From positions 1 through 38,057 of the forward strand of contig JAAZLW010000093.1 in the NCBI GenBank assembly GCA_012799135.1: a stretch of DNA of 38,057 bases, given 5' to 3'. The first letter of the stretch is position 1, and each line of letters begins with the position of its first letter. Both the position numbers and the translations under genes were made by a program. This stretch comes from Bacillota bacterium. GTDB taxonomy: Bacteria > Bacillota > Limnochordia > DTU087. A model generated the notes under the pieces. The model did no database searches. It was given only the letters and a program-made list of their open reading frames with translations, and was not told the DNA's origin. Below are positions 1-38,057 of this stretch, piece by piece.

Positions 1-149
1 CAATCCTTGGTGGCTGCGGCTTTCCACGGGCTCAACGCTCCCGCCGATCCCAAGCTATAGCCTTCGATACTTCGCTGTATGATCCAGTCCCAACGCAAAG
101 GACCGGAGGTGCTCCTTGAACCAGGGAAAGCCGCAGCCACCAAGGATTG
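1..149. repeat. Perfect 25-bp inverted repeat at the window edge
   Basis: Bases 1-25 are the exact reverse complement of bases 125-149, with a 99-base spacer. Pairing breaks at once on the inner side. On the outer side it is cut by the window end, so the true repeat may be longer. It lies inside the spoIIP reading frame, where such a structure is unexpected. Confidence 0.85.
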
Positions 150-560
150 CGGCTCGGCCAAATCACAATCGGTCACCACTTGCATGATAGAGCGTAGGGT
201 CTCCGAGGATAGTTGGGTACCGGCATCATCTGCAATTTCCGGAGACGGCAGGCCCTCGGCCAGAATTGAACGGGAAAGATCACTAGTCAGTGGCAAGGCA
301 TGTATTGCCACCGGTAGAGCTTGGACTCCTTGATCGCGAACCCAGTGCAGACCGTATTGCACCCGTTGCCACACATTCTTGTAGAAACCCGGTCTTGTGT
401 GGTTAAGGACCAATAGACCCGCCAGACTGGCCAGAACCAGATAGAAAAGGCCCAAATTCCGCAGCAGACGTCGGGGTAGCCGACGACGCATACGGTTACG
501 AATCACTGTTGCGTAGGACGGGATTAGCCGCCGTTGCCATCTCACGATACCACCCCACAT
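1..560 (-). CDS. spoIIP: Stage II sporulation protein P, N-terminal part (cut by window edge)
   Basis: An open minus-strand frame runs from an ATG at 560 off the left edge. It starts MWGGIVRWQRR, then an Arg-rich stretch, then one hydrophobic segment at about residues 36-52 (LGLFYLVLASLAGLLVL), as in a type II membrane anchor. A later piece, about residues 126-145, resembles the 'DPRSLL..ELPG' region of SpoIIP, here AEPQSLVAAAFPG. SpoIIP is a peptidoglycan amidase/endopeptidase of the engulfment machinery (with SpoIID and SpoIIM). The catalytic domain lies outside the window, so the call rests mainly on position: gpr-spoIIP is a common gene pair in Bacillota. The start is uncertain; GTG at codon 6 and ATG at codon 24 are alternatives and none has a clear ribosome binding site. 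The last about 125 bases sit in an inverted repeat and may be chimeric. Confidence 0.62.
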   Translation of the reverse strand, partial: MWGGIVRWQRRLIPSYATVIRNRMRRRLPRRLLRNLGLFYLVLASLAGLLVLNHTRPGFYKNVWQRVQYGLHWVRDQGVQALPVAIHALPLTSDLSRSILAEGLPSPEIADDAGTQLSSETLRSIMQVVTDCDLAEPQSLVAAAFPGSRSTSGPLRWDWIIQRSIEGYSLGSAGALSPWKAAATKD

Positions 561-626
561 CCCTCTGCAGCCAGTATATGAGGGAAGGGGAAGGACTAGA
601 ACCCGGGTTGTACAACCGCCAATCTG

Positions 627-1850
627 CTACAGAGTATATTGGGCTGCTTGCTCCGCATCCATCCCCGGATGTAGAGCAATATTGAGGCCTGCAGCCAATA
701 CCCACGCGGCATCGGCCATTAGGACATCGATTTCCTTGGGAGTAACGACCATAGTCCCCATAAAGGGCTCCAGCAACTGACATAATACTCGGCGTTTGGT
801 CATGTCATCGATCACCGGTGCACCTTGGACTGCCAAGCGGCGCCCCAACCGTTTCATCTTGCCCTCGGCTACACCATCAACAAAGGCGCCCTGACTACCG
901 GCTTCCATGGACACACCCGGATCGGTAGTCACTCGAATGCGGCCGGGATCGAGCACTGAGGAATGCAAGTCAAAGGGCTCGGGGGTAGGTTGCTCCGCGG
1001 CAGTATCAGCCTGAATGAGGGCTTGGTTCTCACCGGCTCTGGTAATCATCTCCATACCATCAGATACTAAAGTCACGGCATGAATTACTGTAGGAACCCC
1101 AATGGCAATTACGGGTACGCCCATGGTCTGGGGCGTAATGCCCAGGCGCATATTGCCGATACCGGATCCTGGATGGATGCCCGTATCAGCAATCTGGGTG
1201 GTGGTACATAAACGTTCAGTGCTCCGAGCAGCCAGAGCGTCGATACAGATGATCATCTTGGGCTTCACCTTTTCCACTACACCCTGGATGGTCTCACCTG
1301 TCTCTATGCCGGTGATCCCCAAAACTCCTGGCGCCAATGCAGCAACCGGCCTCAGACCGCCCCGCATTTCTGGTGGAGCTAGGGTAAACAAATGTCTCGT
1401 AACTAAGAGCTTGTCGATCACCCTTGGTCCCAAAGCATCGGGCGTGGCATTCCAGTTACCTAACCCCACGACTAAGACGGGGTCTTCTTCATCAAAATCC
1501 TTCAAGAAAGTCTCCAGCTCCTGGCCTATTAGCTCACCGATCTCCAGTTGTATATTCCGATTATGTTCACGCAAAGCAGATGATTCAATAGTCACATAGT
1601 TACCCTTTACCTTACCAATGGCCCGGGCACCGGCCTCGGTTTCCACCCTGGTTCGGTTGATCTTGGCATGTTCCGTTTCTTCATTTTCTACAATTACACC
1701 GGGTATTTCCGGCGGTCCTTCCCGCTCCACAATAACTTCAGTGGCTTCCAAGGCCAAATCTGTACGTACATTATACTTAGCATAGAAGTCGTCATCATAC
1801 CGGCTCACCGGCACAGTATCTGTGAAGTAACTCTGGTAGCCATATTGCAA
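627..1850 (-). CDS. gpr: Germination protease GPR
   Basis: GPR starts degradation of small acid-soluble spore proteins (SASP) during germination; it is made as a zymogen in the forespore. The 407-aa protein is slightly longer than the Bacillus enzymes. Near the N-terminus it has the conserved VRTDLALEA segment (residues 28-36), which resembles the SASP cleavage site and marks the propeptide. The core carries GLGNWNATPDALGP (about 129-142) and CIDALAARS (202-210); the Asp residues there (D138, D204) correspond to the pair proposed as catalytic in this family. The start is TTG at 1850, chosen because GAGGAGGG lies 7 nt upstream. The gene is followed 66 nt later by spoIIP. Confidence 0.95.
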   Translation of the reverse strand: MQYGYQSYFTDTVPVSRYDDDFYAKYNVRTDLALEATEVIVEREGPPEIPGVIVENEETEHAKINRTRVETEAGARAIGKVKGNYVTIESSALREHNRNIQLEIGELIGQELETFLKDFDEEDPVLVVGLGNWNATPDALGPRVIDKLLVTRHLFTLAPPEMRGGLRPVAALAPGVLGITGIETGETIQGVVEKVKPKMIICIDALAARSTERLCTTTQIADTGIHPGSGIGNMRLGITPQTMGVPVIAIGVPTVIHAVTLVSDGMEMITRAGENQALIQADTAAEQPTPEPFDLHSSVLDPGRIRVTTDPGVSMEAGSQGAFVDGVAEGKMKRLGRRLAVQGAPVIDDMTKRRVLCQLLEPFMGTMVVTPKEIDVLMADAAWVLAAGLNIALHPGMDAEQAAQYTL

Positions 1851-1874
1851 GATATACCCTCCTCAGATCCCTGG

Positions 1875-1903
1875 ATTATACCAACCGAAAATCTCCCTCT
1901 TAA
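1875..1903 (-). promoter_or_regulatory. Putative gpr promoter
   Basis: On the minus strand TTAAGA is followed after 17 nt by a perfect TATAAT, about 25 nt upstream of the gpr TTG start. The -35 box is weak. A forespore sigma factor would be expected for gpr, but I could not fit a sigma-G or sigma-F consensus here. Confidence 0.4.
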
Positions 1904-2004
1904 TCTAACCTGGAAATGGGTAAAGCATGTACCCACACTACCCACACTCAGGTAGGTGTCGAAGAAGCAGTCTATGCCGAGACACAAATGTGGAGGGGTT
2001 CTGA

Positions 2005-2033
2005 TTGCAATCCCAAGCTGGGCATGATAAACT
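2005..2033 (+). promoter_or_regulatory. rpsT promoter
   Basis: TTGCAA, a 17-nt spacer and TAAACT give a sigma-A-type promoter. The predicted transcript starts near 2040, leaving a leader of about 30 nt before the rpsT TTG start. Confidence 0.65.
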
Positions 2034-2070
2034 AAGACGTACTGTAGGATGTGAATGGGGGTGAACCACA

Positions 2071-2334
2071 TTGGCGAATATACTATCTGCCAAGAAGAGG
2101 ATTGGGCTAACCCAAAGACAGACCGCTCGGAACAGGGCAGTTCGCTCAACCTATCGAACAGCGATCAAGCGGTTCGAGCAAGCCTTGGCAGCAAATGACA
2201 TTGAAAAGGCCCAAGAGCTGCTGCAGGTAGCCATCTCCAGAATCGATCGGGCGGCATCTAAGGGTGTTATCCATAGGAACGAGGCTGCTCGCCGCAAATC
2301 CCGCCTTACCAAACGGCTTAATCGAGCATCATAG
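2071..2334 (+). CDS. rpsT: 30S ribosomal protein S20
   Basis: S20 binds 16S rRNA in the small subunit. The 87-aa, very basic protein (MANILSAKKRIGLTQRQTAR at the start) has the usual length and the Ala/Lys/Arg-rich helical composition of the family. The start is TTG at 2071 behind GGGGGTGA. It is a single-gene plus-strand unit with its own promoter and a strong terminator, convergent with holA. S20 next to holA and comEC is a widespread Bacillota arrangement. Confidence 0.96.
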   Translation: MANILSAKKRIGLTQRQTARNRAVRSTYRTAIKRFEQALAANDIEKAQELLQVAISRIDRAASKGVIHRNEAARRKSRLTKRLNRAS

Positions 2335-2356
2335 GGATGCGGTTCAGTCATACGTA

Positions 2357-2389
2357 TAAACCCCCCCCGAGTCTGCGGGGGGTTTATTT
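2357..2389 (+). terminator. Intrinsic terminator after rpsT
   Basis: Ten-bp stem TAAACCCCCC / GGGGGGTTTA with a 10-nt loop, followed by TTT. It begins 22 nt after the rpsT stop. The hairpin may also end the comEA-comEC-holA transcript from the other strand, although the T-tract there is weaker. Confidence 0.85.
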
Positions 2390-2404
2390 GTTCCAGGAGT
2401 TATC

Positions 2405-3454
2405 CTAAGACCAACCGGAATTGGACATAGCCTCAGTGAGGCGAACAACCAGAAGCTCCAGAGCCCGATCCGGTAGGTGAAGACCGCTTTTGATCTCCCG
2501 ATCAGTTTGAAAAGCGATCAGCAGTGCTCCCCGCATACCGTCAGGTCCTATGTGTTGGCCCTGGTTCAGGGCCCTTTGAATAGCAAAACCGGGTACTCCC
2601 AGCTCTCGCGCAATATCTGATTGAGGTATACCTGCTCGGCTCGCCTCACTGGCAAAGGCAATGATCCGCAACTGGCGGGCAATCATGGCCAATATAGAGA
2701 GGGGTTCTCGGCCACTGGCCAACAACCGTTCAAGCAGGTCCATAGCCAACCGTCGATTTCCCTCAGCCACTGCGTCAGTGAAGCGAAATATGGCATTATC
2801 GGCTACTTCACGTCCAGTCACTGCGATTTGCTCGATTTCCTGTTCAGTGACCTCTGGATCACCGTTATCTTTGTAGCAGGCCAATTTGCTCAACTCCGAG
2901 TCGAGCTGCCACAAAGAACAGCCAACCTGATCCACCAACCGTCGGGCTGCCTGACGGGATATCTCAAGACCCAACGCTGCTCCCCGCTTGATCACCCAGG
3001 TACCGGCAGCAGTAGCATCTAGCCCGGGTACTTCTACCACCTTTCCCCGGCTCTTAATCAAACGATAGCATTTCGTTCGTTTATCGATCTTGCTGGCCAC
3101 CATGATCAGGTGGGCATACTCCGGCATATCTTCCAGCAGGGGGAGCAAGCTTTCCGTTTCCGCTGCGTTCCAGTGATCAAAATCACGCACTACCGCAACT
3201 CGCTTGGCACCAAACACCGGCAAAATGCTGAGGAAGCTTACCACTTCCTCACAGTCAGTCACTTTGCCTTCAAACTGCCCTAGATTCCAATTGCTCTCTT
3301 CACCCGGTAATAGAGCCCTTTTCAGGGCTGCCACACCCTGGCCTATGAGGAAATCCTCATCACCCATAAATAGGTAGATCGAATCCAGCCTGTTACTCTT
3401 AATATCTGACATCAATTCCTGATAGGTATAGTCTGTTTGCCTTGATTTCCGCAC
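2405..3454 (-). CDS. holA: DNA polymerase III subunit delta
   Basis: The delta subunit of the clamp loader opens the beta sliding clamp. The 349-aa protein has the N-terminal SIYLFMGDEDFLIGQGVAAL segment (about 25-44) and the RVAVVRDFDHW strand typical of the family, with the all-alpha collar domain at the C-terminus. The length is normal. The start is GTG at 3454 with GAGGTG 8 nt upstream. It is the last gene of the comEA-comEC-holA run, 130 nt after comEC. The nucleotide-binding Walker motifs are absent, as expected for delta. Confidence 0.93.
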   Translation of the reverse strand: MRKSRQTDYTYQELMSDIKSNRLDSIYLFMGDEDFLIGQGVAALKRALLPGEESNWNLGQFEGKVTDCEEVVSFLSILPVFGAKRVAVVRDFDHWNAAETESLLPLLEDMPEYAHLIMVASKIDKRTKCYRLIKSRGKVVEVPGLDATAAGTWVIKRGAALGLEISRQAARRLVDQVGCSLWQLDSELSKLACYKDNGDPEVTEQEIEQIAVTGREVADNAIFRFTDAVAEGNRRLAMDLLERLLASGREPLSILAMIARQLRIIAFASEASRAGIPQSDIARELGVPGFAIQRALNQGQHIGPDGMRGALLIAFQTDREIKSGLHLPDRALELLVVRLTEAMSNSGWS

Positions 3455-3584
3455 TGTTATGCACCTCAGTTTCGGCCAGCAAATCCGGGCCCTATCTAAA
3501 GACTCTCACAATCCTGGATAACAACCGGAAGCTACCTAGCTTACTATGGAACTTTCTACTTGACAATGCTTCTCGGCAGTTACG

Positions 3585-6401
3585 CTAAACCCTGCCAAAC
3601 CTTCGCCTGATCCTAGATTCCCACTGCTGGATTAGTGGCCAATTACCGATACACCACCACGGCTGGCTGTGATATGAATCAATTCTAAGATGACTGCCCC
3701 AAATCCTAACTCTGATACTGCCCCCTAGGTCGGTCCTCCACGGTGTGTTACCTGTTACTAGTTCCAGTGCAGATAAGACCTCGGGTGCTGGATGGCCGAA
3801 AGGATTAGAACCCACTGATATCACTGTGTGGAAAGGAGATACCGTTCCTAGAAACGAATACACCAAGGCCTCCCGGGAGCCATGGTGTGGTACTTTGAGC
3901 AAATCAGCACTAATGCCAAATCTTTTTTCGAGGCTAGCCTGCCTGCTTGGAAATAATCCACCTTTTCGTCCAGATGCAGATGCTTTTTTATCGGGAAGCA
4001 GGGAGTTTTGCCTGACGAGTTCCATTTGCGCCTGCTTATCGATATCGCCAGTAAGAAGGATAGAGCAATAAGGCGTTCTCAGCTTGAGGACTACAGATTC
4101 GTTGTTTTGGTCCAGAATAGCATCAGAATGGTCACCTACACCGAGAGTGGCGTGAGGTCCCCCTATCGGATGCAGTACCGTCAACTCTATCTGGCTGGAA
4201 AGGGGTAAATAGTGGCCGCGGCACAATACTACTCGCTCAATGCCGCGAGCCACTTGCGCCTCCCGCAGTAGCCTTTGATACTGCTGACTGGCAAATCCCG
4301 CATCCAATCTCCCGTTGTCACCCAGCAAAGCTACCGGGAGCTCGCGTAGTACGGCACCCAAGCCTTGAGTATGGTCATTATGAAAGTGAGTTGCCACTAC
4401 TAGATCCAGCTTCCGCACTCCCCGGTGTCGTAAGAATGGCAAGACTATATCTCTACCTACATCGAAGGAGCTTTCCGAAAGAGATGGTGGGAAGCCTCCC
4501 CCATCAACCAGCACATTTTTTCCAGAGGGAGTGCTCACAAAAATAGCATCACCCTGCCCCACATCTAGGAAAGTGATCTCCAGTGGCCGCCATAGCGGAG
4601 CGATTAGCGGATAGTAGACTAAGCAGAGTGCTATGACAAAGCCTCGCAATAGCCAGATTTTTGCCTTTGATCGCCCGTGGGCGAACATCGGGATATTCAG
4701 CCAGTCATAGACTACCCGCCGTCTGAGACGGAGTATAGCAAGAGTGAGGACTGCATAATATACCGCCCAGATCGGTATTGACCCCGCTGAAAGATAGATC
4801 CTTGCCCAACTCCAGCCTGCACACCAAGAGATCAACCGATCAAATACCGCCAACAGTACCCCTAAGAAGGGTGCTAGATATGCCTGCAGATTGGCAACCA
4901 GACCCAGGAAACTGCCCAACAGTCCCAAGGGCACAATCAGACCGGTTAGGGGTACCGTGACCAAACTGAGAATCGGACCCATCCAGGAAATCTCATGAAA
5001 GTAATAGGCCAAGAACGGGAAAATGGCCAACTGAGCACTGACAGAGATAATTATCAGATCTAGCATCCTTGCGACCACCCGGAAAAACCAAGCATCTCTT
5101 CTGCACCTGGGCACGAGCCAGCTTTGCAGTACCGGAGTCAATGAGAGAATTCCCACCAGAGCTCCATAGGATAGCTGAAAACTCGTGTCGAAAATCAGGC
5201 TGGGATTCACCAGCAGTTGCACCATTGCAGCCCAAGCTGTAGCTGCCAGCCGGTCATGACCCCTGTCCCAGACCAGTGCCAGCAAATACAGGGTCAACGT
5301 CAGAGCGGCCCTGATCGCCGGTGGATTACCTCCGACAATGAGGGTATACAGCCAAGCCCCGAGCATCGTGATGATACATCTGAGCAGCTTCCCACACGGC
5401 AAAGCGTCTAGGAGAAACCAAATACCCCCTGCCACAAACCCGATATGCAAACCAGAGACTGACAGCAAATGGGCTTGCCCAGTACGGCGAAAGGCCGCTT
5501 GCAGCGTGGGATCCAATGAGTTTCGATCTCCCAGAACCATGGCTGCCAAAAGACCATAGGTCCGGATCGGTAGATACCCATCCCAGGCTGCAACTAGGCG
5601 GTGGCGTAGGCCATTTATCTTGCGATGCAGCCATAGCCAACCCTGAGACCATAGCAGCCCACTACCCTTGATACCCGAGGGCAGCAAGTCCGCTTCTGCA
5701 TCTGTCAGTTTGCGAATAGCACTATGACCCTCAACATACGCGGTCAGGCTAGTCCCCCTTCGGTAAAGATAGTCACCATAGCTGAATTGCCCAGGATTAC
5801 TTGCCCGTCGGGGCCGGCGGAAACGCCCGTTAATTACCACCATATCCCCAACGACTATATCCTGGTCCAGAGCCTCTCCGAGAGATGGGGTTTGGGTGAC
5901 TGCGGCCCGACCTTGATCTAGCCGAATTCCTTGGGGTATCAAGATGCCCTTTAGGTCCACGATCAAACTACGCCGGAAAGGAGTCTGGCTAGATACGTTC
6001 CGAACTTGGGCCAGTACTGATACTGGATGATTCGCCATCGCCAAATCCGATAAGTCGGATTCCACATTTGACCAATGGACGCCAAAGCTAGCGGCACCGG
6101 CTACAGCGAGCAGCACCAGAAGGTGAGCCTCGCTCATCTTTCGGCTTTTCCGAAAAAACTGCCCACAGCAAAGCCCCCACCAACTCACAGCCGCCAGCCA
6201 GGCTAAATACGGAGGCAGGGCGAACTTCTGGGCGGCAATGATGCCAAGGGATAACCACACAACCAGCCTTGACGCCAGAGAGCTCCCTAGCCAGCAATTT
6301 ACGCCGGCCCTCAACCGCATGTACACTACCCTAAGGCTCAGCTGCACCCTACCTAGGCCCAGTCGCCGGCGAGAAAACAGTGTCTGCATGTTCCCAGCCA
6401 T
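3585..6401 (-). CDS. comEC: ComEC DNA-uptake channel with C-terminal metallo-beta-lactamase-fold domain
   Basis: ComEC forms the membrane channel through which single-stranded DNA enters during natural transformation. The 938-aa protein shows the three expected parts: an N-terminal DUF4131-like region with early membrane segments and an OB-like stretch (about 40-230); the polytopic Competence domain (about 280-570) with HLLSVSGLHIG (311-321) and GGNPPAIRAAL (357-367); and a C-terminal domain with ITFLDVGQGDAI (609-620) and the metal-binding THFHNDH (671-677). The last domain is proposed to be the nuclease that degrades the non-transforming strand. It lies 6 nt downstream of comEA. The start is uncertain: ATG at 6401 or the ATG four codons later; no strong ribosome binding site is visible for either. 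Confidence 0.95.
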   Translation of the reverse strand: MAGNMQTLFSRRRLGLGRVQLSLRVVYMRLRAGVNCWLGSSLASRLVVWLSLGIIAAQKFALPPYLAWLAAVSWWGLCCGQFFRKSRKMSEAHLLVLLAVAGAASFGVHWSNVESDLSDLAMANHPVSVLAQVRNVSSQTPFRRSLIVDLKGILIPQGIRLDQGRAAVTQTPSLGEALDQDIVVGDMVVINGRFRRPRRASNPGQFSYGDYLYRRGTSLTAYVEGHSAIRKLTDAEADLLPSGIKGSGLLWSQGWLWLHRKINGLRHRLVAAWDGYLPIRTYGLLAAMVLGDRNSLDPTLQAAFRRTGQAHLLSVSGLHIGFVAGGIWFLLDALPCGKLLRCIITMLGAWLYTLIVGGNPPAIRAALTLTLYLLALVWDRGHDRLAATAWAAMVQLLVNPSLIFDTSFQLSYGALVGILSLTPVLQSWLVPRCRRDAWFFRVVARMLDLIIISVSAQLAIFPFLAYYFHEISWMGPILSLVTVPLTGLIVPLGLLGSFLGLVANLQAYLAPFLGVLLAVFDRLISWCAGWSWARIYLSAGSIPIWAVYYAVLTLAILRLRRRVVYDWLNIPMFAHGRSKAKIWLLRGFVIALCLVYYPLIAPLWRPLEITFLDVGQGDAIFVSTPSGKNVLVDGGGFPPSLSESSFDVGRDIVLPFLRHRGVRKLDLVVATHFHNDHTQGLGAVLRELPVALLGDNGRLDAGFASQQYQRLLREAQVARGIERVVLCRGHYLPLSSQIELTVLHPIGGPHATLGVGDHSDAILDQNNESVVLKLRTPYCSILLTGDIDKQAQMELVRQNSLLPDKKASASGRKGGLFPSRQASLEKRFGISADLLKVPHHGSREALVYSFLGTVSPFHTVISVGSNPFGHPAPEVLSALELVTGNTPWRTDLGGSIRVRIWGSHLRIDSYHSQPWWCIGNWPLIQQWESRIRRRFGRV

Positions 6402-6407
6402 GAATGG

Positions 6408-6923
6408 CTACTCGGCCGCCTGGATACCGCTGACAGTCACCAAGGGCCGCAGCTGGGCCAAAGTCCTCGCCCCAATACCTTTGACTTCCAATAGCTGCTC
6501 TATATCGATAAAGGCACCCTGCTCTTTCCGATACTCGACTATACGGCCCGCCAAGACCGGCCCAATGCCCGGTAATGACATCAATTCCTGGATAGAAGCA
6601 GTATTGAGATTGATCAAGTGAACTTCAATTCGGGGCGTCTCCTCATGGTGGCCCCTAGCCTCCCCCTTTCCACTCTCGGGCGCAACCTCGCAGATATCTT
6701 CTAACTCTGGTTTGCTATTAGCTTCGACCGTTGCATCCTCATCTAGGTCCATTGGTGGCTGCTTTTCCTCTTCAGCAGCCTCCCCTGCCCAAAGCACCGG
6801 TTCCACTTCCAACAATAATCGGTCTTGGTGATACCAAAGCCTAAACCCACTACCCACCAGGATGAGACATGCAATTACCAAGAAGATCAACTGTTCAGTC
6901 CTGTTGATTCTGCCAGCCTTCAT
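6408..6923 (-). CDS. comEA: ComEA-like helix-hairpin-helix DNA-binding protein, lacking the SLBB domain
   Basis: ComEA binds double-stranded DNA outside the membrane and hands it to ComEC. This 171-aa protein has one N-terminal membrane segment (about 11-27, LIFLVIACLILVGSGF), a Glu/Asp-rich linker (about 45-98), and a C-terminal double helix-hairpin-helix domain (about 104-165) with INLNTASIQEL, LPGIGPVLAGRI and VKGIGARTL. Bacillota ComEA normally has an SLBB domain between anchor and HhH; its VxVxGxVxxPGxY signature is not seen here. The start is ATG at 6923 behind AAAGGAGG (8 nt). A TATACT -10-like box lies at 6961-6966 on the minus strand, with no good -35. Confidence 0.9.
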   Translation of the reverse strand: MKAGRINRTEQLIFLVIACLILVGSGFRLWYHQDRLLLEVEPVLWAGEAAEEEKQPPMDLDEDATVEANSKPELEDICEVAPESGKGEARGHHEETPRIEVHLINLNTASIQELMSLPGIGPVLAGRIVEYRKEQGAFIDIEQLLEVKGIGARTLAQLRPLVTVSGIQAAE

Positions 6924-7027
6924 GGTTCTGTCCTCCTTTACTTTCTATCACTGCGCTTCCAGTATAGCTTAACTTCTGGCCGGCGGAATCATTTTCCTGC
7001 TAAACTTCCTCCTTTTTGGTAACTGAA

Positions 7028-7059
7028 CCAAAAAAGCCCGATACTCAGCCTATCGGGCT
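7028..7059 (-). terminator. Intrinsic terminator of the catabolic operon
   Basis: Read on the minus strand, a 9-bp perfect stem (AGCCCGATA / TATCGGGCT) with a 7-nt loop is followed by six T residues. It lies about 140 nt after the iclR stop and just upstream of comEA. It ends the long island operon and insulates comEA. The 7060-7197 stretch shows nothing else. Confidence 0.85.
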
Positions 7060-7197
7060 CCGCTCTTATCTCCCACTAACGACCACGACTACCGATTATC
7101 TGCCAGATTACAGTTGGCAGAGAGGGATGTATGCGAAAGGAAAACCTATTATGTTTACATATTCGATAGAAATGAGGGCTAAGCCCACTACTGATCA

Positions 7198-8094
7198 TCA
7201 ATCTGCGACATAGCCTAAGGCTCTGGATATCTTTCTCGATACCGCCAATACGTTTGGTATGAACAGTTCCAGCCTTTCCCTGGTAACACGGATCGTAGGG
7301 CCGGAGACACTGATCGCGGCAATCACTCCACCACTATGGTCCATAATCGGCGCAGCTACACACCTTATGCCCAACTCATGCTCCTCATCATCGATCGCAT
7401 ATCCCTGCTCCCTAACCCAGCCAATTTGCTTCTCGAACTCTCCCACGTTGGTCATCGTATTGGGTGTATATCTATCAAAGCTACATGAAAAAATGATCTC
7501 CTTTAGCTCTTCCCTGGAGAGTGAGGCCAGCAGCACCTTGCCGAGCGCGGTGCAGTGCACAGGTACCTTTGATCCCACCCTAGATTTCATGGTCAGCACC
7601 TGCGTGCTCTCAATTTTGTCTACGTAGACTACCTGATTAACATCGAGTATCCCCAGGTGAACAGTCTCTTCGGTAAGTCCCATGAGCTGCTCAAGATAGG
7701 GGCGAGCTATTCCTCGCAGATCGATCTGCTCCAAGACACGAGTACCTAACCCGACCAAACGCATGCCCAACCGGTATTTCGCTGTTTCAGGATCCTGGCT
7801 CACGTAACCATTTTGTGCAAGGGTTGCGGCCAAGCGTGAGACTGTGCTTTTGTGTAGCCCCAATATCCGACTCATCTCGGTAACCCCAAGCATTTCTTCA
7901 CTTTCTCCGAGGCAATTCAGAATACTTAAGGCGCGCTGAACGGAAACCACTGTAGAGGTTCTACCCTTCTCGGCGGTCTCGCCATTTTGACTTGTATGAT
8001 TTCCTAATATCTTCTCTTCCTTGCCCATAGCGTGATCATTTCCAACCTTTCGTGCTTGCCAGCGGCTTTGGTCCTCGCTCTTGCCCCGTATCAC
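7198..8094 (-). CDS. IclR family transcriptional regulator
   Basis: The N-terminal winged helix-turn-helix (about residues 48-110: TVVSVQRALSIL ... GLHKSTVSRLAATL) and the C-terminal IclR effector-binding domain (about 125-298, with VHCTALGKVLLA and AISVSGP) are clear. I chose GTG at 8094 because it overlaps the upstream stop as GTGA, a pattern this genome uses elsewhere. ATG at 8028 would give 276 aa, closer to the family norm of about 250-280, but has a poorer ribosome binding site. It is the last gene of the catabolic operon, so it would be co-regulated with it. It is the best candidate to bind the three 17-bp dyads in front of the island's transcription units. The effector is unknown. Confidence 0.92.
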   Translation of the reverse strand: MIRGKSEDQSRWQARKVGNDHAMGKEEKILGNHTSQNGETAEKGRTSTVVSVQRALSILNCLGESEEMLGVTEMSRILGLHKSTVSRLAATLAQNGYVSQDPETAKYRLGMRLVGLGTRVLEQIDLRGIARPYLEQLMGLTEETVHLGILDVNQVVYVDKIESTQVLTMKSRVGSKVPVHCTALGKVLLASLSREELKEIIFSCSFDRYTPNTMTNVGEFEKQIGWVREQGYAIDDEEHELGIRCVAAPIMDHSGGVIAAISVSGPTIRVTRERLELFIPNVLAVSRKISRALGYVAD

Positions 8095-9455
8095 ACCTTG
8101 GATATTGCCTCTCCGATATCCTTCAGTTTCTCGTCCCCGGTATATCCGTAACGCTGAATGCCGATGGTCCAAGCATCACTGGCCAAAGCCGTAGCTATCC
8201 TCTCTCGAAACACTTCCCTGGGGCAATATGCATGTAGCAGCGGAGTCATGCGCCGGGGAGAGCTGGCCAATTCTAAGGCTTCTCTCAGTTTGCGATTCTC
8301 GTTCTCCAGCTTCAGTGGACCAATCTCATCGGGGCGGGGCATACGATAATGCTCAACACCAAAGCCATTGTCTCCTTCCAGTTCTAACATATCTAAGACA
8401 AATGGTACCCAGGCATCTGCCGGAATCCGATGATTCAACTGTGCCAATTGATTAGCATACCATCCCACCATCAATCCCCAATGAAATCGATACAATTTGG
8501 TCACACTGCTAATCTGACCGGACAAAGCGGATATTGTCGAATAATCCATACCTGTTCCCTTATTCATCGGTGGTGCAAATCCTGCAACATTAAGGTGAGT
8601 GTGGCTGAAGCCGCTCCTATCTAGCTCTGATCTCAAGCTTTCAACATAAGCTTTGACCGATCTTGCCTTAAACTCAAAGAACTGGGCAACCCTAGGGGAC
8701 ATACGTTCCCATGTAGACTCCCAACTGCCGGCCGGCGCAATGTCATCTAATGATGCATTTCTCACCCATTTGAGCACCGAAAGGGCAGCTTGACGCATTC
8801 TTTCAAAATCAAAGCCCAGCTGATCAGCTCTCCGATGGCAATGCTTACAGAAGCACAAAAGGTTATCCTCAAAGTGGTAGTTGGTATATTCAAGCCAATC
8901 CACAAAGATGCCATCGGGCTGATAACGCCTAACAACATCAAGCAAGAGACCGAGGCCATACTGAGCTACCTTCGGATTATTGATACACCCCTTCTGCGAT
9001 ATGGCGGGCAAGCGCCGTTCTCCCGAGGGCAGAACAGGATAGTCCTCTTCAGCTAGACCCGGAGGTTTGGCTAAGGATAGCATCATACTGATTTTCATAT
9101 CCCTCGCCCGAGCTGAGGCAACGGCCTCGGCAATTAGGTCCGTCTCAAAGACATGATGTGCAGGTCTATAGGGAGTGCCCGCATAGAGTGACTCTGTGAG
9201 CTCAAAGGGAAATACCAGATGCCCATACAACTCTTTTTTCCCTGACAAAGGCCTCTCCAAGACCCGATCACTACCATCGAGGTCCAGTGGTGGAAGCCTA
9301 GGATCACTGGGATCACCGGTTTCGATAAAACATTTCGGTTCCAAGAAAATGTGATTGATCTGCGCCAGCTCTTGAACATTTGTCAATACAGTCTCGATGC
9401 CTTCATATTGAAGCGGAGGACCGGTGACTGTTATGATCATTGACTTCTCTTTCAC
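8091..9455 (-). CDS. Putative TIM-barrel glycoside-hydrolase-like protein (copy A)
   Basis: I do not recognise a named family with certainty. The roughly 454-aa protein has no signal peptide or membrane segment, so it should be cytoplasmic. The alternation of strands and helices and the segment YQPDGIFVDWLEY (about 193-205) look like the acidic strand end of a barrel glycosidase, similar in style to the hypothetical glycosyl hydrolase (GHL) groups. Next comes LLCFCKHCHRRADQLGFD, a CxCxxC motif shared with the neighbouring gene, which appears to be a diverged paralog. The start is uncertain: GTG at 9455 has GGAG 8 nt upstream; ATG at 9440 is an alternative. It lies between copy B (17-nt gap) and iclR (4-nt overlap). 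A role in cleaving an imported sugar-like compound is inferred from context. Confidence 0.6.
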   Translation of the reverse strand: MKEKSMIITVTGPPLQYEGIETVLTNVQELAQINHIFLEPKCFIETGDPSDPRLPPLDLDGSDRVLERPLSGKKELYGHLVFPFELTESLYAGTPYRPAHHVFETDLIAEAVASARARDMKISMMLSLAKPPGLAEEDYPVLPSGERRLPAISQKGCINNPKVAQYGLGLLLDVVRRYQPDGIFVDWLEYTNYHFEDNLLCFCKHCHRRADQLGFDFERMRQAALSVLKWVRNASLDDIAPAGSWESTWERMSPRVAQFFEFKARSVKAYVESLRSELDRSGFSHTHLNVAGFAPPMNKGTGMDYSTISALSGQISSVTKLYRFHWGLMVGWYANQLAQLNHRIPADAWVPFVLDMLELEGDNGFGVEHYRMPRPDEIGPLKLENENRKLREALELASSPRRMTPLLHAYCPREVFRERIATALASDAWTIGIQRYGYTGDEKLKDIGEAISKV

Positions 9456-9472
9456 GGTATCAACTCCATCGT

Positions 9473-10672
9473 CTAGCCTTGTTGTTTGCAGAGTGCATTT
9501 CGAATCCACGCCATGTTCCGACGGGGCATCAAACCATAATTGTAGAATACATGCCCATCTGCCCCTTGGTCGGTTGTTACTCTAACACGTTTCGCCAAAT
9601 CCTCCGGGCCCTTACACAGAGGATAAATAGCGTGGTGACCGGCCATAAGTGGCCCTCCTTGGCCAATCACTGCTCTAGCGTCACGAATGATCCTAGATGC
9701 TTGCTCTGCGTCTTGCCCATAACAGGTGGTCAATACTCCCTCAGCCACGCCGGCCAATTTGCCCAGATCCTGTCCACTCACCCAAGCGCCATAGGGTCGA
9801 CCTTCGTGGAGGACATAAAGCGGCAAATCGGAACGCAGTTGCTTTCGCATCTCGCCAATGAACTGATTGACAGACTCAGTCCTCATCTTCACATATTCCC
9901 TAAACTCTTCATCGGCCCAGAAACCGGTAGGACCCGCATTCAATGCGCCTTCCGCTTCGGTACTGCCAAAGCCATCATTGGCGGCCGAAAGTCTTTTGCG
10001 CACCTTCTGCTGGAGGTTAGCAACATCAATGCCCAAAGCTTCGGCCCGTTTTCGACAAGACCGACAAAAACAAAGAGACAAGAGCACTTCCTCAGTAGAA
10101 CGAATGGGTATCCCTGTTTTTTCGTGGTGACACTCATGCGTGAACTTGGCAAACCCAGGCGATTCAACCTGTACCATATTTAGATCATACTGGTCTCCCA
10201 GATCCTTGACTAGAGTCGAGTAATACTCAACTACATCGGGATTGCTCGGACAGGGAGCAAAGAAATAGGGATCGCCATATACATTCCGAATCACACACTC
10301 CGGATGAGCCTGGCCCAGGGGAGTATTATGCAAAGCAATAAACCATGCTGATACCGTCAGACCGGCCGCTTGGGCCCGCTCGATCAATTTCTCCAGTACG
10401 TCTTCGTCTTGCTGTTCCACCAAGTTCGAGACCCTTGGCTTGATCAGCAAATCCCTGTATAATCCCATATTAGGGCGAAAGTAGGTCACACCATCCTCGC
10501 CAAAATAAATCTTGCGTTTTGGGTTGTGTGGCAGATAACATTTCACCGAATGATACGTAACAGCCAGGCTGATGTCATTGCAGCCGGCTATTTCACCAAC
10601 ATCCTCTACTACAGTGTCAATTCCCTCATCCAAGACATCCCAAAGATATGTCCAAATAGAATTATATGACAT
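9473..10672 (-). CDS. Putative TIM-barrel glycoside-hydrolase-like protein (copy B)
   Basis: The 399-aa cytoplasmic protein resembles copy A in layout: a segment equivalent to 'DxIxxAVxxARxxGMxxS' (about 93-112, LIERAQAAGLTVSAWF), a PCPSNPDVVEYYSTLVKDL stretch equivalent to CINNPKVAQYGLGLLLDV, and LCFCRSCRKRAEALGID in the same relative place as the CFCKHC motif of copy A. Where copy A has GIFVDW, this copy has LNMVQVES, so the putative acidic residue differs (E for D) and the two may not share a substrate. The start is ATG at 10672 behind AGGAGG (9 nt), much better than the longer frame from 10711. A sugar-active TIM barrel is plausible but not proven. Confidence 0.6.
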   Translation of the reverse strand: MSYNSIWTYLWDVLDEGIDTVVEDVGEIAGCNDISLAVTYHSVKCYLPHNPKRKIYFGEDGVTYFRPNMGLYRDLLIKPRVSNLVEQQDEDVLEKLIERAQAAGLTVSAWFIALHNTPLGQAHPECVIRNVYGDPYFFAPCPSNPDVVEYYSTLVKDLGDQYDLNMVQVESPGFAKFTHECHHEKTGIPIRSTEEVLLSLCFCRSCRKRAEALGIDVANLQQKVRKRLSAANDGFGSTEAEGALNAGPTGFWADEEFREYVKMRTESVNQFIGEMRKQLRSDLPLYVLHEGRPYGAWVSGQDLGKLAGVAEGVLTTCYGQDAEQASRIIRDARAVIGQGGPLMAGHHAIYPLCKGPEDLAKRVRVTTDQGADGHVFYNYGLMPRRNMAWIRNALCKQQG

Positions 10673-10714
10673 GGGGGCTTTCCTCCTAACCACATCACCC
10701 TGATCTATCACCCA

Positions 10715-11878
10715 TCACGATACATACGGATTCCTAGAGTGAGCCTCTTGCACTTTGGTTCCCCGAATAACCAGCCATGGCTGGATAAACCTTTCTAACC
10801 GCAGCTCATTCCCCTTCGAGTCAAGGGCAGCAAGCTCTTGATCAACAAGCCGAAATAGGGTCAGGTTTGCCTGCTTGCCAACTGCGATGGAGCCATATTG
10901 ATCTAATCTAAGGAAGTTCGCTGGGTTGACGGTAACAGCCTGCACTACATCCTCTAAAGGCAGCCCCACAGCCAGCATCTTAGACATGGTGGTGGCTAGA
11001 TCCCATACCGGTCCGTTCACGTTGTGTACATGCAGGTCTGTGCTAATGCTAAAGGGGGTTATTCCTTCTTGCAGGGCCAGCTGGGCCACTGGGAAACTGA
11101 AACTCGCCGCCCCATGCCCGACATCAAGCAAGACCCCCCGGGCAACGGCATCTCTTACACAGTCCATCACAGATCTATCCACAACAATGGAACCACCCTT
11201 TTTCCCATGGTAGCAATGGGTAACCAAATCACCTTCTGTGAGGACTGCCAGAATCTCCTCCAGCAGTGGAGGCGCTTCTCCCACATGGACAAACAGGGGA
11301 AGATGTGCCAGCTGAGCAATCTTCTTGGCCATTTTTACCGGAGTAATCCCCCAATCCTGCAATATCACATGGCTAGCCCGTAGTTTGAGCGCCCGAATAG
11401 AATCTTTGTTGTCCTCGACAGTCTGAAGAATACCATCAACATCAAAGCTTTTATATCCGGACAACTCGCTAATATGGTTGGTCTTTACCAAGCCTATTGA
11501 ACCTACGTTAAGATAAGCAACTATGGGGAAATCATGTTTGGCTATAACATAGTCTCTCAGACCAATGAAGTTAGCTTCACCGGCAGAGCCGGCATCTGCC
11601 AGCACATGCACCCCTGTCGAAGGTCCCACCTCTCCAGGTTGAATACTCAGATCAGTGACGCCATAGTACACATGGGTATGAAGGTCAATCCATCCCGGTG
11701 AAACATAAGTACCTTCCGCATCGATCACCCGTACACCAGCGGGAGGGTCCAGGTGTTTTTGAATGTCGACAACATAGCCCTTATCATCAATCAACAAGTC
11801 CGCAACTGAATTGGCTGGCACTCCTGGGCAGCCAAGGAGCTTTACTTGCTTTACGACAATCGCATTCATAGTGGTCAT
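10715..11878 (-). CDS. Amidohydrolase/deacetylase-family metallohydrolase (cog3964-like)
   Basis: The 387-aa protein is an amidohydrolase-superfamily metal enzyme often mis-annotated as dihydroorotase. Visible motifs are GWIDLHTH (63-70; metal ligands H67 and H69), LKLRASH with K165 as the likely carboxylated lysine, FVHVGE (H198), THCYHG (H221) and STDLH (D281). The closest family I recall is the EF_0837/Atu3266 group (cog3964); members were reported to hydrolyse acyl esters of 2-hydroxy acids such as acetyl-(R)-mandelate. Genes of this group often sit beside a SelA-like PLP enzyme, as in this operon. The start is ATG at 11878, 2 nt after the permease stop, with AAAGGA 5 nt upstream. The actual substrate is unknown; deacylation of an imported compound fits. 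Confidence 0.88.
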   Translation of the reverse strand: MTTMNAIVVKQVKLLGCPGVPANSVADLLIDDKGYVVDIQKHLDPPAGVRVIDAEGTYVSPGWIDLHTHVYYGVTDLSIQPGEVGPSTGVHVLADAGSAGEANFIGLRDYVIAKHDFPIVAYLNVGSIGLVKTNHISELSGYKSFDVDGILQTVEDNKDSIRALKLRASHVILQDWGITPVKMAKKIAQLAHLPLFVHVGEAPPLLEEILAVLTEGDLVTHCYHGKKGGSIVVDRSVMDCVRDAVARGVLLDVGHGAASFSFPVAQLALQEGITPFSISTDLHVHNVNGPVWDLATTMSKMLAVGLPLEDVVQAVTVNPANFLRLDQYGSIAVGKQANLTLFRLVDQELAALDSKGNELRLERFIQPWLVIRGTKVQEAHSRNPYVS

Positions 11879-11880
11879 CC

Positions 11881-12720
11881 TTATCCTTTCACGGCACCCG
11901 CGGTCAGCCCACGAACGATGAACTTCTGCAGCAGCCCGAAAACCATCACTATAGGTACCATACTGATCACCGATGCCGCCATTATTTCACCCCATCGCTG
12001 CGCGTCGGCTCCCTGGTATAGATTAACTAAGCCTACCGGCAGTGTCTGAAGTGACGTTCTGTTAATCAACATGAAGGAGAAAATATAGTTGTTCCATGAG
12101 TTAATCAATGTGTACATGGCTACTGCTACAAGACTAGGACCTGATAGTGGAAGTATGACGCGAAAGAGTGCTCCCAGCCATGTACATCCATCAATCCTTG
12201 CAGCATCCTCCAAATCAGGTGGTAAGGCACTGAAGTTCCCCTTAAGCATCCATAAAGCAAACGGTAATCCCTGAGCTATATGGGCCACAATCACACCCAA
12301 ATGCGTGTTCAATAGCCCTACATTGAACATCCAAAAATAGATGGGTAAGGCCAGTAAAACCTGAGGAACCATGTAAATAAACAGCACCATATTCGACAGC
12401 TTTTCAGAGCCCGGAAACTTAAGTCTGGCAAGGCTATAAGCTCCCAGAGCGGATAGCAGGATCACAACAACCGTTGCGATAAGGCCTACCTTAGTACTAT
12501 TATAAAAGAACCCCCAAAACATCTTGTTACTAACGACTTCAGAATAGTTCTCTAATGTCATGTCAGATCCCGGCAAGAACGTCTTGCCCGTAAACAGGCG
12601 ACTGATTGGTCTTAAAGAAGACAGTATCAACCAATAAATCGGAAAAAACATTATACATGCGATCAAGATACTTACTACGACACGAAGATAGTAACGTGCA
12701 GCTTTCGATACCTTCATCAT
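11881..12720 (-). CDS. ABC transporter permease, CUT1 (MalG-like)
   Basis: The 279-aa inner-membrane protein has about six hydrophobic segments and the EAA-loop motif EDAARIDGCTWLGALFRVIL (about 171-190), which contacts the ATPase. It matches the MalG/carbohydrate-uptake-1 second permease, including the C-terminal GLTAGAVKG. It overlaps the upstream permease by 4 nt (ATGA), so the two should be made in equal amounts. No ATPase gene is in the window; a shared MsmX/UgpC-type ATPase elsewhere is the usual solution. The substrate is presumably a sugar or sugar-acid derivative. Confidence 0.93.
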   Translation of the reverse strand: MMKVSKAARYYLRVVVSILIACIMFFPIYWLILSSLRPISRLFTGKTFLPGSDMTLENYSEVVSNKMFWGFFYNSTKVGLIATVVVILLSALGAYSLARLKFPGSEKLSNMVLFIYMVPQVLLALPIYFWMFNVGLLNTHLGVIVAHIAQGLPFALWMLKGNFSALPPDLEDAARIDGCTWLGALFRVILPLSGPSLVAVAMYTLINSWNNYIFSFMLINRTSLQTLPVGLVNLYQGADAQRWGEIMAASVISMVPIVMVFGLLQKFIVRGLTAGAVKG

Positions 12721-13658
12721 GCAGCCTGGCTCCTTCGTTTTTGATCAAGTGAGTAATAGACGGCAAACAGCACTAATAAGATGCCAAACATGGTAGTAGT
12801 AATCGCGGATGCCCGCCCATATCGAAAACTGTTGACTCCCATCTTTACGGCTGTAATTGCCAAGACTTCTGTACTACCCAGTGGCCCACCACCTGTTAGA
12901 ACGTGAATGAAGGAGAAATGGTTAAACAGGAAAATGGTCCTCAGTATGATCATGGTTGTCACTACTTCCCTAATGCCAGGTAAGGTAATATACCAGAACT
13001 CCTGAAAACCATTGGCCCCGTCAACCCTTGCCGCCTCTTTTTGATCCTCGGGGACCTGCTGCATTGCACCTAGGATCGTAAGATAGACAAAAGGCAGTCC
13101 TTTCCAGACTAGTGCCACCATAACAGCCCCAAGTGCAGTATTTGTCTGCCCCAGCCAATTCATTGGTGCTTTGATCGCACCTATGCCCATCAGAAAATCA
13201 TTGATGGGGCCTATGGTGGGATCGTACATCCAGTTCCACATCAGTCCTGCCACAACTATTGGTATGATCCATGGTGAAATCAGCATAGACCGCACCAGGC
13301 CCTTGCCCGGGAAATCGAAATCGGTAATCAATGCAACGATCAATGCTAAGATTACCTGTATTGACATTACCACACCGGACACCAATACCGTGCGCCCCAA
13401 GGTAGGTAAGAACCAATCAGATGTAAATACCCACTTATAGTTCTCCAATCCTACAAAGGGTGCATCAGAGCCACCAAACAACAGATCTATGTCGTACAGA
13501 CTCATGATAATAGAATCAACCAGCGGTTTGAAGATGACTAGTGCAATCCCCAAGAGACTGGGGATAAAGAGCAATAGCCCCAGTCTCTCTTTTTTCGTCA
13601 TCCTAAACCAATGGCAACCAGCATGTTTCTGGATATCCAAAGGCTTAGAATTCTTCAT
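12717..13658 (-). CDS. ABC transporter permease, CUT1 (MalF-like)
   Basis: The 313-aa protein begins MKNSKPLDIQ, followed by six predicted membrane segments, starting LGLLLFIPSLLGIALVI. The EAA motif is EAARVDGANGFQEFWYITLP. I place the start at ATG 13658, 10 nt after the binding-protein stop and with GGGT 8 nt upstream; a frame extending to 13838 overlaps the binding-protein gene and lacks family similarity. It pairs with the MalG-like permease (4-nt overlap) and the upstream binding protein to form one importer. Confidence 0.92.
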   Translation of the reverse strand: MKNSKPLDIQKHAGCHWFRMTKKERLGLLLFIPSLLGIALVIFKPLVDSIIMSLYDIDLLFGGSDAPFVGLENYKWVFTSDWFLPTLGRTVLVSGVVMSIQVILALIVALITDFDFPGKGLVRSMLISPWIIPIVVAGLMWNWMYDPTIGPINDFLMGIGAIKAPMNWLGQTNTALGAVMVALVWKGLPFVYLTILGAMQQVPEDQKEAARVDGANGFQEFWYITLPGIREVVTTMIILRTIFLFNHFSFIHVLTGGGPLGSTEVLAITAVKMGVNSFRYGRASAITTTMFGILLVLFAVYYSLDQKRRSQAA

Positions 13659-13668
13659 GAATGGAACC

Positions 13669-14934
13669 CTACTTTCGCTTGAGAATATCTTCCATTTGCT
13701 GCTGAGCCCAGCTCGCTGCCTGCTCTGTTGTTTCGCCACCAACCATGCACTTGAGTACCATATCCTGGTATATATTCTGGGCATCGAAAAGGGCGGCATA
13801 TTGATTAACTCCATGTGCCATGCACGGGAACCACCCATTTTGCGCCACTTTCATTGCCGGTTCGAGAAAATGTCGGAAGGGCGCTACATTGGGAAGCTGC
13901 CAATATCTGCCGCTAGCCACATAGTTTCGCTCAGCCGGCATGTTGCCCAGGAATCCCTTTAGGAAGTAGATATCATAGTTCTCCGGTTTGTACATCCAAC
14001 TGATGACTTCTTTGGCAGCATCCAGATCCTTGCAATCCTTTGAAATCGCTATTGAATGGAAGGCATAATAATTCTTGGTGCCTCCATTTTTGGGAATCTC
14101 GACCATCCCTATATCCTTACTCAACTCTGTCTTGGCCAGATTATCGGCAAAACTGGCGCTGCTGTTAAGCATTGCAGCTCCACCATTGACAAAGAAAAGA
14201 CGGGACTTGCCCATGTCATAAGTAACGGAGCCGGGATACATGTAACCATCCTTGTACAGGTTAGCAAGAAAATCGAGGGTTTCTCGTGTCTCAGGGCTAT
14301 CGATAATCACTTCTAGGTCCCGCCCGAGAGTTTCTGCGCCACGAGCCGCCATCCAGGTATGCACTGTGTGTCCTACAGACTTGTCTGCCAGAAGTGATAC
14401 ATATCCATACCGATCCTTCGTAGTCAGCTTCTTGGCATACAACGCGAACTCATCCCAGGTTGTCGGTGCCCCTTCTATACCGGCTTCCTCAAACCAATCT
14501 GTCCGATAGTAAAGCAAATGGGGCACGACATGCCACGGAACACCCCATAGATTACCATCGGTAGTGTTATAGTAAAGATCCTGTTCTGAGAAAGAATACT
14601 GCCCTTGCAAGTCTCTAACCACATCATTCATGGGTTGAAGGTATCCGAGTAACCCATAGGATGCAGGCTGCTTAGGTTGCAGCATGAGCAGATCGGGCAG
14701 TTGATTAGTCCTGGCAGACCCAATTACCTTCTGCGCGTAGTCGGAAAACGGGATGAAATCCACTTCGATCTTGATATCGGTATGCTCTTGGTTAAATTTC
14801 TCCACCATTGCTTCAAAGCCAGCGTGATAATTGCCAAACCACGCCGTTATGGTAGTAGCCGCAGATGCTGCACTTGCCCCAACAAAAATCATAATGGCAG
14901 TCAGTAAGATAGCTAGTGTCTTCTGTTTGGTCAT
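13669..14934 (-). CDS. Extracellular solute-binding protein of the CUT1 importer
   Basis: The 421-aa protein has a Sec signal peptide (MTKQKTLAILLTAIMIFVG then ASAASAA) and a mature family-1 binding fold: ITAWFGNYHAGFEAMVEKFN at the start, PDLLMLQPKQPASYG, NLWGVPWHVVPHLLYYRTDWFEEAG. It captures the substrate for the two downstream permeases. No Cys follows the signal peptide, so it is not a typical lipoprotein, which is unusual for a monoderm Gram-positive. Upstream is GGAGGAGAGG; a GTG at 14946 is an alternative start. It lies 185 nt after the SelA-like gene; that gap shows no terminator and no clear promoter. Confidence 0.93.
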   Translation of the reverse strand: MTKQKTLAILLTAIMIFVGASAASAATTITAWFGNYHAGFEAMVEKFNQEHTDIKIEVDFIPFSDYAQKVIGSARTNQLPDLLMLQPKQPASYGLLGYLQPMNDVVRDLQGQYSFSEQDLYYNTTDGNLWGVPWHVVPHLLYYRTDWFEEAGIEGAPTTWDEFALYAKKLTTKDRYGYVSLLADKSVGHTVHTWMAARGAETLGRDLEVIIDSPETRETLDFLANLYKDGYMYPGSVTYDMGKSRLFFVNGGAAMLNSSASFADNLAKTELSKDIGMVEIPKNGGTKNYYAFHSIAISKDCKDLDAAKEVISWMYKPENYDIYFLKGFLGNMPAERNYVASGRYWQLPNVAPFRHFLEPAMKVAQNGWFPCMAHGVNQYAALFDAQNIYQDMVLKCMVGGETTEQAASWAQQQMEDILKRK

Positions 14935-15119
14935 TTCTTGGTGCACCTCTCCTCCGATGTTTAGCGTTGACCCTTTCTAGTACTCCGGTTCATTCCCATC
15001 CTGAGACCTTATCCCGCCTCCAACGCGATCGTACTTGGTTGACTCACCCCCAATGCCTGGATTGCTCTGGAACCAAAAACATCGATTTGCAGATCGGAAC
15101 TGGCTCTCTCCTACAATGA

Positions 15120-16238
15120 TTAGCTATCCTTCAACACTTGTCTTAGCCTTTCGATAACGATAGCTAGCTCCCCCTCAGCTAAAGTCATGGGGTTTACATA
15201 GATACCATCTTTGCCTGCCAATTTTACATATACGGCCGGCGAGCCGTTGAGAAGGTCATTTGCAATCTCCGATGCGTTTCGTTGACTATCTGCAAATCTC
15301 ACTATGGCCCGAGGTAATGGCTGTCCCGCTTCATTGGGAAAGCTGCGTTCCACGATAACGCCACTTTCTCCAACAAATGCAGCTTTCAGTAACCTAATCT
15401 GTTCCCCACACCATTGGGCCCTAGCCACATGATCCATGTTCACATATTGTTTTACGGCTGCAAAAAGACCGGCAATTTCTTCCCGCCCGACTTTGAGCAT
15501 TCTCCCTATGCCACTGTTGGGAAATGCTTCCTCCAGCAAGATGTCAACCAGCCATTGCTTACCGACCATAAGTCCACTTGCCTGTGGCCCTCGCAGGTCC
15601 TTGCCTCCGCTGAAAATCGCCGCAGTCACTCCTGCCTTTGTAAAATTCCATAGGTTATCGACTGGCGGGACTTGGGCTGCGGCATCCACGATCACTGGTA
15701 CTCCTCGGGACTCTGCCACAGCGACCGTATCCTGAAGCCCGAGGGCTCCTTCCTCTAGCCACCCACTTAGGGTGTAGAATACTGCGATGGTATGGTCTGT
15801 TATGGCATTGGCAAGATCTGCCTTGGAAGCGGCGCTGCCGTCGCCAGAGCATTGAACTTCAGTGATTCGTACCCCAAGCTGTCGAAGGCTCCAGTCATAG
15901 GGATTCCTATGGGTTTTAAATACAACCACTTCGCACCCAGAAGTCTCCTGGAATGTAAGGGTAGCCGCGGCTTGTCCCAACTTCGCCGCCACACAGGCAG
16001 CTGCTGCTAGATAAAGTCCTGCCGCAGCTCCGCAAGTTATGTAGGCAGCCTCATTGTGAGTAAGCTCAGCTATTCTGGCACCCACCCGTCGCTGCAGCTC
16101 CCGTATACTAACATGAGAGTTAGCGGCCTCTTGCATCGCCTTCAAGGTGATCTCACTCATTCGAGACCCACCCACTACTGTATATGTACCGGCTGCATTG
16201 ATTAACTTACTGACACCCAATTCCTCGTAAATATCCAT
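15120..16238 (-). CDS. SelA-like PLP-dependent enzyme (DgaE-like)
   Basis: The 372-aa protein belongs to the SelA-like branch of fold-type-I PLP enzymes. It opens with LGVSKLINAAGTYTVVGGSRMS (from residue 8), has VIVDAAAQ with the cofactor-contacting D185, and the Schiff-base lysine K213 in FSGGKDLRGPQASG. Characterised relatives include DgaE, a D-glucosaminate-6-phosphate ammonia-lyase; true SelA has an extra N-terminal tRNA-binding domain that is absent here. An elimination on an amino-sugar-acid-like substrate is therefore plausible. The start is ATG at 16238 behind AAAGGGGG (10 nt); the frame extends to 16274 without a better site. It is the first gene of the long operon. Pairing with a cog3964 amidohydrolase recurs in other genomes (EF_0837/EF_0838). 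Confidence 0.87.
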   Translation of the reverse strand: MDIYEELGVSKLINAAGTYTVVGGSRMSEITLKAMQEAANSHVSIRELQRRVGARIAELTHNEAAYITCGAAAGLYLAAAACVAAKLGQAAATLTFQETSGCEVVVFKTHRNPYDWSLRQLGVRITEVQCSGDGSAASKADLANAITDHTIAVFYTLSGWLEEGALGLQDTVAVAESRGVPVIVDAAAQVPPVDNLWNFTKAGVTAAIFSGGKDLRGPQASGLMVGKQWLVDILLEEAFPNSGIGRMLKVGREEIAGLFAAVKQYVNMDHVARAQWCGEQIRLLKAAFVGESGVIVERSFPNEAGQPLPRAIVRFADSQRNASEIANDLLNGSPAVYVKLAGKDGIYVNPMTLAEGELAIVIERLRQVLKDS

Positions 16239-16294
16239 ATCTCCCCAACCCCCTTTGCTTTCCACAGAATACAAAAGCCCAATCTGATCGCTTA

Positions 16295-16452
16295 TTCCGG
16301 ATCCGGATTACTCTGCTCATGGCACCAATCCCACATCTGTTGCGCTATGTGGAACGATGATGCAACTTTTCTTGGTTAGTGTTTGATTCTACGCTGATCC
16401 GTGAAGTCCTGCCAACTAAAGAAAAATCCACCCCGATACCGGACCCGGATTG
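16295..16452 (+). repeat. Pair of CCGGAyCCGGATT elements
   Basis: TTCCGGATCCGGATTA at 16295-16310 and TACCGGACCCGGATTG at 16437-16452 match at 13 of 16 positions and lie 142 bp apart in the same orientation. The first contains a perfect 12-bp palindrome, TCCGGATCCGGA. They could bind a second regulator. Confidence 0.45.
16339..16355. promoter_or_regulatory. Putative regulator operator, site 1
   Basis: GTTGCGCTATGTGGAAC: left arm GTTGCGC, 3-nt centre, right arm GTGGAAC. It lies about 100 bp before the SelA-like start. It has the same length and layout as sites 2 and 3. Confidence 0.5.
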
Positions 16453-16597
16453 CAGACATAAACAACCCGAGCCCTCACTTATCGCATTTGCAGCGGTTGC
16501 GTACGAAGCCTAATTGCTCAAGCCCTGAAAATCCCCTCACCGAGCAGGAATACCCCCAGAAACCTAGAATACGCACACATAACCGTATTGAAACTGT

Positions 16598-16614
16598 GTT
16601 GCGCTGTTTGCGAC
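16598..16614. promoter_or_regulatory. Putative regulator operator, site 2
   Basis: GTTGCGCTGTTTGCGAC: the left arm is identical to that of site 1, and the right arm TTGCGAC is more degenerate. It lies 68 bp before the DUF362 start. Sites 1 and 2 share the first eight bases. Confidence 0.45.
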
Positions 16615-16681
16615 AACATGTCTCATGTCGCCAATTATCAGTGTCTGTAAGGGAACCAACTAATCGAGGAGAGTGGTCAGT

Positions 16682-17818
16682 ATGGATCAAGTGGCACTTG
16701 CTAGACTTGGCAACCAGAGCATTTTCGAGGCTGTAAGTCAGGTGGTTGATCTGGTTGGAGGAATTGACAAGTACGTTAAAAAAGGTGACCTTGTGCTCAT
16801 AAAGCCCAATTCTTTCATATTGGCCCGCCCCGAGACAGGGTTCATAACCCATCCTGAAGTGGTCTTGGCTATTGCTAAACTCTGCCACAAACGGGGGGCT
16901 CGAGTAGTTGTGGGAGAAAGAAGGCGCAATATCTTCACCAACTTCCAGGATTACCCTGAGATCAACGATTACGCTGAATTGATCAGCTTCGATGAAGCTC
17001 CTCTGAAGCTCAAGACCATCCCAGGCGCAAAAGCCCTGTATATGTCCATAGCTATACCCCGCATAGTTGATGAATGTGACGTTTTTATCAATGTTCCCGG
17101 ACTGAGAACCCACGCCCTAACCGATATGTCTAATGGTCTCAAGAATGTGATGGGTATACTCCCTGATAACAGCACCCGGCTTGTCCATGACCTAGGTCTG
17201 ACCGACTCCATAGTAGACCTGAACTTGGCCCGACCAAGTGATCTGATTGTCAGTGATGCCATATACTCAGTGCAGGGCAATTTCCCCGCCGGCGGAGAGA
17301 TGATACAAACCAACTTTCTTATGGCCTCTACCAATATGGTCGCCATTGATGTCGTGGCAGCTACTATCATGGGGTTTGACCCGTCTGCAGTTGAACACAT
17401 CAATGAAGCTGCGGCCCGAGGCTTGGGTCCCGCCACTTTGGATGAGATCAAAGTTGTGGGTTCAAGTCTGGATTCAGTCAGGTTCACACCTCAAAGGGCT
17501 GACCATGACTATGGCAAGTACAAAGACCGCCTTGATATAACAGACGGTGCTGCATGCAAGGGCTGCCGACAATCACTGGCCAGCGCAATCGCAGCTGCCG
17601 CAGCTGAGATCGGAGAGGAGCAGATCCGGGATCTACGGATCATCACCGGTCCTGTTGAAACACTCCCAGCCGGTCCCCGGGACAGAGTCCTCATGTATGG
17701 GTCCTGTACCCGTCGTTTCAAGGACCAAGGTACCTTCATCCCCGGCTGTCCGCCACTGGCCGGCCAGGGTAAGAAATTCATCGTCAAGCTATGTGGTAAA
17801 AGGGAAGAGATGGAATAG
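16682..17818 (+). CDS. DUF362 domain-containing protein with C-terminal cysteine cluster
   Basis: The 378-aa protein shows DUF362 (PF04015) hallmarks: VALARLG at the start, GDLVLIKPNSF (35-45), FITHPEVVLAIAKL (54-67), NVPGLRTHALTDMSNGLKNVMG (137-158) and VAIDVVAATIMGFDP (220-234). The C-terminus has C292, C295, C342 and C356 (CKGC, GSC, PGCPP), a possible iron-sulfur or metal site. The function of this branch is unknown. The start is ATG at 16682, 10 nt after GAGGAG; GTG at 16673 is too close to that site. It is the first gene of a two-gene plus-strand unit divergent from the long operon, 5 nt before the 17824 ATG of the next gene's longest frame. Confidence 0.85.
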   Translation: MDQVALARLGNQSIFEAVSQVVDLVGGIDKYVKKGDLVLIKPNSFILARPETGFITHPEVVLAIAKLCHKRGARVVVGERRRNIFTNFQDYPEINDYAELISFDEAPLKLKTIPGAKALYMSIAIPRIVDECDVFINVPGLRTHALTDMSNGLKNVMGILPDNSTRLVHDLGLTDSIVDLNLARPSDLIVSDAIYSVQGNFPAGGEMIQTNFLMASTNMVAIDVVAATIMGFDPSAVEHINEAAARGLGPATLDEIKVVGSSLDSVRFTPQRADHDYGKYKDRLDITDGAACKGCRQSLASAIAAAAAEIGEEQIRDLRIITGPVETLPAGPRDRVLMYGSCTRRFKDQGTFIPGCPPLAGQGKKFIVKLCGKREEME

Positions 17819-17835
17819 AAAGGATGGTCTGCAAG

Positions 17836-18639
17836 ATGAAAATCGGACTATGCACAATTGCCTTTCGAGATCACTCCTTAAAAGACGTGATTGAGATCGC
17901 TAAAACCGTCGCTGTTGATGGGATTGAGATCTGGGGACAGCCGGCCCACGTAGGTCCCGACATAGACCAGACTGAGCTGGAGATCGTAAAACATATGATA
18001 GAGCAGGCCAATCTCCGGGTATCTGCCTATGGATCTTACATCAGGTTTGCCGCTAATGACAGAGAGGTGAACTCTGAAAGCGACTTCAAGAAGGCGCTGG
18101 CCATTACTAAGGCTTTAGGCACAGACATAATGAGAATCTGGGTTGGAAGTAAGCCCTCAGAGGACATGAATCAGCAAGACTGGGAATTGGCCACTAACAG
18201 TCTCACAAAGGCGTGTGTAGAAGCTGACAAGTACGGAATCTACCTAGCTATGGAGATGCATGACAGCTGTTTTACAGATACTGAGACAGCAACTCTGCGG
18301 TTGATCAATGAGGTTAAGGCCGATAACCTTAAAGTAAACTACCAGCCTTCGTTTCGGCTCGCTCCCGATCGAGAACTGAAAAGCCTACAAGCAGTCAGAG
18401 AGTTTACCATCAATGTCCACGCCCAAAACCGCATTAGGTTGGCCTCAAAACCGGGGGAGAAACTGGAGCTCGCCCGGCTTGCCGAGGGTGTTGCCGATTA
18501 CAGGGCTATCGTGGAAGAGCTTCAGTCCATTGATTACTCCAAATTCATCTCAATTGAATTTGTTCAGGGCCCTGATCAGCTAGACGCTCTCAGACAAGAT
18601 ATCGAATACCTAAGAAAATGCATACACTCGTATCGATAG
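17836..18639 (+). CDS. Sugar phosphate isomerase/epimerase-like TIM-barrel protein
   Basis: The 267-aa protein is a xylose-isomerase-like TIM barrel (AP_endonuc_2 family): MKIGLCTIAFRDHSLKDVIE, VDGIEIWGQPAH, LGTDIMRIWVG, GIYLAMEMHD, INVHAQN and ISIEF. The usual metal ligands Glu, Asp, His, Glu correspond to E140, Q170, H195 and E241; the Asp position reads VNYQPSF, so one ligand looks replaced by Gln. Such enzymes epimerise ketoses or isomerise and dehydrate sugar acids. The start is ATG at 17836 with AAAGGA upstream; the ATG at 17824 directly abuts that site. A GGGAGG/CCTCCC dyad follows at 18659-18686 but lacks a T-tract. Confidence 0.85.
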   Translation: MKIGLCTIAFRDHSLKDVIEIAKTVAVDGIEIWGQPAHVGPDIDQTELEIVKHMIEQANLRVSAYGSYIRFAANDREVNSESDFKKALAITKALGTDIMRIWVGSKPSEDMNQQDWELATNSLTKACVEADKYGIYLAMEMHDSCFTDTETATLRLINEVKADNLKVNYQPSFRLAPDRELKSLQAVREFTINVHAQNRIRLASKPGEKLELARLAEGVADYRAIVEELQSIDYSKFISIEFVQGPDQLDALRQDIEYLRKCIHSYR

Positions 18640-18692
18640 TACCTTGGGTATGGAATGAGGGAGGACACTAGGCTATCCCCCCTCCCTGCCTC

Positions 18693-19151
18693 CTACTCAA
18701 CCTGAACGATGATCTCTACCTCTACACAAGCCCCACCGGGTAATTCCGCTACCCCAATGGCAGATCGCGCGTGTTCTCCTTTCTCTCCAAAAACCCGTTT
18801 GAGGAACTCAGATGCCCCATTTACTACCTTGGGCTGATCCCCAAACCCTGAAGCTGATGCGACAAAGCCAGTAACCTTAACTATCCTCTTTATCCGATCA
18901 AGGTCACCAATCACAGACTTGACCTCAGCCAAGCAGCGCAAAGCACATATCCTGGCTGCCTCATAGCCTTGTTCCACCGAGATCTCGGAACCCAATTTCC
19001 CCAGGTGAAGTGGCTTCCCATCTGCCACGGCAGTTTGGCCCGAAGCGTAGACAAACTCACCGGCCTTGACTGCTGGGACATAAGCCGCCACCGGTTTCGG
19101 GCACTCGGGTAGTTCATAGCCCAAATCTTTGATTCTCTGTTCAACCTTCAT
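18693..19151 (-). CDS. RidA/YjgF family enamine/imine deaminase-like protein
   Basis: The 152-aa protein has the chorismate-mutase-like Rid fold: GEFVYASGQTAVADG, ISVEQGYEAARICALRCLAEVKSVIGDLDRI, and the conserved Arg in HARSAIGVAELPGGACVEVE. Rid proteins hydrolyse reactive enamines and imines released by PLP enzymes; the Arg and the final Glu of this motif match the usual active-site positions. It is longer than canonical RidA (about 128 aa) and nearer to the YjgF-like subfamilies. The start is ATG at 19151 behind AGGAGG (7 nt). It lies 18 nt after the larA homolog, probably in the same operon. A link to the SelA-like enzyme is inferred. Confidence 0.9.
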   Translation of the reverse strand: MKVEQRIKDLGYELPECPKPVAAYVPAVKAGEFVYASGQTAVADGKPLHLGKLGSEISVEQGYEAARICALRCLAEVKSVIGDLDRIKRIVKVTGFVASASGFGDQPKVVNGASEFLKRVFGEKGEHARSAIGVAELPGGACVEVEIIVQVE

Positions 19152-19169
19152 AAAGACTCCTCCTCGTAT

Positions 19170-20447
19170 CTATAGCTTCACCAAAGTTATGCCACCATAT
19201 GGCACAACCCCAAATGTGGCCTGTGAGCCATGCCTATAAGTGGCCATTTCGATGGCCTCTTGCATTGAAGCAGCTGGTTCAAAGCCAAGACTCCTAATCT
19301 CGCCGGCACTCATGCCATCCGATACACAAATCACCTGAGCACGCTCTAAAAGCCTGGCATGGGCAGCACAGACACTGCCCGCAATTCTATCTGCAATTAC
19401 ACCTTGCTCTAAAGCTTCAAGGGTTAACTGCGGATCTTGCGTGCTCCAGCTAAGTACTGTGTTTGTGTGTTCCGGTGCATCTCCCGAGACACCTTCCGGT
19501 GCCGAGATGGCAAATACTATGGTACCACCCGGTTTTACTCCCAGATTCGCATAGTAAAAAGGCTTAAACCCCTGCCAAAAATCGCGATCACAAGGAAACG
19601 CGTTATAGATTACCACATCAGCCAACCCAGGAATGTTCGGTCTAAATAGCTTCTCTGCCAACTTCACGGCCGCCCGGTGTGCCTGTATATAATGTCCAGC
19701 AAAACACTCTACCAGTTTCCCACTGTGGTTTAGCACTGTATTAACTAGGAAAACCGGCCCAACTCTGCCTGCCACCACTTCGATTTCTGCTCTCACCGGA
19801 CTCTCAGGATTTCCTGGCAATTGCAGGGGTTCGGGATAGGTCCCCCCGATGAAATGAGTGGATTCCGTCGTCTTCTCGCTGCAGACTCCCGGCTGAATCA
19901 TCTTGGCCCCTCCACCCCATCCGGCCAAGGGGTGAGGCATGACCATACCTACGAGTATCCGCAGATCAGCTTCATACACATCCCTGTTGAGCTCTACGAC
20001 AGTACCGGATTGCGTTTTTCCTAGATAGATGTTCTTGGTAGGGTCTTGAAAATCGTGGTTTTCCACCGGTACCCGGGAGACTACCTCCGACCCAAATCTA
20101 TCGACGATCTCTTGGGGACTCATTGGCCTATGGGTTCCCAGTGCGATCACAACCTTGATGTTTGAGTCCGGCACTCCAGCATCATTTAGATAATCCAATA
20201 ACGGTGGCAGCAATTTCTTCTGGGGAGTAGCCCTGGTCAAATCATCGGCCACAATCACTACCTGATCAGATGGATCCACCTGATCCTTTAGCTTGGGTGT
20301 TCCCAGTGGGTTATCGAGAGCCTTTATCAACTCATCTACCTCGCTGGAAGCGGGTTGTAAGTCTCCTAGTTGAGCATAGTACAAGAGGTTGTCGTCTTCT
20401 ACATCGAAGTTGAGAGTTCTACATCCATATTCGAAACTAAACTGCAT
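19170..20447 (-). CDS. LarA-type nickel-dependent 2-hydroxyacid racemase/epimerase homolog
   Basis: The 425-aa protein matches LarA (nickel-pincer racemases). Key residues align almost position for position with Lactiplantibacillus plantarum LarA: R72 in ADDLTRATP (R75), H106 in ALGTHRP (H108), H172 in MPHPLAGWGGGAKM (H174), K182 (K184, the covalent cofactor site) and H198 in STHF (H200, nickel ligand). It should therefore be an active NPN-cofactor enzyme. The LarA superfamily includes lactate, malate and phenyllactate racemases and aldonate epimerases, so the substrate cannot be named. The start is ATG at 20447 with GGGAG 8 nt upstream. No larB, larC or larE is in the window. It is followed by ridA. 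Confidence 0.9.
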   Translation of the reverse strand: MQFSFEYGCRTLNFDVEDDNLLYYAQLGDLQPASSEVDELIKALDNPLGTPKLKDQVDPSDQVVIVADDLTRATPQKKLLPPLLDYLNDAGVPDSNIKVVIALGTHRPMSPQEIVDRFGSEVVSRVPVENHDFQDPTKNIYLGKTQSGTVVELNRDVYEADLRILVGMVMPHPLAGWGGGAKMIQPGVCSEKTTESTHFIGGTYPEPLQLPGNPESPVRAEIEVVAGRVGPVFLVNTVLNHSGKLVECFAGHYIQAHRAAVKLAEKLFRPNIPGLADVVIYNAFPCDRDFWQGFKPFYYANLGVKPGGTIVFAISAPEGVSGDAPEHTNTVLSWSTQDPQLTLEALEQGVIADRIAGSVCAAHARLLERAQVICVSDGMSAGEIRSLGFEPAASMQEAIEMATYRHGSQATFGVVPYGGITLVKL

Positions 20448-20521
20448 AAGCCCCACTCCCACCTGGTAACATTCTCAAGCTGTTGGTCACCCTCGGAAAT
20501 TGACAGCACAACAATCATGCT

Positions 20522-20538
20522 GTTGCACAGAGTGCAAC
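20522..20538. promoter_or_regulatory. Putative regulator operator, site 3
   Basis: GTTGCACAGAGTGCAAC is a perfect 7-3-7 inverted repeat, 75 bp before the larA-homolog start. It is the best member of the three-site set and defines the layout. The rest of 20448-20724 holds this site and the leuS terminator; no clear promoter boxes were found. Confidence 0.6.
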
Positions 20539-20610
20539 GCTGTTCTATTTCTGCCTAGTTGAACCTTCTCCATGCTCCTCGAAACTCCTCTTCCCATATG
20601 GCGATATCCA

Positions 20611-20656
20611 GACAAACAAGCTGACACTAGACCATCAGTCAGCCTAGTGCCAGCTT
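20611..20656 (-). terminator. Intrinsic terminator after leuS
   Basis: Arms 20644-20656 and 20618-20630 form a 13-bp stem (one G-U pair) when read on the minus strand, with a 13-nt loop, followed by GTTTGTC. It lies about 70 nt after the leuS stop. It separates leuS from the larA unit. Confidence 0.7.
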
Positions 20657-20724
20657 CCTCAAGTAGCCACAGAGACACAGATCGAGAACTCGTCACGCGT
20701 CATAGCTCTCCAGCGATTTGCTGC

Positions 20725-23202
20725 TCATTTGACCACGATGTTGATCAACTTACCAGGTACAACGATCGTATTAACTATGGTCCTGCCAGCCACGTATTCC
20801 TGAACACGGGGTTGGGCAAACACTGTTTCTTTGATAACCTCTGTCTCGCTTCCAGCGGGAACTACAACCCGATCCCGTACCTTGCCATTGACCTGCACCA
20901 CTATGGTAATCTCCTCGGCTTTGGTTGCCGCTTCATCATATTGAGGCCAAGGCTGACAGTGAATACTCTCACTGTGCCCCAATCGATGCCATAGCTCCTC
21001 TGCGACATAAGGAGTGAAAGGAGCCAATACCAAGAGCAGTAGTTCTACTGCTTCGCGCATAGCACCTAGTGCCTGCTCATCCAATGGCACATCCTTATAC
21101 TGATACATCCCATTGACCATTTCCATAATGGCACTGATGGCCGTGTTAAAACTAAACCGGCTGGAGATATCCTCTGTCACTTTCTTGACACTGTTGTGAA
21201 CGATCCGGCGCAAATCTCGCTCCCTTGGGCCTAGATTCTCGGGTACGCCTGTGGGTACATTCTTGACCAGATCAATATATTCCGTCACTAGCCGCCACAC
21301 TCGGTTAATGAATCGATAGGAACCCTCTACCCCTTCATCACTCCACTCCAGATCCTTCTCAGGAGGTGAGGCAAACAAGATGAATAGCCGAGCTGTATCC
21401 GCCCCATATTGGGATACGATGCGGTCAGGGTCAACCACGTTCCCCTTGGATTTGGACATCTTGGCCCCATGCTGCAGAACCATCCCTTGCGCTAATAGGT
21501 TCTGGAAAGGTATATCAGCCGCAACCATGCCCAAATCGGCCAAAACCATCTGAAGGAAGCGAGAATACATTAAGTGCAAAATCGCATGCTCCACCCCGCC
21601 TATATACTGATCCACCGGCATCCAGGCATCCGCCTTTTCCTTGGCAAAGGGCCTTTCGCTGTTTTTGGGATCAGTATACCTGAGAAAATACCAGGATGAA
21701 TCAATGAACGTGTCCATCGTATCTGTCTCCCGCCTGGCCGGTCCTCCACATTGGGGGCATGAGGTGTTGACAAATTCCTCACAATCAAGCAATGGTGAGC
21801 GACCAGTCGGGCGAAACTCTACATCAGTAGGGAGAACCACCGGTAGATCCGCCTCCGGTACGGGCACAGCACCACACTTATCACAATAGATAATCGGGAT
21901 CGGTGTTCCCCAGTAGCGCTGGCGAGAGATCAGCCAGTCCCGCAACCGATAATTCACCCTATGACCACCCCGGCCGATGCTATCCAGATAGGCAGTGATT
22001 TTCTCCATGGCTTCCCGGTTATCCATCCCGGAAAACTCACCGGAGTTGACCAAAATACCGTCATCGATATAGACTTCGCTGAGTGCACCCTTTTCGACTT
22101 CCCCCTTAGGGACCACCACAGTCCGGATGGGTAAGCCGTATTCCTTCGCAAAGGCAAAATCTCGCTGATCATGGGCCGGTACCCCCATGACCGCACCGGT
22201 TCCATATCCACCCAAGACATAATTGCCGATGAGAATAGGAATCCGCTCATTGTTCAACGGATTAATCGCATATCTCCCCGTTAAGACCCCTCTCTTTTCT
22301 GTTTCCTCGGAAGTGCGAGTGATCTCGTCCTGGGAGAGCACCTCCTTAAGGAATGCCCTGATTGCTTTTTCATTTTCCTGGCCAGCAATGAGTTTTCCTA
22401 CCAGGGGATGTTCCGGGGCAATCACCATATAGGTCACACCAAAGACAGTATCAGGTCGGGTAGTGAAGACCGGTAGGGTATCTTCAAAGCCTTCAATGGA
22501 AAAGACAATCTCCGTACCCTCACTGCGGCCAATCCAGTTGGCTTGCATAGCTTTGACTTTTTCCGGCCACCCGTCCAGTTTATCCAGACCATCCAGCAGG
22601 CGATCCGCGTAATCAGTGATCCTAAAGAACCATTGCTCTAGATCAGTCTTTTCTACCTCAGTATCACAGCGTTCGCAAAGCCCTGCCACGACCTGTTCAT
22701 TCGCCAGTACGGTTGCACAGGAAGGACACCAATTCACTGCTGCCCGCTTCCGATAAGCTAGCCCATGCTTGTATAGTAGCAAGAACAGCCACTGGGTCCA
22801 CTTATAGTAATCTGGTTCACAGGTAGAATACTCCCGGTCCCAATCATAGCTCAACCCTAACCGCTTGAGTTCCTTCCTCATGTGGTCGATGTTGCTCCAG
22901 GTCCACTTGTGGGGGTGAATATTGCGCTGGATAGCCGCATTTTCAGCCGGCAAACCGAAAGCATCCCACCCCATAGGATGCAGAACATTGTAGCCCTGCA
23001 TGCGCTTGGACCTGGCTATCACATCACCGATGGAGTAAACCCGCACATGGCCCATATGCAGACGTCCCGACGGATAAGGGAACATTTCCAAACAGTAGTA
23101 ACGTGGAAGATCAGCATCTTCTTTATCCGCATATAGCCGAGCGGCATCCCAATATCGCTGCCACTTTTCCTCTATTTCATGAAAATTGTACCTGTTAGTC
23201 AT
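20725..23202 (-). CDS. leuS: Leucyl-tRNA synthetase
   Basis: This enzyme charges tRNA-Leu. The 825-aa protein has the bacterial-type architecture: HMGH (49-52) as the HIGH motif, zinc-type CPSC/CERC pairs (159-180), the CP1 editing domain with TTRPDT (247-252) and [15 protein letters not shown] (334-348), a second zinc-like element (C440, C443, CPQC at 482-485), KMSKS (581-585) and the C-terminal anticodon-binding domain. The start is ATG at 23202, 5 nt after GGGGGA; the frame continues to 23295 but runs into the T-box terminator. It is a single-gene unit controlled by the leader RNA upstream. Confidence 0.97.
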
Positions 23203-23244
23203 CGGATTCCCCCGTTCCTTGCTAGTTTGCTTCACAGGTCGATC

Positions 23245-23272
23245 AAAAAATCTCGCCCCTAAGGGACGAGAT
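23245..23272 (-). terminator. T-box regulated terminator
   Basis: Stem ATCTCGTCCC / GGGGCGAGAT (one G-U pair), 3-nt loop, then TTTTTT on the minus strand, 43 nt before the leuS start. Confidence 0.9.
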
Positions 23273-23530
23273 CCTAGTTCTACCCGCGTTACCACCCTAG
23301 TTGACAGCCCTTGCTTGACCCTGCTGACTACCTAATCGACCTACAGCTTGCAGGCTATCCACTCTTTGGCATCGTAACGTATGCCACCCGGAACCGGCTA
23401 CTGTAATCTTTCACCGATCCATCTCCGAGGCGAGCTTCGGTCGACCTTTGGTACCGGTTTCCACCTAACCCGGCTCTCTAGTACCTAGATGCCAACCTAC
23501 TGGTCCTCTTCTCAGATGTTACCTATACTC
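23245..23530 (-). ncRNA. T-box riboswitch leader of leuS
   Basis: The minus-strand leader has the Stem I landmarks AGTAG, AGAGAG and GGTGGAAACC, then GAAGCTCGCCTCGGAG, in which the specifier codon aligns as CTC (Leu) at 23432-23434. The T-box AGGGTGGTAACGCGG at 23284-23298 deviates once from the usual AGGGTGGNACCGCG; its TGGT can pair with the ACCA end of tRNA-Leu (discriminator A). A terminator follows. Uncharged tRNA-Leu should favour the antiterminator and switch leuS on. Confidence 0.93.
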
Positions 23531-23542
23531 TTGTATACAGTT

Positions 23543-23571
23543 ATTATATGCAATGATTCCACAAAGATCAA
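23543..23571 (-). promoter_or_regulatory. leuS promoter
   Basis: On the minus strand TTGATC, a 17-nt spacer and a perfect TATAAT. The transcript would start near 23535, just before the T-box Stem I. Confidence 0.8.
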
Positions 23572-23575
23572 CACT

Positions 23576-23605
23576 GCATAAACCCTCTACCTTGCACTTA
23601 TACTA
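23576..23605 (+). promoter_or_regulatory. Sigma-G-type promoter of the spoVA operon
   Basis: GCATA, an 18-nt spacer and TATACTA match the sigma-G consensus GHATR-N18-CATWHTA at 11 of 12 positions. It lies 35 nt before the spoVAC TTG start, as expected for a forespore operon. It is back to back with the leuS promoter, only 4 nt away. Confidence 0.75.
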
Positions 23606-23639
23606 TATTCGTCAAAGCAATAAGGGAGAGCAGGAGCCA

Positions 23640-24101
23640 TTGGACAAAACTCAGCAAGACCTAAAGGCCAGATATCAGCAGATGGTGAAAGAGGCAACAC
23701 CCAAACCTCGCTATGGCAAGAACCTTATCCTTGCCTTCCTTACCGGTGGTGCCATCTGCACCATCGGACAACTGGTATATAACCTCTTTGATAAAATCGA
23801 GCCTTCTCGTATAGAGACAACAGCCGCCACCTTAGCCGCGATGATCGCCTTAGGCGCTGTGGCAACAGGGCTGGGGATCTATGATTGGTTAGCTGAGCGA
23901 GCCGGTATGGGAGCCGCGGTGCCCATTACCGGATTCTCGAATACAGTCACCGCCGCTGCCATGGACTTCAAGCAGGAGGGATATATCCTAGGCATGGGCT
24001 CCAAGATGTTCATAGTGGCAGGCCCTGTATTGGTCTATGGTGTTGTCGCCAGCTTCATCATCAGTCTTTTCCGAGCAGTTCTTACCGGCATCCTTTTTTG
24101 A
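23640..24101 (+). CDS. spoVAC: Stage V sporulation protein AC
   Basis: SpoVAC is an inner-membrane protein of the channel that moves dipicolinic acid into the forespore and releases it at germination; the Bacillus protein behaves as a mechanosensitive channel. The 153-aa protein has the typical basic N-terminus (RYQQMVKEATPKPRYGKN), then FLTGGAICTIGQLVYNLF, LGIYDWLAERAGMGAAVPITGF and a C-terminal hydrophobic region. The start is TTG at 23640 behind AGGGAGAGCAGGAG; a frame extending to 23553 runs through the promoter. It is first in a spoVAC-spoVAD-spoVAE operon, the short clostridial layout without spoVAA, spoVAB or spoVAF. Confidence 0.94.
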   Translation: MDKTQQDLKARYQQMVKEATPKPRYGKNLILAFLTGGAICTIGQLVYNLFDKIEPSRIETTAATLAAMIALGAVATGLGIYDWLAERAGMGAAVPITGFSNTVTAAAMDFKQEGYILGMGSKMFIVAGPVLVYGVVASFIISLFRAVLTGILF

Positions 24102-24135
24102 GGCTGGGAGAGGTTCACATCTGGGGGGATCGCAC

Positions 24136-25143
24136 GTGACAGCAAAACGCCAGGGTCTGCAGACAGTAGTTTTTGCCCAGTCTCCCCGTATCATCGGCTC
24201 AGCTACCATAGCCGGTCCCAAAGAAGGGGAGAGCAACCTTGGCCCTTACATTGACAAACTAGTGCCTGATCCCCTAATGAACGGCCTTACTCCTGAGAAG
24301 GCCGAACGCAAGCTCTTGTATCAAGCATGCCAGGATGCTCTTGCCAGAGCGAAACTGAAGGAAAAGGATATTCACCTATTCATCGGGGGCGATTTGCTTA
24401 ACCAGATTGTCTCCTCCAGTTTCTGTGCCCGGGATCTAGGCATACCTTTTCTCGGTATCTACGGTGCCTGTTCCAGTATTGTAGAAGGGTTGGGATTGGG
24501 GGCACTAATGGTGGATGGGCAGTATGCCGATACCACTCTAGTCGCTACTTCCAGTCACTACCATGCCAGTGAACGGCAATTTCGCAACCCCATCGAGCTT
24601 AACCTTCAGCATAGGAGCACCAATCAGTGGACAGTAACTGGAGCGGCAGCGGCAATTGTAGGCGGTCACGGACAAGGCCCCAGGATAACCAGAGCAACCT
24701 TCGGGCGAGTAATAGACTATGGGATCAAAAGTCCCAACGACATGGGAGCCGCCATGGCGCCTGCAGCTACGGACACCCTATACCGCCATTTTCTGGACAC
24801 TGACACCTCACCGGGCGATTATGATCTAATTCTAACCGGCGATCTGGGAAGCATCGGTCAGAAACTGTTCAGCCATTTAGTCAAGGAATCCGGATACACC
24901 CTTGGTGCCAAACACATGGATATAGGTGCTAGTATGTATAAACCTCATCAAAGAGCCGGTGCCGGTGGCAGCGGTTGTGCTTGCTCTGCTCTGGGTATCT
25001 TGGGCTATGTACTGAAAGAAATGTGTCAAGGCAAATATCGCCGTATCCTCGCCATTGCAACCGGTGCCCTGTTTAGCCCTTTATCCTATCAACAAGGAGA
25101 TAACATTACCAGTATTGCCCATGCAATTGTGATCGAACCCTAG
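24136..25143 (+). CDS. spoVAD: Stage V sporulation protein AD
   Basis: SpoVAD binds dipicolinic acid and works with the SpoVA membrane channel. The 335-aa protein (about the usual length) has a thiolase-like fold: LFIGGDLLNQIVSSSFCARDLGIPFLG and YGACSSIVEGLGLGALMVDG, with HYHASERQFRNPIELN and RAGAGGSGCACSALGILGYVL further on. The start is GTG at 24136, 6 nt after GGGGGGAT; the frame extends to 24037 inside spoVAC without support. It lies 34 nt after spoVAC. Confidence 0.95.
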   Translation: MTAKRQGLQTVVFAQSPRIIGSATIAGPKEGESNLGPYIDKLVPDPLMNGLTPEKAERKLLYQACQDALARAKLKEKDIHLFIGGDLLNQIVSSSFCARDLGIPFLGIYGACSSIVEGLGLGALMVDGQYADTTLVATSSHYHASERQFRNPIELNLQHRSTNQWTVTGAAAAIVGGHGQGPRITRATFGRVIDYGIKSPNDMGAAMAPAATDTLYRHFLDTDTSPGDYDLILTGDLGSIGQKLFSHLVKESGYTLGAKHMDIGASMYKPHQRAGAGGSGCACSALGILGYVLKEMCQGKYRRILAIATGALFSPLSYQQGDNITSIAHAIVIEP

Positions 25144-25175
25144 AAGATAACGATCTGGAGAGAGTAGGTAGGATC

Positions 25176-25526
25176 GTGGATTATCTAAAGGCATTCTTGG
25201 TTGGTGGCACTATCTGTGCCATCGCGCAGATCATCTATGACAATACGAAGCTCACACCCGCCCACATATTGGTTGCCCTTACCGTACTCGGTGCCATCCT
25301 AGGCGGACTAGGCATCTATGAGCCACTAGCAGAATTCGCCGGGGCGGGTGCCATTATTCCAGTCAGTGGTTTTGGCAATGCCATTGTTACTGGGATGCTC
25401 AACGAAATCAAGCAACTAGGCTGGGAGGGCCTATTTACCGGGGCCTTTGAGATCACCGGTCTAGGCGTTACGACAGCAATCATCTTTGGTAGCCTCATGG
25501 CTGTGTTATCTCGGCCCAAAGACTAG
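25176..25526 (+). CDS. spoVAE: Stage V sporulation protein AE
   Basis: The 116-aa membrane protein (SpoVAEb type) is related to SpoVAC: FLVGGTICAIAQIIYD and LGGLGIYEPLAEFAGAGAIIPVSGFG match the equivalent SpoVAC segments. It is the third channel-associated subunit of the dipicolinic acid transport system. The start is GTG at 25176 behind GGAGAGAGTAGGTAGG. Its TAG stop overlaps the stop of the opposing methyltransferase gene in the shared palindrome CTAG. Confidence 0.94.
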   Translation: MDYLKAFLVGGTICAIAQIIYDNTKLTPAHILVALTVLGAILGGLGIYEPLAEFAGAGAIIPVSGFGNAIVTGMLNEIKQLGWEGLFTGAFEITGLGVTTAIIFGSLMAVLSRPKD

Positions 25527-26398
25527 GGGCATACATGCTTGCGGCAATGGAAGGTAATGCGCTCTGTGGTAGAGTTGGGAGAAGCAAGAGTCAAGTCTCC
25601 ATACTGGCCCAGCAACTCCAGCCCGGCATTCTGAATGAGCTCCTCCATGAACTCCGGCGAAAAAGCCCTTTGCACATGGCTCTCAGTCAGTTTCTTAAAC
25701 AGTTGTGGTACAGATTCTCTCCCCGACTTCCCCGATGCTTTCACTGGGACAAAAAAAGCCAGGTCCATATAACAGAGCTTGGTGTCTGGATGGTACTCGT
25801 TCTGCCAAATATAGGAAAACTCATCTAGGTCTGCAGCATAGGTTTGATCACCATAGACTGTAGCCAGCTTGTATTCTGTGTTGATATCAAATGCGAAGTG
25901 GCCCCCAGGCTTCAGCACCCGGCTTACTCCACTAAAAGTGGCAGCCAGTTCTTCTGGTTCCAGCAGATAATTTAGGCTATCACAAAGGCAAAGAACCAGG
26001 TCATAGCTCCCAGGCAGCTCCAGTTGCCGCATATCCTGGCGGGCGAATGTGATTACCGATCCCAGACTTCTAGCCTTGGCCTCAGCCACAGCCAGCATTT
26101 CCGAGGAAATGTCAACTGCCGTAACCTCCAACCCCCGTTGCTGCAGACGGTAGGCAAACTGCCCGGTGCCGCAGGCCAAGTCCAGCACTCGCCATCCCCT
26201 AAGGGCATCTATGCCGAAGGACAAAGGCACTGCTTTACCGGCCAAGGCAAGCTCAGATTCCCCCGTAGCAGCTGCAGGTTTTACCAAGCTCAATATATAG
26301 TCACACCAGTAATCATAATCGATCTCATCCATCAGTTGATCGTAATACCCGGCTAGCACTTCATAAGCACCGGCGACACTCAGCAAATTGCCTTCCAT
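25523..26398 (-). CDS. Class I SAM-dependent methyltransferase
   Basis: The 291-aa protein has the Rossmann methyltransferase motifs: VLDLACGTGQFAYRLQQRG (motif I, about 71-89), VTAVDISSEMLAVAEAKA (motif II), YDLVLCLCDSLNYLL and LKPGGHFAFDINTEYKL. The N-terminal YEVLAGYYDQLMDEIDYDYWCDYI is typical of the YbeB/RsfS-neighbour methyltransferases of Bacillota. The substrate is unknown. The start is ATG at 26398. It lies 16 nt after rsfS and probably closes that operon. The stop overlaps spoVAE by 4 nt, tail to tail, with no terminator visible on either strand. Confidence 0.9.
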   Translation of the reverse strand: MEGNLLSVAGAYEVLAGYYDQLMDEIDYDYWCDYILSLVKPAAATGESELALAGKAVPLSFGIDALRGWRVLDLACGTGQFAYRLQQRGLEVTAVDISSEMLAVAEAKARSLGSVITFARQDMRQLELPGSYDLVLCLCDSLNYLLEPEELAATFSGVSRVLKPGGHFAFDINTEYKLATVYGDQTYAADLDEFSYIWQNEYHPDTKLCYMDLAFFVPVKASGKSGRESVPQLFKKLTESHVQRAFSPEFMEELIQNAGLELLGQYGDLTLASPNSTTERITFHCRKHVCP

Positions 26399-26414
26399 TT
26401 TTGCAGCCTATCCC

Positions 26415-26819
26415 CTATTCACTTAGGGCCTTCCCTATAGCTTCTTGGCGGTAATCCCCATCACTGAGCTCAGCTTCCCAATCTACCTCATGGGCGTCCC
26501 CCCAGAGGCTGTCCAGATCGTAAAATTCCCGTTCAGCGTGGTGGAATGCATGGACGATCACATCTCCCAGATCAATCAATACCCAACGGGCATCTTCGGT
26601 CCCTTCCTGCCTCTTGATCTTGAGATCATCATCCTTCACTTCATCAAGAATTGCTCTGGTAATGGCTCTTAGATGTACCATGGACTCAGCACTACAAATT
26701 ACGAAATAGTCGGCAATCAGCGTTACTGACCTCATATCCAACACCCTAATATCCAGGGCCTTCCGGTCAGAAACCGCCTGCACCACCCGCAACGCGATAT
26801 TACGAATATCCAGTATCAT
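26415..26819 (-). CDS. rsfS: Ribosomal silencing factor RsfS
   Basis: RsfS binds L14 and blocks subunit joining under nutrient stress. The 134-aa protein shows the family core: KALDIRVLDMRSVTLIADYFVICSAES, LKIKRQEGTEDARWVLIDLGDVIVHAF and REFYDLDSLWGDA. The start is ATG at 26819 after GAGGAAGGAG; a GTG or ATG further up is not needed. Gene order nadD-yqeK-LCP-rsfS is conserved in Bacillota. A small TAGGAGA/TCTCCTA dyad at 26857-26874 in the leader has no T-tract. Confidence 0.95.
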   Translation of the reverse strand: MILDIRNIALRVVQAVSDRKALDIRVLDMRSVTLIADYFVICSAESMVHLRAITRAILDEVKDDDLKIKRQEGTEDARWVLIDLGDVIVHAFHHAEREFYDLDSLWGDAHEVDWEAELSDGDYRQEAIGKALSE

Positions 26820-26890
26820 CGCTCCTTCCTCTACTAGGCTTCTCACAAAGTTCTCATAGGAGATGACTCTCCTAAGGTAAGTCTCTGGAA

Positions 26891-28198
26891 CTATGGCACG
26901 GAGAAGTTTTCACCTACGATCACCATCACATCGTAGGTGCCCTCTCCCCCGGCTACCGTCTCCGCTTCATTGCCATCAACCATCTTGGCATCAAAAATCC
27001 GAGCTATCTGGGTGCCCACGTCCCATCGGGCCGGGTTGACTATTACCTCTGTCTCCCTATAGCCAAACCGCTGGGCATCTCGGACATCCACCACTTGGTA
27101 ACCCTGCTGCCGTAATCGTTCAGCGGCATAGCCTGCGGCGCCAACGGCCCCACTGCCGTTGAGCACCTGAATAGTCACTGGCTCTATACCCCTCACCAGT
27201 TGATCAACCAAAACTCGAGTAGCACCCTGATTCGGTATCCAATAACTGACACCATTGACAGTGTCCCCTACTCCGGGAACCAAGGCTGTAACCACGGAAT
27301 CACCGGTAAAATCCCGCATGCTCAACCCCAGCCCGAGCATCTGAGTCACCGGCAAGTTCGTAGTCACACAGTCCCGCAACTGCAGCAGTAGAGTAGGCAG
27401 TTTGGCAATGGTTGATGGCTGGAGCGCCTGACCGACTAAGGCTTGCACAAACTTCTGCTGCCTCAAGATGCGGCCACCATACTCGCCTTTGGCGGGATCG
27501 ATCAGAGAAACATCGCCTAGCCCGTCAGCCCGGAAACGGACATAGGACAGGGCATCTGCCCCACTCAATACCTGCTTGCCCGGATAGAGATCAATGTGAA
27601 GGTTTTGGGCATAATCATCGTATTTCATTCGCCGCTCAACATCGATTTCTACCCCACCGAGGGTATCGACGAGCTCCTCAAACCCATCAAAGTTAATCCT
27701 GACATAATACCTCACCGGCACTCCTAGAAACTGTGACACAGTGGCCGTAGCTAAGCGAGGGCCTCCATAGGCATGGGCCGAGTTGAGCTTCTCATATCCC
27801 CGTTTGCCCGGTATCTGCACTCGAGTATCCCTTGGCAGAGAAATCAGTGATACCCGTCCCTTCACCTGATCTATACTAGCCAGAATCATCGTATCCGTAC
27901 GGCCGGGGTCATCAGGCCTTTCATCTATACCCAGAATGAGAATGTTCACCGGCTCAATACTCCCTCGGGATCCCGCCCGTGGCTCAGCTCCACTTGATCT
28001 GCTCCCGCTATGTGTATCATAATACGAAAACCTTGTACCATGATGATAGGTGTAGTACGCCGTACCAATGGCTAGTAGAATAGCAAGAATGATCATGATT
28101 CCGTAATAAACCCTTCGCCATTTGCGGCGCTGTCTTTTTCGTCGACGCTTTTCCTCCAGCTCCTGACGTCTAAGTTCCAACTCCTCCGGTGTTAACAC
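26891..28198 (-). CDS. LCP (LytR-CpsA-Psr) family protein with LytR C-terminal domain
   Basis: LCP enzymes transfer lipid-linked glycopolymers to peptidoglycan on the outer face of the membrane. The 435-aa protein has a very basic cytoplasmic N-terminus, one membrane segment (about 31-47, YYGIMIILAILLAIGTA), the LCP domain (about 80-270) with NILILGIDERPDDPGRTDTM, SLISLPRDTRVQIPG and ADALSYVRFR, and a LytR_C domain near residues 335-430 (TIQVLNGSGAVGAAGYAAERLRQ). The catalytic-site arginines of LCP proteins are present. The start is GTG at 28198, 8 nt after AAAGGGGG. Confidence 0.94.
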   Translation of the reverse strand: MLTPEELELRRQELEEKRRRKRQRRKWRRVYYGIMIILAILLAIGTAYYTYHHGTRFSYYDTHSGSRSSGAEPRAGSRGSIEPVNILILGIDERPDDPGRTDTMILASIDQVKGRVSLISLPRDTRVQIPGKRGYEKLNSAHAYGGPRLATATVSQFLGVPVRYYVRINFDGFEELVDTLGGVEIDVERRMKYDDYAQNLHIDLYPGKQVLSGADALSYVRFRADGLGDVSLIDPAKGEYGGRILRQQKFVQALVGQALQPSTIAKLPTLLLQLRDCVTTNLPVTQMLGLGLSMRDFTGDSVVTALVPGVGDTVNGVSYWIPNQGATRVLVDQLVRGIEPVTIQVLNGSGAVGAAGYAAERLRQQGYQVVDVRDAQRFGYRETEVIVNPARWDVGTQIARIFDAKMVDGNEAETVAGGEGTYDVMVIVGENFSVP

Positions 28199-28263
28199 GG
28201 CCTTAACCCCCTTTCACAACGATTATCCCACGTCTAAGGGTTTCCAATTCTTACTTAATCCGA

Positions 28264-28851
28264 TTATTTGCGTCGTTGTCCAACAAGCCAGTTGCGGGCC
28301 GCTACTGTCCGAGGATGAATCATCAAACCCCGCTCAATTATGTGTATCAAAGTCAAATCCATGGCCTGGAGCAAAGCAATATCCAAATTCCGGTAAGCTA
28401 CCTTGCGCAGCTCGTCCACTCCTGGAAAACAACGTCCTGGTTCAATGTAATCAGCCAAATAGACTATTTTTTCTAATAATGACATCCACACTCTGCCGGT
28501 GGTGTGGTAACGAATAGCTGATAACATTTCCTCATCATCGATGCCAAACTCCCGTTGAGCCAACTCAGCACTGACTGGACCGTGTAGTAAGTGGGTTTCT
28601 ACCTGTTCAATCTCATCCATAACTATACCAAATTCTAACACCCTCTTCAACAGGATATTCTTGGACGGACTCTTTCCGCAATCATGCACTAAACCGGCAA
28701 TCCTGGCTTTTTCCGGATTGGCTCCATAGCACTGGGCCAATGCCGCAGCAGCCTCTGCTACGCCCAAAGAGTGCAGATAGCGACCCGGTGACAGCATTGG
28801 CTTTAGCCGCTGTTTGATGGTTTCTACCGGCAAGGGCTCCAACTTGATCAA
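28264..28851 (-). CDS. yqeK: Bis(5'-nucleosyl)-tetraphosphatase (symmetrical) YqeK
   Basis: YqeK is an HD-domain hydrolase that cleaves Ap4A to two ADP. The 195-aa protein shows RYLHSLGVAEAAAALAQ (first His), GLVHDCGKS (HD pair), LLHGPVSAELAQ, IRYHTTGR and IVYLADYIEPGR. The length matches the family. The start is TTG at 28851 or, with better spacing to GAAGGGG, TTG three codons later (28842). It follows nadD by 6 nt; the pair is conserved. Confidence 0.94.
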   Translation of the reverse strand: MIKLEPLPVETIKQRLKPMLSPGRYLHSLGVAEAAAALAQCYGANPEKARIAGLVHDCGKSPSKNILLKRVLEFGIVMDEIEQVETHLLHGPVSAELAQREFGIDDEEMLSAIRYHTTGRVWMSLLEKIVYLADYIEPGRCFPGVDELRKVAYRNLDIALLQAMDLTLIHIIERGLMIHPRTVAARNWLVGQRRK

Positions 28852-28857
28852 CCCCTT

Positions 28858-29484
28858 CTAGCCGTTGCCATATAGGCCTTTGTTATCGATGTAAGTCACC
28901 ACCGTCTCCGGCAGAAGATACCGAACGGATCTACCTTCTCTGAGCCGACACCGGAGATCGGTAGATGATATTCCTACCGGTGGTACCTCCAGAATATGAA
29001 TCTGCTCTTGGAATTTCAAGTAAAAAGGGCCAAGAGCCTTAGATAGCCGCTCCAAGTCATAACCGGGACGGGTCACGGCGATGAAATCTGCCATACTCAA
29101 GACCTGATCCGGTGACTTCCAGCTCAGAATCTCCAGTATAGCATCGGCCCCGGTAATGAAGTAGATTACAGTATTGGGCGGCAATTCCTTCTCCAAATCA
29201 GCCAGGGTGTCCACTGTGTAAGTCACACCACCCCGTTCCATATCCACCCGGGAAATCTCGAAATACGGGTTGGACATGATCGCCAAAAGAGTCATCAGAT
29301 AACGATGGCGAGCAGGGGTGACCTCTTCCTGGACTTTATGGGGCGGGATACCTGCAGGAACGAAAATGATTCTCTCCAGGGAAAACGCTTCCCTGGCAGC
29401 CTCCGCAGCCACCAGATGACCATAATGAATCGGATCAAAGGTACCCCCCATGATGCCAACACGTTCGGCCTTTACTTCTGCCAT
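28858..29484 (-). CDS. nadD: Nicotinate-nucleotide adenylyltransferase
   Basis: NadD makes deamido-NAD from nicotinate mononucleotide and ATP. The 208-aa protein has the nucleotidyltransferase signature GIMGGTFDPIHYGHLVAAE near the start, FVPAGIPPHK, and the late ISSTDLRCRL motif equivalent to ISSTxIR. The start is ATG at 29484; GTG at 29493 is possible. It lies 12 nt after proA and 6 nt before yqeK. Confidence 0.96.
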   Translation of the reverse strand: MAEVKAERVGIMGGTFDPIHYGHLVAAEAAREAFSLERIIFVPAGIPPHKVQEEVTPARHRYLMTLLAIMSNPYFEISRVDMERGGVTYTVDTLADLEKELPPNTVIYFITGADAILEILSWKSPDQVLSMADFIAVTRPGYDLERLSKALGPFYLKFQEQIHILEVPPVGISSTDLRCRLREGRSVRYLLPETVVTYIDNKGLYGNG

Positions 29485-29496
29485 CCCAACCACACC

Positions 29497-30762
29497 TTAT
29501 TCTCTGATCTGCCCATTGCCATATATGATGAATTTGGTAGACGTGAGTTCCTCTAACCCCATAGGCCCCCTGGCGTGCAACTTCTGAGTAGAGATGCCGA
29601 TCTCCGCACCTAAACCAAATTGCTGCCCATCGGTAAACCGCGTGGAGGTATTGACATACACCGCAGCTGCATCTACCATCTCTAAGAATCGACGGGCATT
29701 AGTGTAGTCATTGGTCAGTATAGCTTCAGAATGCCCCGTCCCGTATTCCTCTATATGACCTATGGCCTCATCCAAACTATCTACGACTTTAATCGCCAGG
29801 ATTAGGTCCAGATACTCTGTTCCCCAATCAGCAAAAGTAGCCTCCTCAAGCGAAGGCACGATTGCCTGAGACTTGCTGCAACCCTTAAGGGTTACTTCTT
29901 TGGCTTGCAGATCCTGGGCCACCGATGGCAGCAAGTCCTCTGCAATCTCTCTATGGACTAATAGGGTCTCCAAGGCATTGCAGACACCCGGTCTTTGGCA
30001 CTTAGCGTTGATTATAATGCTTCTCGCTTGGTTCAGATCAGCACTCTTGTCCACAAAGATATGGCAATTGCCCTCACCGGTCTGAATAACCGGTACAGTG
30101 GCATTTTCCATTACAGTACTGATCAGACCTCGCCCACCCCGGGGGATCAGTACATCCACTAGCCCCGATTGCCGCATAAGAGCCTGAACCGAAGCCCGGT
30201 CAGTATTGTCGATCAGCTGGATCGCTTGTTCCGGTAAAGCAGTACTCCTCAGGGCTTCACTCATGGCTGCGACGATAGCCATATTGGAGTGCAGTGCCTC
30301 AGAGCCCCCCCGGAGAATGACCGCGTTACCGGCCTTCAGACATAGCCCCGCGGCATCTACTGTCACATTAGGTCGCGCCTCATAGATAATGCCAATCACA
30401 CCTAAGGGTACCCTTACTTTTCCCACTTCCAACCCATTCGGCCTTCTGCCCATGGATACCATGGCCCCAACCGGATCAGGCAAAGCCGCCACTTCCCTAA
30501 GGCCCTCCGCCGCGGCGAAAAGCCTTTTCTGATCTAGAGCCAGCCGATCGACTAGAGCCGCCGAAAGACCCTTAGCCCGGACAGCAACCACATCTTTCTG
30601 GTTAGCCGCCAGTATATCATCACTACTTCGCTCCAGGGCAGTGGCCATAGCCAACAGGGCAGAGTTCTTTTCCACAGTCGAAGCACTCCGCAACCGCCGG
30701 GCAGCTTCTCTCGCCACCATAGCCTGATTTCGTACCTTCTCAGCAATGCTTTCGCTGTTCAC
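29497..30762 (-). CDS. proA: Gamma-glutamyl phosphate reductase
   Basis: ProA reduces gamma-glutamyl phosphate to glutamate semialdehyde in proline synthesis. The 421-aa aldehyde-dehydrogenase-fold protein has GVIGIIYEARPNVTVDAAGLCLK, the catalytic Cys in KCQRPGVCNALETLLV and STRFTDGQQFGLGAEIGIST. The start is GTG at 30762, overlapping the proB stop as GTGA, so translation is probably coupled. Length is normal and no key motif is missing. Confidence 0.96.
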   Translation of the reverse strand: MNSESIAEKVRNQAMVAREAARRLRSASTVEKNSALLAMATALERSSDDILAANQKDVVAVRAKGLSAALVDRLALDQKRLFAAAEGLREVAALPDPVGAMVSMGRRPNGLEVGKVRVPLGVIGIIYEARPNVTVDAAGLCLKAGNAVILRGGSEALHSNMAIVAAMSEALRSTALPEQAIQLIDNTDRASVQALMRQSGLVDVLIPRGGRGLISTVMENATVPVIQTGEGNCHIFVDKSADLNQARSIIINAKCQRPGVCNALETLLVHREIAEDLLPSVAQDLQAKEVTLKGCSKSQAIVPSLEEATFADWGTEYLDLILAIKVVDSLDEAIGHIEEYGTGHSEAILTNDYTNARRFLEMVDAAAVYVNTSTRFTDGQQFGLGAEIGISTQKLHARGPMGLEELTSTKFIIYGNGQIRE

Positions 30763-31899
30763 ACCATTCCCTCCTCCGGAAACAGCACCAGATTATCCCG
30801 ATGAATCACTTCATCATAGTCTTTGTGCCCGAGAATCTCGGGAATGCAATCAGAACGATGGCCCTTGATCTGTTCCACCTCATCGGAGGCATAGTTGCTA
30901 AGCCCCCGCCCAATTTCCCGTTCCTGATCATCCAGCACTGCGATGAGATCACCCGCTGCAAACGACCCTACTACTTGATTGATCCCAATCGGGAGCAGGC
31001 TCTTCCCTGCCTTCAGCAAAGCGGACTTGGCCCCATTGTCGATATAGACTCGACCTTGGGGCTGATGGTAAAAAGCCAGCCACTGTTTCCGGCTGTTGAG
31101 CCGATCGGTTTCCGGCAAGAACAGGGTCCCTATTCTCTCTCCATCCACGGCGGCGTGAATGACTCCATCCCGACTCCCCTGAGCGATAATCATCGGAATC
31201 CCCGACCGGGAGGCAATCCGTGCAGCCTGAACTTTGGTGATCATCCCGCCGGTCCCCCGGTCACTGCCGGCTCCCCCTGCAGCTCCCGCAATATCTTCAA
31301 TACTGGTTATTGTATCTAGCAATTGGGCATTAGGATTCTGACGGGGATCTGAGGTGTAAACACCATCAACATCGGACAAAACCAGGAGAAGATCGGCCCC
31401 CACCAAGGCTGCCACCAAAGCGGATAGAGTATCATTGTCACCAAACTTGATCTCATCCACCGCCACTGTGTCATTTTCATTCACGATGGGTATAACCTTG
31501 TACCGCAAAAGCTCCAGCAGGGTATGCCGAGAATTGAGATAGCGCTCCCTACTGTTTAGATCTTCCCTAGTGAGCAACACTTGCGCCACAATCTGGCCAT
31601 ACTCAGAAAAGAGCTTCTCATATACCTGCATCAAAAGACCTTGACCCACCGCGGCCACTGCCTGTTTGGCCGGCAGAGTAGCAGGCCTTTGGGCAAAGCC
31701 CAAGCGGCTCATACCTGCACCGATAGCTCCGGAAGTAACCAAAACTACCTCCATTCCTCGGTTGCTTAAGTCGGCTATTTCCCTGACCAAGCGCTCCATC
31801 CGGTCCAAATTCAAGCGGGCGGTTGGATGGGTAATACTACTTGTACCAACCTTGACTACTACACGCCTAACTCTCTGGAAGACACTCGCGTCTTATCAT
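30759..31899 (-). CDS. proB: Glutamate 5-kinase with an apparent 5' frameshift
   Basis: ProB phosphorylates glutamate in the first step of proline synthesis. The kinase domain (VVVKVGTSSIT, EVVLVTSGAIGAGMSRLG, VIPIVNENDTVAVDEIKFGDND, GTGGMITKVQAARIASRSG) and the C-terminal PUA domain are intact. The frame encoding VVVKVG has no ATG, GTG or TTG between it and the upstream TAA. An ATG at 31897-31899 overlaps the yhbY stop as ATGA, a usual arrangement in this genome, but it is one base out of frame. Skipping one base right after codon 3 joins the two. The first usable in-frame start, TTG at 31814, would delete the nucleotide-binding start of the kinase. Either a sequence error, a real mutation or an unusual start is involved. 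Coordinates include the frameshift. Confidence 0.85.
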
Positions 31900-32198
31900 A
31901 AATCAGCAATGCCCCCTTTGCCGGGATTCTCTTTAGAAGGTCGGTACAGCACTATGACCTTGCCGATTCTCTGTACTACCTCTGATCCTGTTACATTCGC
32001 CAGACCTCTGGCCAGTTCCTCGGGATCATCATCAACATTCTGCAACAATCTCACCTTGATTAGCTCCCGAGCCTCCAAAGCGGTATCGATCTGGCGAATG
32101 AGATTGTCGCTCACCCCACCTTTGCCCACCTGGATAATCGCAGGCATATCATTGGCAAGTCCCCGTAAATGTGCTCTTTGCTTACTGGTCAGTACCAT
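31896..32198 (-). CDS. yhbY: YhbY family (CRM domain) RNA-binding protein
   Basis: YhbY proteins bind pre-50S particles and act in ribosome assembly. The 100-aa protein is a single CRM domain: LTSKQRAHLRGLANDMPAIIQVGKGGVSDNLI, then RELIKVRLLQN and a C-terminal IGKVIVLYRPS. The start is ATG at 32198, 9 nt after AAGG; the start at 32207 directly abuts that site. It lies 11 nt after obg, and its stop overlaps an ATG in front of proB. Confidence 0.93.
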   Translation of the reverse strand: MVLTSKQRAHLRGLANDMPAIIQVGKGGVSDNLIRQIDTALEARELIKVRLLQNVDDDPEELARGLANVTGSEVVQRIGKVIVLYRPSKENPGKGGIADL

Positions 32199-32209
32199 CG
32201 ATCCCATCC

Positions 32210-33499
32210 TTAGCTTAGATATTCGAACTCCCATTGATCGAGCCTTACCGTATCACCATCACGGATCCCCGCATCCCGCAAAGCATCGATAACCCCGCTG
32301 TCCCTCAAGACCATGAGCAGCCAACGCAGTGTCGCGGGATTCTCCAAATCATGCCGGGCTACCATCCGCAAGAGTCCTTCTCCTTCGATCACGAAAACAT
32401 CATCTTCCCGCCGAACGGTAAAGTCAGAGAGGGGTTTAGCCTCCCGGGGAATGGTGATCATTTTTGGCTTCTCAGTGATCTGCGGCTCCTCGATCGGCGT
32501 CTCTGCCGCCAGCGTCTGCAGTTCCTGCCATATTTTATAAACCAGCTCCTTAACACCCTGACCTGTGGCCGCAGATATACCGATTACTTCTCTTTTGGCT
32601 ACCTTCTCCAACCGACGAGAATGGCCTTCAGCTTCGGGAATGTCCAGCTTATTCCCCACAACAAGGTAGGGCCGCTTAGCCAAATCGTCACTGAACAAGC
32701 TTAGCTCTTCCCGCACCTGGCGGTAATCTTCAACCGGATCCCGGCCTTCCATACCCGAACAGTCAACGATATGCACCAGCAACCGAGTCCGCTCTACATG
32801 CCGAAGAAAATCGTGACCCAACCCCACACCGGTATGGGCACCCTCGATCAGTCCTGGGATATCAGCTACCACGAAACTCTTCCCCGCATCGACCCTCACT
32901 ACTCCCAAATTCGGTGCCAGGGTAGTGAAGGGGTAGGCTGCGATTTTGGGCCTGGCAGCGGATATCACCGAAAGCAAGGTGGATTTCCCGGCATTCGGAT
33001 ACCCTACCAGCCCCACATCGGCAAGCACCTTCAGCTCAAGCCTTAACCAACGGGATTCACCCGGTTCGCCTTTTTCCGCAAAGGTAGGGGCCTGCCTGGT
33101 CGAGGTGGCAAATACCGCATTGCCTCGACCTCCCCTTCCTCCACGGGCGGCCAGGAGTTTCTGTTCAGGGCAAATTAGGTCAGCCAAGACATTACCGGTC
33201 TCGTCCTCACGGATAACAGTCCCTGGTGGAACTTTGATGACTAGATCCTCTGCATTCTTCCCATCTTTCTTACTGCCTTGGCCGTGTATACCCCGATTCG
33301 CCCGATAGTGGGTCTTGTAGCGGAAATCCAACAAGGTAGTCATCGCCGGATCCACTACTAAGATCACATTACCTCCATGCCCACCATTACCACCATCAGG
33401 CCCACCTGCGGGTATGTATTTCTCTCGACGAAATCCCACACATCCGTCACCACCGGCACCGCCGCTGACGAATATCTTAGCCCGATCCACAAACTGCAT
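32210..33499 (-). CDS. obg: GTPase Obg/CgtA
   Basis: Obg is an essential ribosome-assembly and stress GTPase. The 429-aa protein has the glycine-rich Obg fold (FVSGGAGGDGCVGFRREK, GGPDGGNGGHGGNV), the G domain (GYPNAGKSTLL for G1, VADIPGLIEGAHTG for G3, VGNKLDIPE for G4, ISAATGQG for G5), and the Gram-positive C-terminal OCT domain (DVFVIEGEGLLRMVARHDLEN). The start is ATG at 33499 behind GGGGGG. Two hairpins lie in its leader. Confidence 0.97.
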   Translation of the reverse strand: MQFVDRAKIFVSGGAGGDGCVGFRREKYIPAGGPDGGNGGHGGNVILVVDPAMTTLLDFRYKTHYRANRGIHGQGSKKDGKNAEDLVIKVPPGTVIREDETGNVLADLICPEQKLLAARGGRGGRGNAVFATSTRQAPTFAEKGEPGESRWLRLELKVLADVGLVGYPNAGKSTLLSVISAARPKIAAYPFTTLAPNLGVVRVDAGKSFVVADIPGLIEGAHTGVGLGHDFLRHVERTRLLVHIVDCSGMEGRDPVEDYRQVREELSLFSDDLAKRPYLVVGNKLDIPEAEGHSRRLEKVAKREVIGISAATGQGVKELVYKIWQELQTLAAETPIEEPQITEKPKMITIPREAKPLSDFTVRREDDVFVIEGEGLLRMVARHDLENPATLRWLLMVLRDSGVIDALRDAGIRDGDTVRLDQWEFEYLS

Positions 33500-33524
33500 T
33501 CCGTACACCCCCCCGGGTACCTAA

Positions 33525-33589
33525 AGGCCACACCCGCTTGCATCACACCGGGTGTGGCCTCCTGTTCTGCCGGTAGTCCCGGCCGGCAG
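33525..33589 (-). other. Two tandem hairpins between rpmA and obg
   Basis: Arms 33525-33535 and 33550-33560 form a perfect 11-bp stem (AGGCCACACCC / GGGTGTGGCCT), followed on the minus strand by TTTAGG. Arms 33567-33573 and 33583-33589 form a 7-bp stem (CTGCCGG / CCGGCAG). Poor T-tracts suggest a partial terminator or RNA-processing element, setting ribosomal protein output apart from obg. Confidence 0.55.
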
Positions 33590-33618
33590 CTAGTGCCTAT
33601 AGCCGGAATTCTATGCAG

Positions 33619-33912
33619 TTATGCAGTGACTCCACCATTCTCAGCAAAGACACTGACCTGCTTCCTAGTCTTCCCCATTTGCTCAAAACTTACATATCCA
33701 TCTATTTTTGCAAAAAGGGTGTCGTCACTACCCCTGCCCACATTAATGCCGGGGTGAATCCGCGTCCCCCGCTGTCGCACCAATATGGAACCGGCACTGA
33801 CAAACTGACCATCACCCCGCTTAATACCTAAACGCTGGGATGCACTATCACGGCCATTGCGGGAACTACCCACTCCCTTTTTCTTGGCAAATAGCTGCAA
33901 ATTCATCTGCAT
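33619..33912 (-). CDS. rpmA: 50S ribosomal protein L27 with Prp-cleaved N-terminus
   Basis: L27 reaches into the peptidyl-transferase centre. The 97-aa protein begins [20 protein letters not shown]. The NLQLF-A segment is the N-terminal extension found in Bacillota L27, cut after Phe by the protease Prp to expose the functional end. The rest ([21 protein letters not shown]) is canonical. The start is ATG at 33912 behind AGGAGG (8 nt). The order rplU-prp-rpmA is conserved. Confidence 0.96.
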
Positions 33913-33943
33913 TATATGCACCTCCTCCTGCTTGCCCCGCTAC

Positions 33944-34297
33944 CTACTGTCTCTTCTTCGGGGCCGATCTCGCCGAATCTATCTGCTTCACGCTCACATA
34001 ACCGCCATACTCCGCTTGGATGGCCTGCAATCCCAGGAGCATTGTCTGCAGAATGGTGTGCACTGCTGCATTACCGGTCTCTTCTGCAGACAGATGACAA
34101 ACCAAATGGCCATCACCCACTACTACCTGTGGTTTGATGCCAGCCACTTCTTGCAGTCCTAATACTGCTGTCTGGAGGAGAACAGACACAGCGGCACAGA
34201 CTATGTCTTCACCGTGGGGAGCAAAACCGGAATGCCCTTCTGCGGCAAACTTGTAAATCCTCCCAGCTGCATCTGTATAGAACTCGACTTTGACCAC
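33944..34297 (-). CDS. prp: Ribosomal-processing cysteine protease Prp
   Basis: Prp removes the N-terminal extension of L27. The 117-aa protein has the catalytic His and Cys in EGHSGFAPHGEDIVCAAVS (H22 and C34), followed by the LLQTAVLGLQEV helix. It was formerly annotated YsxB. It lies between rplU and its substrate gene rpmA. The start is GTG at 34297, 6 nt after GGAGAGG. Confidence 0.94.
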   Translation of the reverse strand: MVKVEFYTDAAGRIYKFAAEGHSGFAPHGEDIVCAAVSVLLQTAVLGLQEVAGIKPQVVVGDGHLVCHLSAEETGNAAVHTILQTMLLGLQAIQAEYGGYVSVKQIDSARSAPKKRQ

Positions 34298-34309
34298 TCT
34301 TCGCCTCTC

Positions 34310-34618
34310 CTAAGCATTGATCTTTTCGATGACCAACTCGGTGAAAGGCTGACGATGGCCTGTCTTCTTCCGATAGTTCTTCTTAGGCTTATACTTAAAA
34401 ACGACAATCTTTTTGGCTTTGGCATTGCGCTGCACCCGCGCCGTCACACTAGCTCCATCGACCCGTGGTTTCCCAATCTTGGTCTCATCCCCAACCACCA
34501 TGAGCACCTCATCTAACGTCACCTGTGCTCCTGCCTCTAACGGCAGTTTCTCTACGCGGATGACATCGCCTTCCTGCACTCTATACTGTTTGCCGCCAGT
34601 CTGCACTATAACATACAC
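34310..34618 (-). CDS. rplU: 50S ribosomal protein L21
   Basis: L21 binds 23S rRNA. The 102-aa protein starts [18 protein letters not shown] with GTG at 34618, placed 8 nt after AGGAGG, and ends with the basic [19 protein letters not shown] region. The longer frame to 34675 is leader sequence. Confidence 0.96.
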
Positions 34619-34731
34619 TAACCGCACCTCCTCCATTTCTAGACTCGCCGAGAGAGGCGGCTCCCCCAGGAGCACTTTGGCCCACCCCGAGCGGTTTCGG
34701 TATCAAGGCTTCTCAAGCCATCGACACCTAC
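34619..34731 (-). promoter_or_regulatory. rplU 5' leader, possible L21 autoregulatory RNA
   Basis: About 110 nt of untranslated leader follow the predicted start site. It can form GGCTT-GAG-AAGCC and GCCGcctctctCGGC hairpins. Bacillota often have an L21 leader motif here; I could not match its consensus by eye. Confidence 0.4.
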
Positions 34732-34737
34732 AGACCG

Positions 34738-34766
34738 AGTTTACCACGGCCTACAAAGCCTGTCAA
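34738..34766 (-). promoter_or_regulatory. rplU operon promoter
   Basis: On the minus strand a perfect TTGACA, a 17-nt spacer and TAAACT. The -35 box overlaps the last codons of rng, giving the ribosomal protein genes their own transcription start inside the longer cluster. Confidence 0.8.
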
Positions 34767-36469
34767 GACAGCATTCTTCCCTTAGCATAGGTGCGAAACA
34801 CCCTTGTGATCTCCACTTTCAACTGCTGCCCCACATGGCGCCCCGCCCCTTCAATATCTACAACATAGCCATGCAGCCTGGAGATTCCATCTTCGGGGTT
34901 GGTCAGGTGTGGTTCTTCGACTTCCATGTCGATGATCTGACCTTCTTTGACCGGTACCGCCATCGACTCTAAGGCTTCTTTGCTGCCGGCATAGACGATC
35001 TCCACATCCTCCCAGTGCCGATCATCAGAACCCCGGATAAAGATGGTCTTGCCAGTTAGCTCCTCCAACTCCTTGAGGTTGGTACCACCGGTACCGATCA
35101 GCATCGCAGCTACCGAAGGATGGACTTCAATCATCAAAGCTTCCACATCGTGCTCTCGAGCCACCCGCGAGATCTCCCTCTCAACACTGAAAGCCAAAGT
35201 CTCCTCAGATAAAACCCTCCCGGTTCCCCCACAGTAGGGACAAGGGCGTTGTAGGAAATCTCCGATATTCTGTCGGGTCTTTTTTCTGGTCATCTCCACC
35301 ATGCCCAGGTTGGTAAACCCTAGCACATGGGTTTTGTTCTTGTCCTTCTTGACCTCTTCTTCGAGTTTCGCCAAAACCTTTTGCTCATGTCCCGATGATG
35401 CCATGTCGATAAAGTCAATAATGATAATGCCACCGATATCCCGGAGTCTTAGCTGCCTAGCGATCTCTGCGGCTGCCTCCAGATTGGTCTTGAGTACGGT
35501 ATCGGCCAGGTTCTTGCTGCCCGTATACTTGCCGGTATTCACATCGATGCTGGTCAGTGCCTCCGTCTGGTCTATCACCAGGTAGCCGCCACTTTCCAGC
35601 CACACCTTGCGCTTAAGGGCCCTTTTGAGATCTGCCTCCACACCATAGAACTCAAAGATGGGGATATTTTCATCATGATAGTAGAAAACCCGAGAACGCA
35701 GACGAGGCGAAAGCGTGTCCAATATCTCTAGAACCTTGTTGTACTCCTCCCGGGAGTCGACAATAAACCGATTGAACTCTGTGGAAAAGCAATCCCGCAC
35801 CAGCCGGTAGATGAGATCATGGTCTTTATACAGCAAGCCCGGTGTTCTCGTACGCTTGGCTCGTCGCTGAATCTGTTCCCAAACCTTTATCAAAAATTGG
35901 GCATCCTGCTCCAGCTCAGACCGGCACTGACCTTCTGCCAAGGTGCGCACGATTAGTCCCATCCCCCGGGGCCGTAGAGACTTGGCCAATTTCTTCAGTC
36001 TTTCCCGCTCTTTCTCGTCCTGGATACGGCGAGAGACTCCAATATGATCCACGGTGGGCATCAAAACCAGGTAACGACCTGGAATGGTAAGGTGAGTTAC
36101 TATCCTCGCCCCTTTGGTACCAATTGGTTCCTTAGTGACCTGCACGATGATGGACTGCCCCTGTTTTAGCACATCCTTGATACCCCGTGTCTTGGACCGG
36201 CCGTTTCTTGATCTGCTATTGCCGGCCTCCACCAGCTTCTCATAGTCTCGGGCATCATCGACATATAGAAAGGCATTGCGCTCCAAACCGATATTTACAA
36301 AAGCGGCCGACATGCCCGGTAGTACATTTTCTACTTTCCCTCGATAGATATTGCCTACCACCCTTTCCTGGGCGGCTCTTTCAATAAACACTTCCACTAC
36401 TCGTCGGTCTTCCAGAAAGGCTGCTCTGGTCTCCCGACGGCCGTAATTCACGATAATATCTTTACCCAT
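34763..36469 (-). CDS. rng: Ribonuclease E/G
   Basis: This endoribonuclease acts in rRNA processing and mRNA turnover. The 568-aa protein has an S1 domain (about 35-130, with GNIYRGKVENVLPGMSAAFVNIG), the RNase H-like/DNase I-like catalytic part with SIDVNTG (D309) and IIDFIDM (D352), matching the metal-binding Asp pair of E. coli RNase E (D303, D346), and the zinc-link CPYCGGTGR (C410, C413). It lacks the long C-terminal scaffold of RNase E. The start is ATG at 36469 behind AGGAGG (6 nt). Confidence 0.95.
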   Translation of the reverse strand: MGKDIIVNYGRRETRAAFLEDRRVVEVFIERAAQERVVGNIYRGKVENVLPGMSAAFVNIGLERNAFLYVDDARDYEKLVEAGNSRSRNGRSKTRGIKDVLKQGQSIIVQVTKEPIGTKGARIVTHLTIPGRYLVLMPTVDHIGVSRRIQDEKERERLKKLAKSLRPRGMGLIVRTLAEGQCRSELEQDAQFLIKVWEQIQRRAKRTRTPGLLYKDHDLIYRLVRDCFSTEFNRFIVDSREEYNKVLEILDTLSPRLRSRVFYYHDENIPIFEFYGVEADLKRALKRKVWLESGGYLVIDQTEALTSIDVNTGKYTGSKNLADTVLKTNLEAAAEIARQLRLRDIGGIIIIDFIDMASSGHEQKVLAKLEEEVKKDKNKTHVLGFTNLGMVEMTRKKTRQNIGDFLQRPCPYCGGTGRVLSEETLAFSVEREISRVAREHDVEALMIEVHPSVAAMLIGTGGTNLKELEELTGKTIFIRGSDDRHWEDVEIVYAGSKEALESMAVPVKEGQIIDMEVEEPHLTNPEDGISRLHGYVVDIEGAGRHVGQQLKVEITRVFRTYAKGRMLS

Positions 36470-36479
36470 AATGCTCCTC

Positions 36480-37157
36480 CTAATAATGAGCCACGTCCAA
36501 TGGAGAAAGCAAACGTGATCCCTGAGCGATGAAAAGGCCGGAGCGGTGAATCCGAATATGAGTCTGATCAAGGGGAAGGTGGGCCGCGATCTCTTCCGGT
36601 CTGACATTTCCGCGGCTGCCAGTCTGTACCAACATGGATATACTGCCTACTCCCGCTCCCTCCTCCAACACTTCCAGGGAAAACACCCACGGACGGATGT
36701 CCACCAGTCTTGTTTGCTTCTTCCCTGGCCGCTCAACCGAAATAACCTCACTATCCAATATCCTCTGGACTGATGGTCCCAAATCTTCGTTCTGCCCCAA
36801 ATTTCCGGTCAATACATAACTGGCCCGATCGATTACCGACATCAAAGAAGGGGTCTCTGGGCCGATTTCCACCGCTTCTACAAACCTTATACCGGAAGGC
36901 AGATTTTCATTGATCCTCGACAAGAATTCTGCAATCGCAATCGTATCGGCGAGTTCAATATCAACACATTCAGCACTACTGGTCACACCTACAGCCAAAG
37001 CCGAACCGAAGGCGATCTTCGGCCTGGGATTAAAACCCTGACTGTATACTACCGACAACCTCGCCCTGCGCACAGCCCGTTCCAGGGTACGGGCCAGATC
37101 CAGATGAGAGATGAACCGAACTTCATCTGCTTTGGTAAACTTTGACCTAATCCTCAC
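36480..37157 (-). CDS. TIGR03936/DUF2344 family protein
   Basis: The 225-aa protein begins VRIRSKFTKADEVRFISHLDLARTLERAVRRA, with SQGFNPRPKIAFGSALAVGVTS, the signature of DUF2344, which is regularly paired with or fused to a TIGR03960 radical SAM protein. The function is unknown; neighbours suggest RNA or ribosome maturation. The start is GTG at 37157, overlapping the upstream gene by 11 nt, with GGAGGCGG upstream. It lies 10 nt before rng. Confidence 0.92.
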   Translation of the reverse strand: MRIRSKFTKADEVRFISHLDLARTLERAVRRARLSVVYSQGFNPRPKIAFGSALAVGVTSSAECVDIELADTIAIAEFLSRINENLPSGIRFVEAVEIGPETPSLMSVIDRASYVLTGNLGQNEDLGPSVQRILDSEVISVERPGKKQTRLVDIRPWVFSLEVLEEGAGVGSISMLVQTGSRGNVRPEEIAAHLPLDQTHIRIHRSGLFIAQGSRLLSPLDVAHY

Positions 37158-38057
37158 CGGTATTGCCGCCTCCTACCAGTACACTCTTTACACCCAAGGA
37201 TGCGCAAAGGCCGCAGCCGGTACAGCCACTAAAGCGGCAATCCTGTGTGAGCTTTCCCTCCAGAGCCCGGGTCCACTCCTCCAGCAAGAACTCCTTATTC
37301 ACACCGGTATCGATATGATCCCAGGGCAATACCTCTTCCCAACCTCGTTCTCGATGACTGTAAAAATAGGGGTCTACGTCGGCCGCAACAAAAGCTTCCT
37401 GCCAACGACGGAAGTCAAAATGTTCAGACCAACCATCTAGCCTACATCCTCTTTGCCAGGCATGCAAAAGCACTTCACCTATCCGCCGATCGCCTCGGGC
37501 TAATACCGCCTCCAAGAAACCTTTCTCCACATCTGTCCAACTGAAAGATATCGCCCGATCTGATAGTAGATCCCGCAAATATGCTTGCCGTTTTTCCAAC
37601 TCCTCTAGGGGTGCCTGTGCTACCCACTGGAACGGGGTATGGCTCTTGGGTACAAAGCAGCCGACACTTACATTGATTCTCACCCGTCCGGCTTTACCTG
37701 CACGGCCCCGGATCTGTCGCCCCAAACGGAGCACACTGCGGGTAAGCTCAGCAATACCGGCCACATCATCGAGCGTCTCGGTCGGCAGGCCAATCATAAA
37801 ATAAAGCTTCAATGCATCCCACCCAGCCTCAAAGGCTGCGGCTGCGGCCGCTAACAGATCAGATTCCGTCACATTCTTGTTGATCACATCCCGGAGTCTT
37901 TGAGTCCCTGCCTCCGGGGCAAAGGTGAGATTGGTCTTCCGTTGAGTCTGAATCTGATCCGCCAAACCAACAGAGAAAGAATCCAGTCGCAAGGAAGGTA
38001 GTGATAGAGAGATACCACAATCGCCATATTGATGCAAGAGCTCCTGGATCAACTGTC
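37147..38057 (-). CDS. Radical SAM protein, TIGR03960 type, C-terminal part (cut by window edge)
   Basis: The visible 303 residues have the second half of a radical SAM barrel (SLRLDSF, TFAPEAGTQRLRDVINKNVTE, LKLYFMIGLPTE) and the family C-terminal domain, ending in a Cys cluster, CRFSGCTGCGLC. The N-terminal B12-like region and the CxxxCxxC cluster lie outside the window. It is translationally overlapped with DUF2344. The frame stays open to the right edge, so the ATG at 38052 is not taken as the start. Confidence 0.9.
   Translation of the reverse strand, partial: QLIQELLHQYGDCGISLSLPSLRLDSFSVGLADQIQTQRKTNLTFAPEAGTQRLRDVINKNVTESDLLAAAAAAFEAGWDALKLYFMIGLPTETLDDVAGIAELTRSVLRLGRQIRGRAGKAGRVRINVSVGCFVPKSHTPFQWVAQAPLEELEKRQAYLRDLLSDRAISFSWTDVEKGFLEAVLARGDRRIGEVLLHAWQRGCRLDGWSEHFDFRRWQEAFVAADVDPYFYSHRERGWEEVLPWDHIDTGVNKEFLLEEWTRALEGKLTQDCRFSGCTGCGLCASLGVKSVLVGGGNTGED

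Follow-up and report, generated by a model that had tools for sequence, protein, structure and literature searches.

Transcription factors of the IclR family have a main operator type of the form GKTYCRYW3-4RYGRAMC (PMC8222616). Within group 1, the subgroup GTTYCRYW3RYGRAAC amounts to a 17-bp GTT-N11-AAC site, a form that is enriched in Firmicutes and common among sugar and sugar-acid regulons (PMC8222616). In our literature searches we met no account of a LarA/DgaE cluster under IclR control. Here we describe a candidate for such a cluster in a stretch of 38,057 nt (the window) from a Bacillota bacterium with a genome of 3.1 Mb (Limnochordia; DTU087; GCA_012799135.1, contig JAAZLW010000093.1, positions 1-38,057 of the forward strand).

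The cluster consists of three units. A long operon on the minus strand starts with a homologue of DgaE/SelA-like PLP ammonia-lyases (15120-16238; TIGR01437, 5.5e-56). This gene is followed by a sugar-type ABC importer, for which domain searches identified a solute-binding protein (13669-14946) and two permeases (11881-13838, made up of 12717-13838 and 11881-12720), by a deacetylase-type amidohydrolase (10715-11878; NF006689 above cut-off) and by two ORFs for which profile searches gave no confident family match (8091-10711, made up of 9473-10711 and 8091-9509). The final gene encodes a KdgR-like regulator of the IclR family (7198-8028) with the recognition helix LHKSTVSRL. The second unit diverges from the long operon out of a shared gap at 16.24-16.68 kb and encodes, on the plus strand, a DUF362 protein (16682-17818) and its partner, a xylose-isomerase-like TIM barrel (17824-18639). 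The third unit, on the minus strand after leuS, encodes a homologue of LarA-like nickel-pincer racemases/epimerases (19170-20447) and, downstream of it, a RidA-family protein (18693-19151); all four proteins were assigned by domain search. A minus-strand terminator-like hairpin of 17 pairs (20618-20656) lies between leuS and larA and so sets larA-ridA apart as a unit of its own.

The regulator has both the N-terminal helix-turn-helix and the C-terminal ligand domain that the family requires (HTH_IclR, PF09339, 65.3 bits, 4.3e-18; IclR_C, PF01614, 194.1 bits, 1.8e-57; both above cut-off). The preliminary description of this DNA had called it the only regulator of the island, and indeed no other was recognized between 7.2 and 20.5 kb, a region that includes the two ORFs without a confident family. 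Its top NCBIfam match is KdgR (NF011671), at 242.4 bits against a cut-off of 275, which misses the equivalog threshold. KdgR regulators govern the metabolism of 2-keto-3-deoxygluconate, and close homologues of our regulator in the class sit opposite genes for KDPG aldolase and a sugar kinase. The window's regulator, for its part, sits in a DgaE-like cluster, and the gamma-proteobacterial KdgR motif, listed as RWWGAAACGNCGTTTCAKKA (PMC8222616), differs from the window's sites.

Each of the three units is preceded by a 17-bp dyad. Candidate operator 1, GTTGCACAGAGTGCAAC (20522-20538), lies before larA-ridA, is a perfect 7-3-7 inverted repeat and has the top matrix score in the window. Candidate operator 2, GTTGCGCTATGTGGAAC (16339-16355), has five of seven symmetric pairs and lies before the DgaE/SelA-like operon. 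The weaker candidate operator 3, GTTGCGCTGTTTGCGAC (16598-16614), lies before the DUF362 unit and has four of seven symmetric pairs; its left arm, GTTGCGC, is intact and its right arm is poor. These sequences and coordinates had been reported in the preliminary description and proved exact, as did its statements that one of the three is a perfect inverted repeat (20522 is the sole fully symmetric site) and that each precedes a different unit. All three are intergenic, about 74 bp (larA, ATG at 20447), 101 bp (SelA-like gene, ATG at 16238) and 67 bp (DUF362 gene, ATG at 16682) ahead of the likely starts.

The sites resemble the GTT-N11-AAC subgroup of IclR operators in their 17-bp length, odd-length dyad and GTT...AAC ends, and also in their short, mostly A/T centre, their place before catabolic genes and the small, local putative regulon. 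Length and ends are matched by 20522 and 16339, and 16598, which ends in GAC, is one base off. The main departure is the fourth base, which is Y in the consensus but G in five of the six window half-sites. Among the inner bases YCRY/RYGR, the CRY core fits most half-sites, and in the sites inspected only GTTCCAC fits in full. The group 2 form of IclR operators (TGRAACA...TGTTYCA) was not seen at the three sites, which read GTT...AAC, not AAC...GTT. With centres near -76, -83 and -109, the sites fall inside the range described for IclR operators (PMC8222616). A third, direct box was sought at all three sites and seen beside 16339 only: GTTGCAT (16360-16366, minus strand), a 6/7 match to GTTGCAC 11 bp outside operator 2, recalls the external half-site repeats of PobR, PcaU and HmgR (PMC8222616), although it may be a chance match.

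We examined how far the sites stand out by leave-one-out scoring, in which a symmetric matrix was built from two sites and the third was scored across the 38-kb window. The left-out site ranked within the window's top three in every run, with scores of 15.5-22.9 bits against 8.9-11.2 bits for the best non-site and a margin of at least 4 bits. Calculated with an exact background for the two intergenic regions (668 bp in total), the expectation of the left-out score was approximately 1e-6 (20522), 7e-4 (16339) and 2.5e-3 (16598). Genome-wide searches used patterns with mismatches. The strict consensus GTTGCRCNNNNTGNRAC, a pattern fitted to the three sites themselves, matches the 3.1-Mb genome at these three places only, with about 1.5 matches expected by chance. 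The relaxed symmetric pattern GTTSCRCNNNGYGSAAC, with no mismatches, matches only 20522 and 16339, and the sole other match to the 20522 sequence at three or fewer mismatches is 16339. Across the class, the strict palindromic pattern was found in four genomes, with three of these matches outside the window. Given where they lie, 16339 and 20522 clearly exceed what chance would produce.

Since the sites themselves had shaped these patterns, we sought independent evidence in other IclR genes. Before any comparison with the published consensus, we surveyed the 320 bp upstream of 57 IclR homologues, mostly from the same class as the window, for GTY...RAC dyads with at least five of seven pairs; the required ends came from the window's sites, but the 57 regions belong to other genes. 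There were 14 such dyads at 17 bp, compared with 0-4 at each of the remaining ten lengths between 14 and 24 bp (sum 19, mean 1.9) and with 2 at 17 bp in the control region from -600 to -320 of the same genes. The excess corresponds to a Poisson probability of about 1.6e-8, for loci that are partly non-independent. Without the end requirement, a 3-bp spacer was not enriched upstream of the 57 genes and no spacer was favoured, so the claim about operator form rests on ends and length.

The survey also related operator type to recognition helix. In two genomes (G050 and G053), the genes of close homologues (46-47% identity to the regulator, helix VHKSTASRL) diverge from a gene pair for KDPG aldolase and a PfkB kinase; the gaps between them hold GTTGCCCAATGGGCAAC and GTTGCCATTTGCGCAAC, and GTTGCTGTCTACGCAAC, which are dyads of the GTTGC...GCAAC form. 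Directly upstream of the gene for a less closely related KSTVSR regulator lies GTTGCGTATTATGCAAC. Three HKATVHR regulators (L034, L048 and L051) have GTCTCGY dyads instead, a pairing in line with the weak preference for C at position 10 that has been described for His at position 32 (PMC8222616). Sites above 12 bits were found for three of four KSTxSR regulators and for one of 53 others (Fisher 5e-4), with a cut-off set post hoc and two of the three positives from one genus. The association of the KSTxSR helix with a GTTGC-type site is thus suggestive only.

Parts of the cluster recur in other genomes. The DgaE-like, RidA and IclR genes occur together in L034 and L035 and more loosely in L004, and the pair of DUF362 and TIM-barrel genes is kept elsewhere. 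All three units together were found in none of the genomes searched (larA and DUF362 orthologues, 399 genomes of the phylum), and the exact motif had no good match at SelA-like orthologues in other genomes.

Two enzymes encoded by the putative regulon score below the cut-offs of the families they resemble. The SelA-like PLP lyase is homologous along its whole length to DgaE, the D-glucosaminate-6-phosphate ammonia lyase (PDB 7lc0). Its scores are far below the DgaE cut-offs (190 against 385 for TIGR01437; 163 against 600 for NF047797), and its substrate is therefore probably other than that of DgaE. In the known pathway, the product of DgaE is 2-keto-3-deoxygluconate-6-phosphate, and a RidA protein adjoining a PLP lyase fits the clearance of reactive enamine or imine products. 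The LarA-like protein is homologous over its full length to the LarA superfamily (LarA, Mar2/LarAH6; PDB 6d6z and 5huq), and the alignment to 6d6z together with the translation showed that His, His, Lys and His are all present. Lar_N (192.4 bits) and LarA_C (44.3 bits) are both above their cut-offs. We take the two histidines, the lysine and the further histidine to be the catalytic and NPN-binding positions of LarA. The protein falls under the NCBIfam cut-off of every LarAH family and probably represents an uncharacterized LarAH group. The genome also encodes a LarE homologue (C338, 338 bits).

Taken together, these data make it likely that an autoregulated, KdgR-like IclR repressor (7198-8028) coordinates the three units through the 17-bp dyads, and among the possible mechanisms this is the most likely one. 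An IclR dimer or tetramer would occupy the dyads, with one dimer per pair of GTTGCRC half-sites. Bound IclR would repress, rather than activate, larA-ridA and the operon for the DgaE-like lyase, ABC transporter, amidohydrolase and IclR itself, and, with less certainty, the pair of DUF362 and TIM-barrel genes. Autoregulation would follow from the place of iclR in the operon that bears operator 2. A promoter-like TTGGCA-N18-TAGAAT lies on the minus strand at 16415-16386, among promoter-like matches that are no commoner around operator 2 than in shuffled background, and operator 2 follows it some 30 bp further downstream, an arrangement expected of a repressor. A pathway intermediate would release IclR. 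Given the product of DgaE and the regulator's homologues opposite KDPG aldolase, a 2-keto-3-deoxy sugar acid or related keto acid is a plausible effector and a reasonable guess. The preliminary description had predicted one regulon including larA and ridA; operator form and length and the survey of IclR genes support this prediction, and its weakest part is the DUF362 site. Counting against the repressor model are the G at the fourth base of most half-sites, the poor right arm of 16598, the missing exact motif at SelA-like orthologues and the lack of enrichment of a 3-bp spacer when the ends are left free.

A narrower reading is that only 20522 and 16339 are IclR operators, that 16598 is a chance sequence, and that the DUF362 pair is outside the regulon or is controlled by operator 2 across the spacer. 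We regard this as unlikely, although it is the most serious of the alternatives. The preliminary description had named equally good matches at random places as evidence against its proposal. None were found for 20522 and 16339, but 16598 has two mismatches to GTTSCRCNNNGYGSAAC, and the class with up to two mismatches has 59 matches in the genome, no more than the 59 of the control. About 12 scores equal to that of 16598 are also expected across the genome by chance. Alone, this weak site is one of many such sequences and could have arisen by chance; it counts mainly because of its location, 67 bp ahead of the first gene of the DUF362 unit. Against the narrower reading, the left arm of 16598 is intact, and even when the matrix is built without it, this site still ranks third across the window by a margin of 4 bits. 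That all three intergenic sequences, picked by eye, are alike by chance is very improbable. The patterns were fitted after the sites had been seen, and the window contains 7 GTT-N11-AAC words, below the 9 expected, but the leave-one-out scores, the site positions and the independent evidence on IclR operators (the 57-gene survey; PMC8222616) oppose this explanation.

It is also improbable, though less so than chance likeness, that another regulator binds the dyads, whether a non-IclR protein or the IclR paralogue encoded elsewhere in the genome (G000:C226). The helix of this paralogue, FNKSTLSR, has the same Lys-Ser-Thr-x-Ser-Arg contacts as the window's regulator, and a dyad, GTTTCTCTATTTGAAAC, lies upstream of its own gene. 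However, that dyad has GTTTC, not GTTGC, the paralogue's neighbours are an RraA-like gene and PfkB kinases rather than the catabolic cluster, and the window's IclR is encoded in the very operon that carries operator 2. Least probable of all is that the dyads act at the RNA level, as terminators or leader hairpins. Read on the plus strand, the 20522 dyad fits a loosely defined terminator pattern, but none of the cluster's plus-strand genes ends at this point, and a terminator here was rejected on strand. The terminator on the leuS side is the separate 17-pair hairpin (20656-20618), and the motif recurs with imperfect symmetry before units on both strands.

Beyond the autoregulated IclR repressor, a more specific proposal is possible but tentative as a whole. 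In this joint proposal, a specificity variant of IclR, in which H-K-S-T-V-S-R would read GTTGCRC, with G for the family's Y, may run an undescribed catabolic regulon. The regulon would join uptake through the ABC importer to a deacetylase, to a DgaE-like ammonia lyase and its RidA, and to a nickel-pincer racemase that acts on 2-hydroxyacids and belongs to a new LarAH group; it may serve to degrade an amino sugar acid or an amino-hydroxy acid. Local control by IclR-type operators is of a standard, well-known kind; here it would also take in a nickel-dependent racemase homologue. Gene order alone gives no firm grouping of larA and ridA with the pathway, because they stand behind leuS as a unit of their own. 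The candidate operators tie the LarA-like racemase and RidA to the DgaE-like lyase pathway and thus provide a testable substrate hypothesis for an uncharacterized LarA homologue. The class-wide survey, in turn, connects types of recognition helix to types of operator in a poorly studied lineage.

Immediately behind the putative IclR operator at 16598-16614, which precedes the DUF362 unit, we found a small further dyad, ACATGTCTCATGT (16608-16630), accompanied by an outer repeat, GCGACA...TGTCGC; it may act as an additional operator or form a hairpin in the leader. Elsewhere, three-box arrangements of direct and inverted half-sites adjoin IclR genes at the loci L069 (upstream of iclR) and L060, examples being GTTGTAC-N3-GTTCGAC-N3-GTCGAAC and GTTTATC-N3-GCTAAAC-N3-GTTTAAC.

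The two-gene unit itself, encoding a DUF362 protein (16682-17818) and a xylose-isomerase-like TIM barrel (17824-18639), is conserved in other members of the phylum (loci L159 and L162), and neither LarA nor DgaE was found adjoining these units. Besides the LarA-like protein of the window (19170-20447), its genome (G000) encodes three more Lar_N-domain proteins (on C101, C292 and C86). Two proteins of the long operon, of 472 and 412 amino acids (8091-10711), received no confident assignment in Pfam or NCBIfam; the 412-aa protein has a weak GHL10 match.

Comparison of IclR recognition helices within the class (Limnochordia) revealed that regulators with the helix HKATVHRL (L034, L048 and L051) are accompanied by GTCTCGY-type 17-bp dyads, and those of the K-S-[ST]-V-x-N type by GTTCA/GTTCTA dyads. 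A class-wide code linking IclR helix to operator type is thus possible.
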